64,000 nucleotides of DNA, from contig NZ_AOJE01000057.1 in NCBI RefSeq assembly GCF_000337915.1, positions 16,719 through 80,718 on the forward strand, in the 5' to 3' direction. The notes beneath the pieces were generated by a model, which was not told where the DNA came from, did no database searches, and saw only the letters and a list, made by a program, of their open reading frames with translations. The stretch comes from Halorubrum saccharovorum DSM 1137. Its GTDB lineage: Archaea; Halobacteriota; Halobacteria; Halobacteriales; Haloferacaceae. Both the position numbers and the translations under genes were made by a program. Position 1 is the first letter of the stretch, and every line of letters starts with the position of its first letter. Of the stretch, positions 1-64,000 are shown in pieces.

Positions 1-89
1 TAAACCGGAGAATCTGCGACTTCGGGAGGGCCTTCATCTCATCAAATTACGCGGCGAACATGTAACTCTCTGAGGATTTCAACAGAGCC
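1..89. mobile_element. Right end of an IS6-like element entering from outside the window
   Basis: The terminal sequence GGATTTCAACAGAGCC lies at 74-89 and is the reverse complement of the GGCTCTGTTGAAATCC ends found at 46.9-48.6 kb. An open frame from position 2 stops at 71-73, directly inside the terminal repeat, and encodes about 23 residues. This could be the C terminus of the element's transposase, but the peptide is too short to recognise. The other end lies outside the window. Confidence 0.55.
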
Positions 90-125
90 CAAAAAGCCTA
101 TTATCACTACTATGTGGTTTCAGGT

Positions 126-539
126 ATGTCCTTGAAGCGGCGAGCCATTCTCTTGGGCGGTGCGGCAACGGTCGGATTTGGGGCTCTTGGTTACTATGGG
201 ATAACGAGGTGCGACGAGGTCGCCTGTTTTTCTTTTGAGTTTCAGGGTGCTGATCATGTGGCTAATAGATTAGATGTTCAGCATACGGGTGGCCAGGAGA
301 GCCTACAAGCGGGTGATGTGTACTTCCGCGGGGTTGTTGTTGATTGGGAGTCCCGAGAGACAGACACCATCGCATGGTCTGAGTTAGATGATGAGATGGA
401 GCCAAGCGACACGATTGATGGCGATGAAATACGGCTCCAACTCTTGTGGGAAACGAACGTTGTGGAAATCCTGTGGCGGCAGGAGGGTAAGGAGACACTC
501 ATCGGAGCATGGGTTGACGAAGACGACGATGCTAGATAG
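126..539 (+). CDS. Small secreted or membrane-anchored protein of unknown function
   Basis: The protein is about 137 residues. It begins MSLKRRAILLGG and continues with a glycine and alanine rich hydrophobic stretch, which looks like a twin-arginine or simple export signal. A GTG at 114 is possible in the same frame, but the ATG at 126 places the twin Arg near the N terminus as expected. The rest is acidic, with two cysteines (CDEVAC) just after the hydrophobic segment. I recognise no family. It sits immediately after the IS-like end at 89 and may be cargo or a displaced gene. Confidence 0.55.
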   Translation: MSLKRRAILLGGAATVGFGALGYYGITRCDEVACFSFEFQGADHVANRLDVQHTGGQESLQAGDVYFRGVVVDWESRETDTIAWSELDDEMEPSDTIDGDEIRLQLLWETNVVEILWRQEGKETLIGAWVDEDDDAR

Positions 540-628
540 GCACCCTTTGGCGACCAGATATTTCAGACGAGAATAGTTCTGAAAAATATGGTTTCAGCAG
601 TTCCGATTAAATACTGCTCTTTCATGGT

Positions 629-1846
629 TTACTCAATTATTGGTTGGACTGGCAGCCGCTCGAGACGGCGATGACACGGAATACAGAGTGTCAGTAGGTT
701 ACTCGGAACGTTTGACTCCTCGACCGCTCGATCTGGATGATTGTAGAACCGCCGGCGTGGAATTCGATGGTGAACCGGGAGATCACGGCCGAACTGGTCT
801 CGATGTGTTTCGCGGTTCATTCCACAGCGGAGACAGGATTCATTGTCACGGGCAATGATTTCCTCACGGATCTGTGGCCAGTTCGACCCAAACGGAACTG
901 TCTCGGTATTTGACTGACGGTAGTTCTCCAGATAGTCCGGATCGGCCGCCTGTAGGGCTGTTCGCCATGATCCGAATACACGCCAATACGGCTGGGTCGT
1001 AAATTCCCCGTGTTCAAGCATTTCACCCGTCGTCGGCGGATGACCCAACTCTTCCGCGAGCTCTCGCAATTCAGTTAATAACTCCTCGCGTGGAATGCGC
1101 CATCGGGTATTTGGCTCGAAGCCAGCGGCTGTCAGGGCTTCGTTCCAGGAACCGAACCGCTTTTGATAGATCGATCCGCTCCATCTTCCCTGATCCCGCA
1201 TCTCACTCTTACGGGGAACGTGTCCCAACTCTTCGTTGAGCCTCCTGAGTTCGGCTATCAGATCTTCCTTGCTCACACCCCACGCAGAGTGGACTCCCAG
1301 TCCAGCTTGCTCAAGAGCTCGATTCCACGTTCCGAATACTCGCTTGTATGGAGCCGCTGTGTATGGACCATTCTGGTCCATCTCATCAGATGTCGGTGCT
1401 TGACCCAGTTCCTCAGCGAACTCCTGAAGAGCAGTAATAAGCGTCTCTTCGGAGAGGTTGATTTCAACGCTCGGTTCAAAACCAGCCGCCTGTAGCGCCG
1501 AATTCCACCCCCCGAACCGCTTGCAGTATGTTTTCACCGAATACTCCCCGTGCTGCCTGTAGGTTCGCTCTGATGGAGCCTCTCCGACAATTTCGGCAAC
1601 CGCCTTGAGGTCCGCAAGGAGGTCCTCCTTTGGGGTCGGTGGTCGCCCATCCGGTTCGTTTGTGCCCGTCTCTAGGCCAGCTGTCTTGAGTGCTTCATTC
1701 CACGACCCGAACCGGGCTGCGTAGGTTGCTGTAGCATGAGGTCCAGAGTCGTTCATCTCATTCTGAGACGGAGGTCGCCCGAGTTCCGCAGCGAACTCTT
1801 GGAGACGGTTGAGGAGTTCTTCGTCTGAGTACAGCTTCTTGCCCAT
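629..1846 (-). CDS. HNH endonuclease with five homing-endonuclease-associated repeats
   Basis: The 405-residue protein has five tandem repeats of about 55-60 residues. Each carries a pattern like ELGRPPS..EM...G...Y..RFGSWN.AL..AG, which matches the HNH_repeat (homing endonuclease associated repeat) family. A C-terminal HNH nuclease follows, with CLRCG, a VHH core and NLLTLCIPCH. The repeats are thought to bind DNA, so the protein is probably a sequence-specific nuclease. It is the largest of three such proteins here (others at 10958-11782 and 39580-40713) and lacks their N-terminal C2H2 finger. A GGGTG-loop dyad lies about 130 bp upstream at 1977-1995. Confidence 0.85.
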   Translation of the reverse strand: MGKKLYSDEELLNRLQEFAAELGRPPSQNEMNDSGPHATATYAARFGSWNEALKTAGLETGTNEPDGRPPTPKEDLLADLKAVAEIVGEAPSERTYRQHGEYSVKTYCKRFGGWNSALQAAGFEPSVEINLSEETLITALQEFAEELGQAPTSDEMDQNGPYTAAPYKRVFGTWNRALEQAGLGVHSAWGVSKEDLIAELRRLNEELGHVPRKSEMRDQGRWSGSIYQKRFGSWNEALTAAGFEPNTRWRIPREELLTELRELAEELGHPPTTGEMLEHGEFTTQPYWRVFGSWRTALQAADPDYLENYRQSNTETVPFGSNWPQIREEIIARDNESCLRCGMNRETHRDQFGRDLPVHHRIPRRRFYNHPDRAVEESNVPSNLLTLCIPCHRRLERLPVQPIIE

Positions 1847-1976
1847 AATTAGCGATGTGAATGAATCACTCAGTTTGGTCCCGGCTTGGTATTTGAATGT
1901 TAGTCCCGGTGTCTGCTTGCTGTCGATCTATCGCTGGCGTCTGTAACCACTGAACTCGCGAGGCCGCTGCTGGCTG

Positions 1977-1995
1977 CCCCGCACCCTCTCAGGGG
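1977..1995 (-). promoter_or_regulatory. GGGTG-loop dyad, distant from its gene
   Basis: On the minus strand this reads CCCC, then TGAGAGGGTGC, then GGGG. It is the family dyad found before many genes here, but it sits 130 bp upstream of the HNH gene rather than next to a start codon. Confidence 0.45.
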
Positions 1996-2018
1996 CCGAA
2001 AAACCGAGGCACAGCCGA

Positions 2019-2060
2019 TTAACCAACAATAGGGGAACTCACGCGGAGTGTGTTGGTTAA
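2019..2060. repeat. Perfect 10-bp inverted repeat TTAACCAACA / TGTTGGTTAA, copy 1
   Basis: The arms are at 2019-2028 and 2051-2060 with a 22-nt spacer containing GGGGAA and ACGCGG. The element begins about 10 bp after the stop codon of the gene at 2070. A second copy with identical arms and a similar spacer lies at 27916-27958, also just after a stop codon. It could be a terminator hairpin, a recombination site or a protein-binding dyad. Confidence 0.75.
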
Positions 2061-2069
2061 GAATAGAGC

Positions 2070-2282
2070 CTACTCTTCGTTCTCACGTAGCTCTTCAGCC
2101 TTCCACTTGAGCTGGCGCAGAATCTGCGTCCGGTTCTGATGGGCGTTCTCGTAGGCAACACACTCCTGAAGAGTCTCCATATCGGGAATCGTCGCGATAC
2201 CGGCCTTGATCAGGTGCGTGTTCGATGCTTCAAGCCGCTTCTCTGGCGGGAATTCGTCGCTCTCTTCGTCGTTAGTAGTTCC
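2070..2282 (-). CDS. Short haloarchaeal plasmid protein of unknown function
   Basis: The protein is 70 residues, starting MGTTNDEESDEF. A GGAGG about 10 nt upstream supports this start over the longer open frame that reaches 2324. It is charged and predicted to be helical, with a C-terminal stretch (ILRQLKWKAEELRENEE) that could form a coiled coil. No domain is recognised. It lies divergently from the HMA gene at 2418. Confidence 0.6.
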   Translation of the reverse strand, partial: GTTNDEESDEFPPEKRLEASNTHLIKAGIATIPDMETLQECVAYENAHQNRTQILRQLKWKAEELRENEE

Positions 2283-2293
2283 CATCTCGAAGA

Positions 2294-2325
2294 GCCTCCA
2301 CCCCTTTGGGGCCGACACAAACAAC
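2294..2325 (-). promoter_or_regulatory. GGGTG-loop dyad before the gene starting at 2282
   Basis: On the coding strand GTTTGT is followed by a C-rich arm, the loop AAAGGGGT and a GGAGGC arm, with the ATG a few bases further on. The dyad overlaps the likely Shine-Dalgarno sequence. Confidence 0.55.
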
Positions 2326-2345
2326 TCTCCGGACGATGACGCTCC

Positions 2346-2360
2346 ATCTCTAATAGAGAT
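2346..2360. promoter_or_regulatory. Palindromic operator candidate upstream of the HMA copper chaperone
   Basis: ATCTCTAATAGAGAT is a perfect 7-bp dyad with a single central base. It lies in the divergent intergenic region about 58 bp before the HMA gene start, a reasonable place for a metal-responsive operator. This is inferred from position and symmetry only. Confidence 0.4.
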
Positions 2361-2417
2361 AAAACCGATACAACAGTTACCGTAATGGTCATCCCCCGCG
2401 AGTGTTTACAGCCCCGT

Positions 2418-2624
2418 ATGGAGCGAAAGACGATCTCCGTCACCGGGATGTCGTGCAACGGGTGCGAACAGAACGTGGAGACCGCCCTGCGAAACCTCGA
2501 CGGTGTGAGTCGGGTCGAGGCCAATCACGACGCTGACACGGTCGACGTGGTCCTCGAGGATGGAGTCTCAGACGACGACGTGAACGCGGCAATCGAACAA
2601 GCTGGCTACGACGTAGTGGCTTAA
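2418..2624 (+). CDS. copZ: HMA-domain copper chaperone (CopZ-like)
   Basis: The 68-residue protein is a single heavy-metal-associated domain with TGMSCNGCEQNVETAL, which gives the GMxCxxC metal site. Such proteins carry Cu(I) to P1B ATPases in the cytosol. The start MERKTISV at 2418 fits the fold; an in-frame ATG at 2385 would add 11 unrelated residues. The gene is convergent with the P1B ATPase and their 3' ends overlap by 4 bp, so the two are probably linked in copper handling but not co-transcribed. Confidence 0.88.
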   Translation: MERKTISVTGMSCNGCEQNVETALRNLDGVSRVEANHDADTVDVVLEDGVSDDDVNAAIEQAGYDVVA

Positions 2625-4897
2625 TCGGCTGTCAATCGGCCGTCCCCACGCTCACCGTCGGTGCGGTCGTCGAGGGCGAACTCGGTGTTGACACCCTCGC
2701 CGGAGAGGAGTTGACCAGCGAAGCTGTTGGCGAGGACGGCCGAGACGGACAGCACCATCGCGAGCATCGCGAACACTGGGTGAACGAGCCCCGTGGTCGC
2801 GGCGGCGACACCGAGCCCGTTGAACGCGAAGGCCGTCGCGAGGTTCTGACGGGTCTTCCGGTAGCTCTCGTTCCCGATCTCGTAGGCGTCCATCACGCCA
2901 CCAAGCCGGTCGCCCATCAGGACGATGTCCGCCGATTCGATGGCGATGTCGGTCCCGGCGCCGATGGCGATCCCGATATCGGCCTGCGTGAGTGCGGGAG
3001 CGTCGTTGATGCCGTCGCCGACCATGGCTACGCGGTAACCCTCGTCCTGCAGGCGACCGATCTCTTCGCGTTTCTCGTCGGGCAGCACGTCTGCCATAAC
3101 GCGGTCGATGCCGACCTCCTCGGCGACCGCGTTCGCGGTGCGCTCGTTGTCCCCGGTGATCATCACGGGCGTAATGCCGACCTCTGTCATCCGCTGGACG
3201 GTCGCAGCGGCGTCGCTCTTGACCTCGTCACCGATACCGATCAGGCCGATGAGGTCACCGTCACGAACAACTCCAGCAACGGTGAGGCCGTGGCCCTGAA
3301 GTCGCTCGATGTCGTCGTCCCCCTTCGACAGGTCGATCCCCTCGTCGCTGAGCCATCCCGGTTTCCCGACCAGCACGTCGTCGCTGGCCACGGTTGCCCG
3401 GACGCCCTTGCCGGTCACGGAGTCGAAATCATCGGGGTCAGCGTACTCGACATCTTGTTCGTCGGCGAACTCGAGGATCGCATCTGCGAGAGGATGCTCG
3501 GAGAACGCCTCTGCACTGGCCGCAGTCGTGAGTACATCCACCTCGTCGGCACCGAACGCGACGACCTCACTGAGGGTGGGTTCGCCGACGGTGATGGTGC
3601 CGGTCTTGTCCAACACGATGTGGTCGACGTCGGGGAAGATCTGGAAGGCGTCGCCCGACCGCATCAGGATGCCGCGGTTCGCGGCCTTCCCGCCGCCCCG
3701 GATCAGGGCCAGCGGTGTCGCCATCCCGAGCGCGCACGGATAACCAAGGACGAGGACGGCCAGCGCTGCGAACGCCCCACGCTGGATGTTGGGGTCTGCA
3801 CCCCAGGCGAGCGGTGCGACCACCCAGAAGAGGAACGAGAGCGCGGCAATCGCCAATACGCCCGGGACGAAGTACTTGAGGACGCGGTCGGCGAGCTGGA
3901 TGATGCCGGGCTTCATCGCCCGCGCCTCTTCGATCTCGCGGGCCACCTGATTCAGGAACGCGTCCTCGCCGGTTGCAGTTACCTCAATGAGCAGGGTCCC
4001 GGTTTCGTTGACGCTGCCACCGATCACGGCGTCGCCGGCGGCCTTCTCCTCGGGGATGGACTCACCGGTGGCGACCGACTCGTCGACCGTCGATTCGCCC
4101 TCGATGACCTCGCCGTCGACGGGGATGTTCTCGCCGGGCTTGACGCGGACGCGATTGCCAACGTCGAGGTCGTCGACGGGGACTTCCTCGACATCGCCGT
4201 CATCACTGACGCGGCGTGCCGTGTCGGGCTGGAGGTCGAGCAGGTTCTGGACGGCCTGGGAGGCGCGCGTGCGGACGATGAGGCTGGTGTACTCCGAAAG
4301 GATGTGGTAAGTGGTGATGAACACGGAGACGGCGAAGAAGTGGACGGTTGGGAAGCCAGGGAACACGAACAGGCCAAGCAGTCCGCCGACGAGCCCGGCG
4401 AACGCGCCCGCTTCCAGGAGGACGTGCTGGTTGAAGATCCCCCGGCGCACGCTCTGGAAGGCTTTCTCTTTGATGTAGCGCCCGGGACCGAACATCGTCC
4501 CGAGAGCCAGCCCCAAGGTCACGAGATCCATCGCCGGCGACGCCGACTCGAAACGTCCCATCACGAAAATCATCCACCCCATCAGCGCAGCAACAACGAT
4601 GGATGCGCCGCCGGCGAGCAGCAGCCGACGCTTTCCATCGGCGAGTTCGGCCTGCTGCTGTTCATATCGCTTCGCTTTGTCCGGATCGCGGATCGTGTAG
4701 CCGAGATCTCGAAGCGTGTCCTTCACCTCGACCTCGCTCAGCCGGTCGTCGTCATACTGCACGAGGACCTCCTCGTGGGCGAGACTCACGTCGACATCCT
4801 CGACGCCGTCGGTCCGGCTGTAGGCTTTCTCGATGCTCTCGGCACAGAACGAGCAGGACATCCCCCCGACGTTGAATTGTTCGTGTGTCGTTCCCAT
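2621..4897 (-). CDS. P1B-type heavy-metal ATPase with N-terminal HMA domain and YPC motif
   Basis: The 758-residue membrane pump has an N-terminal HMA domain (GGMSCSFCAES), the actuator motif ATGES, the phosphorylation motif DKTGT, the SEHPLA histidine-proline motif and the hinge GDGINDAP. The transmembrane metal motif normally read as CPC is YPC here (GYPCALGMATP). The CopZ-like neighbour suggests copper or a related soft metal, but the altered motif leaves the substrate open. The gene is divergent from an ArsR-like regulator at 5029, with a dyad at 4908-4931 between them. An ORF of equal length on the opposite strand is a codon shadow. Confidence 0.9.
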   Translation of the reverse strand: MGTTHEQFNVGGMSCSFCAESIEKAYSRTDGVEDVDVSLAHEEVLVQYDDDRLSEVEVKDTLRDLGYTIRDPDKAKRYEQQQAELADGKRRLLLAGGASIVVAALMGWMIFVMGRFESASPAMDLVTLGLALGTMFGPGRYIKEKAFQSVRRGIFNQHVLLEAGAFAGLVGGLLGLFVFPGFPTVHFFAVSVFITTYHILSEYTSLIVRTRASQAVQNLLDLQPDTARRVSDDGDVEEVPVDDLDVGNRVRVKPGENIPVDGEVIEGESTVDESVATGESIPEEKAAGDAVIGGSVNETGTLLIEVTATGEDAFLNQVAREIEEARAMKPGIIQLADRVLKYFVPGVLAIAALSFLFWVVAPLAWGADPNIQRGAFAALAVLVLGYPCALGMATPLALIRGGGKAANRGILMRSGDAFQIFPDVDHIVLDKTGTITVGEPTLSEVVAFGADEVDVLTTAASAEAFSEHPLADAILEFADEQDVEYADPDDFDSVTGKGVRATVASDDVLVGKPGWLSDEGIDLSKGDDDIERLQGHGLTVAGVVRDGDLIGLIGIGDEVKSDAAATVQRMTEVGITPVMITGDNERTANAVAEEVGIDRVMADVLPDEKREEIGRLQDEGYRVAMVGDGINDAPALTQADIGIAIGAGTDIAIESADIVLMGDRLGGVMDAYEIGNESYRKTRQNLATAFAFNGLGVAAATTGLVHPVFAMLAMVLSVSAVLANSFAGQLLSGEGVNTEFALDDRTDGERGDGRLTAD

Positions 4898-4907
4898 CGT
4901 GGATGGT

Positions 4908-4931
4908 GGTTATCGTGGTATGCGGATAACC
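4908..4931. promoter_or_regulatory. Dyad operator candidate GGTTATC-N10-GATAACC
   Basis: A perfect 7-bp inverted repeat lies 11 bp upstream of the ATPase start and about 100 bp upstream of the divergent ArsR-like gene. Its symmetry and position fit an operator for that regulator. An AT-rich TATA-like stretch follows at about 4941-4949. Confidence 0.5.
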
Positions 4932-5028
4932 ATTACGACAATAGTTATAGCGGTCTTGAATTCCTAATACCACTGTCGGAAGCGTAGCGTTACTCTTACT
5001 GTCGTCATGCGCTTACTTCGTCACAAGA

Positions 5029-5628
5029 ATGGCGCTCCTCGAATCTGACGTGCCGATCCGCGAAGTCGTGACGACGGATCTGGAGAAAGCGAAGGCGCTG
5101 GAAAACGACGTCCGAGCTAAGATCCTCGATATGCTCGCTGCCGAGGAAATGACGATTGAGGAGATTCACGACGAACTGCATCGTCGTGGCGAGGAAAAGG
5201 CGGAGACGACGGTCCGCCACCACGTGAACATCCTGAAAGATGCGGAGATGGTCGAGATCGCCCGTCTCGAAGAAGCTGGCGGCGGGACGCGGAAGTTCTA
5301 CAAGTCGAACACGCGGATTTTCTCGTATGACCTTCCAGAGGACGCCGAGCAGACGCTCGCTGGGGCGCAGGAAACCGCGACAGCCGAATTAGCAGGACTC
5401 GTCGAGACGCTCTATGGGGAGCACGGCGACGAGATCGAGGCAGTGGCACGAGAAATGAAGCCGTGCGAGTACTGTGCAACACAGCATTACGAGGAGTTCG
5501 TCCTCCGGAAACTGCTAAATCGCGCGCTTATTGACCTCACTGAGAATGGGACGGTGGAGAGCGTTCGGCGTGATTCAGAAGACGCCGGCGATGAAGCCGA
5601 GTCCCATGACGACGAGGACGATCGCTGA
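5029..5628 (+). CDS. ArsR-like winged-helix metal-responsive regulator
   Basis: The 199-residue protein has an N-terminal winged helix (about residues 22-90, TIEEIHDEL...TTVRHHVNILKDA). A C-terminal half follows with CEYCATQHYEEF, a plausible metal site, and then an acidic tail. It is divergent from the P1B ATPase and probably represses it until metal binds. The last 54 bp overlap the convergent 3' end of the NiCoT-type permease gene, which is unusual but supported by both reading frames. Confidence 0.8.
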   Translation: MALLESDVPIREVVTTDLEKAKALENDVRAKILDMLAAEEMTIEEIHDELHRRGEEKAETTVRHHVNILKDAEMVEIARLEEAGGGTRKFYKSNTRIFSYDLPEDAEQTLAGAQETATAELAGLVETLYGEHGDEIEAVAREMKPCEYCATQHYEEFVLRKLLNRALIDLTENGTVESVRRDSEDAGDEAESHDDEDDR

Positions 5629-6384
5629 GAACAGCGGCAGGTACGGTGTGTACTTCTCCACCGTTTCTTCGTACTCCTGAAAGCCGGCGATGAGGAGCAT
5701 CGTTAACCCGACGATGCCGACGATGACCGTCAGCGCATACGCAGTCATCAGCTCCAGACAGTACGTCGAACCGGCACAGAGGCCGATAATCTCGAATTCT
5801 TCTTCGTGAGCGAACCCGAGGACGAATGCGAACCAGGCGATTCCGAGTAGCCCGCGGTCGGCGTCAGTAGCCGGATCGGTCCTGTGCTCGTGGGAGTGCC
5901 CTCTGATTTCTCCAAGCCGAGTTTTCACCCAGGTAAGAACCCCATCCGGGGCGTGTTCGTGCGTGGGTGACGTGCCGTGACTGTGGTGGGTCGACTGCTC
6001 CTCCGTATGCCCATCGTGGTCGTCCTCGTGCTGGTGAGAATGGCCGTGTGTGTACTCTCGAATCCCGAGTCCGATGAGTAAGATGCCTGCGACGATGCTG
6101 ACCGGACCGCCGATGGAAACGCCGCCAAGAATCGAGATCGGCTCGTTCACCTGCGTCAACCGAAAATAGGATTTCGCGTAAAAGAACACGCCGACCATCG
6201 CCAGACTGCTAATGAGGTGGCCGATGCCGATTAGCAAGCTGCTGGCGAGTCCGTAGAGCCACTTGTTGGATTGATCGAGCGCATAGCTCGCAGCGACCGG
6301 CCATCCGTGTCCGGGCTCGATGCCGTGTACAAATCCGAGAGCAATCGCGCCGACCAATACTGGTAACGCCTCGCCGTGGAGCAT
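5575..6384 (-). CDS. NiCoT/RcnA-type nickel-cobalt transporter
   Basis: The 269-residue membrane protein has several hydrophobic helices and the signature HGIEPGHGWP in helix 1. A long histidine-rich loop (HGHSHQHEDDHDGH and following) and the later AHEEEFEI motif complete the pattern of the NiCoT/RcnA family. It could import or export nickel or cobalt. It is divergent from a NikR homologue at 6488, which fits nickel-responsive control. The C terminus overlaps the end of the preceding regulator gene antisense. Confidence 0.88.
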   Translation of the reverse strand: MLHGEALPVLVGAIALGFVHGIEPGHGWPVAASYALDQSNKWLYGLASSLLIGIGHLISSLAMVGVFFYAKSYFRLTQVNEPISILGGVSIGGPVSIVAGILLIGLGIREYTHGHSHQHEDDHDGHTEEQSTHHSHGTSPTHEHAPDGVLTWVKTRLGEIRGHSHEHRTDPATDADRGLLGIAWFAFVLGFAHEEEFEIIGLCAGSTYCLELMTAYALTVIVGIVGLTMLLIAGFQEYEETVEKYTPYLPLFSAIVLVVMGLGFIAGVF

Positions 6385-6487
6385 TCATCTATCTCTCTAT
6401 CCCTGCGTTGTATAGCGGTTGTTAAGACTGAAACGGGGGTCCCGTAATAATCGAGGGGTCAAGACAGTAGGGGATCAATTGGGGAGT

Positions 6488-6895
6488 ATGCGCACGAGCT
6501 TGAACGTGTCTGAGGACATTCTCGAGGAGTTCGACGAGACGTGGCAGGCTGAGGGGTTGGATTCCCGCTCGCGGGCGATTCGTGAAGCGATGCAGGAATA
6601 CATCGAGGGGCACTCACAACTCGAAGAGGTTTCGGGTGAGGTCGTCGCTGTACTGGCGTTCGATTACCAGCACCACGAGGTGATTCACGATCTCCATACT
6701 GCCCAGCACCAGTTTCAGGACGTCATCGAGACGATGAGCCACACCCACCAGGGCGAGTGGTGTTTAGAGACCGTCTTCTGTCATGGCGATGCGGCGCGGG
6801 TGCGGGAACTCGTGTATCGGCTCCGTGATTTCGATGGGGTCGGTCGCGTGAAGACGATGCTCCTCCGCAGTACTGCGCCGGCCGACCCGGAGTGA
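6488..6895 (+). CDS. nikR: NikR-type nickel-responsive regulator
   Basis: The 135-residue protein has an N-terminal ribbon-helix-helix (MRTSLNVSEDILEEFDETW...SRSRAIREAM). The C-terminal ACT-like domain carries the nickel ligand pattern HH..IHDLH...H.H...WCLE. The start at 6488 follows a purine-rich GGGGAG and matches the family length; the longer open frame from 6419 adds unrelated residues. It is divergent from the NiCoT permease and is its probable regulator. Confidence 0.9.
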   Translation: MRTSLNVSEDILEEFDETWQAEGLDSRSRAIREAMQEYIEGHSQLEEVSGEVVAVLAFDYQHHEVIHDLHTAQHQFQDVIETMSHTHQGEWCLETVFCHGDAARVRELVYRLRDFDGVGRVKTMLLRSTAPADPE

Positions 6896-6898
6896 GAT

Positions 6899-8353
6899 TC
6901 ATTCGATACAGCAGCTCATTGTCGACGTGTCCCGTCGGAACGCCTGACAGGTGTGTTTGAACGCCTCGCTGAACGTCGGGAACGGGTGGACGGTGTCGAT
7001 GATGTCGTCGACAGTCAGCCCAAACCTCACAGCCAGCGTGGCTTCCATGATCATGTCGGCGGCACGCGGCCCGACCATGTGGACGCCGACGATCTCGTCG
7101 GTCTCGTGGTGTTTGACGACCTGGACGAGGCCATCCGTGTTCTTGACTGCCTTCGCCCGCGGGACATCCGCCATCTGGATGGTCTGGCACGAACAGGTGC
7201 CGTGCTCGTCCATATACTCGCGTTCTGTCGTCCCGACGGCTGCGACTTCCGGGCTGGTGAACACGACTGCGGGGACTGTATCGTAGTCGATGCTGACGCC
7301 CTCGTTGCCGAAGGCGTTCTTGACGGTGTGATTGCCCTCCTTGGCGGCGACCGTCTCCAGTTCGGGCTCGCCGATCACGTCGCCCGCTGCGTAGACGTCG
7401 GGATTGGTCGTCTGGAAATGCTCGTCGACGTGGATCGCGCCATCGGATTCGGTCTCGACGCTGACTGCTTCCAAGCCGATGTCCTCGCTGTTGGGCTGGA
7501 CGCCTGTCGCGACGAACAACGCCTCGGCGGTGAACGCTCGTTTATCGCCCTCAATGACAGTCTCCACAGCGACGCCCTGCTGACCAGAGTCAGCACTATT
7601 GTCGGTAGCCACACCCTGAACCTGCTGGAAGTCGTTACCGGTCATGATGTCGATCCCTTCCTCGCGGAAGGCTCGTTCCATCTCCCGGCCGAGCTGGCCT
7701 TCCATACCTGAGAGCACGTGACCGGAGCGCTGGAGAACCCTTACGTCGACGCCGACACGGTGGAGGATCTGGCCCCACTCCAGCGCGATGTACCCGCCGC
7801 CGACTATCAGAATACTCTCGGGAAGGTCGCGCTCCTCGAGGATTGTCTCGCTCGTGTAGTAGTCGATGTCGTCGAGGCCGTCGATGGGTGGTGCCCACGG
7901 TGAACTCCCGGTCGCGACGAGAGCCTTTTCTCCAGTGATGCGCGCGCCCTCGTCGGAGCCGTCGACGACCTCGATGGTCGTGTCGTCGACGAGCCGGCCA
8001 TAGCCCTCGTAGATGTCGGTCTCGAAGCGCTCAGCGACGTCGACGTAGTTCTCCTGCCGGAACCGCTCGACGAGTTCGTTGGTGCCGTCGAGGGCGTCGG
8101 CCCAGTCGACAGTCGGCTCTTCGGGATATGTGACGGCGTCGAAGGGATTCTCCGACGCTGCAGCGCCACTCTCGGCGACGGCGAGTAGATGCTTACTCGG
8201 GACACAGCCGACGTTCACGCACGTCCCGCCGATGGGCAAGCCGGTATTCACCACCGCCGTCGAGAGGTCCCGTCGGCTCGCTTCAGTGATCGCGGCGAAG
8301 GCTGCGGCGCCCCCACCGAGAATCACGAGATCATAGTCGGAGGTGTGAGTCAT
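6899..8353 (-). CDS. merA: Mercuric reductase (MerA-like)
   Basis: The 484-residue flavoprotein disulfide reductase has an N-terminal FAD motif (LGGGAAAFAA), the redox pair GGTCVNVGCVPSK, an NAD-binding GGGYIALEW and the C-terminal vicinal cysteine pair in SCCIE. That pair distinguishes mercuric reductase from dihydrolipoamide dehydrogenase. The N-terminal HMA domain found in some MerA proteins is absent. It reduces Hg(II) to Hg(0) in the cytosol. It is divergent from an HxlR-type regulator across a dyad at 8386-8412. Confidence 0.9.
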   Translation of the reverse strand: MTHTSDYDLVILGGGAAAFAAITEASRRDLSTAVVNTGLPIGGTCVNVGCVPSKHLLAVAESGAAASENPFDAVTYPEEPTVDWADALDGTNELVERFRQENYVDVAERFETDIYEGYGRLVDDTTIEVVDGSDEGARITGEKALVATGSSPWAPPIDGLDDIDYYTSETILEERDLPESILIVGGGYIALEWGQILHRVGVDVRVLQRSGHVLSGMEGQLGREMERAFREEGIDIMTGNDFQQVQGVATDNSADSGQQGVAVETVIEGDKRAFTAEALFVATGVQPNSEDIGLEAVSVETESDGAIHVDEHFQTTNPDVYAAGDVIGEPELETVAAKEGNHTVKNAFGNEGVSIDYDTVPAVVFTSPEVAAVGTTEREYMDEHGTCSCQTIQMADVPRAKAVKNTDGLVQVVKHHETDEIVGVHMVGPRAADMIMEATLAVRFGLTVDDIIDTVHPFPTFSEAFKHTCQAFRRDTSTMSCCIE

Positions 8354-8385
8354 CTATACTGATACTTTACGACGGGAAGTTCTTA

Positions 8386-8412
8386 TACTCCAGAGTCCGA
8401 AGCTATGGAGTA
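8386..8412. promoter_or_regulatory. Dyad operator candidate TACTCCA-N13-TGGAGTA
   Basis: A perfect 7-bp inverted repeat lies in the merA to HxlR intergenic region. One arm overlaps an AT-rich TATA-like stretch (TTCTTATACTCC). It is well placed for autoregulation by the HxlR-type protein. Confidence 0.5.
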
Positions 8413-8431
8413 GGTTGGAGGCTACGAAGCT

Positions 8432-8776
8432 ATGGCAGATACTACTTCACCGGCGCCAACGTGCGATGTTGAGGGGACGTGCTACTGTCCGCTCACAGGA
8501 GTTATCGACACGTTGAGCCGAAAATACGCGATGCAACTCGTCAGCATCATCGGCGCACACGACTCACTGCGGTTCGCGGAGATCGAAGACCACCTTCCGA
8601 CAGCGAGCACCTCGACAATCTCGAAACGCCTCGACGAGTTCGAGGAAGCAGGACTCGTCTCACGGACGCAGTACAACGAAATTCCGCCACGCGTCGAATA
8701 CGCGCTAACTGACGAGGGGGATGAGATTCGTTCGAGATTAGAACCCCTTCTTGAGTGGGCGACGGCGAACTCCTGA
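8432..8776 (+). CDS. HxlR-type winged-helix regulator with N-terminal cysteines
   Basis: The 114-residue protein has an HxlR/DUF24-type winged helix (YAMQLVSIIGAH...LRFAEIEDHL...STISKRLDEFEEAGLVSR). Ahead of it is a cysteine cluster CDVEGTCYCPLTG. A GGAGG lies upstream of the ATG. Because it faces merA across a shared dyad and has three N-terminal cysteines, I infer that it senses mercury or thiol stress. The family assignment is firm; the ligand is a guess. Confidence 0.8.
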   Translation: MADTTSPAPTCDVEGTCYCPLTGVIDTLSRKYAMQLVSIIGAHDSLRFAEIEDHLPTASTSTISKRLDEFEEAGLVSRTQYNEIPPRVEYALTDEGDEIRSRLEPLLEWATANS

Positions 8777-8877
8777 CGTACGGACTCCAGTGAATTACAT
8801 CCCACATCTGAGGCTCCTCCATTCAGGTGGGGGTGTTAGCCCCAAGACTATCCTGTCTTCGTGTGCTACTATGTCGC

Positions 8878-9432
8878 ATGATAAACGAGGGAGCGTCTGC
8901 ACCGTCATTTACTCTTCCGGGTCTCCGTGACGGAGAACAAACCGGGTACTGCTTGGATGAGTCAACAGCCAATGATCGGGCTGCGTTGCTGGTATTTTAC
9001 CCGTTTGATTTCAGTCCTATTTGTACAAACGAACTGTGTGCGATTCGCGATGCAGAGTGGTTTCAGCTAACGCCCGCTCTCGATGTCTGGGCAATTTCTG
9101 GTGACAGCGTCTACGCCCACCGAGCATTCGCCGAGGAATACGGCCTCAATTTCCCGTTACTTAGTGATAGTTCCGGGCGGGTTGCCGAGTCGTATGATGT
9201 CTGTTATGACGAATGGGAGAACCACGAGCGCGTCCCGCAGCGTGCCGTGTTCCTTATCGATTCCGAGCAAACGATTCGATACGCCTGGGCGACAGAAGAT
9301 GCACTCGAGAAGCCGGATTTCTTCCCGGTCAAAGACGCTCTTGAGACGCTGGAAGCGGAACGCGATGAACCCGGTCCTGAGGATGTCGAATTAGCAGTCG
9401 AATATAACGAGGAACCGGAACCGCTCACGTAA
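8878..9432 (+). CDS. Peroxiredoxin (AhpC/TSA, BCP or AhpE-like)
   Basis: The 184-residue thioredoxin-fold peroxidase has the peroxidatic cysteine motif PFDFSPICTNE, then LDVWAISGDSVYAHRAFAEEYGLNFPLLSD. It reduces hydroperoxides in the cytosol. The start MINEGASAPSF fits the family; the longer open frame from 8827 is not supported. It lies just after the mercury genes on the same strand as the regulator and probably belongs to the same stress island. Confidence 0.88.
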   Translation: MINEGASAPSFTLPGLRDGEQTGYCLDESTANDRAALLVFYPFDFSPICTNELCAIRDAEWFQLTPALDVWAISGDSVYAHRAFAEEYGLNFPLLSDSSGRVAESYDVCYDEWENHERVPQRAVFLIDSEQTIRYAWATEDALEKPDFFPVKDALETLEAERDEPGPEDVELAVEYNEEPEPLT

Positions 9433-9474
9433 GCTGCTATTTGAGGATCGTTTCAGTGAACGCCGCTCCGACAA

Positions 9475-10632
9475 TCAGCTCATGGCATCCTGGAACCGCT
9501 CACGGAGCGCGTCCTCGCGCTCCTCGAACTGGTTGACCTTCTCTTGCAGATCGTCGCTGATGCGCTCGATGCTCGCGAGCGCGCGCTCGCCGGCGAGCGA
9601 CGCCTGCGACCCGTCATCGCCGTCTGTCTCCAGCTCCTCCTCGTAAGCGCGTTCGACGCGCTCGATGGTGCCCTCCGGGTTGAACAGGATGTCGTTGGCC
9701 GTGCGAACGTAGCCGTCCAGCGACGCACCCTCCTTGCCTTGGAAGAAGTGGGTGAGCGCGTACGTGGCGCCGGAATGCAGCGTCCACATATCGATCTCGA
9801 CGGGGGAGGTCGCGTTGGCCTCCGCATCACTCGCAGCGCGCTCGGCCAGGTAGTCCGGGAAGCCCAGAAGACTGTAAAACTCCGTGACGGTGAACGGGAG
9901 CTCCGAGAAGTCGAGGTCGATGTCCTGGGCGTCACGGATGAACTCGAAGAGGTCGTCGGCGACGAGTTCGACCTGTGCGAGGAGTTCTTCCCACTAGGTG
10001 CGGAAGTTCCGTACGTCGCCGACGTGCTTGATGACCTCCTTGTCGGTGAGCGACCGCATCGTATTTGAACAGTACCCGTCCTGGGCGAACCCCTCCACGT
10101 AGACGGCGTGCTCACCGAAGAAGTCGTAGCCGGAGGTCACGCCCATTGTGATCGGGTCCGACCGGCCAGGAAGGCGCACCTCGAGGCCGTCGAACATGAT
10201 GTCCATGTGGACCTCGCCGCCGCCCCGGTAGCGCCGGATCTCGCCGAACATCACGTCGCCCAGCGGCGTCCCGTCGATGGTCTCCTCCCGAAGGACCTCC
10301 TCTAGCGGCCCGTAGACGTCGACCGGGTTGATGATCGAGTACGAGTCAGTCGGGATGTGAAATAACGACTCGGTCTCGGCGTCCCCATTCGCTTCTGCTT
10401 GTAATCGCGACGGCTCGACGAGTGCGTTGAACCGTTCCGTTTCGACCCACTCATCGCTGTACGGGTTACGATATGCGACTGCTGTCTCGATCGCCTGTGG
10501 AAGCTCTCGAATCGCCTGACTGAAGCTGACTGGATCGGGGGTAGCGTGTTGCTCCGCGTACCACTCAGGTAGTTCAGTGTCGGTTCGCCCATCGAGGCCT
10601 GCGAAGACCGTAGCTGTCTCTGGGTCTTTCAT
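9475..10632 (-). pseudogene. DUF932-like plasmid protein interrupted by an in-frame TAG
   Basis: Reading starts at MKDPETATVFAGL (10632) with a GGAGG upstream. After 212 residues the frame hits TAG at 9994-9996 and then continues without a shift for about 170 residues to 9475 (WEELLAQ...RFQDAMS). Both halves have coherent composition, and one C-to-T change from CAG to TAG explains the break. The product resembles phage and plasmid DUF932-like proteins of unknown function, with weak confidence. It is either a recent pseudogene, a sequencing error or a recoded stop. Confidence 0.65.
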
Positions 10633-10665
10633 AGCATCCTCCGAAGGCGCGAAGCGTTCTGATCT

Positions 10666-10687
10666 GCGCCTCCACCCATCGAGGCGC
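10666..10687 (-). promoter_or_regulatory. GGGTG-loop dyad before the DUF932-like gene
   Basis: Coding strand: a T-run, the arm GCGCCTC, the loop GATGGGTG and the arm GAGGCGC. The start codon follows about 34 bp downstream, after an additional GGAGG. Confidence 0.6.
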
Positions 10688-10698
10688 AAAAAACGACC

Positions 10699-10941
10699 CT
10701 ACAGTCGTTGACACTCGTGAGCTTGGATCCGCTCTGGAAGCCCGACCTTTCCGCAGAACGGACATTCAACGAGTGGTGTCGGCGGGAGCTTCCGATACTC
10801 CACAAGTGCTCCTCGAAGATGGGATTTCGTTTCCGGCGACTCGGCGCATGCGAGGGCACTGGTCAGGTGCCAGTGAAGTCGTTCTCTCTTCGTGAGGTCG
10901 TCTGCGTTTGGCGTCGGGATGGACTCGTCTGTCTGTCGCAT
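10699..10941 (-). CDS. Small zinc-finger protein paired with an HNH gene (copy 1)
   Basis: The 80-residue protein ends LPPTPLVECPFCGKVGLPERIQAHEC, a CxxC-x12-HxxxC-type zinc finger. A homologue with nearly the same C-terminal half is at 39304-39513. In both places it lies directly downstream of an HNH gene with homing-endonuclease-associated repeats, here with a 16-bp gap. The start MRQTDESIPTPN is chosen because the leader dyad at 10953-10985 lies just upstream. It may be a DNA-binding accessory to the nuclease. Confidence 0.7.
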   Translation of the reverse strand: MRQTDESIPTPNADDLTKRERLHWHLTSALACAESPETKSHLRGALVEYRKLPPTPLVECPFCGKVGLPERIQAHECQRL

Positions 10942-10952
10942 TTGAATCACGA

Positions 10953-10985
10953 GGGGGTTACCCCTCATTCCCTCGTAGGGAGAGA
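10953..10985 (-). promoter_or_regulatory. Leader dyad before the zinc-finger gene at 10941
   Basis: On the coding strand GTTGCTC is followed by ACGAGGG, a loop containing ATGAGGGGTAA and CCCTCGT. The loop is a diverged form of the GGGTG motif. The dyad overlaps the 3' end of the upstream HNH gene. Confidence 0.4.
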
Positions 10986-11782
10986 GCAACACCGTCCGGT
11001 TCACCTCGCTCTGGTGGCCGTGTGGCGTCGACAATTGTATCCAACCGCTGCGGGGCGACGGCTTCCCAGATGAGATGATGCTTCGAACAGACCGTCACGA
11101 GATTCGAGACTCGATTCGCCTGTTCGTAGTCAAACTGCCCGTTGGGACCGACGAAGACCTTCCGCGGGACCAAATGATGGACAGAGATGTCCTTCCCAAC
11201 TTGCTCTTGATGATCCGCTTGGGTAATCCCACACCACGGCGTTTGGCACTGGAAGTCATCACGTTCCAATGCTTGCCGCCGTTGCTCCGGCCAATTTGGC
11301 CCGTACGGAATCTCTGAACGTTCTTGATAGGACCGTGGTTGTGAGAAGCCAGCTTCGTTGAGTGCCTCTTCCCACCCCCCAAATCGGTGGTCATACGTCC
11401 ATCTGTGATACTCCCCAACCCGATCCATCTCCCCGCTCGATGGCGGGCGACCGAACTGCTCCGCAAGGCGTTCTATCTCATCCAACAGGTCCTGATCGGT
11501 GAGTCGGAATTTCCGATTCGGAGCGTGGCCAGCCTCACGAAGCGCCTCGTTCCAACTCCCAAATTTGTTCTGACAGACACGCTGAGAATACTCTCCGTGC
11601 TCGCTCATCTCCTTTGCTGTCGGCGGTTTTCCTAATTTGTCTGCGACACGCTGAATGTCGTCGAGAATTTTATCCGCGTCCGTTACGATCTGGTCGCGAC
11701 GATGGACAGCGGTTACGTGGCCACCCAACTCGTTGGAGGTCGCAAACGACTCGCCACAGTAGTCACAGATATGGTCGGTCAA
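10958..11782 (-). CDS. C2H2-finger HNH endonuclease with two homing-associated repeats
   Basis: The 274-residue protein begins with a C2H2 finger (CDYCGESFATSNELGGHVTAVH), has two homing-endonuclease-associated repeats and ends in an HNH nuclease (CQTPWCG, SVHHLVPRK, NLVTVCSKHH). The start is TTG at 11782, supported by GGAGGTGA 8 nt upstream. That ribosome site contains the stop codon of a 40-residue ORF at 11790-11912, which suggests translational coupling. It is a paralogue of 39580-40713, which has four repeats. Confidence 0.85.
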   Translation of the reverse strand: MTDHICDYCGESFATSNELGGHVTAVHRRDQIVTDADKILDDIQRVADKLGKPPTAKEMSEHGEYSQRVCQNKFGSWNEALREAGHAPNRKFRLTDQDLLDEIERLAEQFGRPPSSGEMDRVGEYHRWTYDHRFGGWEEALNEAGFSQPRSYQERSEIPYGPNWPEQRRQALERDDFQCQTPWCGITQADHQEQVGKDISVHHLVPRKVFVGPNGQFDYEQANRVSNLVTVCSKHHLIWEAVAPQRLDTIVDATRPPERGEPDGVALSLRGNEG

Positions 11783-11789
11783 GACTCCG

Positions 11790-11912
11790 TCACCTCCCTC
11801 CGCGGTTCCCCCGTAATGTGTTATAAACTCTCGACCTCGTACTCAGATCTTGCTTCAGGTAGGGTCCGCGGCGGAGCAATTCGTCTCGCAAAGGGTGCTC
11901 TGAATCGGTCAT
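11790..11912 (-). CDS. 40-residue leader ORF coupled to the HNH gene
   Basis: An ORF beginning MTDSEHPLRDELLRRG sits between a GGGTG-loop dyad (11932-11955) and the HNH gene. Its TGA stop lies inside the GGAGGTGA ribosome site of the TTG-started HNH gene. The peptide is basic at its C terminus and resembles nothing I know. The tight arrangement suggests a real small gene or a regulatory upstream ORF. Confidence 0.45.
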   Translation of the reverse strand: MTDSEHPLRDELLRRGPYLKQDLSTRSRVYNTLRGNRGGR

Positions 11913-11931
11913 AGCTCGCGGGCGGTTCGGT

Positions 11932-11955
11932 GACCCCCGCACCCCTCTCAGGGGT
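11932..11955 (-). promoter_or_regulatory. GGGTG-loop dyad before the 40-residue ORF
   Basis: Coding strand: TGTTTGTTGAA, CCCCT, a loop with GAGAGGGGTG, then CGGGGG. The ATG at 11912 follows about 20 bp later. Confidence 0.55.
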
Positions 11956-12026
11956 TCAACAAACAGGACGGCGTAGCGTTCGGCAACGTATTTGGCAGTT
12001 GCAACGTACTATCCACATGATTGAGG

Positions 12027-13391
12027 ATGGCTGTACTGGACGATCTCTCGGGGTTCGAGTTCGAGGACGTGATGGAGGACGTGTTCCGGAACCTCGGCTA
12101 CGAGAACGTCCGCCAGGCCGACCGCACGGCTGACGAGGGGCGCGACGTCATCATGGAAGAGGTCGTCGACGGTACCCGCCGTGCGATCATCGTCGAGTGC
12201 AAGCACACCGGGACGGTCGGCCGGCCGGTCGTCCAGAAGCTGCACTCGGCCATCGCGACGTTCGACTTCGACGGCCCGAAACGCGGGATGGTCGCCACCA
12301 CAGGTCGATTTACGAACCCTGCCGAGGAGTACGCTGACCGGCTCCAGCGGAACGACGATCCCTATCCCATCGAGCTGATCGACGGCGAGGACCTTCGTGA
12401 GATCGCCGACGAAATCGGTCTCGATCTCTACAACGGGCGCATCGAGATCCTCTGTGACGAGACGCTCCGACCGTACGATCCGGCGGCGGATGTCGACGCA
12501 CCTGTCCAGGAGGCGTTCCGCGACATCGAGAACATCGAGGCCGCGGATCTGCCGGTGCCGCACTCGCAAGTGACGTTCCGACCAGTGGTTGCGATCACCG
12601 CCGACACGAACGCTGTCTTCGAGACCTCCGTCGGTGTCATCCACCGGATCAACGACCGCACACAGTTCGTTGTCCACGCTGAGCGCGGCCATCCGAAGGT
12701 GGCCGACGACGAAGTCGCGACGCTGGTCACCGAGAACTTCCACGCGACGGTTCCCCTCGATACCGGACAGTTTACCGAGGTATTCGACGACGTCGACGAA
12801 CGACGGTTCGGCCAGACCCAAACGGAGTACAAGGAGTGGGCTGTTGACCGCCTCCAGGATTACCACACGACGACGGTGACCTACACCGGCGACAATAACG
12901 TCACGTACAACAAGACGTGTGAGCCGAATCTCTCGGACATCTCAGTGCAATCGATTGAGCCGGTGTATCTACCTGAGGTTCGGCAGACGACAGAGATACT
13001 GGAGTACTCGTATCCGTACGAATACTATGCTGCTGGCCCCTCACGGGTCACTCTGGAGGACGGGATTCATCGCTGCGTCCACTGCGAAACGAGCGGCGTC
13101 GACGAGACGTACACCTACTGTCCGAACTGCGGGGCGATCGCCTGCGACACCCACATCAAGACCGAACGGCTCGAAGGGGAGCCGGTCTGTACCGGCTGTG
13201 CGGTGACCGAACGGTTCGCGCTGAAGACGAAGTACTTCTACGACGAACAGAATCTCGACGCGTTCCGCAAGGAGTACGCCGAGATGCCGATCCACGAGAA
13301 GGCGATGGAGAACAGGCTACTGGCTGGCGGGAGCGTGGTTGCGACGCTGCTGCTCGTCGTCGGACTACTCGTGATCGGCGGCATCATCTAA
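12027..13391 (+). CDS. Mrr-like restriction endonuclease with zinc ribbon and C-terminal membrane anchor
   Basis: The protein is about 454 residues. The N-terminal Mrr_cat-type nuclease fold has FEFEDVMEDVFRNLGY, the catalytic Asp in EGRDVI (about residue 40), VECKH (Glu 57, Lys 59) and a downstream PVVQKLHSAI. The middle region is unrecognised. Residues about 353-400 form cysteine pairs (CVHC, CPNCG, CTGC), and the last 25 residues are a single hydrophobic helix. It may be a type IV-like restriction or plasmid-defence nuclease held at the membrane. The ATG at 12027 fits the fold better than the one at 12021. Confidence 0.78.
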   Translation: MAVLDDLSGFEFEDVMEDVFRNLGYENVRQADRTADEGRDVIMEEVVDGTRRAIIVECKHTGTVGRPVVQKLHSAIATFDFDGPKRGMVATTGRFTNPAEEYADRLQRNDDPYPIELIDGEDLREIADEIGLDLYNGRIEILCDETLRPYDPAADVDAPVQEAFRDIENIEAADLPVPHSQVTFRPVVAITADTNAVFETSVGVIHRINDRTQFVVHAERGHPKVADDEVATLVTENFHATVPLDTGQFTEVFDDVDERRFGQTQTEYKEWAVDRLQDYHTTTVTYTGDNNVTYNKTCEPNLSDISVQSIEPVYLPEVRQTTEILEYSYPYEYYAAGPSRVTLEDGIHRCVHCETSGVDETYTYCPNCGAIACDTHIKTERLEGEPVCTGCAVTERFALKTKYFYDEQNLDAFRKEYAEMPIHEKAMENRLLAGGSVVATLLLVVGLLVIGGII

Positions 13392-13427
13392 CCCGTCGCA
13401 ATTTTCCGCCAGACTGCAGGGTGGGTG

Positions 13428-14378
13428 TTACGAGACGCCGTATTGCTCTTTGAGCGCGATATATTCGTCCTTCTTCGGGAGGATGACTGGCAGATCATCT
13501 GTCCTGTCGAAGTCGCCCTGAAATGGCCGATACAACGCTTTCACAGTGGGTTCCAGGTCGTACCACCGCGCGGTCTCGACGAGTGTCTCCTGATCGATAT
13601 CTTTCGTCTCGATCAGCAGCATCGAATAGCTGACTCGTCGGGATCCGCTATCGAGAAGGAGCGTATGGCATACGACTTCAGCAGGCGTTAGCTCCTCGTC
13701 TGGAGCATACCAGAACGGAGGCTCGCCGGCGAGGAAAAACTGTAGACCATACGCTGCAAACCGACCCAGTCCGGTCATCTCCCAGTCCGGAGCTGCTTGG
13801 AGTGCGTCCGTATCCTCAGCGGTCTGTACGCGGACGAGGGATCGGTTCGGATCGCACCACGCGATCGTGGCGCTGGGGGCGATCTCCCGGACTCGGGCTC
13901 GATGTTCGTGCTCTACAGTAGCCCGGGCGAACGCCAACAGCGGCGAGACTTCGTCATGAAGGGCGTACTTCGAATCGGATCTGGAGAGTAGTGCTCGGTG
14001 CTTGAGCGGCGATAACGCGCTGTGGACACCTTGTCGAGTGATTCCGAGCCGGTCTGCGATATCAGCAATGTAACGTGGTCTATCGAGATACCAACACACG
14101 CGGAGTGTGGCTGGGGAGAGCAGTTCCGTCCAGTCTACGTGGCTGAACTCCGACTGCAGCGTTCGATACGCTTCGGTAACTGGATGTTCCGCGATGCGGA
14201 CACGACGCTGATTGCTGGACCCACGGGTTTCTGTGAGCAATCCCGCTGCGAGCAATTCGTCGAGTACGTCGTACAGATGTTCCTGTGAATATCCGGTTTC
14301 GGCCGCCAGTTCCGCCGGTGTTGCTTTACGGCCGGTGCTCAGCGCGTCAAGCACGGCGAGTCCGGCCTTCAAAATCAT
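13428..14378 (-). CDS. Protein with two winged-helix domains, probable regulator
   Basis: The 316-residue protein has one winged helix near residues 17-60 (TPAELAAETGYSQEHLYDVLDEL). A second lies near residues 100-135 (YIADIADRLGITRQGVHSALSPL). The C-terminal 180 residues are unrecognised. It is monocistronic and faces the 3' end of the Mrr-like gene. Proteins of this layout occur in haloarchaeal plasmids and sometimes act as antitoxins, but no toxin partner is adjacent. Its function remains open. Confidence 0.6.
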   Translation of the reverse strand: MILKAGLAVLDALSTGRKATPAELAAETGYSQEHLYDVLDELLAAGLLTETRGSSNQRRVRIAEHPVTEAYRTLQSEFSHVDWTELLSPATLRVCWYLDRPRYIADIADRLGITRQGVHSALSPLKHRALLSRSDSKYALHDEVSPLLAFARATVEHEHRARVREIAPSATIAWCDPNRSLVRVQTAEDTDALQAAPDWEMTGLGRFAAYGLQFFLAGEPPFWYAPDEELTPAEVVCHTLLLDSGSRRVSYSMLLIETKDIDQETLVETARWYDLEPTVKALYRPFQGDFDRTDDLPVILPKKDEYIALKEQYGVS

Positions 14379-14422
14379 CTGTGTCTTTCTAAACCCTAAC
14401 TATATAAATACGATTTGGGATT

Positions 14423-15007
14423 TTACTTGACGACTGCTTCGTCCCGGACCAGTTCTGCGAGCGCGTCCTCGAGCGATCCGTGGAACTGCCAGCTCGCTCG
14501 CTCGAAGGCCTCGTCGGTCGGGCCGTCCCAGCGGGGGAACGCGGAGTGACCGCTCACTTTGACTGTCCACTCGGTCGGCTCGTCGAACGGGTTCTCCGTC
14601 GGGAGTTCCACGACGTAGAGGTACTCCTCGTCGCCGTGGATGCCGTCAGCCGGATTCTCGACGCCGTGGCCCAGCAGGAACAGCGGCTGGTCCAGGTGCT
14701 CCATATTGGACGGCTCGAGGAGGTCAGCAGGCTGGGCTGCGTCGATCGTTTGCTCTGGGTCGCCATCCAGATAGAGGTCGACCGTCGAGAGCTTGTCGAG
14801 GAACACGAAGGTCGCCGCCGTGTAGCCCGGTCCCCGCTCTGCGCGGGTCGCATCGAGAAGCTCTTTCAGTTGTGCGAGATCCCGGAGGACGCTCCCGGGG
14901 TACCCGTCCGAATGCCGGTACACCTGCGCGACGCGGTCGGCGCTGCCATCTGTCTCACCGGTCTGTTCGACTCGTTGGACGAATCGGAGTTGACTCCGTG
15001 TCGACAT
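14423..15007 (-). CDS. Haloarchaeal plasmid protein of unknown function
   Basis: The 194-residue acidic protein starts MSTRSQLRFVQRVEQ. The start is chosen because a GGGTG-loop dyad lies directly upstream at 15028-15050; the open frame extends further to 15118 without support. No signal peptide or membrane segment is evident, and I recognise no domain. It is one of several short minus-strand plasmid genes that share the leader dyad. Confidence 0.6.
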   Translation of the reverse strand: MSTRSQLRFVQRVEQTGETDGSADRVAQVYRHSDGYPGSVLRDLAQLKELLDATRAERGPGYTAATFVFLDKLSTVDLYLDGDPEQTIDAAQPADLLEPSNMEHLDQPLFLLGHGVENPADGIHGDEEYLYVVELPTENPFDEPTEWTVKVSGHSAFPRWDGPTDEAFERASWQFHGSLEDALAELVRDEAVVK

Positions 15008-15027
15008 CGGTACTCGCCGGCGCGTGT

Positions 15028-15050
15028 GCGCCGGCACCCATCGCCGGCGC
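15028..15050 (-). promoter_or_regulatory. GGGTG-loop dyad before the gene starting at 15007
   Basis: Coding strand: TTTATTTC, then an 8-bp perfect stem GCGCCGGC / GCCGGCGC around the loop GATGGGT. The TATA-like TTTAT lies directly before the dyad. It is almost identical to the site at 22284-22306. Confidence 0.7.
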
Positions 15051-15204
15051 GAAATAAACGCTACCCAGGACAGTAGAATCGATTTCAAGAACGAGAATAC
15101 GAAACGTCCAGGCACCATTCACGGAGTGGGTTCCATACGTAGCGGACTGGCTACAAGGGCGAGGCTTCGGGAACGCATCTCCCTGAGCGAGAGCCTCGAT
15201 CGGG

Positions 15205-15981
15205 TCACTCTCGGTGGCGACGAACCACCAAGAGCGCGCTGGCGGCCAGCACTGCGACGGCCGCAACGCCGATCCCGAATCCTGGGGTGCCGGCTCCGCT
15301 CGCCTCATCACCCGCGTCAGTCGCGGTTCCGCCCGCTGCGGGTGCAAAGACCGTCTCGAACCCCTCGAACTGCGTCGTCGCACTCCATGTCGCGCTGTTC
15401 TGCTTCTGGGTGGTCGGCGGCGGGGAGGCTGTGTCCAGCGCGTAGCCGTCGGGGCCGACGACCCTGAACGGCCGATCGATGTCGAAGCCGCTGGCGAAGG
15501 GTTCCCGAAGCACGAGTCGGTCGCCTTCCTGAGCGGCGATCCCGCCCCACGTCACCGACAGGCCCACGATACCGGTATCATTCTCGGTCGTGAACGTCAT
15601 TGCGGGGTTACGAATCGCCATATCGCGACCGGTGTCGTTTTGCGCCCGGGTTGCGATTGCCTGCATTCGGGTCGCAAACCGGTTCGTTCGCTGTTCTCGG
15701 GCAGTCTCGTTCGCGCGCAGCGCCTCGAACGCCTCACGTTCGCTATCGGTGGTCAGATCGAAGGTGGTGACCAGCGTCACGCGAGCCGATTCGTCTGTTT
15801 CGAGACCGACGACGAACGCTGGCTCCGCAGACAGCGACGCTACCGATTCGGTGGATTGTGCTGTCGCCGCCGTTGCAGCCACCGGCGCGGTCACGAGACA
15901 GACGAGGACGACGAGGACGCAGCCGACACGGATGCCCTCCGCTCCCGCGAGACGTGTTGTCGAGTCGGTACGGTCAATCAT
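15205..15981 (-). CDS. Secreted surface protein with PGF-CTERM-like anchor
   Basis: The 258-residue protein has an N-terminal signal (VGCVLVVLVCLVTAPVAA). Its ectodomain is related to that of the protein at 18118-19233: both share the layout of a helical REAFEAL..N or YEAFQERFREN segment followed by a Trp-Gly beta region. The C terminus TPGFGIGVAAVAV...VVRRHRE looks like the PGF-CTERM signal processed by archaeosortase A. It probably sits on the cell surface. The role is unknown. It belongs to a cluster of exported proteins from 15.2 to 19.2 kb. Confidence 0.7.
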   Translation of the reverse strand: MIDRTDSTTRLAGAEGIRVGCVLVVLVCLVTAPVAATAATAQSTESVASLSAEPAFVVGLETDESARVTLVTTFDLTTDSEREAFEALRANETAREQRTNRFATRMQAIATRAQNDTGRDMAIRNPAMTFTTENDTGIVGLSVTWGGIAAQEGDRLVLREPFASGFDIDRPFRVVGPDGYALDTASPPPTTQKQNSATWSATTQFEGFETVFAPAAGGTATDAGDEASGAGTPGFGIGVAAVAVLAASALLVVRRHRE

Positions 15982-16077
15982 GGATGAGTATTATGGGTCA
16001 GTGGAAACTGTCATTACTGAATAAACACGGTGCGTGATCCAATTGACAACCTGAAATCGCAGGAGCCAGGAGGTTAC

Positions 16078-17892
16078 CTAGCTTTCGTCGTCCTCGTCAG
16101 TGTCCTCTTCGGGGGTCTCAGTTTCTTCCTCGTCGGTATCCTCCTCCTCGTCATCATCCTCATCTTCGTCTTCCTCTTCGTCTTCTTCGTCCGCATCATC
16201 GTCACCCTCGCTTTCGTCTTCTTCGTCCGCATCATCGTCACCCTCGCTTTCGTCTTCTTCGTCCGCATCATCGTCACCCTCGCTTTCGTCTTCTTCGTCC
16301 TCTTCGCGTTCTTCCTCCTCGTCCTCGGCCTTGTCACCGTCGCCTTCGTGTTCTTCTTCGGTCAACACGAGTGCGCCGTCCTGGATCTCGTATTCCAGTT
16401 CGGCTTCGAACGCGCCTTTCACGATCTCGAGTTCGAGCTCCTCGGTCGAATTAGCGTCGATGGTGAACGTCACCGTCCCGTCAGCATTGGTCGTCCCGAG
16501 CACCTGGTCGTTCGCGTAGACCGTCGCATTCGCGACGCCCGAGCCGTTGTAGGCGACAGACACTGAGACGGTGTCGTCAGCCAGCGACGCGTCCACGTTC
16601 AGGTGTTGGAAGACCTCGTCATCTTCGTCGTCCTCCTCGAACCCGAATTCGAGCTCACCCTCGGCATCACCCTTCTGGGCCGTGAGTTCCGCCTCACCGC
16701 GCTCGGGCAACGTCACCGTCACCGTGCCGTTGGCGTCGGTCGTCCCGACGGCCTCCTCGTTCAGATAGACGGTGACGTTCTCGGCGGGTGCCCCGTTCGA
16801 GAGGACAGTGAGCGTCACGGTCGCGTTCGGACCGGGCGTCCCGTCGGAGACGAGCACCGCGAGTTCGCCGTCTTCCGCATCTTCGTCATTCTCTTCATCT
16901 TCTTCCTCACGTTCCTCTTCGTCCTCCTCATCCTCGTCCTCGGCGTCGTTGCGTTCAATCTCCTCTTCGAGCTTGTAGACCTCGCCCGAGGATCCGTCGA
17001 CGCTGACTTCAGCCTCGCCAGTCTGAGTGGCAGCACCCTGCAGGACGAACGCGAACTCGTAGGCGCCCTCGTCCTGCTTGATTTTTGCCTCGGTGAGCGT
17101 CCAGGTGCCGTTCTCCGGCGTCGAAAGCGCCGCCCGTGCCGTGTCGAGGGCGGTCGACTGGTTCACCGTGATGGTTGAATCGGCATCACGGGGGCGTTCG
17201 ATCTCGCGGGACTGCTCGCCGTCTTCGTTCTGAATCTCGATCGAGAGGCCGTCGGCGGTCTCGAGTTCGATCTCACCCTCGGCTTCGCCGGTGAACTGCT
17301 TCAGGAGGGCCGCGGCTCCAGTGCCGCTGACGCTACTCAGGTTTTCGACGGAGGCACGTAGCGCCGACTGGTTCATGCCAGCCGCCCGGAGTTCGAGCGC
17401 GGAGACGTTCTGAGCGCGCTTCTGGAGCTGTTCGTAGCTGTTGAGGAGATTCGTCGCCCGCGCGTTCTGCGTGGCGAGCCGCTGAGCGTACTTGGACTTG
17501 GTAATCTCTCCTTCTTCGTACGCCTCGGTGGCGTCTTCGTAGTCCTCGCGGATGTCCTCAGATCGGTCGCGCAACCCCTCCGCGCGGTCGGCGATGGCCT
17601 CGGCCTGTGCTTCTTCATCAGCGCCCTCAACCGATACCTCGAAGGCGGTGTTCTCGAAGTCGGTCTGGACTTCGTCGCTCGACGCGCTGATGACCGTCGA
17701 GAGTTGCTGTCCGACGCTGATGTTCACGCTCGAGTTGTTCTGGGTTTCATTCACCTGGGCAGTCGTAGCGGCCACTGCCGCGTTTTCATCGGTGGCTGTC
17801 GCCCCATCGAATGAGACCGCCGCGGCCGGGATCGTCATCCCGACGACGACGAACAGTGCGAGAAGTACGTATCCGAGTGACGTTGCTTTCAT
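16078..17892 (-). CDS. Exported acidic protein with two Ig-like domains and a D/E-rich repeat tail
   Basis: The 604-residue protein has a signal peptide (YVLLALFVVVGMTIPAAA) and a helical domain (about residues 60-200). A PepSY-like region follows (LDTARAALSTPENGTWTLTEAKI), then an acidic linker and two carboxypeptidase-regulatory or Ig-like domains (GAPAENVTVYLNEEAVGTTDANGTVTV and a similar copy). The tail of roughly 90 residues is almost all Asp and Glu, including a 12-residue unit repeated three times. It is probably a surface protein. It is divergent from the gene at 18118. Confidence 0.7.
   Translation of the reverse strand: MKATSLGYVLLALFVVVGMTIPAAAVSFDGATATDENAAVAATTAQVNETQNNSSVNISVGQQLSTVISASSDEVQTDFENTAFEVSVEGADEEAQAEAIADRAEGLRDRSEDIREDYEDATEAYEEGEITKSKYAQRLATQNARATNLLNSYEQLQKRAQNVSALELRAAGMNQSALRASVENLSSVSGTGAAALLKQFTGEAEGEIELETADGLSIEIQNEDGEQSREIERPRDADSTITVNQSTALDTARAALSTPENGTWTLTEAKIKQDEGAYEFAFVLQGAATQTGEAEVSVDGSSGEVYKLEEEIERNDAEDEDEEDEEEREEEDEENDEDAEDGELAVLVSDGTPGPNATVTLTVLSNGAPAENVTVYLNEEAVGTTDANGTVTVTLPERGEAELTAQKGDAEGELEFGFEEDDEDDEVFQHLNVDASLADDTVSVSVAYNGSGVANATVYANDQVLGTTNADGTVTFTIDANSTEELELEIVKGAFEAELEYEIQDGALVLTEEEHEGDGDKAEDEEEEREEDEEDESEGDDDADEEDESEGDDDADEEDESEGDDDADEEDEEEDEDEDDDEEEDTDEEETETPEEDTDEDDES
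16186..16293. repeat. Three tandem 36-bp units in the acidic tail gene
   Basis: Units at 16186-16221, 16222-16257 and 16258-16293 are identical or nearly so and encode DEEDESEGDDDA three times. The repeat is in frame, so copy number can change without breaking the protein. Confidence 0.85.
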
Positions 17893-18117
17893 CGTGAGCC
17901 ATTTGTATACGGGATACGGTCATAAACTGTCAAGATAGTCAGAGTCATTCGCGGACGTTTGCACTCATTTGCAACGGGAATGTCCGTTCAAATCGCCTTA
18001 CTTCGGAGTGATACAGGTCCTATCCGTAATCGAGCGCACCTCGGGCGGGTTGACCCGCAGACGCGTCCGATGAGCAAACAACTTATACGTATTTCGTCGG
18101 AATCTGGATGTAACTGA
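17893..18117. promoter_or_regulatory. Divergent promoter region between two exported-protein genes
   Basis: The 225-bp gap separates minus-strand 17892 from plus-strand 18118. An AT-rich ACTTATACGTATT at about 18081-18093 lies about 25-37 bp before the plus start, as expected for a haloarchaeal TATA box of a leaderless transcript. CGGAC and GTCCG form a loose dyad around 17952-17986. Confidence 0.4.
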
Positions 18118-19233
18118 ATGACTGATTTTCTGCGGAATCGTTCGATGACTGTCGGTTCGATGTGTGTCATCGGGCTCTTGCTCACTGCGCCCCTTCTGCC
18201 GATGGCGGCCGTGAGCGCTGCAGGACAGACGGCACAACCAGAAGCGGACAACACGGTCACCCGTATTCACGTCTCCCCGAACGGATCGGCGCAGTGGACG
18301 ATCCGGATTCGAACCCGACTGGACACCGACGACCGAGTCACCGAGTACGAAGCGTTCCAAGAGCGCTTCCGCGAGAACAAATCGCGCTATCTTGACTCCT
18401 TCCGCCAGCGGATGCAAGGTGTCGTGGCCAACGCAGCGAACGCAACCGGACGCGAGATGCGTGCCGTGAACTTCACCGCCTCGACGAGCATCCAGGAGGT
18501 CCCCCGCCGCTGGGGGATCGTCACCTACCAGTTTACCTGGACGGGCTTCGCCGCCCAACAGAATGACTCGCTCGCCGTCGGCGACGTCTTCCAGGGTGGC
18601 TTCTTCCTGGCGGCGAACGATACGCTCGAGATGGAGGCACCGACCGGGTACGAAATCAGTCGTGCGGAACCGACGCCTGCCAGCCGGGACGATGGGGTCG
18701 TGACGTGGGTCGGTCGCGAGGACTTCGCCAACCGCCACCCGCGCGTTGTGTTCGATACCACCACAGAGTCACAACAGCCCGATCAGCAGTCACCGTCGCC
18801 CGATAGGGCGACGTCGTCGCCGTTCGGTGATACGAGACCGGGAGTCGTCCTGGGTGGGGTACTCCTGGTGACCCTCGTCGGTATCGCTGCGTACGTCGGT
18901 TGGCGCCGCCGCGACGATTCGAGCGGCAGCGACCAACCAGAGTCGGTAAACGAAGCCGGGGATGCAGATGATCAGACGCAGGCACCGGCAGGTGAGGACG
19001 CACCGACGGATGACGTGGCGACAGGCGGGGCGGTCCTGACTGATCCCGAACGTGTCCAGGACCTGCTCGAAGCGAACGGTGGGCGCATGCGCCAGGCCGC
19101 CATCGCCGACGAATTTGATTGGTCGGCCTCGAAAACGTCACGCGTCATCGGGAACATGGTCGACGAGGGAACGATCGAGAAACTCCAGCTGGGCCGCGAG
19201 AATCTGATCGAATTCGACGACGCTGATGAGTGA
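18118..19233 (+). CDS. Membrane protein with ectodomain and intracellular winged helix
   Basis: The 371-residue protein has a signal sequence (about residues 12-38) and an extracellular domain related to that of 15205-15981. One transmembrane helix follows (VVLGGVLLVTLVGIAAYVGW, about residues 242-262), then an acidic linker and a C-terminal winged helix (MRQAAIADEFDWSASKTSRVIGNMVDEGTIEKL). The layout suggests a one-component transmembrane regulator that senses an outside signal. The domains resemble haloarchaeal DUF7345 and DUF7343, from memory. Confidence 0.72.
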   Translation: MTDFLRNRSMTVGSMCVIGLLLTAPLLPMAAVSAAGQTAQPEADNTVTRIHVSPNGSAQWTIRIRTRLDTDDRVTEYEAFQERFRENKSRYLDSFRQRMQGVVANAANATGREMRAVNFTASTSIQEVPRRWGIVTYQFTWTGFAAQQNDSLAVGDVFQGGFFLAANDTLEMEAPTGYEISRAEPTPASRDDGVVTWVGREDFANRHPRVVFDTTTESQQPDQQSPSPDRATSSPFGDTRPGVVLGGVLLVTLVGIAAYVGWRRRDDSSGSDQPESVNEAGDADDQTQAPAGEDAPTDDVATGGAVLTDPERVQDLLEANGGRMRQAAIADEFDWSASKTSRVIGNMVDEGTIEKLQLGRENLIEFDDADE

Positions 19234-19262
19234 CTCGGTCAGGAAGCCGTCCTCCGCAACCA

Positions 19263-19658
19263 CTAGGCCAAGTGCGATACTTCCGCAGGTTCCTCGACGT
19301 CGTCGAACTCGCCTCGCTCAACCGGCTCCCAATCGTCGTCAGGTTTTGGACTCCACCAGTCGACCTTGTAGGCGCCCGGTGCGCCGAAGATTTTCACGCG
19401 GGCCGACCCATCAGGCAGGTCGCGACGTAGCTTCTCGTCGACGTGGAGGTTCCAGGTCGTGGTAGAATCGAAGCAGGCGAGCACGGCCTCCTCGTAGCCG
19501 CGCGTCTCTCGGGATTCCTGGAGTTCGACCTGGGTGTTGCAGTTCTTGCAGAACACCCCCTCGAACGGGATGTGAGTGAAGACCTCCTGCCCGCAGACGG
19601 GACACCAGAGGAACTCGAACAGTGCCTCGCTGTGTCGGTCAAGTACTTCGAGACTCAT
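19263..19658 (-). CDS. Zinc-ribbon haloarchaeal plasmid protein
   Basis: The 131-residue protein starts MSLEVLDRHSEALFEF and has cysteine pairs in LWCPVCGQEVFTH and FCKNCNTQ, a probable zinc ribbon. The rest is mixed beta with KVDWWSPKPDDDWEP. Similar proteins are common on haloarchaeal plasmids, but the function is unknown. The start is supported by the dyad at 19680-19702 just upstream. Confidence 0.68.
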   Translation of the reverse strand: MSLEVLDRHSEALFEFLWCPVCGQEVFTHIPFEGVFCKNCNTQVELQESRETRGYEEAVLACFDSTTTWNLHVDEKLRRDLPDGSARVKIFGAPGAYKVDWWSPKPDDDWEPVERGEFDDVEEPAEVSHLA

Positions 19659-19679
19659 TGGTTGACTCACCCGGTCGTA

Positions 19680-19702
19680 CCGGGCCACCACCTCGTGCCC
19701 GG
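19680..19702 (-). promoter_or_regulatory. Leader dyad before the zinc-ribbon gene at 19658
   Basis: Coding strand: GTTTTTCGG, the arm CCGGGC, the loop ACGAGGTGGTG and the arm GCCCGG. The loop is a variant of the GGGTG motif. Confidence 0.5.
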
Positions 19703-19790
19703 CCGAAAAACAGCGGCCAGCGGGGATCCACTCGCTCACCGTTCGGCGCCGTGAACTGTCTCGAGATCGGTCCTCGAGACTTCCCGTGGA

Positions 19791-21068
19791 TTAGTCGGAC
19801 ACTCCCGCGACGCCATCGGTCTGATAGCCTCGAACGGCGTCGTGGGTCACGGTCGGGGCGTCCACAGCCCCCGATGCCTGCCGTCGCACCTTCCGAACAA
19901 CGGGAAGGCTGTTGAGAGCAGGCACAGTCCACTCTTGATACTCTTCGACACCTTTCACGGCGATATTTACGCTTGCACTCCGGTCGGCGTGGTCTTGATG
20001 CGAACAGGACTGGCACTTGAACCGCTTCTTGTGACGGTTCGATCGTTCCGTATGGCCGCACATCGGACAGCATTGACTCGTGTATTCGGGATTGATCCAA
20101 GCCGTCGGAATACCCGCGAATGCTGCCTTGTAGGACGTGTAGTGCTGAAGCGCGCGGAACGGGAGGCGGTGCAAGCGTCGGTTCATCCGCGTGCCGTAGT
20201 CGAGGCCGTCGCGCATCTCTTTGAGGTCTTCAAAGACGATGCACGGCTTCTCGAACTGACGGCTCCACTCGACGATATGACGACTCACTTTGTGGAGTCG
20301 GTCGCGGACAAACCGTTCCTCACGTCCTTCCAACGTGTCGTGGATGCTGTCCTTCCCTGAGTTCTGCACGCGCTTCCGCATCGTGAAATAGCGGTGGCGC
20401 TTGAACTTGATGTCCGGAAATTCGATAACGACTGTGTCCTCGACACTGCCCTTGGAGAGTGCAGTCAGCGCCACATTGTCCTCGTTGACATCCACGCCAA
20501 CGACTGTCCGTGAATTTTCCTTGTCTCGAACGGTCCCCTCGGAGCTAGTTACGTTGACGTGCAGCTCGGCGTTGCCGTTTCGGAACAGGGCTTCCGCCGT
20601 CCCAATCGTCCATGCATCGCTTTCGAGGGCGGTCTTGAGAATGTCGAGATGAGCGTCGTCACCATCGAGGACGCCCTTGACGTGCTTGTAGGGCTTCGCG
20701 CTGATCCGGAACGCCACGTCGCCGTCGTCGGTGAGTGACAGGTTGTACCCCTCCTCGTAGTTCGTTCGGAGCGGGTACGTTCCGTCTTTGGTGTGGCTGG
20801 GTTTGTTGTAGTCATCATACTCGTAGTAGTTCTCCATCGCACCGAGTGCTTTGGCGACGACGCGCTGTATCGTGTTTTTCACGAGGCTGGCGTCCTCGGC
20901 CACGCGGTCGGGAATAACGTTCCAATCCACACCTTCCTTGGCGAGTCGGATAGATTGGTTGTATACCGACCTCGCTTCGAGGGTGGCGTCGTACAGCAGG
21001 CTCTCATTATCGCTCTGGATGTCGAGCTGGAAGTCCAGCGTCTTGATGAGAGCCTGTGAATTAGTCAT
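19791..21068 (-). CDS. tnpB: TnpB RNA-guided nuclease of an IS1341/IS605-type element
   Basis: The 425-residue protein has RuvC-type catalytic residues in VGVDVNED, FEDLKEM and DHADRSASVNIA, with a zinc finger CPMCGHTE...FKCQSC. TnpB proteins are RNA-guided DNA nucleases that help maintain IS200/IS605 elements. No TnpA is adjacent, so the element would be non-autonomous. The start overlaps the stop of a small DUF2080-like gene (ATGA). Confidence 0.88.
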   Translation of the reverse strand: MTNSQALIKTLDFQLDIQSDNESLLYDATLEARSVYNQSIRLAKEGVDWNVIPDRVAEDASLVKNTIQRVVAKALGAMENYYEYDDYNKPSHTKDGTYPLRTNYEEGYNLSLTDDGDVAFRISAKPYKHVKGVLDGDDAHLDILKTALESDAWTIGTAEALFRNGNAELHVNVTSSEGTVRDKENSRTVVGVDVNEDNVALTALSKGSVEDTVVIEFPDIKFKRHRYFTMRKRVQNSGKDSIHDTLEGREERFVRDRLHKVSRHIVEWSRQFEKPCIVFEDLKEMRDGLDYGTRMNRRLHRLPFRALQHYTSYKAAFAGIPTAWINPEYTSQCCPMCGHTERSNRHKKRFKCQSCSHQDHADRSASVNIAVKGVEEYQEWTVPALNSLPVVRKVRRQASGAVDAPTVTHDAVRGYQTDGVAGVSD

Positions 21069-21220
21069 TCTTCGTCTTGTTCGGTTGGTTCTGAGGTACG
21101 GACGACTTTCACGTTAGCCCCACGCCAGCGTTTGGGGACGGTGACGTGGGCGCTGTTCCCGAACTCCTTGACTTGGCCGTCGAGAACTTCCTCGCCGTCG
21201 ATTTGAAACCGATTCGCCAT
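21065..21220 (-). CDS. DUF2080-like transposon-associated small protein
   Basis: The 51-residue ORF reads MANRFQIDGEEVLDGQVKEF, continuing with GNSAHVTVPKRWRG, the pattern of the DUF2080 putative transposon-encoded family with a SpoVT/AbrB-like flavour. It ends in an ATGA overlap with tnpB. An AT-rich promoter (GTGTATATCCTTTAGATATACTTAA) lies just upstream at 21225-21249. It may bind DNA or control the element. Confidence 0.72.
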   Translation of the reverse strand: MANRFQIDGEEVLDGQVKEFGNSAHVTVPKRWRGANVKVVRTSEPTEQDEE

Positions 21221-21350
21221 ATCTGTGTATATCCTTTAGATATACTTAATTTGATCGGTGGATACTCCTCCTATAGGTGAAGCGAACGAACCACGCACAC
21301 CTGTTCCTTAGCGGAACGTGCGGGCATCACTCTCGAATCTAAGCCCTGAG

Positions 21351-21719
21351 TCACGGCGTACTCCGCCCGTAGACGATGCGTGAGGGGGCTTCGTACCCAC
21401 AGTCGGGGCAGTCGTACCATCGCTGGATTTTCGCCCCGTCTGCTGCCTTCTCGCCGACGCGAACGTCGTTGTTCGGACACTCCGGGCAGCTGAGGTCCGG
21501 TGCGGGCCGCTCCCGGAGTTCGTCACGGAACGATGTCGTTTCCTTCGTCTCGAAGCCTCGCGACCAGACCGGGTAGCCGTCGACGAGGATCGCCGCGCGC
21601 CACTTGTATCGGTACGACGCTGGGGGCCGGTGTAGTATGGCTCGGGCACCGGTCTCGGTGTTCCGATACGCGAGTGTTGGTGTACGACTCTCCCGGGACC
21701 AATTGGTGATTCTGCTCAT
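21351..21719 (-). CDS. Zinc-ribbon plasmid protein, possibly truncated by the TnpB element
   Basis: The 122-residue protein has CPECPNND and CPDCGYE near its C terminus, which form a zinc ribbon. It lies 6 bp after the gene at 21726 in the same direction, so the two are probably co-transcribed. The last residues (YGRSTP) fall next to the start region of the TnpB element, so the original C terminus may have been replaced. Function unknown. Confidence 0.55.
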   Translation of the reverse strand: MSRITNWSRESRTPTLAYRNTETGARAILHRPPASYRYKWRAAILVDGYPVWSRGFETKETTSFRDELRERPAPDLSCPECPNNDVRVGEKAADGAKIQRWYDCPDCGYEAPSRIVYGRSTP

Positions 21720-21725
21720 CGTCGG

Positions 21726-22226
21726 TTAGAAGTGAACGTCTGCGGGGACGATCCAGAGCGTCTGGCTGTCCTCGTCTTCCTCGAGGACTCGGTCGAGCTG
21801 ATCCCGATGTCGAATCCCCTGTGCGTGCTGGTCGTACATCGGGATCGAGGGCCCTTCGTACGCGCCGACCTGGTGGAACGCGTGGCGGGCGAGGTCCTTG
21901 TCGCGCATGATCGCCTCGTCGCTGAGCTCGTCGAGCGCCTCCTTCACCCGGTCGAGATTCCGCTGAAACTCCTCTTTCGTGGCCTTCCAAGCCCGGTCGA
22001 GCAGTTCACCACCCTCCTCTGAGTTTATCGGTGCTGCCGTCGGCAGATCTCCCCAGCGAGCCTTCCCGGCGACCGTCGTATCCTCCTCGTCGAAAGTACA
22101 GTAGTAATCAAACACGGCGCAGCCGTGGGGATTCGCCCCGACGAGACGGTCGAAGACTGCTTTTCCTTCGATCAGGGCATCATGCCGTGTCGGTGCTTCG
22201 ACTAAGGCGTAGATGATCATATGCAT
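21726..22226 (-). CDS. Haloarchaeal plasmid protein of unknown function
   Basis: The 166-residue protein starts MHMIIYALVEAPTRHDAL. A strong GAGGTGA lies 6 nt before the first ATG. The sequence is mixed alpha and beta with no membrane segments, and I recognise no domain. The GGGTG-loop dyad at 22284-22306 is upstream, separated from the start by a GC-rich leader of about 60 nt. Confidence 0.6.
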   Translation of the reverse strand: MHMIIYALVEAPTRHDALIEGKAVFDRLVGANPHGCAVFDYYCTFDEEDTTVAGKARWGDLPTAAPINSEEGGELLDRAWKATKEEFQRNLDRVKEALDELSDEAIMRDKDLARHAFHQVGAYEGPSIPMYDQHAQGIRHRDQLDRVLEEDEDSQTLWIVPADVHF

Positions 22227-22283
22227 CTTCGTTCACCTCGGAGCGCCGACTCACCGGGCTCTGCTCCGCTCTGTCTGCTCGGT

Positions 22284-22306
22284 GCGCCGGCACCCATCGC
22301 CGGCGC
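22284..22306 (-). promoter_or_regulatory. GGGTG-loop dyad before the gene starting at 22226
   Basis: Coding strand: TTTATCGA followed by a perfect 8-bp stem GCGCCGGC / GCCGGCGC with loop GATGGGT. It is nearly identical to the site at 15028-15050, although the downstream genes are unrelated. Confidence 0.7.
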
Positions 22307-22334
22307 TCGATAAACCTGCTTCGGGAGATCGCGT

Positions 22335-22751
22335 TCAGGAGTCGGCCACACGCTCGGCGGTGATGGTCAGATCCCCGGACTCGTAGTCCGCTTCGAAGTC
22401 GACGGTGTACGCATCTGAATCGTAGGCGGCGTGGTAGGCGCGGTGACGCTCGAGGGATCTGGTCGCCTTGAAGTGGAAGAACGCGGCCGCGGTGTAGGGT
22501 TTGCTCTGGGTCTCGATCTGCGTCTCGACAGAGGCCGGGAGCGCGATTTGTGGTGTGTCCGTATCGATACTCGCAGCGAACGCCTTCGCTTCCTCGACGG
22601 TGGCCTGCGAATGTGCGGGCGTCTCGCCGGTCAGCACGTTCACCGGGGTTTCCGTCTCGTCGGTGAACAGGACGCCTTCGAAGGTGTGTGTCCCGAGGAT
22701 CGCCTCGGGATCCAACTCGCAGTCGTGGAACGGGTCGTCCTCTGAGGTCAT
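22335..22751 (-). CDS. Acidic haloarchaeal protein of unknown function
   Basis: The 138-residue protein starts MTSEDDPFHDCELDPEAI. It is very acidic, with a beta-rich C terminus (YTVDFEADYESGDLTITAE). No domain is recognised. It has its own leader dyad at 22771-22792. Confidence 0.6.
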   Translation of the reverse strand: MTSEDDPFHDCELDPEAILGTHTFEGVLFTDETETPVNVLTGETPAHSQATVEEAKAFAASIDTDTPQIALPASVETQIETQSKPYTAAAFFHFKATRSLERHRAYHAAYDSDAYTVDFEADYESGDLTITAERVADS

Positions 22752-22770
22752 CGAATCACGATCCTATGCC

Positions 22771-22792
22771 GGGGCTCACCCATTCCACCCCA
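22771..22792 (-). promoter_or_regulatory. Leader dyad with inverted stem polarity before the gene at 22751
   Basis: Coding strand: GTTTTTCGT, then a GGGG arm, the loop TGGAATGGGTGAG and a CCCC arm. Here the G-rich strand comes first, opposite to the other sites, while the ATGGGTG loop is kept. Confidence 0.55.
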
Positions 22793-22882
22793 CGAAAAAC
22801 AGCACCTGCATCGAATCAAGTCGGATACGGAAACTTCGATTCGGGGCGGTTTGAATCGGGAATGCTGTTCCTGCTATTCAAT

Positions 22883-25255
22883 TCACGCGTCGGAGAAGTG
22901 GTCGGGCTCAATCCGCGACAATCGCATCGCGTTGCCGGTGACGCCGAGGCTCATCCCCATGTCGCCGACGACGACTGCCAGCGCGACGCTTACGAGCCCT
23001 AGCGGGACGCCGAGCGCGAGTATCAACTTCGCACCAAGGCTTGCCCAGATGTTCTGCTGGATGACGCCGTTGGCCGTGTGCGACAGTTCGTACAGGTACG
23101 GGAGCTTCCCGATGTCGTCGCCCATCAGCGCGATGTCGGCGGTCTCGATTGCGGTGTCCGTTCCGGCGGCGCCCATCGCGATGCCGACCTCAGCGGTCGC
23201 CAGCGCGGGCGCGTCGTTGATGCCGTCGCCGACCATCGCCACGTCGCCGTACTCCGCCTGTAACGCCTCCACGGCATCGACCTTCTCGTCGGGCAATAGT
23301 TCTGCGCGATACTCGTCGACGCCGACCTGTTCGGCGATCGCACGGGCCGTCCCCTCGTTGTCGCCGGTCAGCATCACGACGTGCGCGACGCCGAGTTCGT
23401 GCAGCCGTGCGACCGCCCGTTCGGCGGCCGGCCGCACCTCGTCGGCGATGGCGATCGCACCCAGCAGTTCCGACTCCGTCCCGACGATGACGACCGTCTT
23501 GCCCTCCCGCTCCAGCGCGGAGAGTGCATTCTCGGCAAACGCCCCGTCGTCGGACTCTGACGACTCTTCCGCTACGACGCCGCCGTCCGTCTCGCGGCGT
23601 GCTCGAGCGAGGTCGAAGCCCAGCTCCTCGAAGAGCGCGGGCTTGCCCGCATAGTACGTCTTGCCGTCGATCTCGCCCCGGATGCCCTTCCCCGTGAGGC
23701 TCTCGAAACTCGTCGCATCGGGCAGATTACCCACGCCCGTCTCCTCAGCACGGGCGAGAATGGCCGCAGCGATGGGGTGCTCACTGCGACGCTCCAGTCC
23801 GGCGGCGCGACGGAGCAGATCGTCCTCCGTGGTGTCACCGACCGGGACGACATCGGTGACGGCGAGTTCGCCCTTCGTGAGCGTCCCGGTCTTGTCGACG
23901 GCGACGGCGTCGACTTCGCCCATCGCCTCGAGGTAGTTGCCGCCCTTGATCAGGACGCCGTTCTTCGCGGCGCTCGTAATTCCCGACACCACCGAGACGG
24001 GCGTCGAGATGACGAACGCACAGGGACAGGCGATCACCAGCAGGGTGAGCCCCCGGATGAACCACGTCTGCCAGTCGCTCGCGAAGGTGAACCCGTACCC
24101 GGCCAGGTCGACCGAGATGGGGTCGTCGATGACCAGCGGCGGGATTGCGGCGGTCAGGATTGCCAGCACGACGACGAGGGGTGTGTAGTAGCCGGAGAAG
24201 CGGTCGACGAACTGCTCAGACTCGGTCTTCTTCGCCTGTGCGCCCTGCACCATCTCGATGATCTGCGAGAGCGTCGAATCCGAGGCGGCCGAAGTGGCCT
24301 CGAACTCGAGGTATCCTTCCTCGTTGATGCTGCCCGCGTACACTTCGTCGCCGGCAGCCTTGTCGACGGGGACGCTCTCGCCCGTGATCGGCGACTGGTC
24401 GACTGCACTCTCGCCTTCGATGACCGTCCCGTCGAGCGGAATCTTGTCACCGGGGCGAACAACCACGGTCTCGCCCACCTCCACTTCGTCGGCGGGCACC
24501 GTGACTTCCTCACCATCGCGAAGGACGGTCGCCTCCTCTGGCGAAAGTTCCATCAACTCACGCAGGGAGTCTCGCGCCCTGTCCATCGCGTAGTCTTCGA
24601 GCAGTTCGGCGATACTGAACAAGACAGCCAGCGTCGCGGCCTCGACGAAATAGCCGATGCCGGTCGCTGCGATGATGGCCGTCCCCATTAGCAGGTCGAT
24701 GTCCAGACTCCGGTTCTTCGCGGAGTAGTACCCGCTACGGACGACCGGGATGCCACTGGCCGCGACGGCGCCGAGGAACAGGACATCTGCGATGTGGAGC
24801 GGGTACTCGAGGACACTTGCGATGGCGATATTCTGTCCTGCGAGGAGGAACTCGAAGAGGAGCCCGGCGGTGAGGAACGCCGCGCCGAGCCACGTCTTAT
24901 TCGCGCGAGGACTCGTCCAGACCTCCGATGGTGGTGCGATGTCGACGCCATCGGCCGCCTGGTTGTCCTCATCATCGCCCTCGGCGTCCGAGCCCCCGAC
25001 GACCTCGTAGCCGGCGCCTTCAATCGCCTTGATTACGTCGGCTTCGCTAGTCCGATCAGGGTCGTACGTGACGTTGGCCGTGCCGGTGGTCGGCTGGAGC
25101 GTGGCGTCAGTAATGCCGTCGACACGCTGGAGGCTCTTGTCCACCTTTTGGGCGCAAGAGGGACAGTCCATCTCGGGAACGGCGAGGCGGGCGGTCAGCT
25201 CACGTCGCTGCCCGCCGCCGCTCGTTCCTCCTGCTGCGTCCGGATTCTCTGTCAT
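22883..25255 (-). CDS. zntA: P1B-2-type Zn/Cd/Pb-transporting ATPase
   Basis: The protein is about 790 residues. It has an N-terminal HMA domain (EMDCPSCAQKV), the metal motif CPCAFVISTP typical of ZntA/CadA pumps, TGESVP, DKTGTLT, SEHPIAAAI and GDGINDAPAL. It exports Zn, Cd or Pb from the cytosol. The start MTENPDAAGG is preferred; the open frame to 25306 would begin with TTG inside a palindrome. It lies just downstream of a Bat-like regulator on the same strand, with a palindrome between them. Confidence 0.9.
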   Translation of the reverse strand: MTENPDAAGGTSGGGQRRELTARLAVPEMDCPSCAQKVDKSLQRVDGITDATLQPTTGTANVTYDPDRTSEADVIKAIEGAGYEVVGGSDAEGDDEDNQAADGVDIAPPSEVWTSPRANKTWLGAAFLTAGLLFEFLLAGQNIAIASVLEYPLHIADVLFLGAVAASGIPVVRSGYYSAKNRSLDIDLLMGTAIIAATGIGYFVEAATLAVLFSIAELLEDYAMDRARDSLRELMELSPEEATVLRDGEEVTVPADEVEVGETVVVRPGDKIPLDGTVIEGESAVDQSPITGESVPVDKAAGDEVYAGSINEEGYLEFEATSAASDSTLSQIIEMVQGAQAKKTESEQFVDRFSGYYTPLVVVLAILTAAIPPLVIDDPISVDLAGYGFTFASDWQTWFIRGLTLLVIACPCAFVISTPVSVVSGITSAAKNGVLIKGGNYLEAMGEVDAVAVDKTGTLTKGELAVTDVVPVGDTTEDDLLRRAAGLERRSEHPIAAAILARAEETGVGNLPDATSFESLTGKGIRGEIDGKTYYAGKPALFEELGFDLARARRETDGGVVAEESSESDDGAFAENALSALEREGKTVVIVGTESELLGAIAIADEVRPAAERAVARLHELGVAHVVMLTGDNEGTARAIAEQVGVDEYRAELLPDEKVDAVEALQAEYGDVAMVGDGINDAPALATAEVGIAMGAAGTDTAIETADIALMGDDIGKLPYLYELSHTANGVIQQNIWASLGAKLILALGVPLGLVSVALAVVVGDMGMSLGVTGNAMRLSRIEPDHFSDA

Positions 25256-25292
25256 CACGTCACGGTAGGAGCGGGAGTTCGATATGTCTTTA

Positions 25293-25306
25293 TTGGAATA
25301 TTCCAA
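25293..25306. promoter_or_regulatory. Perfect palindrome TTGGAATATTCCAA before the Zn/Cd ATPase
   Basis: The 14-bp palindrome lies 38 bp upstream of the ATPase start and 10 bp after the stop codon of the regulator at 25316. It overlaps a TATA-like TTTATTGG. It is a good operator candidate for metal-dependent control of the pump. Confidence 0.5.
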
Positions 25307-25315
25307 CTACGGCCT

Positions 25316-26062
25316 TCAGTGGGATGCCAGCCGTTCTTCCGCTACCCGCTCGCCGGCGACATGTTGCTTCGCCAAATGTTCTTCCGCCCGACGGAGTCGG
25401 TAGGTGAGTGTTGACCGTGGCACGTCGAGATGCTCGGCGAGCTCGCCGACGTCGACCTCACGGGGTGATTCGTAGTAGCCGTGTTCGACCGCGGCCTGAA
25501 GCGCGGCCTCCTGGGCTGGCGGGAGGCCGCTCGGTGTCCCGTCGCGTCCCCTAGCTGATGTTGTGTCCGCTGTGCGGAGCATCTCCATCTGGGCGCACTC
25601 CCCGACGGCGACTTTGAGAGCGTCGAAGAACGCCGCCATGTCGCCCTCACCGGAGTGGATGAGTCGCCACGTGTAGTGGCGGCCCTCGTGACGAGTCTCG
25701 AACAGCACGCCGTCGCCGAGGTGGTCGCGAGCGATGTGGGGGACTGAGGCGCAGGTCGGAGTGCGCTCCCAATCTGAGTAGAGGATGAGCGCGTCGTCCG
25801 TGCGGTCGAGGACGCGGGTGGTCTGTGTGGCGCCGCAATCCTCAGTCGCCAGACAGTCGGCGTAGTAGTCGCCGGTGAGAAAGGCGTCCTCGATAGCGTC
25901 GAGCGCCTCAGGAGTTCCGGTAGCATGGTCGACCCGCCAGAGACGTTCGGCAGTGGCGTGCAGCGAGAGCGAGCGGACGCGGGCGTCGGAGTGGTCGGCG
26001 AGAGCGTCAGCCACCCTGTTACAGCCGGGCTCGTATTCGAGAGCGAAGACGAGTTCGCGCAT
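25316..26062 (-). CDS. Bat-like HTH_10 regulator, probable metal sensor
   Basis: The 248-residue protein has a C-terminal HTH_10 (bacterio-opsin activator type) domain with HGYYESPREVDVGELAEHLDVPRSTLTYRLRRAEEHL. The N-terminal region has several cysteines (PGCN, ADCLATEDCGA, TCASV, GECAQ) that could bind metal. It is upstream of the Zn/Cd ATPase on the same strand and probably controls it. The start MRELVFALEY at 26062 fits similar regulators. Confidence 0.8.
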   Translation of the reverse strand: MRELVFALEYEPGCNRVADALADHSDARVRSLSLHATAERLWRVDHATGTPEALDAIEDAFLTGDYYADCLATEDCGATQTTRVLDRTDDALILYSDWERTPTCASVPHIARDHLGDGVLFETRHEGRHYTWRLIHSGEGDMAAFFDALKVAVGECAQMEMLRTADTTSARGRDGTPSGLPPAQEAALQAAVEHGYYESPREVDVGELAEHLDVPRSTLTYRLRRAEEHLAKQHVAGERVAEERLASH

Positions 26063-26123
26063 ACCCCGTCTAAGGCCTGCTACGACATAACCCATGGCCT
26101 GCAGCGTTGTCGACCAGTAGACC

Positions 26124-26408
26124 TCAGATTACGTCGTCAGGGTCGTGAACTTCCTGCATTCGCTGTGCTTCGGCCGCGTATTGCTCTTGGAGGTCGGGGT
26201 CATCGACCATGCCAAGATTGCCGGGTTCAGCATCGACTGCTGCTGTCGTGTCTCGGACGTCGGTGAAGGACGTGAGTGCGCGTTCCTTCCGATAGTACTG
26301 TTCTCCATCGGGCGTCGCGTAGGTGAGGATGATCAGGTTCTGTTCGTCATCGGAGTACGTTCGTTCGACAAGCCAGACACGAAGACCGTCTTCAGATTGA
26401 TTTGACAT
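26124..26408 (-). CDS. Short acidic plasmid protein of unknown function
   Basis: The 94-residue protein starts MSNQSEDGLRVWLVERTY. It has a small beta-rich N-terminal part and an acidic helical tail (LQEQYAAEAQRMQEVHDPDDVI). It lies 37 bp after the DUF6735-like gene in the same direction, so it may be co-transcribed with it. No family is recognised. Confidence 0.58.
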   Translation of the reverse strand: MSNQSEDGLRVWLVERTYSDDEQNLIILTYATPDGEQYYRKERALTSFTDVRDTTAAVDAEPGNLGMVDDPDLQEQYAAEAQRMQEVHDPDDVI

Positions 26409-26445
26409 ACTTGTGTGTTCCCCGGTATCCACTAAGGGATTGGTG

Positions 26446-27108
26446 TTACGGCTTGCCGAAACTCGCTGTCTCGAAGGGTGATTCTTCGGTCGGAATGAGC
26501 AGCTCCTGTCGGTCTCCGACTCGTTCGGCCAGCTTCCGTTTCAGGTACTGTCTCGCCGTCGACGGCGTGAAGACGCCCTTGTCGAGCATATCGCCGACGA
26601 CGTCTTTGAGGGCCGCAAACTGTCCCTGCAGGTGGCCGTCGCCGACCGGCTCGCCGTCGTACCAGCGCACCGTCGCGAGCGCGCCGTTCCCCACCGTCTC
26701 TCCCTGTTCGACTGTCTCTGAATCGTACTGCAGCCCGAACCATAGCGTCCGATAAGCGGTCACCTCGAACGTCGTCGACACCACGTAGAACGCCTCGTGG
26801 TGGAGGTAGTCGAGATGGTCAGCGACGATCTCGTCAAGCGAGAGGCCTGTAGCACGGGGTTTTGGCTCGACGACCGTCGGCGGTCGATCCTCACCGGCCA
26901 GGTAGCCGTCGACGGCGTCTGCCTCGAGGCCATCGGCCAACTCCGCGAGGAGCTGCTTCGCCCACTTGGAGTCGGTGTCTTCGCCACCGAACGGCGACTC
27001 CGCCGAGATTCGATGTTTGAGCTTCAGATTTGCTGCACCCCAGTGGCTGTAGTGGAGCGTGTACTGTCCGTCTGTGCGTTCGTACGCAACAAGTGCGCGG
27101 TGACCCAT
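26446..27108 (-). CDS. DUF6735-like haloarchaeal protein
   Basis: The 220-residue protein starts MGHRALVAYERTDGQYTLHYSHWG, the typical opening of DUF6735-type haloarchaeal proteins as I remember them. The frame is open to 27270, but the extension runs through the leader dyad at 27147-27166. No catalytic motif is evident. Function unknown; it is common on haloarchaeal plasmids. Confidence 0.68.
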   Translation of the reverse strand: MGHRALVAYERTDGQYTLHYSHWGAANLKLKHRISAESPFGGEDTDSKWAKQLLAELADGLEADAVDGYLAGEDRPPTVVEPKPRATGLSLDEIVADHLDYLHHEAFYVVSTTFEVTAYRTLWFGLQYDSETVEQGETVGNGALATVRWYDGEPVGDGHLQGQFAALKDVVGDMLDKGVFTPSTARQYLKRKLAERVGDRQELLIPTEESPFETASFGKP

Positions 27109-27146
27109 TTGAACACTCACCTCGCAGGGCGACCGCGACTGGATCG

Positions 27147-27166
27147 CCCCGCACCCCTCTGGGGGG
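27147..27166 (-). promoter_or_regulatory. GGGTG-loop dyad before the DUF6735-like gene
   Basis: Coding strand: GTTGTTCGT, CCCCCC, loop AGAGGGGTGC, GGGGCG. Confidence 0.6.
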
Positions 27167-27176
27167 ACGAACAACG

Positions 27177-27557
27177 CTACTCGTCGATCGGGTCGGGGGA
27201 ACTGAGGTCCGCGTGGAGGACTTCGCCGTCGCGAACGACGTACCGCTTCGCCAGCACTGGGAAGCGACACTTGGTAAATCCCGCCGTCTGGATATCGAAC
27301 TCTTCGTCGGCTTCGAGATGGTCGGCGAGTTCTCGCAAGAACTCGTGGGTCACGATGCCGCCTTCGTAGTCAGGGAGGCCGTTCTCACGCGCCTCGTACA
27401 CCTCGAAGTCATCGTTCCCCCAGATGGTGAGCTCTCCGTCTTCGGTCACCTCCCAGTCGAGCGTCCCGAAGCAGTAGCTCTCACAGAGCTCGCGGACTGC
27501 CTGTGGATTCGATACGAATGCGCCGGTCGATGTCGTCGCAGCTTGCAGTGTCGCCAT
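27177..27557 (-). CDS. Haloarchaeal plasmid protein of unknown function
   Basis: The 126-residue protein starts MATLQAATTSTGAFVSN. It is a soluble acidic protein with a conserved-looking Trp-rich centre (FGTLDWEVTEDGELTIWGND) and a C-terminal beta segment. No domain is recognised. The leader dyad is at 27578-27598, about 20 bp upstream of the start. Confidence 0.58.
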   Translation of the reverse strand: MATLQAATTSTGAFVSNPQAVRELCESYCFGTLDWEVTEDGELTIWGNDDFEVYEARENGLPDYEGGIVTHEFLRELADHLEADEEFDIQTAGFTKCRFPVLAKRYVVRDGEVLHADLSSPDPIDE

Positions 27558-27577
27558 ATCTGGACTTCACGGGGTTG

Positions 27578-27598
27578 CCCCCGTACCCCTGTCGGGGG
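27578..27598 (-). promoter_or_regulatory. GGGTG-loop dyad before the gene starting at 27557
   Basis: Coding strand: GTTTATCA, a perfect 6-bp stem CCCCCG / CGGGGG around the loop ACAGGGGTA. TTTATC lies about 27 bp before the position just after the dyad, as expected for TATA to start-site spacing. Confidence 0.65.
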
Positions 27599-27651
27599 TG
27601 ATAAACAGACGCAAGAGGTGCCTCCCGACGAGGTGTGGCCGGGGACTCCAG

Positions 27652-27840
27652 TTAGGTGTCTGCGTGGGCATCCTCCCCGGCTCCGTCGCCCGGCCGCGTG
27701 AGAATGCTCACCTCTTCTAGGAGTTCTCTCGCGGTCTCGACTCGCTCTCGATCCGCGTCGTCCAACCGGTCGACATCGAGCCGGTTGAGATTGCTGAGTA
27801 TACGATGCATCCGGTAGCCTTGTTTGAACTCTTGCTCCAT
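27652..27840 (-). CDS. Small helical protein of unknown function
   Basis: The 62-residue protein starts MEQEFKQGYRMHRILSNLNR. It is charged and likely all-helical. It follows the leader dyad at 27846-27867 almost directly. I recognise no homologue. Confidence 0.5.
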   Translation of the reverse strand: MEQEFKQGYRMHRILSNLNRLDVDRLDDADRERVETARELLEEVSILTRPGDGAGEDAHADT

Positions 27841-27845
27841 CGGAA

Positions 27846-27867
27846 GCGCCTCACCGCTCGCCGGCGC
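27846..27867 (-). promoter_or_regulatory. Leader dyad before the small gene at 27840
   Basis: Coding strand: stem GCGCC / GGCGC around a loop containing GAGCGGTGA, a variant of the common loop. The start codon follows 5 bp after the dyad. Confidence 0.5.
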
Positions 27868-27915
27868 GGAAAGACTCCTACGAGACTGGCGTCGGGGTTC
27901 GAGGAGGTCACGGCC

Positions 27916-27958
27916 TTAACCAACAAAACGCGGGGGGAATGCGCAGGCTGTTGGTTAA
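27916..27958. repeat. Perfect 10-bp inverted repeat TTAACCAACA / TGTTGGTTAA, copy 2
   Basis: The arms are at 27916-27925 and 27949-27958 with a 23-nt spacer containing CGGGGGGAATGCGC, similar to the spacer of the copy at 2019-2060 in the same orientation. It lies 20 bp after the stop codon of the gene at 27978. Confidence 0.75.
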
Positions 27959-27977
27959 CCGACGCCCAGCGCTGGCG

Positions 27978-28874
27978 CTACTCGAGACTGGGGCCGTAGC
28001 GAGCTGTGCCACATACCCGGCACTCCCAGATCGGTTGGCCCGTCCACGACTCATCAGGAATCGGCTCGTGGGTCTTGAACCGATGGTCGGTCGTCCGTCC
28101 ACAGTTCTGACAGTCGAGTTGCTCCGTTGTCGGTACCGACGACACCTGGCTGTCAGTTTCATCCTCCCGAGCGGATTCGGTCAACACCATCGCCGGGATT
28201 AGCCACATCGCGTCGTCGGTGTCGTCGAGGATCGCGTCGAGACGCGACGCGTCGCGGATGCCGTCCCCACGCTGGTCGTAGAGGCGCGTCGGGGGCTGCT
28301 GCTGCTGCTGCGCCGTGGCTCCCTGGCCGTGGCACCCTGTCCGGTCACGGGCGGCACTGAGAAGCTGCTCTCCCTCCGCTGAGGACACCTGTACCGCGTC
28401 GGGAAGTGAGGGCCATTGCTCGGCCAGCTGGCGAGCCGGTGCCTCGTCGAGATCGTAGATGAGCGTGTAGTCGTCGACGGCCGGCTCCGCCTCGTTGGCG
28501 GAGAGGAGGTTCGCTGCCGCGCCGCCCTTCGCGACGGCGCCGTAGAACGTGGTCGACTCGACGACTAGGTGGACGATACCGAGGACCGTCGTCGACGCTG
28601 ACTCGCCCGTGCTGGTGGTGTCACTCTCGAGATGGTTGCTGAGACAGAACCGGCATTTCGTCTGTCCGTCTGGAACTGACGCCCCACAGGACCGGCACTC
28701 GCCGTCGGTGGCCGTCGGCGCAGCAGGATAGCCGTCAGTGCTCGTCGCGACACGTTGCCGTCTGGGGTTACCTTCGTACCCGTCGTCCAGCCTCGTGTCC
28801 GGAACGTGGGACGCCTCGCCGGTCGGCCGCAGTTCCTCAAAGTCTGAATATCTGTTATGCATCGGTTGGCTCAT
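27978..28874 (-). CDS. Haloarchaeal plasmid protein with two zinc-finger regions
   Basis: The 298-residue protein starts MSQPMHNRYSDFEELRP. A first zinc finger (CRSCGASVPDGQTKCRFC, about residues 59-77) and a C-terminal one (CQNCGRTTDHRF...WECRVCG) flank a middle domain with a five-Gln run. Proteins with the same opening and double zinc fingers recur on haloarchaeal plasmids and have sometimes been labelled biosurfactant protein without firm evidence. It may bind nucleic acid. Another ATG four codons in (MHNRYSD) is possible. Confidence 0.65.
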   Translation of the reverse strand: MSQPMHNRYSDFEELRPTGEASHVPDTRLDDGYEGNPRRQRVATSTDGYPAAPTATDGECRSCGASVPDGQTKCRFCLSNHLESDTTSTGESASTTVLGIVHLVVESTTFYGAVAKGGAAANLLSANEAEPAVDDYTLIYDLDEAPARQLAEQWPSLPDAVQVSSAEGEQLLSAARDRTGCHGQGATAQQQQQPPTRLYDQRGDGIRDASRLDAILDDTDDAMWLIPAMVLTESAREDETDSQVSSVPTTEQLDCQNCGRTTDHRFKTHEPIPDESWTGQPIWECRVCGTARYGPSLE

Positions 28875-28998
28875 AGCTTCTGTCGGTTTCGTATTTCAAT
28901 GTCCGGACGCGTATGCCCGTAAGGAACTCTTGATTATGCGAGAAGGTACAACCATATATGAGTATAAGGCACGAACACTATTGCAAGAGGTGCCACGC

Positions 28999-29550
28999 AT
29001 GTCCGAATCCTCGCGAGATGGCGTTCAGTCGTGGGATAAGTCGATGAGTGCCCGCGACCGTATTCGAGCAGTCGCCGAGACCCTTCGGGAACCGCGGTCG
29101 GTCAACTGGATCAGCGAGCAGGCCGACGCCGCCTGGAGCACGACCAACGAGGAACTTCAGGATCTCGTCGACCAGGGCCAGTTGCGTCGCGTCGAGGCCG
29201 GCGAGACGACTCGCTATCAGCCGGACTACACGCGCCTGCTCTTCGAGGAAATCCGTTCGCTCATTGAGGAGAACACGCGCGAGGAGCTGCGCAACGAATT
29301 GGCCGCGATCACCGAAGAGATCGAGAAGTGGCAGGCGACCTACGATGTCGAGACGTGGGAAGAGCTCGAACAGTCGCTTGCTGATGGCGATCTCTCAAGT
29401 GACGAACTTCACGAACGCCGTGACGTGATTACACGCTGGGAAGAGAACCTGGAGGACCGTCGCCTCATCAAGCACGCGTTGGTGCTCTACTCGGATGTCG
29501 AAGCTGCTCGCGAGCAGATGATGGACGTGGCTGACCGCGCCATGCGATAA
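28999..29550 (+). CDS. DUF7342-like winged-helix protein
   Basis: The 183-residue protein starts MSESSRDGVQSWDK. A winged helix (SVNWISEQADAAWSTTNEELQDLVDQGQLRRVEAGETTRYQ) is followed by a helical region rich in EELR..LAAITEEIEKW. It resembles the protein encoded at 30007-30519 on the other strand, so the two are paralogues. Such proteins are often antitoxin or regulatory subunits on haloarchaeal plasmids, but this one lacks an obvious toxin partner. Confidence 0.65.
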   Translation: MSESSRDGVQSWDKSMSARDRIRAVAETLREPRSVNWISEQADAAWSTTNEELQDLVDQGQLRRVEAGETTRYQPDYTRLLFEEIRSLIEENTREELRNELAAITEEIEKWQATYDVETWEELEQSLADGDLSSDELHERRDVITRWEENLEDRRLIKHALVLYSDVEAAREQMMDVADRAMR

Positions 29551-29557
29551 TGTCGCC

Positions 29558-30010
29558 TTACGGCGGGTTTGAGGCGCTATTCAACTGGTCGACGTTGTTG
29601 TCCTCGTACGCTGCACGCCACATTGTGTGGACGGCACGCGTCACGAGTGAGACCTCAGTCACGTCGATACACGACGGTTCGGCGTCCGTCGTCGCGGCCG
29701 CGGGCGGGGGATGAAAGTGGATCTCGGGGGAGTGTGTGTTCGGGTGGCGATCGAAGCGCCAATTGACGTCGTCGCTATCGACGTAGTGGAATGAATACAT
29801 CCCCAGTTCGCTCCACTGGATATCGAGCCGAGCGCTGTCGGCGCCGCCGAGCCCATCGCTAAGAGTGATCTGCAGTTCCGTGGGGGCGACAACATCATCG
29901 TACGACGTTGTGTCGACGAGCGGCTCGAGTTCGAGCCAAAGGTCACGAATCCGCTGGAGCGCCGGAAGATAGATCGGCCCGAACTCGCCGGCACGGTCGT
30001 TACCGTTCAT
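29558..30010 (-). CDS. Putative TumE-like toxin
   Basis: The 150-residue protein starts MNGNDRAGEFGPIYLPALQR. Its centre reads DVNWRFDRHPNTHSPEIHFHPPP, close to the pattern of DUF6516/TumE toxins (R.D..PH.PE...HH). Its start overlaps the stop of the winged-helix gene at 30007 by ATGA, the usual layout of a toxin-antitoxin pair. The assignment rests on this pattern and the gene order and is tentative. Confidence 0.5.
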   Translation of the reverse strand: MNGNDRAGEFGPIYLPALQRIRDLWLELEPLVDTTSYDDVVAPTELQITLSDGLGGADSARLDIQWSELGMYSFHYVDSDDVNWRFDRHPNTHSPEIHFHPPPAAATTDAEPSCIDVTEVSLVTRAVHTMWRAAYEDNNVDQLNSASNPP

Positions 30011-30519
30011 ACGGCGAGCTGGTGGCTGGCCTCGTCGTAGGCGAGTGCGGCTTGCGCGACGGCGAGATTCTGCCGCGTCGTTCGCCATGCGGTAAGGTCG
30101 TCCCAGCCATCCGTCTCGTCGGCGTCGAGTTGCTGGGCGAGTTCTTCCGGGGACACCACATCGTACCGGTCCTCGTAGCGCCGGATCTCGGCCTTCATCT
30201 CCTGGATACTGTCAAGCAACTCCGGTCGAGTGACTTCCTCACGTAGCTCGCGGATCCGGGACATCAACACCCGATCACTGTTGCGCTTGTACAGCGTCGT
30301 TTGGCCCTCCTGTTCCGTCTCGGCGAAGCCCGTGTTCACGAGCGACTTACAGTGGCGACGCGCTGTCGGCTCGCTCACGAGGGCCCGCTCGCCGATCTTG
30401 GCTGCCGACTGCCCGTCGTGGGTCTGTTCAACGACTTCGTACACCCGCTCGAATGGCGTGGTGTCGTCTTTCCAGTCCGTTTTGACCTGCTCGTTGACGT
30501 CGTCCCACGTCTCGGTCAT
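30007..30519 (-). CDS. DUF7342-like winged-helix protein, putative antitoxin
   Basis: The 170-residue protein starts MTETWDDVNEQVKTDWKDDTTPFERV. A winged helix (SAAKIGERALVSEPTARRHCKSLVNTGF) is followed by helices. It is the upstream partner of the TumE-like gene with an ATGA overlap. A paralogue lies at 28999-29550. Confidence 0.62.
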   Translation of the reverse strand: MTETWDDVNEQVKTDWKDDTTPFERVYEVVEQTHDGQSAAKIGERALVSEPTARRHCKSLVNTGFAETEQEGQTTLYKRNSDRVLMSRIRELREEVTRPELLDSIQEMKAEIRRYEDRYDVVSPEELAQQLDADETDGWDDLTAWRTTRQNLAVAQAALAYDEASHQLAV

Positions 30520-31081
30520 ACTGGGTGCTACGCGGGCTAGAAACAAATAATTTTCTGAGAAAATTATCTACGGGGTTATCTGGGGGCGAGCATTGTCAGG
30601 CGACCAGTTCCTCCAACGTATTCCAGTGTGTACGGACAGTCACCATCGAGGCGTTCGCCACGGCCGCGGCCTCGGATTGCGTCAGCCAGCGTCCCTCTTC
30701 GCGACGGGCCGTGTAGAGGCAGGCCGCAGTATTGATTTCGATGGATCTGCCACGAGGCAGATCCTCGTTCTGAGCGCTCGGGAGAGTTGGGAGGCTTGAT
30801 TCCGGAACAGATCTGTGACACCAAGTCCGCTTACGACCCGATAGACTTCGGTCAGTCCATCCGTGAGAGTCTGATCGGTTTTTGATCGGAGCTGTCCACG
30901 GATCTACTCTTGACGGATCTGCGTATGCTGTGTGCGCTTCTGTCCAGTTAGCTTAGCTCAGTTTGTAACTACCTAGTGGGTGATTTTGGCTGAGAGCTCA
31001 CGATTGTGGCGTGCGACAGTAAGTGGGTCTCGCGTCCGAGTGGGTGTCGTCTCACCGTTGAATGATCGCCACTCCGGCCCG

Positions 31082-32383
31082 TCAGTAACCCACGATTTCA
31101 GTTGTGGGCTTGTCAGTGGACTCTCCTTCTACCGTCGAACTGACGGAGGCGTGGAACTCGCCGTTCAGGGTCAGTGTCCCTGACTTGAGCGCACACTGAC
31201 AGGGTGCGCCTCCATCCGAAGACGTAGGCCCCGAATGGAGTCGTTTCAACAGCTTCCGAGCGATATTCTTACTCGCGTTGTAGTCCGCATTCAGTTCGTA
31301 CTCGCACTTCTGACACGCGAACGTGTGTTTCGACCGTCGATTCATCTCATCAGTAAATCCGCACTTGGAACACCGCTGGCTCGTGTACGCCGGACTCACT
31401 TGCTCGACCCCGATCCTGAGCGCCTCAGCTTTGTACTCGACGTACTGGTACAAGCATCGGAACGCCCACGCGTGGAATCGCTTGACACCAGCCATTCGCT
31501 TGCGAATATCTGTGAGGTCCTCAAACACGACGTGCGTACAGCTGTGCTTGCGCGCCTCTGTCAGGATCTCGTTTGAGGCACAATGCAATTCATCCTGTAC
31601 CCAGCGGCGCTCTCGGTCGTCCATCGATTGAATTGCTAGGTGCGCCGATCGCGTGCCTGCCTGCTGCATCGACCCGCGGGTCTTCTCGAACTCGCGGCGT
31701 CGGTGATTCATCTTATCGGCATTTCCGATGAACGCACCTGTTGACGTCACGGCGAGCGAGCCGTCCACGTTTAGGTCAACGCCGAGGACTGTTCTGTGCT
31801 CAGCGTCTGAAGAAGCCACCGCGGCCCGCTCGTAGTCGTCTGTGGTCCGGCGCATTCGTGCGTGGAAGTAAAACGTCTCGCTCGAACGATCGTACTGGAG
31901 CGTAGACTCCCGGAATTCGTAGTCCTCGTTCAGCAGGTACTCACCGATCGGTGTCTGCTCAGGATCGTCGGGAATCACGTACGGGCACTCGACGCGCCCG
32001 TTCACCGTGGAAAGAGACACATGATCGCGGTGGAAGGTCGCGCTGCGCTTGTCGTAGACGACGCTCCACGCGTCGAAGTGTGGTTGACTAGTGGTCTCGC
32101 CGTTTTTGAGTCGGGCGACACCGCTTTTTGTAGCCTCGATAGCGCGTCGAATCCCCTTCTGAACGAGGTTTGCGGTCAGATCCGTCTCGTCCCGAAGTCG
32201 CTCGTACAGCGCGTTTTCGGCTTGTTGTTTTGAGGTCACACAGTACTCGTCCGGGTGTCTCCACGCCCATTCCGCGGTCGTGTTCGCGCAGTGGAGAAAC
32301 TGGTCTTTCGTCTGATGGAGATCGTCGCACCGATTGGTGGGCACGTTGAGTTTGACTTTGACGGTGCGAATCACGTCCTCCAT
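31082..32383 (-). CDS. tnpB: TnpB RNA-guided nuclease inserted in the TFB gene
   Basis: The 433-residue protein keeps all RuvC residues (GVDLNVD, FEDLTDIR, NADYNASKNIA) and a zinc finger (CSKCGFTDE...ACQKCEYE). It is a close relative of the protein at 55231-56532. The stop codon lies at the junction with TFB sequence, so the element's right end is next to it. No tnpA is present. Confidence 0.9.
   Translation of the reverse strand: MEDVIRTVKVKLNVPTNRCDDLHQTKDQFLHCANTTAEWAWRHPDEYCVTSKQQAENALYERLRDETDLTANLVQKGIRRAIEATKSGVARLKNGETTSQPHFDAWSVVYDKRSATFHRDHVSLSTVNGRVECPYVIPDDPEQTPIGEYLLNEDYEFRESTLQYDRSSETFYFHARMRRTTDDYERAAVASSDAEHRTVLGVDLNVDGSLAVTSTGAFIGNADKMNHRRREFEKTRGSMQQAGTRSAHLAIQSMDDRERRWVQDELHCASNEILTEARKHSCTHVVFEDLTDIRKRMAGVKRFHAWAFRCLYQYVEYKAEALRIGVEQVSPAYTSQRCSKCGFTDEMNRRSKHTFACQKCEYELNADYNASKNIARKLLKRLHSGPTSSDGGAPCQCALKSGTLTLNGEFHASVSSTVEGESTDKPTTEIVGY
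31085..31110. ncRNA. Right-end hairpin of the TnpB element, probable omega RNA 3' region
   Basis: On the minus strand CCCACAACTGAAATCGTGGG forms a stem-loop at the end of the tnpB coding sequence, matching the equivalent CCCACCGCTGAAGCGGTGGG-type hairpin at 55236-55258. In IS605 relatives the guide RNA scaffold is made from this 3' region. That it is transcribed here is inferred from the family. Confidence 0.45.
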
Positions 32384-32722
32384 CTGTATTTAATAAGTTG
32401 ATCTATTTGTTTAAATTTTCTACGGACGGTGTTAGGGAGTCCGACTGCTATGGCTCGTGGTCTGTTTCGGATCTTGCTGTATTACTCATAAGGCTGGAGC
32501 TATAGACTTCATTTTTATCCATGTATTGATACGCTGGTCGTCGATGACCAGCCCACAGTCCTCGCAGACCGTTTCGACCGCGTTCGTGGTGACCCGTCCG
32601 TCACACTCGGGACATTGGTTCGCGCTCGGTTCCGTTCGGACGTCCTCGTCGAATCCGCTCTCGTAGATGTCTCTGGTTGCCATTGAACTCACCGTGTTTC
32701 GGGAACCCGCCAGTACAGCGAG

Positions 32723-32741
32723 CCCCTCACCCATTCAGGGG
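32723..32741 (-). promoter_or_regulatory. GGGTG-loop dyad before the TFB remnant
   Basis: Coding strand: CTATTTA, a 5-bp stem CCCCT / AGGGG around the loop GAATGGGTG. The TFB start codon at 32683 follows 40 bp later. Confidence 0.6.
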
Positions 32742-32885
32742 TAAATAGACTCTACGCGGGACTGCCTCACCTATTGAGGGATTTGGCGGGATTTAAATTA
32801 CGGCGTCCTAGTCCTCGAAAACGTAATGAAAGGTATGAGCGCCGAGGCCGATCCCCTTCTGTGGGCCTATACGGGCATCAACTTT

Positions 32886-34919
32886 TCAGATATGTTGCTC
32901 AACCGGCTCCAAGGCGTAGGACTCCTCCAGTTTATCCCGGCCGGTCAGGTTTGAATCCGCCATCGCCACAATCAGCTGGTAGCTTTCCAGGATTTCAGGA
33001 AGCTCCAACAAAAAGTCTGTAACGTCTGCTGCGTTCTCATCGTCCGGGCCATTCCCGTACGGCGAGTCAATCAGCAGCAATTTAAGCGGAACCGTCTCAC
33101 GCTCTTCCTCCAACTCTGCTAAAACCGTAGTGTGGAAAAGCAGCATATGTAGAAGGAGCTCTGCATCAGTCTGCCCCAACAGTCCTGGCGATTTCTGCGC
33201 GTTGTCTGTCCGGTGGATCGTGTAGCTGTACGAATCGCCTCTGTCGAAGCGGACACCGGTGGCATTGGCAAAGGTGCCGCGTGTGAAAATGTCCAAGAGG
33301 GATTCCATCCGTTCTTCCAGCCTGTTCTTCAACCGTCGACGGGCTTTCTTCCGCTCCTCGGATATAATGCTTTGATAGGACTCCAACGCATCCATACGTT
33401 GCTCCTTCCTCTGTCTTTCCTCGTCAATCTGGCTCCACTCCCACACCTGCCGGGCAACACCATGCAACGTGCCTTTCTTCGCGTCGATACTGAGTTCGAG
33501 GGAAGTATTCTTGTCCCGCAGATCTTCGATTTCCTGCTCTATCTTCTCCTTTTCACGCTTGTACTCTGCAAAGCCGGATTGCTCTTCCCGCGTTCTTACG
33601 GTTTCAAGTTGGTCCCTCTTCTCCTCCAGTTCTTCTTTCAAGAACTCGATCTCTCCCTCCAGTGTCCTCTGCCGGCTCTCCAATTCCTCCAGTTCTTCCT
33701 GCCTCTTCTCTCGCTCAATTACCTCGGCTTCCTCGTCAACCTCGGACACCGTTTCGTAACGGTTGTCTGGAACATCCTTTCCGCAGAGCGGGCAGTCGCC
33801 GTGGTCGTTGAAACGTTGCTGCTGCTCCGGGTCAACATCGCGGGTGCAGACTGGACACCGGTTCGGCAGCGAGATCAGCTGCTGAATCTCCTGTAAAGCA
33901 GGGGCAATCTCGTCGGTGGCGGTCTCATCCTTTAATTTTGATATCTCCTGTTTCACACTTCGGAACTCGTCCTCCTTCTCCTGGATACGAGACTGAATAT
34001 CCGATATCTCATCCTTCAAATCAATTTTCTCGGAGAGAGCCGAGTCCGCCTCGCTCTTATCAAGAAGTCGACCAAGTTCCTCCCGTCTTTCTACCTTCTC
34101 AGAAAGCTGGTTCTCTACCTGTTCCTGCTCCTCCCGCAGTTCCTGGATTTCGTCATTGATCCGTTTAGCCCGCTGCTTGTACTCCAGCAACCTAGTCTTC
34201 GCTTCCTGTTCCTCGTCCTCCAACTTACACTCCTCAAGTTCACTGCGTAACGCCCTATCCACCTTGGTGAGTTTGATACCGAACAGCAGATCGATCAGAT
34301 CCGTCGCCTCGTCCCAACCATAGAAGCTGCGGAGGTCACCGGAGATAACGCTGAACAAGGAGAATATGTTGAACCGGTCGAAACCCTGCTCATACAGCGG
34401 TGTAATGCCGATTAGGTCGTCGACTTCTGACTGGGTGCGTTGCTCCGCCTCGCTGTGTTCACTATCCTCCGGATTTTCGATGACGTTGGGCTTATTGTAG
34501 CCTTCATAGCTCTGATTCCGCTCCATCTCCCGGTGGACTAGGTAGTTGCGGCGGCCCTTCCGCCAGTACCCGTCGGTTTTCAGCTTCTTGTAGTTCCGGT
34601 TAATCGGTCTCGTGATCAATGGATCGTCATTGTCTCTGCCGAAAAGGTTGAACCGGGTGGCCTCAATGAAGCTGCTCTTCCCTTTCGAATTTCGTCCGTG
34701 AATGATGGTAGCCCGGTCAGAAATGGAAACGTCCAACTCATCGATGACTTTGAACCCTTCAATATCCATCCGGGTCAAGGAGACCAGCTCATCGTCAAAC
34801 TCGAGGTCCCGGTACTTAGCGTCGAAAAGGTCGATGAACTCGTCTACGTACTCGTCGTCGATTCCCTCATCTTCCCGTATCGACTGTTGGACTTCTTCCT
34901 TAATTCTGGGTTCAGACAT
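32886..34919 (-). CDS. SMC/Rad50-like coiled-coil ATPase, last gene of a four-gene operon
   Basis: The 677-residue protein has a Walker A motif GRNSKGKSS (residues 75-83) after a DIEGFKVIDELDV strand typical of SMC-like N domains. Long coiled coils follow (about 223-335 and 395-545), with two cysteine pairs at the turn (CPVC 355-358, CPLC 376-379) that suggest a zinc ribbon instead of the single CxxC hook of Rad50. Walker B is LLLIDSPYGNG (about 614-624). The ABC signature is not clear. It overlaps the preceding gene by 8 bp (ATGTCTGA). SMC-like ATPases of this kind occur in several defence systems, which fits the operon. Confidence 0.82.
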   Translation of the reverse strand: MSEPRIKEEVQQSIREDEGIDDEYVDEFIDLFDAKYRDLEFDDELVSLTRMDIEGFKVIDELDVSISDRATIIHGRNSKGKSSFIEATRFNLFGRDNDDPLITRPINRNYKKLKTDGYWRKGRRNYLVHREMERNQSYEGYNKPNVIENPEDSEHSEAEQRTQSEVDDLIGITPLYEQGFDRFNIFSLFSVISGDLRSFYGWDEATDLIDLLFGIKLTKVDRALRSELEECKLEDEEQEAKTRLLEYKQRAKRINDEIQELREEQEQVENQLSEKVERREELGRLLDKSEADSALSEKIDLKDEISDIQSRIQEKEDEFRSVKQEISKLKDETATDEIAPALQEIQQLISLPNRCPVCTRDVDPEQQQRFNDHGDCPLCGKDVPDNRYETVSEVDEEAEVIEREKRQEELEELESRQRTLEGEIEFLKEELEEKRDQLETVRTREEQSGFAEYKREKEKIEQEIEDLRDKNTSLELSIDAKKGTLHGVARQVWEWSQIDEERQRKEQRMDALESYQSIISEERKKARRRLKNRLEERMESLLDIFTRGTFANATGVRFDRGDSYSYTIHRTDNAQKSPGLLGQTDAELLLHMLLFHTTVLAELEEERETVPLKLLLIDSPYGNGPDDENAADVTDFLLELPEILESYQLIVAMADSNLTGRDKLEESYALEPVEQHI

Positions 34920-35838
34920 GGCCTATCTCTCCTCCAGTAGAAATCGTGATCCAGGGTTCAGAATCATACTTCACTCGTCTCCCTCTTAACAGCAGGTCCC
35001 GGTCCTCTGCTTCCTTGACCGGGTCCAAGTCCATGATGTATTCGTGGAGTTCTTCCACGGTCATGTGACCGAACTGGAGGACGACGTGGTCAATTGCATC
35101 CTCCCAGTCCGACAAGACCTCTGTCTCCAATGATTCAAGCCGGGAAGCGAAACGGTCCATCACCACTTCACCCGACCGTCCCAGTGTGATCCGGTACCGG
35201 CAGTTCTCCTCGTTTATTTCCGGTGTTTCCACCTTCGCCATCACCTCCTCATCAATCAGGTTGGAGGCGTAGAGTCGGCGTTTATCTTCTTCCAATGTCT
35301 TGGCGAAAGGCCCGGAGCTCCGCATCCGGTATGTGTAGCGGAATCCGGTTTTCTCCAACTTGCCGTGATCGTATGGCGCAGTGTCACGGTCCATTCGGTT
35401 CTGGTCTGCGAGCTCTTGGTTCACCAGGTAGACCAGTTTCTGGAACTTGTACCGGCTGTCAATCCCTTGAGAAAGCGTTTCGGGGTTTTCCGAGCAGGAG
35501 TGAACCAGTTTAAGCAGCATCGTTAGATCCAGAATCTCGTTAACCGAGTACCGGATCTCATTCCAGCTCTGGTAGACTTCGTCGAAAGGAATCTCTCCGG
35601 AACTGAAGTCCTGGACGACGTCTTCCCCGATGCCAGCCTCCTCTAGATAGCTGAGTACCTCCTCGTGGGTGAAGACATCCTGCTTCAGGTGCTCTAAATA
35701 CTCTTCATCGTACTGGCTGAACGCGGCTTCCTGCCGAGATGAAATCCTCTGAGCGGTATCAACGAACTCCTGCCGCTCCGTGCGCGAAAGATCCAACCAC
35801 TGCGACACTCTGAGCAAGGCTTTTTCGTGGCGAGCCAT
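34912..35838 (-). CDS. YwgA/Panacea-like protein in the SMC operon
   Basis: The 308-residue protein starts MARHEKALLRVSQWLDLSR. Around residues 130-190 it reads SRYKFQKLVYLVNQE followed by a TGFRYTYRMRSSGPFAKTLEEDKRRLYASNLI segment, which resembles the YwgA or Panacea-type (DUF4065-like) fold seen in phage and toxin-linked proteins. The rest is helical. The stop of the upstream gene is at 35840, one base before this ATG, so translation is probably coupled. No catalytic site is evident. Confidence 0.65.
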   Translation of the reverse strand: MARHEKALLRVSQWLDLSRTERQEFVDTAQRISSRQEAAFSQYDEEYLEHLKQDVFTHEEVLSYLEEAGIGEDVVQDFSSGEIPFDEVYQSWNEIRYSVNEILDLTMLLKLVHSCSENPETLSQGIDSRYKFQKLVYLVNQELADQNRMDRDTAPYDHGKLEKTGFRYTYRMRSSGPFAKTLEEDKRRLYASNLIDEEVMAKVETPEINEENCRYRITLGRSGEVVMDRFASRLESLETEVLSDWEDAIDHVVLQFGHMTVEELHEYIMDLDPVKEAEDRDLLLRGRRVKYDSEPWITISTGGEIGHV

Positions 35839-35839
35839 G

Positions 35840-36367
35840 CTAATTCTCCACCCTGTGGTAGGCGCCTTCGCACCATCTGAAAACCCAGGAACGAGCAGAT
35901 AGGCCGCTGCACTCCGGACAAATCGTCCTGAAGTAATCCCTGGCCTCATCCATGATTTCTTCCTTCGATGAAGCTCTTTCAATAGGACGCTGAATCATAT
36001 CGAGTTTTTGTCCCGGGTTCGAGTGCTCTGAATCGTCAATAATGGCTACTATGCGGGAGGATTTAGGAATCGTTGTCCCATTGAGATAGTCCTCCATCTT
36101 AGTTCCAATAACTAGGTCACAGTGAACCAGAATCAAGCTGTTAGGGATGATCTCCTTGTCTCTCTCGATACTGGCTTTGGGCAACCGTTGAGTGTCGGCC
36201 GAGAGGTCATTATCGATGTGTCGACCTTCGCCGTTTACGTGCTCACAATCTACGACCTCTTCCATGATGCCGCCCATCGGTTCGCCAAAGCAGGTATCTG
36301 AGTCTACCAGAAACAGAACCATCTCCGTATGAGGCCAGACAGACTCGACATCTACAGGTTCATCCAT
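35840..36367 (-). CDS. Unknown protein with C-terminal cysteine pairs in the SMC operon
   Basis: The 175-residue protein starts MDEPVDVESVWPHTEMVLF. Its pattern of hydrophobic strands ending in acidic residues (MVLFLVDSD, LILVHCD, IVAIIDDSE) suggests a Rossmann or receiver-like fold. The C terminus has CPECSGLSARSWVFRWC, a possible zinc site. Its start overlaps the stop of the membrane protein gene by 8 bp (ATGGATGA). I recognise no family. Confidence 0.6.
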   Translation of the reverse strand: MDEPVDVESVWPHTEMVLFLVDSDTCFGEPMGGIMEEVVDCEHVNGEGRHIDNDLSADTQRLPKASIERDKEIIPNSLILVHCDLVIGTKMEDYLNGTTIPKSSRIVAIIDDSEHSNPGQKLDMIQRPIERASSKEEIMDEARDYFRTICPECSGLSARSWVFRWCEGAYHRVEN

Positions 36368-37163
36368 GATTGGCTATCTTCTTTATCCGCTTAATTACTG
36401 AATTAAGCTCCTGTCTCCGATCTTTTAATTCTTGCTGCTCTGGGGATTGCGAATCTCCGGCGATCAGATGCTTCGATGGCTCTGGTCGACCTCGGAGATC
36501 ATCCAAACAAGCCTCAACATCCTGAGCTAGCCTTGCTCCGTCCTGAGTTTTCGCCTTCTTTAGCACATCCGCAGTCTCTTGCATCGATTCTTCCAGTGCT
36601 TTGTACCTCCCGGTCAAATCGATCGGCGGTAGCTCGGTTTTCTCTAGGAACTTCTTCGCCTTGATTACCTCTTCAGAGGCCTCCTCAAACTGGTAGTAGT
36701 CATCTGGGGCGTCGATCTCGTAACGGTCGAAGTAGAACAGAATCAAAAATCCGAAGAGAACACCGATACAAAGACCCACCCAGATCTCTTCGTTGGTCGG
36801 GGTTAGCGGCGTCTGGTAAACCCAGATATGGAGCAAAAACCCGATCGCAGTCGCTAATTCACCGAGGAACAGATAACCTACTGCGATAAAAGCAGGGACA
36901 AAATCCGTGTGTAGAATGGAGGAGAACGAGTCCTTAGCGGCACTCCGTGATATGAGATATGCGCCGAGACCAGTTACAATGGCGCCAACAGTGAGCACCT
37001 CGGTAAACTGAGGCACTACACTAGTATCTAGTAAACCTTCCGAGGTGAAGCTGAAAAGGCCGAGAAGGAATACACCTTCTAGGATAATAGCGTAGAAGAT
37101 ACGACGAGGTGGACCTCCAAACGTAAAGCAGTCCAAATAAAGAGAAAGCCAGTTATCAGACAT
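36360..37163 (-). CDS. Membrane protein with cytoplasmic coiled coil, first gene of the SMC operon
   Basis: The 267-residue protein starts MSDNWLSLYLDCFTFGG. It has about four to five transmembrane helices (IFYAIILEGVFLLGLF, VLTVGAIVTGLGAYLI, PAFIAVGYLFLGELATAIGF, WVGLCIGVLFGFLILFYF). A charged C-terminal half of about 110 residues follows and probably forms helices in the cytoplasm. It opens the operon and could be the effector or anchor. The longer open frame to 37286 is not supported. Confidence 0.65.
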   Translation of the reverse strand: MSDNWLSLYLDCFTFGGPPRRIFYAIILEGVFLLGLFSFTSEGLLDTSVVPQFTEVLTVGAIVTGLGAYLISRSAAKDSFSSILHTDFVPAFIAVGYLFLGELATAIGFLLHIWVYQTPLTPTNEEIWVGLCIGVLFGFLILFYFDRYEIDAPDDYYQFEEASEEVIKAKKFLEKTELPPIDLTGRYKALEESMQETADVLKKAKTQDGARLAQDVEACLDDLRGRPEPSKHLIAGDSQSPEQQELKDRRQELNSVIKRIKKIANHG

Positions 37164-37265
37164 TTTCCAGCAGTATATGAAGTCTCCGCCTGTGATTAAC
37201 CCATTGGAAAGACCATCCCGTGATTGACTCTCTCCGCTAGTTTGTTTATACGTCAATTTTCCGTA
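37164..37265. promoter_or_regulatory. Intergenic promoter region upstream of the SMC operon
   Basis: This AT-richer stretch separates the operon start at 37163 from a broken gene on the other strand. TTCATATACTGC lies just upstream on the minus strand and is a possible TATA region. No clear dyad of the GGGTG type is present, unlike the neighbouring plasmid genes. Confidence 0.3.
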
Positions 37266-37662
37266 TGTGCTGAAAAGAGGGTACATCGCAACCGTGCTCG
37301 GTAAAATACAGTCTGGATTGACTCATCAATATGCCAAAATCTGGGACGAAGTAACCGAGACCAGCGAATACACTGCGGGCGGGGTCTCACGGACAGTGTA
37401 CTAGTTCCGCAACGACAGCAGGCGGATGGTAGACTACTCTCCGCTCGAAACTCTGCTGATGAACGCACAGGCCAAAAATGAGTTCTCAAAAGACGTCGTT
37501 GATTACGTCTTCCTCCACGAAGTCGGACACGAACAAATGAGCTTCATGGGAAGAGCTCTGTTCTGGGCGATCTACCTGAGCTCGGGACTGCTCCTCATCG
37601 CAGATGTGATAGCATCACTAACACCCTGTTGGAAGCAGTCAAATGTGTACCGTCCATTGTGA
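37266..37662 (+). pseudogene. Broken membrane metalloprotease-like gene
   Basis: One plus-strand frame reads VLKRGYIATVLGKIQSGLTH, meets a TAG near 37400, then continues MVDYSPLETLLMNAQAKNEF and VFLHEVGHEQM, followed by two hydrophobic segments. HEVGH fits the HExxH zinc site of M48 or similar peptidases. The fragment is far shorter than such enzymes, so it is probably a remnant. Confidence 0.45.
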
Positions 37663-37713
37663 TGAGTAGGAGGAGAGTGAGCAAGACTCGGTGTGTCCCC
37701 TATCTGTAGGGAA

Positions 37714-38658
37714 TCAGTAGTTCACCAAGTCGAAGAGCAGTGCTTTCACATGCGATTCGAGGTCCCCGTTGACGCTCCCAGCCGGCCGGCGTGCGCGTAC
37801 GTCCCCGTACCGGTCGATATCGGTTTCAATGCGATACGTTAACGACCGCTCTCCAGCGCCATCTTGGAGATCAATGACGACGGCACGATTCTCGACGATC
37901 CGCCGAAGGCGCCCCGTCTTGCGGTCCAGTGTCACCTCGATCCAGCAGTCGCCGAACCCCGATATGGGCGCGAACGGCAGTGGGACGACCTGTGCGTACG
38001 CGTCTGCTCCAACGAGGCGGTAGGTGATGGTCTCGTCGTCGGCAGCGGTTCGCGTCCAGTCGGTCTGGTGAGGGCGGACGAGATCACGACGGACTGGCTC
38101 GGAGGCCCGCTCGTAGTCACCATCGGGGATGTGTCCACTCCGATTGTCTGAGACGCGTACAGCGCCTCCTGCTGGTGTCGGCGCGTCGTGGTCATAGAGC
38201 CAAGCTCCGTCGGTGATGTAGCGGACGTTTGTCAACGGAAGGTCGTAGCCGTCATCCAACACTCGGTTGTAGTGAAGGAGCGCCCATAACGTCTGGTGTG
38301 GCGTGACGTACTCCCTGTCGGGGGCGTCCGCGAGACGGTTGCTCTGTGTTAGCGGCGTCTCAAATGTCGTCAGCGTATGGAGATGCCGTCGACGGGAGGG
38401 TTGATGCCAGAGTTTGCGGACATCGAGGTCATACGGCGTCTCACCGGTCCAATCGTCCAGCACCCGCACGTTCGTGACCGCTCTGTGGTCGGCAGCATGG
38501 CGGTGTTGAGCAGCCGCCGTGATAGACTCACGCGGCGACTCACCCGTCGGGAGCGCTGGGTCGTACGGACGAATGTCCGCAATCCGGAGACCACCGTACC
38601 CCGTGACCGTCCCGAGAGTCGTTATGCCTGCCCCGGCGAGAAACCGGCGGCGGTTCAT
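37714..38658 (-). CDS. Tat-exported protein of unknown function
   Basis: The 314-residue protein starts MNRRRFLAGAGITTLGTVTG, a clear twin-arginine signal without an evident lipobox cysteine. The mature part is mixed beta with many Arg and Asp residues. No domain is recognised. Its start overlaps the stop of the upstream lipoprotein gene (ATGA), so the two are co-translated. Confidence 0.65.
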   Translation of the reverse strand: MNRRRFLAGAGITTLGTVTGYGGLRIADIRPYDPALPTGESPRESITAAAQHRHAADHRAVTNVRVLDDWTGETPYDLDVRKLWHQPSRRRHLHTLTTFETPLTQSNRLADAPDREYVTPHQTLWALLHYNRVLDDGYDLPLTNVRYITDGAWLYDHDAPTPAGGAVRVSDNRSGHIPDGDYERASEPVRRDLVRPHQTDWTRTAADDETITYRLVGADAYAQVVPLPFAPISGFGDCWIEVTLDRKTGRLRRIVENRAVVIDLQDGAGERSLTYRIETDIDRYGDVRARRPAGSVNGDLESHVKALLFDLVNY

Positions 38659-39092
38659 CTACCAGCCTCCGAACGAGTCGTCTCTGGGTGCCACTCAGCG
38701 ACCGCCAGCGTGTCCTGCTGCTCCGGGCCCTCCCAGACTACATGGGTCGTCTCTGGGGCCGGTATCCTGTGCCGCAGCGTCGCTCCGGGTGTGAGTGGGA
38801 ACTCAGAGACCGTGTCGGTATCCCCGGGGTCGACCCACACTGTCTCTACGCGTTCGGGGTCTGGTGTCACCACGTGGAGTCGCCCGGTGTTTTCGGCCGT
38901 CAGGCGGTTGCCACGGTCGAACGTTACGATGAGTGTAGACCGGTCAGGATCCCAGTCGAAAGCGACGAAGACGTTCGGAGCACTAGATGGATAGGACTCC
39001 GTGGAGGGGCCACTCGGTGCGAGCGAGCACCCGGCGAGTGCCGTGGTAAGTATGGCTCCCCCCGTTGTGAGAAGTGCGCGTCTGGAGGGCAT
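38655..39092 (-). CDS. Tat lipoprotein of unknown function
   Basis: The 145-residue protein starts MPSRRALLTTGGAILTTALAGCS, a twin-arginine signal with a lipobox cysteine. The mature region is beta-rich (VFVAFDWDPDRSTLIVTFDRG) and resembles small Ig-like surface domains. The start is chosen for the Tat motif; the frame is open much further upstream. It forms an operon with 37714-38658. Confidence 0.7.
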   Translation of the reverse strand: MPSRRALLTTGGAILTTALAGCSLAPSGPSTESYPSSAPNVFVAFDWDPDRSTLIVTFDRGNRLTAENTGRLHVVTPDPERVETVWVDPGDTDTVSEFPLTPGATLRHRIPAPETTHVVWEGPEQQDTLAVAEWHPETTRSEAGR

Positions 39093-39242
39093 ACTATCAC
39101 TCGAACTCGACAGGGTCATAGGCTTTTTGTACACTTTTTTGAGCGAGAAAATCCAGCTTTGTTGGACGTTGCGATGATCGAAGTAGTAGCCTTGGGCCCT
39201 TCCTGACAGCCCAAATTCGTGGGGGTCTATTGAAGCGTAGTA

Positions 39243-39258
39243 GATTTCAATAGAGCCG
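39243..39258. mobile_element. Solo IS6-like end
   Basis: GATTTCAATAGAGCC is a variant of the terminal repeat seen at 46912 (GGCTCTATTGAAATCC), here in reverse orientation. No partner end is visible nearby, so it is a relic. Confidence 0.4.
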
Positions 39259-39303
39259 ATGGCGTTTAATTCGGAAAAAGGCGAAACGGGTTCTCTCACC
39301 GGT

Positions 39304-39513
39304 TCAGTCACACCTGTGATGTCGAATCCGTTCTGGAAGTCCGACCTTCCCACAGACGGGACACTCCCGCAGCGGTGTCGGCGGGAGGTCGTTCCAGGCG
39401 TCCAGCGCGGCGTCGAGCTGTGCTTCCACGCTTGGGGAGTCGGTTGTGCGGCGGGCTTCGCGGAGGTGAATGCGAAGCCGTTCACGGGCCGTGAGTGTCG
39501 TGTCGTCGGTCAT
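39304..39513 (-). CDS. Small zinc-finger protein paired with an HNH gene (copy 2)
   Basis: The 69-residue protein starts MTDDTTLTARERLRIHLREA and ends LPPTPLRECPVCGKVGLPERIRHHRC. It is a paralogue of 10699-10941 with the same zinc-finger tail. It lies downstream of the HNH gene at 39580 with its own leader dyad at 39535-39558. Confidence 0.7.
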   Translation of the reverse strand: MTDDTTLTARERLRIHLREARRTTDSPSVEAQLDAALDAWNDLPPTPLRECPVCGKVGLPERIRHHRCD

Positions 39514-39534
39514 TGTGGGACGGGATCGCTGGTG

Positions 39535-39558
39535 GCCCCGCCACCCATTGCCGGGGGC
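39535..39558 (-). promoter_or_regulatory. GGGTG-loop dyad before the zinc-finger gene at 39513
   Basis: Coding strand: GTTGCTC, a GCCCC / GGGGC stem and a loop containing AATGGGTGG. Confidence 0.55.
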
Positions 39559-39579
39559 GAGCAACACCACCGGGTGCGG

Positions 39580-40713
39580 TTAGCGAATATCGGGCTGAAG
39601 CGGGGCGAACTCCTCCCATCGCATATGGTGGCGCTGACAGAGCGTGATCAGGTTCTCCAGCCGGTTTGCCCGCTCGTAGTCGAGGACGCCGTCGGCGTCG
39701 ATGAATGTGCCAAGCGGCGTAATGTGGTGGACGTTCAGGTCACGGTCCCAGCGCTCGCGATGGGTCTTACGGTCGATGGGACAGCCCGGCATCTGGCACT
39801 CGAAGCCGTCCCGTTCTAGGGCACGTTTGCGCTGCTTGTACCAGTTTGGGCCGTATGAGATATCCCCATAACCACCCTTCCAAGTGGGATGCTCTGGGCC
39901 ACTCGGCTGGCCGCGATATTCCATCCCGGCTGCCTCCACAGCCTGCTTCCATGATCCATACCGTCGGATGTACGGGTAGATCGTGACCTCCCCGTGTTCT
40001 CTCATATCCACAGTTGAGGGGACATATCCCAGTTCATCGCGGAGCCGAGTGAGCTCGGTCAGTAACTCTTTGTCCGGAATATTTCGCCGCGTATGTGGGT
40101 CAAAACCCGCCTCCTGAAGTGCAGCGTTCCAACTACCGAATCGCCGCTGTGCGACTTTTGTTGCGTACTCTCCTTGTTTATCCATTTCGTAGGCGGTTGG
40201 TGGCCGCCCAAGGTCCTCTGCGAGAGCCTGAATTGCCGTGAGTACTTCTTGCGGTGTGACCTTGGTTGATTTCGTCGTCGATAGCTCTGCAGCGTCCAGT
40301 CCGGTATTCCACGATCCGAATCGCCGTTTCACCACCGCTGGAGATACTTCCCCATGTGCCTTCATTTCCGATACTGACGGAGAGTGACCGAGCATCTCAG
40401 CCACGCGCTGTAACTCGTCGATTACCTCCGTTTCTGAGTAGGAATGATCGAGTGGTTCAAGTCCAGCTTCCCGCAGTCCTTCTTGCCAACTCCCGAACGT
40501 TGATTGAACGGCACCAGCTGTGAACTCCGTCTCTTCTTCAACCTCAGGTTGCATCGGCGTTCGGCCTTTTTGTTCGGCGACGCGTCTGAGCTCCTCAATG
40601 ATGTGATCCGGTGTGATTGACCGCTTGTGGCCTGCCACGTGGCCGGCAATCTCGACGTTCGTTTCGAACGATTCGCCGCAGATGTCGCACGTGTAGTCTC
40701 CTTCGACTTTCAT
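39580..40713 (-). CDS. C2H2-finger HNH endonuclease with four homing-associated repeats
   Basis: The 377-residue protein starts MKVEGDYTCDICGESF, a C2H2 finger (CDICGESFETNVEIAGHVAGH). Four homing-endonuclease-associated repeats and an HNH nuclease follow (CQMPGCPIDRKTH, NVHHITPLGTF, NLITLCQRHHMRWE). The open frame to 40905 runs through the leader dyad and GC-rich repeat and is not translated sequence. It is a paralogue of 10958-11782 with two more repeats. Confidence 0.86.
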   Translation of the reverse strand: MKVEGDYTCDICGESFETNVEIAGHVAGHKRSITPDHIIEELRRVAEQKGRTPMQPEVEEETEFTAGAVQSTFGSWQEGLREAGLEPLDHSYSETEVIDELQRVAEMLGHSPSVSEMKAHGEVSPAVVKRRFGSWNTGLDAAELSTTKSTKVTPQEVLTAIQALAEDLGRPPTAYEMDKQGEYATKVAQRRFGSWNAALQEAGFDPHTRRNIPDKELLTELTRLRDELGYVPSTVDMREHGEVTIYPYIRRYGSWKQAVEAAGMEYRGQPSGPEHPTWKGGYGDISYGPNWYKQRKRALERDGFECQMPGCPIDRKTHRERWDRDLNVHHITPLGTFIDADGVLDYERANRLENLITLCQRHHMRWEEFAPLQPDIR

Positions 40714-40735
40714 GCGTAGCTCCGAGCGTTGGGCA

Positions 40736-40760
40736 CGCCCGCACCCCTCGTGGGGTCGGA
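40736..40760 (-). promoter_or_regulatory. GGGTG-loop dyad before the HNH gene at 40713
   Basis: Coding strand: GTTTGTCCGA, CCCC, loop ACGAGGGGTGC, GGGCG. The start codon is 23 bp downstream. Confidence 0.6.
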
Positions 40761-40823
40761 CAAACACGCCCGGTCGCGCACCGTTTCCCCCGATTTCAGG
40801 GATAAATCTCAGACCGGGTCTCA

Positions 40824-40884
40824 AGGTTGTGGCTGCGCGCGCAGCGAAGCGAGCACGGAGCGGAGGGTGGGGCGGCGGGGTCAG
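40824..40884. repeat. GC-rich 3' repeat, copy 1 (after the OB-fold gene)
   Basis: The plus strand reads GGTTGTGGCTGCGCGCGCAG, a variable bit, GCGAGCACGGAGCGG and GGGCGGCGGGG. The same blocks occur at 48663-48728 after the TFB gene. A T-run on the minus strand lies between this block and the upstream stop codon and may terminate transcription. Confidence 0.7.
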
Positions 40885-40926
40885 GGTCGGTCCGGCACAC
40901 AGCAAAAAAGAGGCTGCTCCGATTGG

Positions 40927-41826
40927 CTATTCGTCCCACCAGCGGCCGCGCTCCGGGAAATGAAGGGTTGACCAGCCAGTGACGGCTAGTGAGACGCGTC
41001 CATCGTACCAATTTCTCGCTGCTCCGTGGATACGCACCCGTTCACCTTCTTCGACCCAGGGGGCATTCGATTTCTCCCAGATCGTCACCTTCGTTTGCCC
41101 GCTTTCGTCTGCGATGAGGCCAACTTGAGCGATGGCTGGAGAGTCACTATCCCAAAGCACCTCGATTTGACCGTCGACACTCACCTCCTTGCGATCGACG
41201 TCCTCGAGTTTCCCGATGGGAACCACGTGTCCCGGCGCCGTCTGTAGCTCCTCGAACACCCGCACGACCGCGCTTGTCAGGTCCCGGCCGTCGACGACCG
41301 CGTCGGCCAGGCGTCGACTGATCGCCGCCCGCGACCAGCCAGCCAACCGCGTCGCGAGTCGGTCCGCTTCCGTGTTCACCGTCGCCAGTTCATCCTGGGA
41401 GAGTTCCGCTCGGGGATCATCCCGTTCGGGGTCGGCCATCGGGTCTACGCTCGCGGCCCGCTGCTGGAACTCCTGCCGGCGCTGCCTGCTCCCGTGCGCG
41501 GCGACTTCTCGCGTGCGCTGCGCCCGACTATCCTGCGTGCCCAACTCGGCCTGGGCACTAATGCGCGCCAGTTCGGCTTCGCGCGCCCGAATGCGCTCTT
41601 CCTGTTCGAGAGTGACACCGTGAATCCGGTCCTCGCTGGTGTCTGCGATCCCGTCCGGGTGGTTCGCATCCACCTTCGCCTGCGTCTCCTGCTCGACCGC
41701 CGCCTCGAACGCCGGCGTCTCGTCGACGACCGGGAAGCCGTCTTCATCGACCGCCTGCTCGTCCGTGTTCTCGAATGCCTGTTCATCCACCGTAACGACC
41801 TTTCCGCTAGCGTTGTTACTAGACAT
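40927..41826 (-). CDS. OB-fold (RPA-like) single-stranded DNA-binding protein
   Basis: The 299-residue protein starts MSSNNASGKVVTVDEQ. The N-terminal two thirds is acidic and helical. The C-terminal domain (from about residue 205, VDGQIEVLWDSDSPAIAQVGLIAD, then TKVTIWEKSN and VRIHGAARNWYDGRVSLAV) is an OB fold like those of haloarchaeal RPA. It probably binds single-stranded DNA in plasmid replication or repair. It shares its N-terminal peptide and its downstream repeat with the unrelated TFB at 48772-49851. Confidence 0.75.
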   Translation of the reverse strand: MSSNNASGKVVTVDEQAFENTDEQAVDEDGFPVVDETPAFEAAVEQETQAKVDANHPDGIADTSEDRIHGVTLEQEERIRAREAELARISAQAELGTQDSRAQRTREVAAHGSRQRRQEFQQRAASVDPMADPERDDPRAELSQDELATVNTEADRLATRLAGWSRAAISRRLADAVVDGRDLTSAVVRVFEELQTAPGHVVPIGKLEDVDRKEVSVDGQIEVLWDSDSPAIAQVGLIADESGQTKVTIWEKSNAPWVEEGERVRIHGAARNWYDGRVSLAVTGWSTLHFPERGRWWDE

Positions 41827-41847
41827 TGGAATCACACCAGATTCCGA

Positions 41848-41879
41848 AGGCGCTGACGCGCCGCCCCACTGCTCTTACA
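41848..41879 (-). promoter_or_regulatory. Double hairpin upstream of the OB-fold gene
   Basis: On the minus strand CCCCCACTG / CAGTGGGG and GGCGC / GCGCC stems lie 20-60 bp before the start codon, followed by TTCGGAATC. The second hairpin and its trailing bases resemble those before the TFB gene at 49851. Confidence 0.5.
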
Positions 41880-42099
41880 GTGGGGGTTCTCACGGACCCA
41901 CACTCACCAGCGACGGCATTGAGTAGTTCGTCACCGACTGACGCCGTCTCCGAGGTGCCCGCGCCGCGCCTTCACGCCGGACGCTGTCCGGCGCGGCGCG
42001 GCACCGACGGCTCCCCGCACAGACGAGTGCGGGGGTGAATCTCGAGGTGAGCGCGCGGTCACCGCCGTATACCCAGCCGGTCACCGCGGGTCGGCGCCG

Positions 42100-42122
42100 C
42101 CGTCCGTCGTCAGACGCAACGG
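42100..42122. repeat. Hairpin repeat, copy 1
   Basis: The sequence is CCGTC, CGTC, loop GTCA, GACG, CAACGG. The outer CCGT/ACGG and inner CGTC/GACG arms pair. Flanking GGCGCCGCC / GGCGGCGCC extends the stem. Confidence 0.7.
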
Positions 42123-42247
42123 GCGGCGCCGAGACGGCACGGCCGGGGGGTATACGGTGGTGAACGGCCTCGCATACGGCCACATCGAGGGACGCAGCGG
42201 GCGAGCACCGCCGGACCCGTGCGGGGCCGGACCCGCGCGAGCCTGTC

Positions 42248-42270
42248 CCGTCCGTCACCAGACGCAACGG
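42248..42270. repeat. Hairpin repeat, copy 2
   Basis: The arms are the same as in copy 1, with the loop ACCA. Flanking CGCGCGAG and CTCGCGCG can extend the stem. Confidence 0.7.
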
Positions 42271-42690
42271 AAACGCCTCGCGCGGCACGCCCGCCCCGTG
42301 CGGCACGCCCGCGGCAGCACAGCCCGTCGCGACCGAGGTCGAGCGGACGCCCGGCCGGCAGCGCAGCCGGTCCCGAGGAACGCCCGGACCCGGGGCATAC
42401 CGGGGCGAGCACGGCGAACCCCGGTAGCCGCGGCAGCCCGGCGGGAAATCGGGACGAGGGCGAGTGCCCGAGCGGCGAGCAGCCCGACCCGGACCGCGCA
42501 GGCGGCCACGTCTGAACCGCCGGCCGTCGGCGCGACCGCAGCGAGGGAGCGCCGACGCACCGGCCGGTGAAGATGCAGTCGTCCGGCTCCGGTCGAACCC
42601 GGTCGCGGGCCGAGTGCTCGCAGACCCGCTTGCGGGTGAGTCCGGTATCGGGCGACTGCACCCGGCCCGACCCGGTCCCGTGACCGTGCC

Positions 42691-42713
42691 CCGTCCGTCG
42701 TTAGACGCAACGG
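42691..42713. repeat. Hairpin repeat, copy 3
   Basis: The arms are the same as in copies 1 and 2, with the loop GTTA. Only the loop differs between copies. Confidence 0.7.
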
Positions 42714-42929
42714 CAGCGCGAAAGCCCGGGCCCGGCAGGAACGGTCTGCCGGCCGGAGCGCGCGCAACCCGAGGAGGTACCCCCGAACGTACGGGAGTCA
42801 CGCACCGGGCAACCGACCCAGATGCTGCCTGGTATCCCGGATGTCGGAGCAGCGCACCCGCCTAACTCAGACCTATCTCTGGGCCGCGAACAACGCGGGG
42901 GGCCAGCGGTGGGCGAGGCAGGTCGCTAC

Positions 42930-43320
42930 GACTCTGTTGAAATCCTCTTCTTCAGATATATTATTATCTGAAACGTCTGGTCGCTAAAGAGTCCGTACGT
43001 GTTATATTAAGCAGTACATTTTCACGAGATCCGGCTCATGAATCACAATCCGAGGAGTACAAATCTAATACCAAAGAACACGATAACAACCCCCGCGATC
43101 CGGCCGACAGTAATCGATAGTTGAGTCATTTCGACATCAGCCGCAGTCTGTTTTGTTCCCCATGATTGCGCGATACGATAGTATTTATCCATAATAGGGG
43201 GATACACTGCGAACAACCCGCCTATAAATATAGATATAATTCCAAATCCGATCACCGGAAGACTGATCATAAGATATTGTGGCAGGTACCCAAGCAAATG
43301 TCTTGTCCCTCCTGTTCGGT
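42930..43320. mobile_element. IS6-like A-end remnant carrying a small membrane protein gene
   Basis: GACTCTGTTGAAATCC at 42930-42945 is followed by TTCAGATATATTAT and CTGAAACGTCTGGTCG, matching the A-ends at 47009 and 47979. The opposite end was not found, so this copy is probably truncated. The cargo gene at 43043-43297 points toward the A-end. The right boundary given is approximate. Confidence 0.5.
43043..43297 (-). CDS. Small membrane protein carried by an IS6-like element
   Basis: The 84-residue protein starts MLGYLPQYLMISLPVIGFG. It has two hydrophobic helices, one near the N terminus and one at the C terminus, separated by a polar loop (YYRIAQSWGTKQTAADVEM). The layout is like DUF6199-type small membrane proteins, but this is weak. 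It is the only gene between the IS6-like end at 42930 and the gene-poor stretch that follows. Confidence 0.5.
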   Translation of the reverse strand: MLGYLPQYLMISLPVIGFGIISIFIGGLFAVYPPIMDKYYRIAQSWGTKQTAADVEMTQLSITVGRIAGVVIVFFGIRFVLLGL

Positions 43321-43671
43321 CATAGGTTCATTTCGATAGGCACTGGTCCTGTACTGAGCGATTCGCGACATCCCTATACTGACTGAACACTCTCTCGTGA
43401 ACTGGTCTCAGTTTGTATTATAGTCGAACGCTCTACTCCGTCCACCCTGAATATATGGCTGAACTGCCAGAGACCAGGGCATCGACAGCCACCCCAAGCC
43501 ACTTGGAGCGTCTGCTCGCGCTCGCCTCACGCCGGAGACGACTGCGAGTTTCACACCTCGGCGAATAGGCATACCCAACTCTGTCCGCCTCGCACACGGT
43601 TGCGGGGTGGTTGAGACACTGCCGCTATGCGACGACAGTACGGCTGCTCAATTAGATGCCGATAGGGCATC
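43321..43671. other. Gene-poor stretch
   Basis: No convincing gene is present. A 37-codon ORF at about 43455-43568 reads LERLLALASRRRRLRVSHLG, which may be a fragment of a haloarchaeal winged-helix protein. TACTGAGCGATTC at about 43350 is shared with 46214 and may be an old IS fragment. Confidence 0.35.
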
Positions 43672-44961
43672 CTAATTCGTTGGGAGGCGCGCTATTCCTC
43701 CCTCGCTGCGGTAAGAGACGTATAGCCTGTCAGTGGCCGCTGTCACGCCGATTCGGTAAGACTCCGGGTCGTACTGCCACTGGCGTGTCCCACTGGCGGG
43801 GTCGTAGGCGGCGAGTTCAGTTCCACTAGCCACGACGAGCACTGCCCCCACACGCGCCAGCGTGTCGACGGTTCCACCGATCGCGATGTCGGTCGTCGTC
43901 TGCCACTGGCGGGTGCCATCACGGGTGAACGCATCCAGTCGGATCAGGATCCCGCCGTCGGGATCGTTGACAGAGCTCGCGACGAACACGCGCTGTGGAG
44001 TCGCGGTCACCGTTTCAAGCTCGTAGCCGACGTTTTGACGCCACTGAACGGACCCGTCATCATGGCTGAGAGCAACGAGTTCGTCCGCACGATCGGGACG
44101 GCCGGCCCGCACATAGGTGTGCTCACCGAGCCAGAGTGGCGGCCCGTGGTAACTGGTCACCTCGCCAGCGATCGCGGTTCGCCACACCACGTGCCCATCG
44201 GCGGCTCGGCGCATCCGGACAGTGGAATCCCGAACGGTGACGATTCGATTATCGGCAGCGACCACGTGGGGATAGCTGTCGCGAGCGGACGACTCCCACA
44301 GTAGCTCACCGGATTCCGGCGCGAGCGCCACTAGTTTTGTCTCCCCATCCGGATTCGGCACTGGCAACAGACACGCAGCGGCACTGAGCGTCGGGACCGG
44401 ATACTGGGGGCCGGATCGCTGGAAGCGGCGTGTCCCATCGTAGGCGTCGTAGCCGACAACCGTCTCATCGACCGGATCAATGCTGACCAGCAGCGATCCC
44501 CGCCGCCCGAGCCAGCCGTTGCGAGCCTGCCCCGCTACGTGCCAGCGCTCGCCTCCTTCCAGTCCAACGGTGTAGAGGTCACCGTCGGTGCTGTGGGCGT
44601 GAACCGGGCCACCCGATGCCGGGACGGCCGGTTGCGTCTCGATTGGTCCCCCGGTCTCGAAGGTAAACGCTGCCTCCCCGTCAGGCGTGAACGCGTGGAG
44701 TCGCTTATCCTGTCCCCCGACGACGACGTGGTCAGCTGTCGCGGCTGGAGGACCTGCTGTCGAGGCCTCGGTGAAGTCACGCTCCCAGCGCGGTTGCACG
44801 CCGCCCGTGAGCGACTGTACGTTACACCCTGCGAGACCGGCGACACCAACCGAGGCAATTGAGGCGAGCGCCTGCCGGCGCGACACCGCCCGGCCGGACT
44901 GTCGCCTGCCCGTCTGTCGCTCCGGGGCCTGCGTTTCGGTAGGTGGGGTCGAGTCACGCAT
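43672..44961 (-). CDS. Tat lipoprotein with PQQ-like beta-propeller (1)
   Basis: The 429-residue protein has a twin-arginine motif (SRRQALASIASVGVAGLAGC) with a lipobox Cys. Blade-like repeats follow (AHSTDGDLYTVGLEGGERWHV, VALAPESGELLWESS, VALSHDDGSVQWRQN, AAYDPASGTRQWQYD) typical of PQQ-type propellers. It probably sits on the outer face of the membrane and may act in surface protein assembly or sensing. Its start overlaps the end of 44954-46129 by 8 bp. Confidence 0.8.
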   Translation of the reverse strand: MRDSTPPTETQAPERQTGRRQSGRAVSRRQALASIASVGVAGLAGCNVQSLTGGVQPRWERDFTEASTAGPPAATADHVVVGGQDKRLHAFTPDGEAAFTFETGGPIETQPAVPASGGPVHAHSTDGDLYTVGLEGGERWHVAGQARNGWLGRRGSLLVSIDPVDETVVGYDAYDGTRRFQRSGPQYPVPTLSAAACLLPVPNPDGETKLVALAPESGELLWESSARDSYPHVVAADNRIVTVRDSTVRMRRAADGHVVWRTAIAGEVTSYHGPPLWLGEHTYVRAGRPDRADELVALSHDDGSVQWRQNVGYELETVTATPQRVFVASSVNDPDGGILIRLDAFTRDGTRQWQTTTDIAIGGTVDTLARVGAVLVVASGTELAAYDPASGTRQWQYDPESYRIGVTAATDRLYVSYRSEGGIARLPTN

Positions 44962-46129
44962 CGGTGATCGCCTCCGGAGCGATCCGCGTCAGCCCGAATG
45001 TCTGCCCGAGATACACGGTCTCACCGGCCGCCTGCGCCCACTCAATGCTGCCACCGTCCTCGAAGGGCCTTCCGCTGAGTTCGACCGTTCGGACGCGTGT
45101 TCCATCTAGTTGATGAACGTAGAGCACAGTGGGGGAGAACGGGACGGTGCCACTTGGACCGCGGATATGATGGGATCCACCGACTAGTGTCACGAGGCGG
45201 TCGTCGATGCGGAACGGGCCGTGCGTCACGGCGTTTGCGAGGTCATCGCGCCACAACTGCTCGCCTGTGGCCGGATCGAACGCCCGGAGCGTGTAGTCTG
45301 CGCCGCCGACATACACCCGGTCCTCGGTTGCCAACGGCCGTGCGAACACCGTGTTCGCCAACGAGCCACGCCAGGCGATACTCCCGTCTGCGATATCCAG
45401 CGCCAGCAACTCCTCAGTCGCGGCACCAAAATACGCGTTCCCGTGGGCAACGCCAACCGCTGACAGCGCAGCACCGACGTCACGCGTCCAGCTGACTGTC
45501 CCGTCCTGGGTGAGCAAGCACACACGACCGTCGACGAGGGGCGCAACGACACCACCGGCCGTCGCGCCGGGCGCCCCCGACAACGACGCGGACAGCTGGT
45601 GTGTGAACAGCGTTTCTCCGTCTGCCCGGGCAACCCCGACCACTCGGTCGGGGACGTCATCTTCGGTGCCAGAGATCGGAACGACGATACGGTCACCGAG
45701 CGGGATCGGAGCGAACGCAACGACCCCTGGATCGGCTTCATCGATCGGTGCGAGCGGGCGCTGCCAGACGGTGTCCCCCGTGGTCGCATCGACTGCGACC
45801 ATGGTTTCGGCCTTTGAGATGGCATACGCCCGCCCGTTACCGAGGCCGACTGGCGATTTTTCGCCTTTGGCGACCGTCACGGTCCAGGTAGTTTCCCCAG
45901 TCTGGGTGCGGAGGCCGGCGACGATTGGTCGATCTCGGAACGGACTACGGGAACCGACAATCAGGTGCCTGGCCGCGGTCATGGCGATAGATGACGGCTC
46001 ACGAGCGTCCGTATACCACGATCGCTGAATCGGACCCGACTCCGTACTGCGAAGTGCGGCACAGCCGGCAACACTACCGACAACGCCGGTCATTACTCCG
46101 AGGGCTACCCGACGGGTCAGAGAGGGCAT
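44954..46129 (-). CDS. Tat-type lipoprotein with PQQ-like beta-propeller (2)
   Basis: The 391-residue protein starts MPSLTRRVALGVMTGVVGSV and has AGC as a lipobox. Repeats such as VAVDATTGDTVWQRP, LALDIADGSIAWRGS and RAFDPATGEQLWRDD mark a PQQ-type propeller. It is a paralogue of the downstream gene and is co-transcribed with it. Function unknown. Confidence 0.8.
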   Translation of the reverse strand: MPSLTRRVALGVMTGVVGSVAGCAALRSTESGPIQRSWYTDAREPSSIAMTAARHLIVGSRSPFRDRPIVAGLRTQTGETTWTVTVAKGEKSPVGLGNGRAYAISKAETMVAVDATTGDTVWQRPLAPIDEADPGVVAFAPIPLGDRIVVPISGTEDDVPDRVVGVARADGETLFTHQLSASLSGAPGATAGGVVAPLVDGRVCLLTQDGTVSWTRDVGAALSAVGVAHGNAYFGAATEELLALDIADGSIAWRGSLANTVFARPLATEDRVYVGGADYTLRAFDPATGEQLWRDDLANAVTHGPFRIDDRLVTLVGGSHHIRGPSGTVPFSPTVLYVHQLDGTRVRTVELSGRPFEDGGSIEWAQAAGETVYLGQTFGLTRIAPEAITDA

Positions 46130-46404
46130 TACTCAACTGTTGCGACGACGGTTGTATCAGTCTTGTTTCTATCGCGAAAATTATCTGTAATCGAGAAGGC
46201 GAGATTTCACCGGTACTGAGCGATTCCCGAGTTCTCTGTCGTGACCGCGCAGAGTGATTGGTCTACATGATGAAGGAGACAGGCGGTGGTGAGTTCACGG
46301 AACTGTTGCCACCACCACCGTGACCGGACGAACGCCCCGTACTCCCACGTGAGCGTTGAGTTGGCGATCTCTGAGTGACTCCGTTGGCCCCACTCTCTAA
46401 CTCC

Positions 46405-46869
46405 TTAGCGATCCCTGACCGGCCTGGGAATTCCAGACACGGTAAAACGGGCGACCGTTCCGCAGCGGGGACACTCGTCGACGAACGCACAGACTCGAAG
46501 CGAGAGTTCGACCTCCCGACAGTTCCCGCAGACGGAACACGCAAAGGGGGTCCGATACCGGACTGCCGGCCGGTGCTGCGGCGGTCGTCTCCAAGGGGTC
46601 GATGCCGCGGTCGGCGTGTCGCGAGCCGGCGGTGTTGGGGAGTGGGCTTGCGTCGGCGCTGAGTGCTCCTGGGATTCCGTCTGAGCCCACGCACCGAGTG
46701 CGACGGCCGCTGCCCCCTCCTCGAGCACGCCGTCGATGGCAGCCGCCAGTTCGGCGAGCGGCTTGGAGATGTCGGCGTCGCCGTGGGTCTCAACCGCGTT
46801 CTCGAAGAGCCAGTCGCGGAGCGTCGCTGCGGTTTCTCTCTTGACCGTGTACGATGGATGTGCGTTCAT
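46405..46869 (-). CDS. Zinc-finger plasmid protein of unknown function
   Basis: The 154-residue protein starts MNAHPSYTVKRETAATL. It has a helical N-terminal half, a Pro/Thr-rich linker and a C-terminal zinc finger (CSVCGNC...CPRCGTVARF). The leader dyad-like sequence at 46879-46905 is directly followed by the IS6-like end at 46912, so that insertion has replaced the region upstream of the promoter. No family is recognised. Confidence 0.6.
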   Translation of the reverse strand: MNAHPSYTVKRETAATLRDWLFENAVETHGDADISKPLAELAAAIDGVLEEGAAAVALGAWAQTESQEHSAPTQAHSPTPPARDTPTAASTPWRRPPQHRPAVRYRTPFACSVCGNCREVELSLRVCAFVDECPRCGTVARFTVSGIPRPVRDR

Positions 46870-46878
46870 TCGGATCTC

Positions 46879-46905
46879 ACTCCCCCCCTTGTGGGCCCGA
46901 CAAAC
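46879..46905 (-). promoter_or_regulatory. Degenerate leader dyad cut short by an IS6-like insertion
   Basis: Coding strand: GTTTGTCGGGCCC, ACAAGGGG, GGGAGTGAG. It keeps the GTTTGT and G-rich parts of the family. The insertion point lies within about 6 bp of the GTTTGT. Confidence 0.4.
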
Positions 46906-47008
46906 CACAACGGCTCTATTGAAATCCGCAACTGATTATATGTTCTCGGAGCCCTGCTGAATACAGAACGCGAATGTGGCACGTCGCAGTGACGAAATTA
47001 AGATAGAT

Positions 47009-47485
47009 GGCTCTGTTGAAATCCTATTCTTCAGACATATTCTTGCCTGAAACAGCCGGTCGATGAGAGCTGCGTAATTACCGTTTATCTCTTTGTCAAA
47101 CGGTGACGACCAATCATCGCCGAAAGTACTTATAGAGTTAGATGGAACTAATTTCTATGCCCGCATTCGGTATTGGAACCCCGATATTCCTCATCGTACA
47201 AGCCCTCATCTCGTCGTTTGTCTACTCCGAGGCAAAAGAATATGGATCACGCTCCCCGTTAGTCGTAGGAATATCCGTATTCTTACTGGGAGTGGGGTTT
47301 GCACTCATATTCAGTACTGTCGTCGGATTAGTTGCGGTCGAACTTCTTGTTATCTTCATCTACCTTATCGGCGTACACGCTGGTAAAGGGCGTTCCTTCC
47401 CCACCTGAACAGTCTGTTACCTGTATCTCTTGTACTGACCACAACCGGGAAGAATCTATCACTTTTTGAGGATTTCAACAGAGCC
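47009..47485. mobile_element. Nested element 1 with IS6-like ends and 8-bp target duplication
   Basis: Ends GGCTCTGTTGAAATCC (47009) and GGATTTCAACAGAGCC (ending 47485) are flanked by AGATAGAT on both sides (47001-47008, 47486-47493). It is 477 bp and has no transposase. It carries one membrane protein gene. Confidence 0.85.
47142..47408 (+). CDS. Small membrane protein carried by nested element 1
   Basis: The 88-residue protein starts MELISMPAFGIGTPIF. It has two to three hydrophobic helices (IFLIVQALISSFVY, LVVGISVFLLGVGFALIF, VVGLVAVELLVIFIYLIG). It is the only ORF in the element and reads from the A-end toward the B-end. A start at the second Met (47157) is also possible. Function unknown. 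Confidence 0.6.
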   Translation: MELISMPAFGIGTPIFLIVQALISSFVYSEAKEYGSRSPLVVGISVFLLGVGFALIFSTVVGLVAVELLVIFIYLIGVHAGKGRSFPT

Positions 47486-47606
47486 AGATAGATCGATTCG
47501 GTCAGTACAGGAGACTCACAAATCACTCAGTACGGGGGAATCTCGGCACGTTCTGAACAGACAACTTGTGATTTGTCTAACCGTTTATCAGTTGTTTATT
47601 TCGACC

Positions 47607-47979
47607 GGCTCTGTTGAAATCCTTAGGAAGTGATACATTCTGCCCCGGGTGTGGTTAATATAGACGAAGTGGAAATCACCCGTATCTGACGGTTTTAATG
47701 CTGCTGTTGAAAATGAAGCAACATGACCCCGAAGAAGGCTATTACACTATACATTACGCTGCCTTGTCTCCTATACGGCGTATTCTTCATCTTAGCAGTC
47801 ACACGGTATTCCGGCATGATTGAAAGAGAGACGCTGTATACCGCACACACAGTGTTTGCTGGTTACATCGCCCTCATTGTCTACACAAAACGGGACCAAC
47901 TGACCACAGTATAAGCACTTTTTAGCGACCAGTCGTTTCAGGCGATAATATATCTGAAGAATAGGATTTCAACAGAGCC
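47607..47979. mobile_element. Nested element 2 with IS6-like ends and 8-bp target duplication
   Basis: Ends GGCTCTGTTGAAATCC (47607) and GGATTTCAACAGAGCC (ending 47979) are flanked by TTTCGACC (47599-47606, 47980-47987). It is 373 bp. Its ends match those of nested element 1 over about 40 bp, but it is inverted and carries a different gene. Confidence 0.85.
47723..47914 (+). CDS. Small membrane protein carried by nested element 2
   Basis: The 63-residue protein starts MTPKKAITLYITLPCLLYG. It has two hydrophobic helices (LYITLPCLLYGVFFILAV and TVFAGYIALIVYT). It fills the element and reads from the B-end toward the A-end, the reverse of element 1. Function unknown. Confidence 0.6.
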   Translation: MTPKKAITLYITLPCLLYGVFFILAVTRYSGMIERETLYTAHTVFAGYIALIVYTKRDQLTTV

Positions 47980-47990
47980 TTTCGACCCGA

Positions 47991-48410
47991 TTAACCTCCC
48001 CGCTCATACGAGAATACCGTCTTTCGGTCGTTCTCCTCATGGACGTGGTTCAACACCAAATCGTTGATAGTGAAGTTCGCCGTGATCTCGCCGGCGTATG
48101 CCACCGTTGCCGGGCCGTCACAATCGTCACCAGTCGTCTCTGTGGTGAGTTCAACAATCACATCGCCCTCATTGCTGGCGAACGCCGCAGTCTCAAGCGT
48201 GACGCAGTCAATGTCCGCTCTAAAAGCCCCCTCCACAGTAGCGTGGTCGTCGTTCACCGTGACCGTCGCCTTATCCTCCGGATCGTCATTGGCCGTCACT
48301 GATTCAATCTCAACAGTAGCCGAGACCTCGGGAGGAGTGTCACCGAGACACCCACTACCGACGGTAGCCAGTGTAATTCCGGTACCGGCGAGAAACCCTC
48401 GGCGTCTCAT
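47991..48410 (-). CDS. Tat lipoprotein of unknown function
   Basis: The 139-residue protein starts MRRRGFLAGTGITLATVGSGC, a twin-arginine signal with lipobox. The mature part is beta-rich and acidic with two further cysteines. It lies inside the outer IS6-like element (46912-48611) and looks like its cargo. Confidence 0.68.
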   Translation of the reverse strand: MRRRGFLAGTGITLATVGSGCLGDTPPEVSATVEIESVTANDDPEDKATVTVNDDHATVEGAFRADIDCVTLETAAFASNEGDVIVELTTETTGDDCDGPATVAYAGEITANFTINDLVLNHVHEENDRKTVFSYERGG

Positions 48411-48662
48411 ATATGAGACACGGTGAGTGCTAAGTATATGCTTTGTCCCAGTTGTTCAAGTAGGCGGCTGTACTGAGTCGAACAATACGCAGGCACGTTC
48501 TATCGGCTAATTCAGGATTCGTTTTGAGAAAATAACGCAGTCCCCGTGCTGACTACATCCTCTGTATCTCGTATGCCAATCCTGTCAGTCCTTAAGGATT
48601 TCAACAGAGCCACCACACCCTATCTTCAGCCCTAGTGGTGCGACCACATCCAGGTGGTAACG

Positions 48663-48728
48663 AGGTTGTGGCTGCGCGCGCAGCGACCGTAGGGAGCGAG
48701 CACGGAGCGGTGGGCGGGGCGGCGGGGC
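48663..48728. repeat. GC-rich 3' repeat, copy 2 (after the TFB gene)
   Basis: This is the same block order as 40824-40884: GGTTGTGGCTGCGCGCGCAG, a variable bit, GCGAGCACGGAGCGG and GGGGCGGCGGGG. It lies about 45 bp past the TFB stop codon. Confidence 0.7.
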
Positions 48729-48771
48729 GTCCACGGGCGGCGGTCGACAGAAAAATCGGGACCACCCCCGC

Positions 48772-49851
48772 TCACCGCAGGGTGTCCCGCTCTGCTTCGA
48801 GGCCGACACTCGGGTCGTCGGTGCCGTGTTCGTCCGTGTAGGCGTCGACGAGCTCCTGACTGTAGCGGGCGATCCGGTGGCGGGATGTCGCCACGATCGT
48901 GCTCGCCGCCGCGACGACCTGCGGTTGGGTGAGGTGTTTCTCCGGGAGCAGGCGATCCGCCGCGTACAGCGCCGCCGCTGCGACGGTGCACCGTGGCGTC
49001 CCCGAGCCGACCGGCACCTGGTCGCCGAGTTGCAGCAGGTGCTGCGCCAGCCGCCACGTCCGCACGGCTCGCGCTCCGGGGATGGCGTCGGCATCGAGCG
49101 CGTCGACGACCGCCATCACGGCGTTGGGCCTGATGAGCGGCACGTCGAACCCGCACTCGCACCGGATCTTCCGCGCCGCAGCGCACACCCGCTCGTGGGG
49201 TGCTTTGGTGTACCTCGCGACCGCGACGTCGATGTCGTCCCGGTCGACCGACGAGGCCCGTACGGCCAAGAGGACGGCGCCGCCGGCGAGGGCTTCCCAG
49301 GCCATCCGTCCGCCCGGGAGCCGCGCCTCCGAGGCGCTCCGGAGGTGCTGCGCTGCCTGCCTGATGACGTGGTCCGGCAGGCTCAGGTTGCCGCCGATCA
49401 TCTCGACATCCCGCAGCCCCTCGTTGAGCCGCTTTGTCCGCTTGCGCGTCCCGCCGAACTGCATCCGCTGGTGCCATTTCCGGAGGCGCTGGACCGTCTC
49501 CCACTGCTCGTTGCTGAGGGGATTCCCCTGACCGTCGGTGCTCCGTCCGATCTTCGTGTGGAGGCTCTTGTCCGTCCGCAGCGGGTCTACTGTCTCGATG
49601 CTCTGGTCCGCGTCCCCGACCAGTCCGAGGTCGGTCAGCGTCGGGCTCAGGTCGACCCACTCGTCGGCGACGATCAGCCCGCAGTCCGTACAGAACGACT
49701 GTTCGTCTTCGGTGATCACCTGGCCCGCACACTCCGGACAGGCGGATCGCCCCGCCGGCTCGTGTGCGACCGTCGACTCGTGACCGCGTTCCTCGGTGGT
49801 TGTACGCTGTCCGTCCGAAACCGTCTTTTCGCTCGCGTTGTTACTCGACAT
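48772..49851 (-). CDS. tfb: TFB, archaeal TFIIB-type transcription initiation factor
   Basis: The 359-residue protein has an N-terminal zinc ribbon (CPECAGQV...FCTDCGLIVADEW, about residues 38-65), a B-finger-like linker and two cyclin-fold repeats (AALAGGAVLLAVRASSVDRDDIDVAV and AAAALYAADRLLPEKHLTQPQVV). It recruits RNA polymerase to TATA/BRE promoters. Haloarchaea have several TFBs, and plasmid copies are common. The start MSSNNASEKTVS resembles that of the OB-fold gene at 41826. An HPL-type core helix-turn-helix (VAAASTIVATSRHRIARYSQ) closes the second repeat. Confidence 0.88.
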   Translation of the reverse strand: MSSNNASEKTVSDGQRTTTEERGHESTVAHEPAGRSACPECAGQVITEDEQSFCTDCGLIVADEWVDLSPTLTDLGLVGDADQSIETVDPLRTDKSLHTKIGRSTDGQGNPLSNEQWETVQRLRKWHQRMQFGGTRKRTKRLNEGLRDVEMIGGNLSLPDHVIRQAAQHLRSASEARLPGGRMAWEALAGGAVLLAVRASSVDRDDIDVAVARYTKAPHERVCAAARKIRCECGFDVPLIRPNAVMAVVDALDADAIPGARAVRTWRLAQHLLQLGDQVPVGSGTPRCTVAAAALYAADRLLPEKHLTQPQVVAAASTIVATSRHRIARYSQELVDAYTDEHGTDDPSVGLEAERDTLR

Positions 49852-49865
49852 TGCGGTCTCCTGAA

Positions 49866-49883
49866 GGCGCTCACCACAGCGCC
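49866..49883 (-). promoter_or_regulatory. Short hairpin upstream of the TFB gene
   Basis: On the coding strand GGCGCT / AGCGCC pairs around the loop GTGGTG and is followed by TTCAGGAG and the ATG. The tail resembles the one before the OB-fold gene at 41826. Confidence 0.45.
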
Positions 49884-49939
49884 CGACACCGCGGCCCTAA
49901 ACCGCGGTTTCCTCGACGTCACGACCGACAGCACCGGCT

Positions 49940-49995
49940 GCGCGCTCTCGCTCGCGCCTTCGCGAGCGCCCTCTTGGGCGCGAGCGAGAGCGCGC
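49940..49995. repeat. 19-bp perfect inverted repeat (GCGCGCTCTCGCTCGCGCC)
   Basis: The arms are at 49940-49958 and 49977-49995 with an 18-nt spacer that can form a smaller stem. It lies in a 450-bp gene-free GC-rich gap between TFB and the small membrane gene at 50307. Confidence 0.75.
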
Positions 49996-50067
49996 CTGTA
50001 TGAGGTGGCCCCAACCAGCACCGCGCGCCGACCCGCCCGGAGCGAGCGGCCAGCGGAGAAAGCGTGG

Positions 50068-50230
50068 GGGGTGAGCAGCCACGCCGCGCAGCCCCCCGCG
50101 CTTTCCCGCTGGCGTCGAGGGCACATGCACTTTAGCCCGGCAGTCCGCCCGCTACTGCAGGCAGACCGCCCGGAATGGTCGGTCGCGAGCGACGCGGAGG
50201 GCGGAATGCGGCGAGCGGTGCGAGCCGTAA
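50068..50230. repeat. GC-rich 160-bp repeat, copy 1
   Basis: It begins GGTGAGCAGCCACGCCGCGCA, and includes TTTAGCCCGG and GGAATGGTCGGTCGCGAGCG. A second copy is at 52896-53060. No protein frame is convincing. Only spacing and a few bases differ. Confidence 0.75.
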
Positions 50231-50306
50231 ACGCTTGATACTGGAGAAAATCGAGACGTTAGCGCCTTATCAAAGTCTGTTCAGCAAACCCCGATCCCGA
50301 TTTCCG

Positions 50307-50537
50307 TTACTCAGGTTGAAATCGATATCCCGCGTAAGCTACTATCACACCGAACAGTGCTGTGACGACGACTTCAGAAGTGATGATTGGGGGGCATGAT
50401 TCACCAGCAGTACAGACCTGGAGGCTTGCGACAATCGTGCGTAGAATAATAAACGCACCACCAAGTAGCAGTACCCCTCGGGCAACCCTATCGAAATAGG
50501 CAAGCCAGCGAGCTGTCTCGACGGTTTTACTGCTCAT
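50307..50537 (-). CDS. Small membrane protein of unknown function
   Basis: The 76-residue protein starts MSSKTVETARWLAYFDRVAR. It has two transmembrane helices (GVLLLGGAFIILRTIVASL and VVVTALFGVIVAYAGYRF) separated by VCTAGESCPP. It lies between the TFB gap and the TnpB gene. No family is recognised. Confidence 0.55.
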   Translation of the reverse strand: MSSKTVETARWLAYFDRVARGVLLLGGAFIILRTIVASLQVCTAGESCPPIITSEVVVTALFGVIVAYAGYRFQPE

Positions 50538-50668
50538 AGTCTGTCTGAATCACGGGATAACCAAATGTTTTGAGGTAAAGTCTTCGGGTCGATCAACTGC
50601 GTAGTGGTACGAAAAGCGAGCGACCAGCGGATCGACATCCACTCCGAAGTCACGGAGCGTCCGCTCGC

Positions 50669-50687
50669 TGGTGTCACGGTGACACCA
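50669..50687. repeat. Palindrome TGGTGTCAC-N-GTGACACCA
   Basis: A perfect 9-bp dyad with one central base lies 26 bp after the TnpB stop codon at 50713. It is probably the right-end hairpin of that element or a terminator. Confidence 0.55.
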
Positions 50688-50712
50688 CGGCGGCACCTTG
50701 CGGGTCTGTGCG

Positions 50713-51954
50713 CTATTCGTTGGGCCCCACCACGTCCCCCTCGACGGGGAACCACAGGTGGTCGTCCCACTGGAACCGCACGGGCCGTGCCGTCGGCCTG
50801 ACTTCGGTGTTCGTTGCCTGTTCGAGCAGCGTCCGCGACGCGACGAGATCGGCGTGCCCCTCGAAGCCACACGGACACCGCAGCGTCTCGCGATGCCGGC
50901 GCGTTCGTTCGCGCTCCCCGCACTCCGGACACGTCTGGGACGTCCACGCTTCAGAGAGTGAGGCCACCTCGATGCCGAACTCCTCGCAGACGTTCCCGAG
51001 TTGATCGAGACACTGCCGATGCGCCCAGAAGGTACGCGCTTTGAGGTTCGCCTCGACGGACCAGTACTCGCCGAGGACGCCGGTGAGGTCGCCGTGATAG
51101 ATGGTTTCGACGCCGTTGTCGTGGAGTCGCTCGACCAGATCACGAAGGAGCGCGTTTACGGCGTGGTCGCGCCGGCGGGACCGCCTCCGATAGAGCCGTT
51201 GGATCCGCGTACTGGTCTGCTGTCCATCCGGCAGCTTCGCTTTGGCGTCGGCGATGCGCTGGGTCGTCTCACGGAACTGTCGGAACGGCTCCTGGCCGCT
51301 GTACCAGTACTGGTCGCCGATCGTCGTCGTACACCCCACGAGGACGTTCGCGCCGATATCGAGCGCGGCGACGTCCGTCCCCGTCGGCGTCGCCTGTTCC
51401 GCCTCGGAGACTGTTACGGGTTGGTGGGCGCGATACGTCTCGTCGACGTCGTCGTAGGTGAGGTGAAGGCGGCCCTGCTCGCCCTGCCAGTGTGGTTCAC
51501 CGCGGACGGCAACACGGAGCCGCTCGAACCGACTGAAGCCGTACTCGTCTTTGAGCTGGCTGCCGATGGGCACTTCGAGCCGGGAGCGCTCGCCCCAACT
51601 GATCGTGTAGGCGTCGTTGCGGATGTAGGTCCGCAGGTCGCGCCCGTCGGCTTGATTGCCCCAGTAGCCGGGGGGACTGACCTCCTGGTCGGCCTCCTCA
51701 ACCGTCTCAAAGAACGACCGCCAAGCGGCGTCGTTGACGCGGGTGACCTGCTGGGTCGTCGCCGACCCCAACACGTCGACGTACTCGTCGTAGTAGTTCT
51801 CACAGTCCCAGACACTCTCGCCGGCGAAGAACTGCTGCCGGCGCGCATACGTCAGCTGGTTCCAGAGGATCGCTGACGCATCGAGAAGGCGTCGAAGGAC
51901 GGCCTCGTCTTGTTCCGATTGTGGAACGACTTCGAAGGTGTTGGTCCGTCTCAC
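50713..51954 (-). CDS. TnpB-like protein lacking the second RuvC glutamate
   Basis: The 413-residue protein has the TnpB architecture: Ruv[11 protein letters not shown], zinc finger [22 protein letters not shown] and [12 protein letters not shown]. The RuvC-II position, normally an E in FEDL, reads [10 protein letters not shown]. If the alignment is right the nuclease is inactive, as in TnpB-like repressors. The start is GTG at 51954, overlapping the stop of a 58-residue ORF (GTGA). Confidence 0.78.
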
Positions 51955-52127
51955 CGCTCTGACTCACCCCACATTCGGGGCACGTAGCCGAGCTGTTCGA
52001 TGTCGTCCGCGTAATCCCGGAGGAGCCCGATCAGGACGATTTCCGGAACACCGTTCTCGGCCTGTTCGACTAACCACTCCTCAAGTTCGACTTCAGCCTC
52101 CTCGATCTCGTTCAGTTCGACCGCCAT
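51951..52127 (-). CDS. 58-residue protein coupled to the TnpB-like gene
   Basis: The ORF starts [20 protein letters not shown] and reads to a TGA that overlaps the GTG start of the TnpB-like gene. It is acidic and helical. It follows a GGGTG-loop dyad (52217-52239). A 16-residue ORF (MQHHHQRQVSR) at 52131-52181 lies between the dyad and this gene. Function unknown. Confidence 0.55.
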
Positions 52128-52216
52128 CGGTCATCGCGCCTCCGGTTGACGGGACACCTGTCGCTGGTGGTGGTGTTGCATCTCGAATCACCTGTGCTGT
52201 GCAGGCACGACCGAAC

Positions 52217-52239
52217 GCGCCTGCACCCTTCGCAGGCGC
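52217..52239 (-). promoter_or_regulatory. GGGTG-loop dyad before the 58-residue ORF and TnpB-like gene
   Basis: Coding strand: GTTTTTGA, a perfect 8-bp stem GCGCCTGC / GCAGGCGC and the loop GAAGGGT. Confidence 0.65.
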
Positions 52240-52383
52240 TCAAAAACACTACCGCACTACACAGTTAGAACGAGGTTACGTAGAACAGTTGTTAGACTTG
52301 GATTGAATCGGTAAGTACAGTGTTCTGCGGTTGCAGTCTTATTATCCAGAAGACATTTAAATTGAAGACGAAGCTTCTGAAGT

Positions 52384-52773
52384 ATGAAAAGACGTTCATT
52401 ACTGGCTGCGGCAGGAACCACTCTTACTGTCTTGACCGCTGGCTGTTCGGATGTTATATCCGACGAGCAGCAGCAAGAGTATGAATTTGGAATCTATAAT
52501 GGTTCACAGGACTCTCATACGATTACAGTTCGAATTGGAAATTCTTTGGAGGGGCACTTTCAAGAACAAGTGTTCGAAATGGACGCTGAGACAGCCAACG
52601 AGAATGTCCCAGTAGGGGATACGCCATCGCGGATCTATCTCGAAATAGATTCGTCTGAAGAGATGTCGTTTCCGTGGCCAGCATCAAACAGCGAGTTGGG
52701 AAGAATAGCGTTGAAGGCGGACATCTGGTACGAACCGTCACTCGAACAGGAAATTCTGATTCAAGAGGCATAG
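52384..52773 (+). CDS. Lipoprotein of unknown function
   Basis: The 129-residue protein starts MKRRSLLAAAGTTLTVLTAGC, a Tat-like signal with lipobox. The mature part is beta-rich (HTITVRIGNSLEGHF, RIYLEIDSSEEM). The gene has lower GC than its surroundings. No homologue is recognised. Confidence 0.62.
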   Translation: MKRRSLLAAAGTTLTVLTAGCSDVISDEQQQEYEFGIYNGSQDSHTITVRIGNSLEGHFQEQVFEMDAETANENVPVGDTPSRIYLEIDSSEEMSFPWPASNSELGRIALKADIWYEPSLEQEILIQEA

Positions 52774-52895
52774 CAGTTTAGCCCCACCCGATACGTAAGC
52801 ATATCTACTTACCAGCGGATTCGCTGGTTTTGGGGCGAAAATAACTATTTCGTACACAGTTCTTTGGCACCTCGATTAGAACCCTCACAGTCAGG

Positions 52896-53060
52896 GGTGA
52901 GCAGCCACGCCGCGCAACCCCTCGCGCTTACCCGCTGGCGCCGAGGGCACATCCATTTTAGCCCGGAACGGGCGCGGGCGGTGCGGAGAGCGCCCGCACG
53001 CCCGGAATGGTCGGTCGCGAGCGACGCGGAGGGCGGCAGCGGCGAGCGGGGCGGGCCGCT
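52896..53060. repeat. GC-rich 160-bp repeat, copy 2
   Basis: It matches 50068-50230 block by block, including GGTGAGCAGCCACGCCGCGCA, TTTAGCCCGG and GGAATGGTCGGTCGCGAGCG, with an insertion of GC-rich bases in the middle. The gap from 52774 to 53255 holds no convincing gene. Confidence 0.75.
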
Positions 53061-53255
53061 ACGTACACACCTGCTCAGCCGGCTACGTCGCTCGGTGAGG
53101 CATCTACCGTCCTGGCGGACTCAGAAAGGGCGAGGCCGCCTCGGCCGTCCCCCGACCCCGCAAGCACCGCAGGGACGAGGCGCGCAGCGGTGGTCGCGGG
53201 ACGTCGAGCGGCCGAGGGCTTTCAGGAACGATCCCTATCTCGCACCCGCACGTCG

Positions 53256-53516
53256 TTATTCGCCGACGGACTGGGACTCGTCCTCGACGATGGCGTCCAC
53301 ACCGTCCGGTGATACATCGAGTGGGATCCCCTCGACAGTGAACTGAACGGCGATGTTCTCATCGGCGGAGTCGATCAACTGTTCGAGCGCATCGGGGTCG
53401 ACGTAATCGTGGAGCTGGTAGGAATCGTCCTCGAGTCCACACGTCTCTAGTGTATCGATAATCTCCACAAGGAGGTCCCTCGAACCATCCGAACTGTCCG
53501 ATGGAGGGGAGTGCAT
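53256..53516 (-). CDS. HalOD1 output-domain protein
   Basis: The 86-residue protein starts MHSPPSDSSDGSRDLLVEII. Its centre reads YVDPDALEQLIDSADENIAVQFTVEG, the HalOD1 pattern (DPDAL..L......V.F...G). HalOD1 proteins are haloarchaeal output domains tied to signalling; the partner is unknown. Confidence 0.72.
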   Translation of the reverse strand: MHSPPSDSSDGSRDLLVEIIDTLETCGLEDDSYQLHDYVDPDALEQLIDSADENIAVQFTVEGIPLDVSPDGVDAIVEDESQSVGE

Positions 53517-53637
53517 CTGAACGCTCGGGGCTAAGAGTGGCAGGCTTGTAAAACGTTAGGAGTCAACCACAGGAGCGCAGCGCTTTGCTACTTGACTTAG
53601 CGCGTTCGGGATAGCGTCGGCGCAACCACAAGCGATT

Positions 53638-53898
53638 ATGCGCTTTGACGCCGACTGGATGTCTCGCGCCGATGACCGCATTCTAGAGCATCTCTCTGAA
53701 GCCGGCCCCGACACCCCGAAGGAGATGGCGGACAGCGATCGGGTCCGATTCTCCCGTCAACACATCAATGCCCGCTGCAAGACGCTGGTCAAATACGGCC
53801 TTCTCGTCCACCTCGGCAACGGCGTCTACGACATCACGCGAACGGGAGAACAGTATCTCGCCGGCGACCTCGACGCTCGTGGCCTCGACCCCGAATAG
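53638..53898 (+). CDS. PhiH1-repressor-like winged-helix protein
   Basis: The 86-residue protein starts MRFDADWMSRADDRILEHLS. The winged helix spans about residues 8-75 with TPKEMADSDRVRFSRQHINARCKTL and a wing GNGVYDITRTGEQYLAG. It resembles haloarchaeal phage and plasmid repressors. It is convergent with the PIN gene. Confidence 0.75.
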   Translation: MRFDADWMSRADDRILEHLSEAGPDTPKEMADSDRVRFSRQHINARCKTLVKYGLLVHLGNGVYDITRTGEQYLAGDLDARGLDPE

Positions 53899-53900
53899 CG

Positions 53901-54410
53901 TCAGCTGTCGCCATCGACCAGGTCCTCGATAAACCGGAACCCGTTCACGAACGTCACCGAGTCCCCGTAGCCCTCGCTCGCGAGCACGGTTTCGGCTCCC
54001 TCGCCGGCCGCGATATCGGTCGTGTAGATATACACGTCAGTCGCCGTCCCCGCACTGAGGTGCTGGGCAGCTAAGGCGGCGAGGGCGGCGTCGGCCCGCT
54101 CGACCTCGTCGGCGGGTCGGTCGTCGGCGTTCGCGATGTACCGCTGGACGCCATCCATCACCCGCGAGACGACCGGCTCGGAGAACTCGAGCGGTGACGC
54201 AACCGTCGCCCAGCCCTCGTCGATCGCGGCGTCGATAGGTGGCGCCTCGACGTCGGGGTCGTCGATGGTCAGCTCCGCGTACACCCGTTCGGGCAGGACG
54301 AAGGTGACGTCGTTCCGGCGAGCGAATCGCCGAACAGCCTTGTACCGGCTGTTCGACGGCTGTCCCATCGCGACGAACAGGCCGGTGTCGGCGATGTGGA
54401 GCCGGCTCAC
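53901..54410 (-). CDS. PIN-like domain protein, probable toxin
   Basis: The 169-residue protein starts MSRLHIADTGLFVAMGQPSN at a GTG. Conserved acidic residues are in HIADTG, VERADAALAA and IYTTDIAAGEG, as in PIN nucleases. It overlaps the stop of the winged-helix gene at 54407 (GTGA), so the pair looks like a toxin-antitoxin module. Confidence 0.68.
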   Translation of the reverse strand: MSRLHIADTGLFVAMGQPSNSRYKAVRRFARRNDVTFVLPERVYAELTIDDPDVEAPPIDAAIDEGWATVASPLEFSEPVVSRVMDGVQRYIANADDRPADEVERADAALAALAAQHLSAGTATDVYIYTTDIAAGEGAETVLASEGYGDSVTFVNGFRFIEDLVDGDS

Positions 54411-55000
54411 GCGTCGTCAGCCGCGTCGCCGACGTCCAACTCGTCGAGTCCTGCCCCTCCCTCCTCGATATCGTAGTGCTCGTGGACGACGGGCCGGAGC
54501 GCCTGCAAGATCATCTCCGCAGCCAGCGGCGAGATGTCCAGATCCTCCGCCATCAGCCGGTGGGTCACCTCGCCGCGTTCGCGGGCGACCGCGTAGGTGA
54601 GCGCGGTCGCGAGGCCGGCGACGCCGTGGCGGTCGATGTACGTGTCGATGTCGGCGTCCGTCTCGCGGCGGCCGACGGCGTCGATCAGCGCCGGCGTGAT
54701 CGTGTACTCGCGGTCGCCGGCGGCCGTCGTTACAGTCAGGTCGATCTCCCGGGCGGCGTACCGGCGTGGCTGCTCGGCGTCGGTGACGTCGACGACGCCG
54801 GCATCGACGAGCCGGTTGACGTAGCTGTAGGCCGTCCCCTGGGCGAGTTCGAGGTCGTCCATCACGTCCTGGACGGTCGCCTCGCCCTCCCGAGCGAGGT
54901 ACGCGTACAGCTGGGCGAGCTGCGGCTCCTCGAGGAGGTCCGCGACCGAGAGGAAGTCCTGGACGATGTCGCCGTCGGCGCGATTTGAAGTGCGTGACAC
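54407..55000 (-). CDS. Winged-helix protein, probable antitoxin of the PIN pair
   Basis: The 197-residue protein starts MSRTSNRADGDIVQDFLSVADLL. The winged helix (EATVQDVMDDLELAQGTAYSYVNRLVDAGVV) is followed by a helical C terminus. It precedes the PIN gene with a GTGA overlap. Layout and domains fit a haloarchaeal toxin-antitoxin operon. Confidence 0.68.
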   Translation of the reverse strand: MSRTSNRADGDIVQDFLSVADLLEEPQLAQLYAYLAREGEATVQDVMDDLELAQGTAYSYVNRLVDAGVVDVTDAEQPRRYAAREIDLTVTTAAGDREYTITPALIDAVGRRETDADIDTYIDRHGVAGLATALTYAVARERGEVTHRLMAEDLDISPLAAEMILQALRPVVHEHYDIEEGGAGLDELDVGDAADDA

Positions 55001-55230
55001 GGGTCGTTCTTGATTACAGTTTACAGCGAATCAGTAAAGAGTGTTGGGGTCACTCTGCCGGCGTCGCGACGAGATGCTCCTCGAGATCGCGCGTCCAGTA
55101 CGTCGCGAGTCCGCCCGGACTACAGCGAGCGCACAGCTGTAACGGGCCTTCCAGATGCCCGAGTTCGACCCGGAATCGCGTGAGTGCTGCGAGCGTGTCG
55201 ACGACGAGTCCACAGCTGTCACAGGCGACG

Positions 55231-56532
55231 TCAGCTACCCACCGCTTCAGCGGTGGGCTTGTCAGTGGACTCCCGTTCTGCCGATACGTATTGATCGGAC
55301 GCCACGGCAGTCGCGTTCACGGTCATTGTCCCTGACTTCAGGGCGTACTGACAGAACGCCCCTCCAGCAGGGGACTTCTGCCCCTGCTGGAGTTTGAGTG
55401 CGAGTTTCCGGGCAATGTTCTTCGCCGCATTGTAGTCCGCGTTCGATGTATATCCACAGTCGAGGCACTCGAAGTGCTGGTCGTCGCGGTTCTCCTCCAG
55501 CGTACACCCGCACTTCGAGCATTGCTGGCTTGTGTACTGGGGATTCAATGTGTCCACCACGACACCGTACGCTTCCGCCTTGTACGCAACCATCGTTTGC
55601 AGCGCGTTGAATGCCCACTGCTGGAACTTCTTGCCGTCGCTGATACGCTCTCGAATCCGTTCCAAGTTCTCGAACGCGATGTGCGTACATTCATGCCGAC
55701 GAGCCTCCTCCACGATTGCTTTCGAACATCGATGGAGGTAGTCACGGCTCCACCGCCCGAAGCGGTCACCGATGCGCTGGCAAGTCAAGTGGGCGCTGCG
55801 CGTCCCGATTTGCTGGAGGCTAGCACGCCGTTTTTCGTACTCGCGGCGCTGGTGGTTGAGGTAGTCAGCACTACCGATGAAACGTCCCGTGCTAGTTGCG
55901 GCGATGTGGTCGTCGACATTACAGTCCACGCCAAGGACGCTCGAATCCTCGGCTTTCTCAGGACTGTCCACATCAAGTTCCCGTTCCATCGTCGCGTGGA
56001 GGTAGAACTCGTCGGCATCGCTATCGTAGTGGACCGTACTGGTTGAGAAGGAGTAGTCTTCGTTTAGGAGGTACTCGCCGTGCGGTGTTCCCTTGGGATT
56101 TTCGGGGAGGTCGTACTCGCACTCGACACGGCCGTTCACCGTGGCGAGACTCACCTTGTTGCGGTAGTAGGTGGCAGCTCGTTTGTCGTAGACGATGCTG
56201 AACGTATCGTACTCGGGTTGACTGGTGTTTTCGCTGTTTGCGAGTCTATTGACGGCGTTGTCAATATCTTTGATGGCGCGTTTGATCGCTTTCTGGACGA
56301 GGTTCGCGTGGAGTCCATCGGTTTCTTCGCGGAGGTCAGCGTACAACGCGTCTTCGGCGGCGCTTCTGCTGGTCACACAGTCTTCGTCGGGGTAGCGCCA
56401 CGCCCACTCGCTGGTGCGGTTCGCACAGTGTTGAAAGCGGCCGTTAGTGGCGTGGAGGTCACGCTTGCGGTCGTCGGGCACGTCAAGACGAACGCGCACG
56501 GTACGTGTGACATCCCACGTCATCCACGTCAC
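55231..56532 (-). CDS. tnpB: TnpB RNA-guided nuclease inserted in a zinc-finger gene
   Basis: The 433-residue protein keeps RuvC residues in GVDCNVDDH, FENLERIR and NADYNAAKNIA, with a zinc finger CSKCGCTLEE...FECLDCGYT. It is a close relative of 31082-32383. The right-end hairpin at 55236-55258 (CCCACCGC / GCGGTGGG) lies at the 3' end of the gene. The left end is near 56617-56651 (GCCGGCTAAAGCCG). Confidence 0.9.
   Translation of the reverse strand: MTWMTWDVTRTVRVRLDVPDDRKRDLHATNGRFQHCANRTSEWAWRYPDEDCVTSRSAAEDALYADLREETDGLHANLVQKAIKRAIKDIDNAVNRLANSENTSQPEYDTFSIVYDKRAATYYRNKVSLATVNGRVECEYDLPENPKGTPHGEYLLNEDYSFSTSTVHYDSDADEFYLHATMERELDVDSPEKAEDSSVLGVDCNVDDHIAATSTGRFIGSADYLNHQRREYEKRRASLQQIGTRSAHLTCQRIGDRFGRWSRDYLHRCSKAIVEEARRHECTHIAFENLERIRERISDGKKFQQWAFNALQTMVAYKAEAYGVVVDTLNPQYTSQQCSKCGCTLEENRDDQHFECLDCGYTSNADYNAAKNIARKLALKLQQGQKSPAGGAFCQYALKSGTMTVNATAVASDQYVSAERESTDKPTAEAVGS
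55236..55258. ncRNA. Right-end hairpin of the TnpB element, probable omega RNA 3' region
   Basis: CCCACCGCTTCAGCGGTGGG is a near-perfect stem-loop overlapping the tnpB 3' end. It matches the hairpin at 31085-31110. Function is inferred from IS605 relatives. Confidence 0.45.
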
Positions 56533-56755
56533 ATTGACGTACTTACCTTTATTATTATTTCTCCGTTCGGGAATAGTCTGTGCTATCGTCGGTAGTATGC
56601 TTCAGGGAGGGGACACGCTTCCTCCGCCGGCTAAAGCCGTGTAATTCCGCCCTACACCGCTGTGACCCGCTCGTCCTGCCCCCAGGTGTGGGCCGCGCCA
56701 GTCTCGGTTCCGGGCGGCGCGTCGCAAAACGCACAGCCGACAAGGGTCTGCTGCA

Positions 56756-57046
56756 TCACTCGCCCTCCGCGTCGGCGTCGCGGCCGGCCGTCCAGCCACG
56801 ATGGAAGACGGCCAGCTGCGTCGATGAGTCGAACGTGGTGCCGCTCGGCTCGTGAACCAGAACGTGGTCTTCAGGAACCGGAGTGACGATGTCCGCGTCG
56901 ACGAGGTCGTTGATCAGGTTCTGGGCTGTCCTGTCGTCGACGTCCGCCGTGTCGACGCTGGCGGCATCGCGGTCCTGGGCGAGCTGTTCCTTCTCGAACC
57001 GTTCGTAGTCGCGACTCGTGGCGTCGTGAGGATCGGGACCAGGCAT
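56756..57046 (-). CDS. Acidic plasmid protein of unknown function
   Basis: The 96-residue protein starts MPGPDPHDATSRDYERFEKEQ. It is acidic with a C-terminal beta region (VLVHEPSGTTFDSSTQLAVF). It precedes and overlaps the split zinc-finger gene. No family is recognised. Confidence 0.58.
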   Translation of the reverse strand: MPGPDPHDATSRDYERFEKEQLAQDRDAASVDTADVDDRTAQNLINDLVDADIVTPVPEDHVLVHEPSGTTFDSSTQLAVFHRGWTAGRDADAEGE

Positions 57047-57242
57047 GGTGAGTTACAGAGAAACAATAAAAAGTGTCTGGAATACTCCATCGGCATCCTG
57101 AGGAGGTGTTCCTCGAAATCGTGCGTTTAGGAGGGTACCTCACCATATACTATCGACAAACCCCCCAAATTCATAACATAAGATATTATATTTGATTGAG
57201 GGTGAAGAGAGATTTATTATAATTCGTTTTGTTTCGCCGGTT

Positions 57243-60200
57243 ATGCAAAACCCTCCAAAGGAATCTGAGGGGCCACATAATACTCCCCCAAACGAGCGCA
57301 AAAATATAGATGGAGAAATAGAAGATCCAGCAGACTTCATCGAGGAGATCGAAGCCAGTCAGGAGTATATCCAGATCACGCCGGTGCGGGAGGAGGTGAA
57401 TTCGGAGACAGTGACTCGGGAACTGTACGGCCTCCACCGGTACGGGACTGGGCGGAAACTCCCGCTGGACATGGAACTCCACATCGACAGCATCGAAGGC
57501 GTATCGAACTTCGAGTTCATCATCTACAAGCCGGAGGATGCGGCCCAGTTCAAGTTCTTCCTCGGACCGGGTGAACGTGGTGACGCGAACTGTGACCGCC
57601 TCGAGAGTACGACACGCTCGCAGTACCCAGAGAACTTCGAGTTCGACCGGAAGCAGTTCGACATCACGGAAGTCTTCGACGACGTCCCGCACATGGTTCG
57701 TTATGAGGGCGTCGAGGAATGTCGGAAGGATTGGATGACGGTTCTCACTCGCTTCGACACCGAGACTACCGAGCGTTCCCAACTCTCGAACCTGCTCGAG
57801 ACAATTATCCAAGCCGAGGGTGCTGTCCTCTTTCAGGTCGTGTTCGAGCCGCGTGCCAACTGGTCGCCGAAAGCCCAACGGCAGAAAGGCCGACTCAAGC
57901 GCGGTGTTCACACGACTGCTGGGATGGTTGTTCGAAGTGTCCTCGACGCAGTGCTGGGGGTCTCTGATGAAGAAAAACGCCAGCGGCATCGCGGAAATAC
58001 GCCTGAGGAAGTCGGTGGGACGATCATGGACTCGCAGGTCGATGGCCAGCGCGCTGGGCAGAGTCGCATGGCCCAAATCGACCTGAAGAACCCGAGCCAC
58101 ACGTACAACGTGTCGCTTCGTGCGGCAGCACAGTCCCAGCGGGTCGCCGAAAACCTACAGGACTCACTTAACCAGATGAGTGGGCAGTTCTACTCCGTCG
58201 ACGGGAAATACCTCGGGCAGAACGAGAACGAGTACAAGCGAATGCTGAACCACGGCATCACGTACTCGAACGGCTGGGAGATGATGACTCGCCGGAAGCC
58301 GATGCTCGTCTGTAACATTGAGGAGCTCGCCAGCTTCATCACGGTTCCATCCATCGACGCGCTCCCGAAGGCCAGCCGTGGCGGGACCGGCGGGAAACCG
58401 AAGGCGCAGTCTGCGCTGACCTCGCCGAACGAGGAAGTGTTCCGTGAGTTCTCGGAAGGGATGACCATCGGCCACGCGGTCACAGCCCTACGCGAGGATA
58501 CTGAGAATACGCAGGAAATCAGTGCGATCGAGAGCGTGAACGAGTGGTGGACGGAACTCAACAAGCGAGATGCGCTTGCACTCTCCGCCGGCGACCTGAC
58601 GCATCACTACATCCGCGCGGCGACAACTGGGAGTGGGAAGACGGTCGCGACCCTGAACGATATGCTCACAACACACGAGAGTCTGGAAGGGCCGACCATT
58701 CTCATCGACTCGAAGGGTGGGGAGATGTGTCGGAACTACCTGCGGTGCCACCGGACACTCTTCGGAGACCTCGAGGACGTCGAGTACCTGAAGGTGCCTG
58801 AGGAGGGCGGCAACATCCCCGGTATTCCGTTCTTCGACCTGCGGCCGCTGGTGCGCTCGGCTGGTCGTGAGCGTGAAACAGCCATCCAAGACATCATCGA
58901 CCACTACTTCCAGCTCCTGCGGTTCGTCCTCGGTCGAGACACGGTCGACCAAGCATTCGTCGCGAACGAAATCCTCACGAACCTCATCAAGGCGCTGTTC
59001 GACGAAAAGAACGGCTCCGATTACTTCACGGTCGGCGATCTCTTGGACGCCGCGCAGAACTTCCAGCACTACGGGCGCTCCATCGAAAACCTCGAGGAGA
59101 CCAGCCAGGAACAAATCGACAAGGCACTGCCACTGGTTGAAGACGAGCAGGTTCGCGGGTTCCTGAAGTCTCATCTGGAGAAGGAAGAGCGGCAGTTCAT
59201 GAACACGACGGACGCAGTCATGAACCGGATTCGGAAGCTCAAGGAGAGGGACTTCATCTGGGATATGCTGTCGTTCGAGATTCCTGAAGAGCATTGGAAC
59301 GACGAGAAAGGCTGGTACGAGCGAGCGGATGTTCCCATGCTGGACCTGAAGAACATCCTCAACGGAGACAAGGTTCTCCTGATCGACACCGGGAATCTCC
59401 ACGGGGAAAGCAGCGAGATATTCGCTGTGCTGTTCCTCTCCCACCTGTGGACGTCCGTGCAGTCGCTGTGGACGCCGAACGATGATGACTACATCGCGAA
59501 CGTCATCATCGAGGAGTCAGCGAACATCGCGCGGAACGAGATCGTCTACGACTCGCTGTTGCCGAAGGGCCGCGAGTTCAACCTGAGTCTCGGGCTCATC
59601 ATGCAGTATCCCGAGCAGGTCCTCGGCGAAGACCCACGCGGCAACCGGCGAGCGTACCAGGAAATCCTGAACAACGTCAACACGAAGATCATCGGGAACA
59701 TCGCGACCGACGATATGCTGGCGGACTCGCTGTTCCACGAAGATCTCGACACGGACGAGATCAAGGACAGAATCGCCGGTCTACGGCGTGGGGAATGGGT
59801 GGTGCAACTACCGTCGACGGGCTTCCACAAGCAGAAGCCAGAGATTCTCACGTTGAAACCGCTCCCGATTCCGCCGGGGCACAGCGAGGGGCCGTTCGAC
59901 GTGTCTGCGATGTCCGAATCGGTCAGGGCAGAGAGCCGCGAGCACCACACGCTCAACCGGGAGTCCGAGTACATCTCCTCGGCGGGGGCGGACTTCAGCG
60001 GTAGCAACTCCTCGGCTGACGATGAAGAAGAGGAGGTGGAGGTCGACGGCGAACTGGAGACTGAGCATGAGGCGTTCCTTGAACTCGTCTTCGACGCGCT
60101 GACGGACGGGGCGAAGAACTACAGTCTCAGCGAGCCGATGACACAGCTGCCGTTCAGCGATGCGGCGAAAGACCTCGACGATTGGGACTTCCTCGAGAAA

Positions 60201-60722
60201 GTCAATATCGGCCAAAACAAGGTCTACTACATCCCGACGAAAAAAGCCGAACTGTACGTCGACGGGAACTCACTGTCGCCGGATGAAGGTGGTGAGTTGG
60301 GTTATGAAAGTGCGGAACACCGTCTCGGAGCGAGGTTCGCAAGCACCTACTACGAACAGCAGGGTTACGATATTACGCTCTACGGCGACATCAACGACGG
60401 AGAAAACAAAACAGACGTCTTCTCGAAACCTACGAAACAGTCCCCAACTGACAGGAACAAGCTCGTCGAAGTCGAGATGACGCCAGAACACATCGGGCAC
60501 GTCCACGAGGACTACGAAGCCCTCAAAGAGGCCTACGGTGATATGGTCTGGGTCGTGGAGAACCACGACGCGCTCAAGACACTTCTCGAGAAACTCGGAG
60601 AGAAGGTCGACGATTTACCCTCCGGTCGAAGCGACAACATCGAGAAGATTAACGAACAACTCAATGACGAAGGCGTCGCGGAAGTCCACACGCTGAACTC
60701 GCTTCGGAAGCAGATTGAGTAA
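57243..60722 (+). CDS. HerA/coupling-protein-like ATPase with winged helix and nuclease-like tail
   Basis: The 1159-residue protein has a long N-terminal region and a Walker A motif TTGSGKT near residue 460. It has VIIEESANIAR near residue 755 as Walker B, and an extended ATPase core as in HerA, VirB4 and TraD-type proteins. From about residue 940 a winged helix (FLELVFDALTDGAKNYSLSEP) is followed by KTDVFS...NKLVEVEM, which resembles a PD-(D/E)XK-type core. It may move DNA in conjugation or plasmid maintenance. An AT-rich stretch upstream (about 57170-57230) is the likely promoter. Confidence 0.75.
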   Translation: MQNPPKESEGPHNTPPNERKNIDGEIEDPADFIEEIEASQEYIQITPVREEVNSETVTRELYGLHRYGTGRKLPLDMELHIDSIEGVSNFEFIIYKPEDAAQFKFFLGPGERGDANCDRLESTTRSQYPENFEFDRKQFDITEVFDDVPHMVRYEGVEECRKDWMTVLTRFDTETTERSQLSNLLETIIQAEGAVLFQVVFEPRANWSPKAQRQKGRLKRGVHTTAGMVVRSVLDAVLGVSDEEKRQRHRGNTPEEVGGTIMDSQVDGQRAGQSRMAQIDLKNPSHTYNVSLRAAAQSQRVAENLQDSLNQMSGQFYSVDGKYLGQNENEYKRMLNHGITYSNGWEMMTRRKPMLVCNIEELASFITVPSIDALPKASRGGTGGKPKAQSALTSPNEEVFREFSEGMTIGHAVTALREDTENTQEISAIESVNEWWTELNKRDALALSAGDLTHHYIRAATTGSGKTVATLNDMLTTHESLEGPTILIDSKGGEMCRNYLRCHRTLFGDLEDVEYLKVPEEGGNIPGIPFFDLRPLVRSAGRERETAIQDIIDHYFQLLRFVLGRDTVDQAFVANEILTNLIKALFDEKNGSDYFTVGDLLDAAQNFQHYGRSIENLEETSQEQIDKALPLVEDEQVRGFLKSHLEKEERQFMNTTDAVMNRIRKLKERDFIWDMLSFEIPEEHWNDEKGWYERADVPMLDLKNILNGDKVLLIDTGNLHGESSEIFAVLFLSHLWTSVQSLWTPNDDDYIANVIIEESANIARNEIVYDSLLPKGREFNLSLGLIMQYPEQVLGEDPRGNRRAYQEILNNVNTKIIGNIATDDMLADSLFHEDLDTDEIKDRIAGLRRGEWVVQLPSTGFHKQKPEILTLKPLPIPPGHSEGPFDVSAMSESVRAESREHHTLNRESEYISSAGADFSGSNSSADDEEEEVEVDGELETEHEAFLELVFDALTDGAKNYSLSEPMTQLPFSDAAKDLDDWDFLEKVNIGQNKVYYIPTKKAELYVDGNSLSPDEGGELGYESAEHRLGARFASTYYEQQGYDITLYGDINDGENKTDVFSKPTKQSPTDRNKLVEVEMTPEHIGHVHEDYEALKEAYGDMVWVVENHDALKTLLEKLGEKVDDLPSGRSDNIEKINEQLNDEGVAEVHTLNSLRKQIE

Positions 60723-60909
60723 GGACTTTTTCTGGTTCTGAGCTACTAACTTTCCCACCAATTCCCAACAGCTTTCTCTCGCCTGACGCCGGAGACTCTT
60801 CCAGTAGACCTCGAAACCGCCCCCAAATAGGCTCTTGCACGGGTAGCTCGTAGCCCCTAGTGTACGGGAAAAACATCAGCCAGCCTCCTGCGAAAGAACT
60901 TCTGGGAAA

Positions 60910-61492
60910 ATGGCAGAAGACAGAGCGGCAAGTAGCGGTGACGACAGCAATCGACCAGAACAACCAACAGGGGAGTCAGAATCTCCCCCGAGCAACTCCG
61001 CTGAGCCCGACAATACTTCCGAGGATTCTGCACAGGGTGACGAGTTCATCGACGAAATCTCGGACTTGCTCAGTGGCGAAAGGTTCGGTGTTTTCCACGG
61101 GCGTGAGTTCATATACGCTTTGGGAGAACGGCCAGCTCGCACCAAACTTGACGGTGTCCAAGCAGTACCTCAAGGGGAAAGAGGCCGTCATCCTGGCGTA
61201 CAACGAAGACGACAACGAAATCGCGATCATTCCGCTAGAGGAAGACTACGACCGAACGGACGTCTACTCGCTCCAGTGGAACGATGACCGCGTCTCCATG
61301 TCGGTGAGCGGGTTCCTCAAGCAGAACAACATCAAGCCAGACCAGACGATTCGGTATCCGCCGGAGTGGGACGAAGACATCGGCAGCGAACAGGTTCCAG
61401 GTGCGCTCGTCATTGACCTCGACCAAGAGGGTGAGGTCTCTCCGGCAGCGAACGACGGATCGGACGAGGAAGCTGGCGAAGCCGAAGCGTAA
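60910..61492 (+). pseudogene. Acidic protein gene with a one-base frameshift
   Basis: One frame starts MAEDRAASSGDDSNRPEQPT and runs to GERFGVFHG. The adjacent frame then continues VSSYTLWENGQLAPNLTVSK to KQNNIKPDQTIRYPPEWDED and a stop at 61492. Removing one G from the GGG at 61099-61101 joins them into about 193 residues. It follows the ATPase gene at a 187-bp gap. It could be a real pseudogene, a sequencing error or programmed slippage. Confidence 0.6.
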
Positions 61493-61940
61493 CCAGAGTC
61501 GTTGGACTGGCTCCACAGTTCGGCCGGCATCTGCTCGAACTACGTGGACGCGAAGCTCAGCGACACTCCACAACAGGCATTCTTTTCGGACACGTCAGTA
61601 TCTCGGGTACCGGTAGCCACCGCACCGCCATAGCCGTCAACCGAGCCTTGGCACGCGACCGCTGGTGCCTCCCACCCCCGGCGTTTTCGCAATCTTCGCA
61701 GAATCTACCCGCGATCTACTCGCAGTCTTCGCAGATTTTGTTCGCACCGGTTGGGGAACGTCTCCGCTTCGGCATACACACGACAAACCTCGGGGGCTCG
61801 TCGATACCACGTAGTTGGTGGCGCGCTCCTCGCGTGAGCATGAGACTGAACCAGTACCAGCCGTCGATCGAACTCCGAACCTCCCCGGACAACACCACCC
61901 ATATCAAGATTATTATATTAACGGCAGTCAGAACACGCTC
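61493..61940. other. Gene-free stretch before the iteron-like array
   Basis: I see no convincing gene. Apart from the imperfect direct repeat the sequence is ordinary in composition. It joins the ATPase operon to the array and may be part of an origin or partition region. Confidence 0.4.
61687..61740. repeat. Imperfect direct repeat of TCGCAATCTTCGCAGAATCT
   Basis: Two copies about 31 bp apart read CGCAATCTTCGCAGAATCT and CGCAGTCTTCGCAGATTTT. They lie at the start of the gene-free region that also holds the iteron-like array. Confidence 0.5.
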
Positions 61941-62402
61941 TAATTACCAGACAGCGGCCGAATCATCGAAGTATCTCATTAGATGTGTAATTACCGGACG
62001 CACCCCCAGTTTGGATGGTTTCTCATTACACTCGAAGCCCGATCGGTGACTGCCCCGAGCCAAGCCGTAATTACAGGACGGCGTCCGATTTGCGCCCGTT
62101 CCTAATCAAATGGCTAATTACACGACGGGATGCGGATTACTGGGGGTTCGTGATTACCGGGATTTTCGGCATCTACCCGCGACGACAACAGCTGTAATTA
62201 CAGGACGGCGGCAGGATTGGCACACCCACTCATTAGATGGCTAATTACGGGACGGCTGCGGGGTTCGGGGTGGTCGTAACAACCCATCAACCAGCGGCTC
62301 AGACCACCCCTAATTACCAGATAGCGGGCGAATCCAGCCCACCCATATTATCTTATGCGTTTGAGCCTACATTACCACTAATTACGGTACGGCGGCAGGA
62401 TT
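61941..62402. repeat. Iteron-like array of eight TAATTAC-GACGGCG sites
   Basis: Sites start at 61941, 61988, 62068, 62115, 62195, 62242, 62311 and 62379. Each reads TAATTACnnGACGGCG-like followed by a GC-rich bit and GATT or AATC. The first six are spaced 47, 80, 47, 80 and 47 bp, then 69 and 68. The sequence between sites has diverged, yet the spacing is fixed. The second member of each 47-bp pair follows TCATTAGATGGC or a close variant. The array lies in a 2-kb region with few genes and is a good candidate for an origin, partition site or other protein array. Confidence 0.8.
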
Positions 62403-62906
62403 AACGGGGCCAGGTCATAACCTGAAAGGGTCGAAATCGGGCGTCGATGTTCAGTCACGTCCTCAGATTGATTCATAGAGCCTATACAGCCCTTTCGTCC
62501 CATTGTCGATGACCAGCCGAAATTACACAATTAGGGTTCAGGGGAGTTGAAGTTCCAGTGGGTAGTCGCGTGGCGGACGATTCAGGCAGAGCCGAGGGGC
62601 CGGCGGCGGAGAGAGGGGGAGGGAGAGAGCGGATAGAGAGAGGACTACCAGATTGTTGATACTGGAGTGGAACCCTGGGGGAGCGCACGGGTGGAGACAG
62701 ACTTGGAGCGACTCGAGGCGACGGGGGTCGAGGAGCGTTGGCGGCGGAGTGTGTCTTGGCGAGGTCGGCGACGTCGATGGGCGAGGACTTGGACTGGGTC
62801 CAGGGCATCGAGAGGCGGCCGGGCGAATTCGGATGGCTGGCGATGGACGTCGTCTGGCGAGGGGGCGGCATCTCGAGGAGATCGTCTGGCGAGCAGCGCG
62901 GCGAGG

Positions 62907-63138
62907 GGAGTCGTCTGGTGAGTCCGATCTCCTCAAGAACGCCGGGCATTCCCGAGAGCAAATTCACGGCGACGCGGTAGGATTTGGCCAGCTCGATGCG
63001 GAGTGCATGCACGGTGAGCATCGCCCATTCTGCGAACCCGCCTCCCCCTTCGGGGTCGGCGGGTTCGTCCGGATTAGCGACAACTGATTTAGCCTTAGCC
63101 ACCGTAACACGCGTGAAGAGACGGATTTCGGATGTCAC
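62907..63138 (-). pseudogene. N-terminal remnant of an IS5-family-like transposase
   Basis: The ORF from 63138 starts MTSEIRLFTRVTVAKAKSVV. Its first 77 residues match the opening of haloarchaeal IS5-type transposases as I remember them (EGGGGFAEWAMLTVHALRIE, PGVLEEIGLTR). After that the reading is Pro/Ser-rich and unrelated, so the gene is cut. The remaining ORF to 62482 is not a protein I would keep. Confidence 0.55.
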
Positions 63139-63154
63139 ACCGATCTGTCTCTTC
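63115..63154. repeat. Inverted repeat GAAGAGACGGAT / ATCTGTCTCTTC
   Basis: Twelve-base arms with one mismatch lie around the start of the transposase remnant. It may be part of that element's end or an operator. Confidence 0.5.
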
Positions 63155-63683
63155 GCTTTCTACGGCAATAACGCAGTCGTAGCCGTTGCGTCTAGCGAAA
63201 CTACAGAGCCAAAAATTCTATTTTTATTAGTGGTTCAGAACGATTCGGACAGTTCCTTTGTGGTGACTTCTCTGATAGCCGACTACCGTATTGCAGGGTG
63301 TTGTTCGGTTATCTGGCGAATTACTGGTCCAGTTGTCACAACTCCGACTGGGCGTACGATATGATTTTCTCGCCAAATCACGAATTGAAATGTCAAACTG
63401 ATTTTGTGAGTGTGGTTATTATGCTCGTCTCCAAATCGCATGGAGTGTATTGAATTTATATTAAGTATACAGTATCACTAGATAAGAGGCCTGAGTGCGG
63501 GTGATTCTATTTCGCAGAGGGTTGGAAATTTTGGCTAAAATTCCGGCCATTAGTGGTCTCTGGAAAGATCTATGGCAGATTACAGCCCAATCTAAATAAA
63601 TAACTGAAGATACCCTTCAATCAATTGGAATATGAAGAAAATATTATAATAATTCGGCTCTGACTACTAATTAGAACGATAAC
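63155..63683. other. AT-rich gene-free stretch
   Basis: About 530 bp of low GC with no convincing gene. It probably holds the promoter of the downstream HTH gene. The drop in GC relative to the rest of the window suggests recent acquisition. Confidence 0.45.
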
Positions 63684-64000
63684 ATGGAACCAGATGACCC
63701 ACGACAACAGACCCTTCAGATGAATCGTAAAATCTGGGTTTGGGATACAGCCGAAAACCTACGAGAAATGTATTGGGGCAACGGAATGACCCTCAAAGAC
63801 ATCGCAACGAAGGTGGGAGTTTCGATAACAACGGTCCACCGGCGAATGAAAGACCGCAAAGTTCCAACTCGAGGCCCCGGACCATGGACCAGACGCAGTA
63901 CCTTCCGGACGAATACTGATGGCAACGAGGAAGCGTCCGGATCACACAGATCAGTCGACATCCATCAACTAGTTATGGTCGCTGAGCATGGCACCAAAGC
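63684..64000 (+). CDS. HTH protein, probable HNH homing endonuclease, runs off the window
   Basis: An open frame from ATG at 63684 continues to the last base. It has a helix-turn-helix (MTLKDIATKVGVSITTVHRR) and later VDIHQLVMVAEHGTKA. That string resembles the start of HNH domains in haloarchaeal HTH-HNH endonucleases (VHQLLAVAEYG). The nuclease core would lie beyond the window. The assignment is therefore tentative. Confidence 0.6.
   Translation, partial: MEPDDPRQQTLQMNRKIWVWDTAENLREMYWGNGMTLKDIATKVGVSITTVHRRMKDRKVPTRGPGPWTRRSTFRTNTDGNEEASGSHRSVDIHQLVMVAEHGTK

Follow-up and report, generated by a model that had tools for sequence, protein, structure and literature searches.

The elements at positions 46912–48611 of the window (the whole stretch of DNA that was analysed, 64,000 nucleotides of Halorubrum saccharovorum DSM 1137, here called the host) very probably belong, as mobile insertion cassettes, to a single modular IS5/ISH1-like system found in Halobacteria. 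Two complete cassettes with unrelated small membrane-protein genes sit, by direct reading, within an outer element. The features of the window are as follows, with the flanking 8-bp sequences given as octets.

1–89, minus strand: transposase-side end (T-end) of the element G000:C57:15100-16807, which bears a transposase and extends mostly to the left of the window
42930–43297: remnant, a lone A-end with an 84-aa membrane-protein ORF (43043–43297, minus strand)
46252–46404, minus strand (G000:C57:62970-63122): remnant, C-terminus of a transposase of the same family; 65% identical across 51 residues
46912–48611, strand not applicable: outer element, 1,700 bp, C-end left and D-end right; octets at 46904–46911 and 48612–48619, ACCACAAC and ACCACACC, 7 of 8 bases identical
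47009–47485: cassette 1, 477 bp, in the order A-end, cargo, B-end; octets at 47001–47008 and 47486–47493, both AGATAGAT
47157–47408, plus strand: cargo 1 (cassette 1), small membrane protein of 83 aa, with a further in-frame ATG at 47142
47607–47979: cassette 2, 373 bp, in the order B-end, cargo, A-end; octets at 47599–47606 and 47980–47987, both TTTCGACC
47723–47914, plus strand: cargo 2 (cassette 2), small membrane protein, 63 aa
47991–48410, minus strand: cargo gene of the outer element, encoding a predicted Tat lipoprotein of 139 aa with a lipobox

The perfect duplications of the two inner elements, proposed in the initial annotation, stand on direct reading, as do their unrelated membrane cargos in opposite orientations to the ends: the gene of cargo 1 runs from A to B and that of cargo 2 from B to A. 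The near-perfect duplication and the lipoprotein of the outer element are likewise borne out, and so is the A-end at 42930 with its small membrane protein. This A-end matches 15 of 16 bases, its ORF has a weak DUF6199 match below the cut-off, and a search nearby gave no partner end. In the homologue of cargo 1 the start codon corresponds to 47157, so a length of 83 aa is more probable for this protein than 88 aa. The same C and D ends as in the outer element frame the host interval G000:C25:16872-18168, around a different cargo, and the homologues of the outer-element lipoprotein, at about 44% identity, are not flanked by such ends. None of the window cargos is given a function by Pfam, NCBIfam, PADLOC or PHROGs, and Rfam has no match over 42500–49000. 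Elsewhere in the window, two degenerate end-like sequences nearly abut face to face at 39222–39257 (GGTCTATTGAAGCG...GATTTCAATAGAGCC), possibly the remains of an element, and a 413-aa ORF at 50713–51954 on the minus strand reads as TnpB-like (the RNA-guided nuclease of IS200/IS605 elements).

The host contains three full copies of a 273-aa transposase between the same ends; the nearest lies just left of the window, whose bases 1–89 are its end, and the T-end is situated 52 bp from the transposase start codon. The transposase belongs to the IS5 family (PF01609, E=1.2e-16; NF033579, E=2e-62), and YGQRSQSETVNSTLK, read in the transposase P0001, corresponds to the Y-(2)-R-(3)-E-(6)-K signature that characterises IS4/IS5-type transposases. 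The elements also have the terminal inverted repeats and the 8-bp duplications of the ISH1-like group of the IS5 family; ISHla2 and ISHxa2 are relatives of the transposase, and 219 plasmid records match it, the closest being haloarchaeal. The window cassettes themselves contain no transposase, the IS5-type DDE transposase being present only in the transposase-bearing members. The initial annotation had assigned the elements to IS6, as non-autonomous elements moved by an IS6 transposase, and this assignment is extremely improbable. Duplications of 8 bp are typical of IS6 and occur in the ISH1-like IS5 group too, so that this IS6/IS26 trait, found here, is not specific. The host does have two IS240/IS6-type matches, and the L106 element contains a protein resembling those loci; however, neither host locus is flanked by these ends. 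Moreover, an IS6-type transposase (PF13610) was not found between the ends, and every full transposase recurring at a fixed distance from them is of the IS5 family. The broader proposal of transposase-less elements served by a transposase elsewhere is upheld in so far as related transposase-bearing copies exist in the host, but these copies carry differing passengers as well.

Across the haloarchaea, 171 loci yield 86 pairs of inverted ends flanked by 8-bp duplications (exact in 77 pairs), and none of these loci gives exact octets at five shifted offsets (1, 2, 3, 5 and 7 bases); chance matching of the octets is thereby rejected. Among the 84 elements longer than 250 bp, 50 possess a transposase and 34 do not. 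The transposase-bearing elements, which were gathered by similarity to one transposase, have a T-end and usually an A-end, sometimes a B-end or another end, and a few composite elements have other outer end pairs. The transposase-less elements have chiefly A- and B-ends, and only one has a confident T-end. These numbers bear directly on the derivation of the cassettes from transposase-bearing elements by internal deletion. L157, which retains a 31-residue transposase fragment and a T-end, fits such a derivation; however, a simple deletion would be expected to leave the T-end that most transposase-less elements do not have, which refutes deletion as a general origin and leaves it improbable. 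The cassettes are likewise not the deletion products of one IS. In the public annotation of the examined records, the elements are listed as an 'IS5 family transposase' alongside a 'hypothetical protein', or are absent. The host genome is a draft, and the lengths of C57:15100-16807 and C57:156235-158041 are unreliable because both hold scaffold gaps with duplicated ends. At G000:C20:26633-29905 (L042:2134-5406), a B-end and an A-end lie about 3.3 kb apart with octets that do not match, enclosing two ORFs of 431 and 519 aa, neither with a Pfam or PADLOC match.

The 16-bp end, GGCTCTGTTGAAATCC, already discerned in the initial annotation, has 51 matches in the host genome with at most 2 mismatches, against 0 for the reversed control, and 9 in the window with at most 3 mismatches, against 0.26 expected. 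The exact 16-mer is present in 271 of 391 Halobacteria genomes and 71 of 86 genera, with 0 control matches in the same table. In viral contigs, the A-end 27-mer has no match, and the 16-mer occurs in 20 contigs with one match apiece. Two boxes are common to the end types, at positions 1–16 and 25–34, the second being roughly TGAYATRTTC. Among 165 distinct ends, chosen by the 16-mer and octets only and not by the second box, 158 have A27 and likewise 158 have A29, 161 have C or T at position 28, and 145 have T at position 32. The full second-box pattern fits best in T- and B-ends and is rarer in A- and unclassified ends, classes other than A, B and T being loosely defined and the C/D ends few; its central bases are common to nearly all ends, and A27 and A29 are present in all six window ends. 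Because these central bases are near-universal, the best explanation is that a single transposase family would recognise all the end types. Conservation extends over about 70 bp in A-ends and about 60 bp in B-ends.

Between these constant ends the cargo changes. In 49 of 50 element pairs whose transposase genes are at least 90% identical in DNA, the cargo is unrelated; similarity ends near the transposase stop codon, in most pairs no more than about 14 bp from it, and resumes only in the last 16–75 bp. The single cargo-sharing pair consists of two copies of one 1,450-bp element, inserted at different sites in the host (TGCTATTC) and on a Halolamina plasmid (ACATCCTC). By these comparisons, cargo turns over faster than the transposase. 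The idea of non-autonomous elements with conserved ends and exchangeable cargo is upheld. Simultaneously, the same cargo occurs with and without a transposase. A passenger gene next to the transposase of Natribaculum luteum (element octet ATTTGGAT) encodes a protein that shares 76% identity with cargo 1. The closest homologues of cargo 1 outside the host (66–80% identity across most of the sequence, two fragments at contig ends excluded) all have an A-end or a neighbouring transposase or remnant (5 of 5), the A-end distance being mostly 132–135 bp; the more distant homologues show no convincing ends. Homologues of cargo 2 lie in cassettes of further Halorubrum genomes, at different sites and flanked by the octets TCGAGAGG and ACTCGTCT, and a 236-aa membrane protein is common to the transposase-bearing L153 and the transposase-less L179.

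Cassettes 1 and 2 each consist of a passenger between IS-type inverted ends without a transposase, as in a mobile insertion cassette, and movement as a unit is indicated by the relatives of cassette 2 found elsewhere with other octets and by the empty site of the transposase-less C10:19521-20794, seen in G391 in diverged sequence. Empty sites with a single octet also exist for two host elements that bear a transposase, namely C57:124258-125707 (in G284 and G206) and C57:15100-16807 (in five relatives). Empty sites, which the initial annotation had proposed to inspect, were thus recovered for three host elements but not for the outer element of the window among 52 genomes of the genus. The outer element, carrying both cassettes, could move with its inner ends skipped, as described below, although each inner cassette has octets of its own and therefore looks like a later insertion.

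In the proposed mechanism, an IS5-family DDE transposase would recognise the two-box end (GGCTCTGTTGAAATCC at 1–16 and roughly TGAYATRTTC at 25–34) and may pair any two ends in inverted orientation, namely the T-end beside its own gene, an A-end, a B-end or a C/D pair, each transposition creating, on this model, an 8-bp duplication. Where insertions are neighbours, the outer ends would be joined and the inner ends skipped, so that everything between would become cargo; later decay or deletion would then yield T-transposase-cargo-A elements or transposase-less A-cargo-B cassettes, the latter moved in trans. Since the A–B cassettes have no T-end, the related IS transposase is their presumed mobiliser on the strength of shared boxes, A-ends and octet length. 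The order of events in cargo capture is likewise inferred. Skipping of inner ends is visible in its products, because octet-bounded elements hold internal ends: 14 such elements (some weak) have internal ends outside any nested octet-bounded insertion, against our own estimate of about 1 by chance. L081 has the arrangement [A-cargo-B], 9 bp, [T-transposase-cargo-A] within one shared outer octet pair, and L087 is built alike. L153 contains an internal A-like end, a T-like end and two passengers, the second of which, an RDD protein, is a passenger in L210 as well. In L157, [A-PycC-PycTM-B] is joined to a transposase remnant and a T-end. A less favoured, unlikely route is that cargo is exchanged mainly through homologous recombination, with conserved ends of adjacent copies as the substrate, instead of inner-end skipping. 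The 60–70 bp of conservation in A- and B-ends speaks for it, and so does the crosswise pairing of octets among the host ends C57:156235, C57:158041, C28:38557 and C56:89 and among the ISHla2 copies of Halorubrum lacusprofundi, a pattern that recombination between copies would produce. Against it, the octet-bounded elements with skipped inner ends show that the outer ends were used for transposition, and elements with new cargo have their own matching octets, which recombination between copies at different sites would usually break. The crosswise host octets, observed between contigs (L052, L044, L047), are AGAAATCG and GTTCTATC; they would also be expected from misassembly at a collapsed repeat in the draft.

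The cargo genes are mostly under purifying selection. For 15 homologous cargo pairs, 12 of the 14 finite dN/dS ratios range from 0.09 to 0.41 (0.29 for cargo 1 and 0.25 for cargo 2), and the two higher values (0.64 and 0.72) belong to little-diverged pairs. A membrane segment or lipobox is predicted, by simple hydropathy and motif rules, in 45 of 71 cargos (a set that includes a few homologous pairs), compared with 28 of 132 annotated genes from three haloarchaeal plasmid stretches (p=5.8e-9); among proteins of 45–160 aa, the proportions are 37 of 46 and 5 of 40 (p=1.2e-10). In shuffled element sequence, 10% of the longest ORFs have a membrane segment. Calling the longest ORF can misname a cargo: that of cassette 1 is in the wrong frame, and its cargo was assigned by hand. 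The dN/dS ratios, the membrane enrichment and the shuffled-sequence comparison together reject the cargo as chance ORFs. The earlier emphasis on cell-surface cargo is partly sustained, membrane proteins and lipoproteins being favoured, but other gene types occur too, including a dihydroxy-acid dehydratase, a CNNM protein, a PAS kinase, an RDD protein, transcription regulators, an Mrr nuclease with HEAT repeats and a weak HEPN-like match. At L104:4949-7987 of Natrialba aegyptia, an octet-bounded, transposase-bearing element has as its passenger a full dihydroxy-acid dehydratase (ilvD-like), a housekeeping-type enzyme.

In the case of L157:6244-8174 (G224, same genus), an octet-bounded element of 1,931 bp, which also holds a transposase remnant, contains adjacent genes for a Pycsar cyclase and a PycTM effector (PF18967, E=1.5e-9; PADLOC PycTM, E=2.4e-28), and this complete Pycsar pair is a predicted antiviral system carried whole on one cassette. 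At L160:1428-3726, also in G224, nested elements with octets of 7/8 carry a weak HEPN-like gene (inner) and an Mrr nuclease with HEAT repeats (outer). The presence of the Pycsar pair, the Mrr-type nuclease and the weak HEPN-like match in such elements suggests that defence or superinfection exclusion may be the role of some other cargos. Any benefit of the cargo probably lies in cell-envelope or defence traits. One Halorubrum passenger gene has been proposed to exclude virus (PMC10544981); a simple motif scan of the fetched loci gave no PGF-TERM protein, and that passenger is therefore not tied to the cassette family.

Because near-identical transposases accompany unrelated cargo in dozens of octet-bounded elements, the exchange of cargo by a small IS becomes directly testable in culturable archaea. 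The cassettes, overlooked by standard annotation, also point to a large number of small membrane proteins and lipoproteins that have no known function, most of them under purifying selection. More tentatively, one small transposase and interchangeable two-box ends might capture, stack and redistribute short genes throughout the class, a gene-cassette shuffling that would play in archaea a part similar to that of integrons in bacteria. If so, chiefly cell-envelope and antiviral genes would be involved, and the cassettes would amount to a large store of surface-exclusion and defence genes that have yet to be described.

The ingredients are all known, namely IS5 elements, mobile insertion cassettes (MICs), passenger-bearing IS and ORF-bearing haloarchaeal MITEs (PMC3129680, PMC6542083, PMC3913671, PMC3119063); a class-wide family with stable transposase and ends but ever-changing cargo was not found described in the openly licensed literature. 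The system is a variant of MICs and passenger-bearing IS. MICs, such as MIC231 of Bacillus cereus and those carrying qnrD or qnrS2, likewise have a passenger gene between IS-type inverted ends without a transposase, are flanked by duplications and are thought to be moved in trans (PMC6542083, PMC3129680, PMC3913671). Compared with them, the present elements are archaeal, have IS5/ISH1-like rather than IS231-type ends of several interchangeable types, occur in most Halobacteria genomes sampled and differ in cargo in nearly every copy. The 'transporter IS' (PMC3129680) similarly combines a transposase with an unrelated passenger in one element, whereas here the passenger varies among near-identical transposases and the same passengers occur in transposase-less elements. 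ISHla2 and ISHxa2, of the ISH1-like group of IS5, have the transposase family, ends and octet duplications in common, but are annotated as plain IS, with the cargo region and transposase-less relatives not described in the accessible literature. The haloarchaeal MITE ISH2/HqIRS32 (PMC3119063) is likewise short and transposase-less, with one small protein-coding ORF; however, that ORF is fixed in each MITE family, while the cargo here is open-ended between constant ends. Modular carriage of variable genes is shared with integron cassettes and with Tn7-like transposons, which carry defence genes as cargo (PMC8649781). In contrast to the integrase, attC sites and ordered array of the former and the targeting proteins of the latter, a small DDE transposase and octet duplications are found here, and octet-flanked inverted ends at scattered sites, together with this transposase, point to transposition rather than an integron mode.
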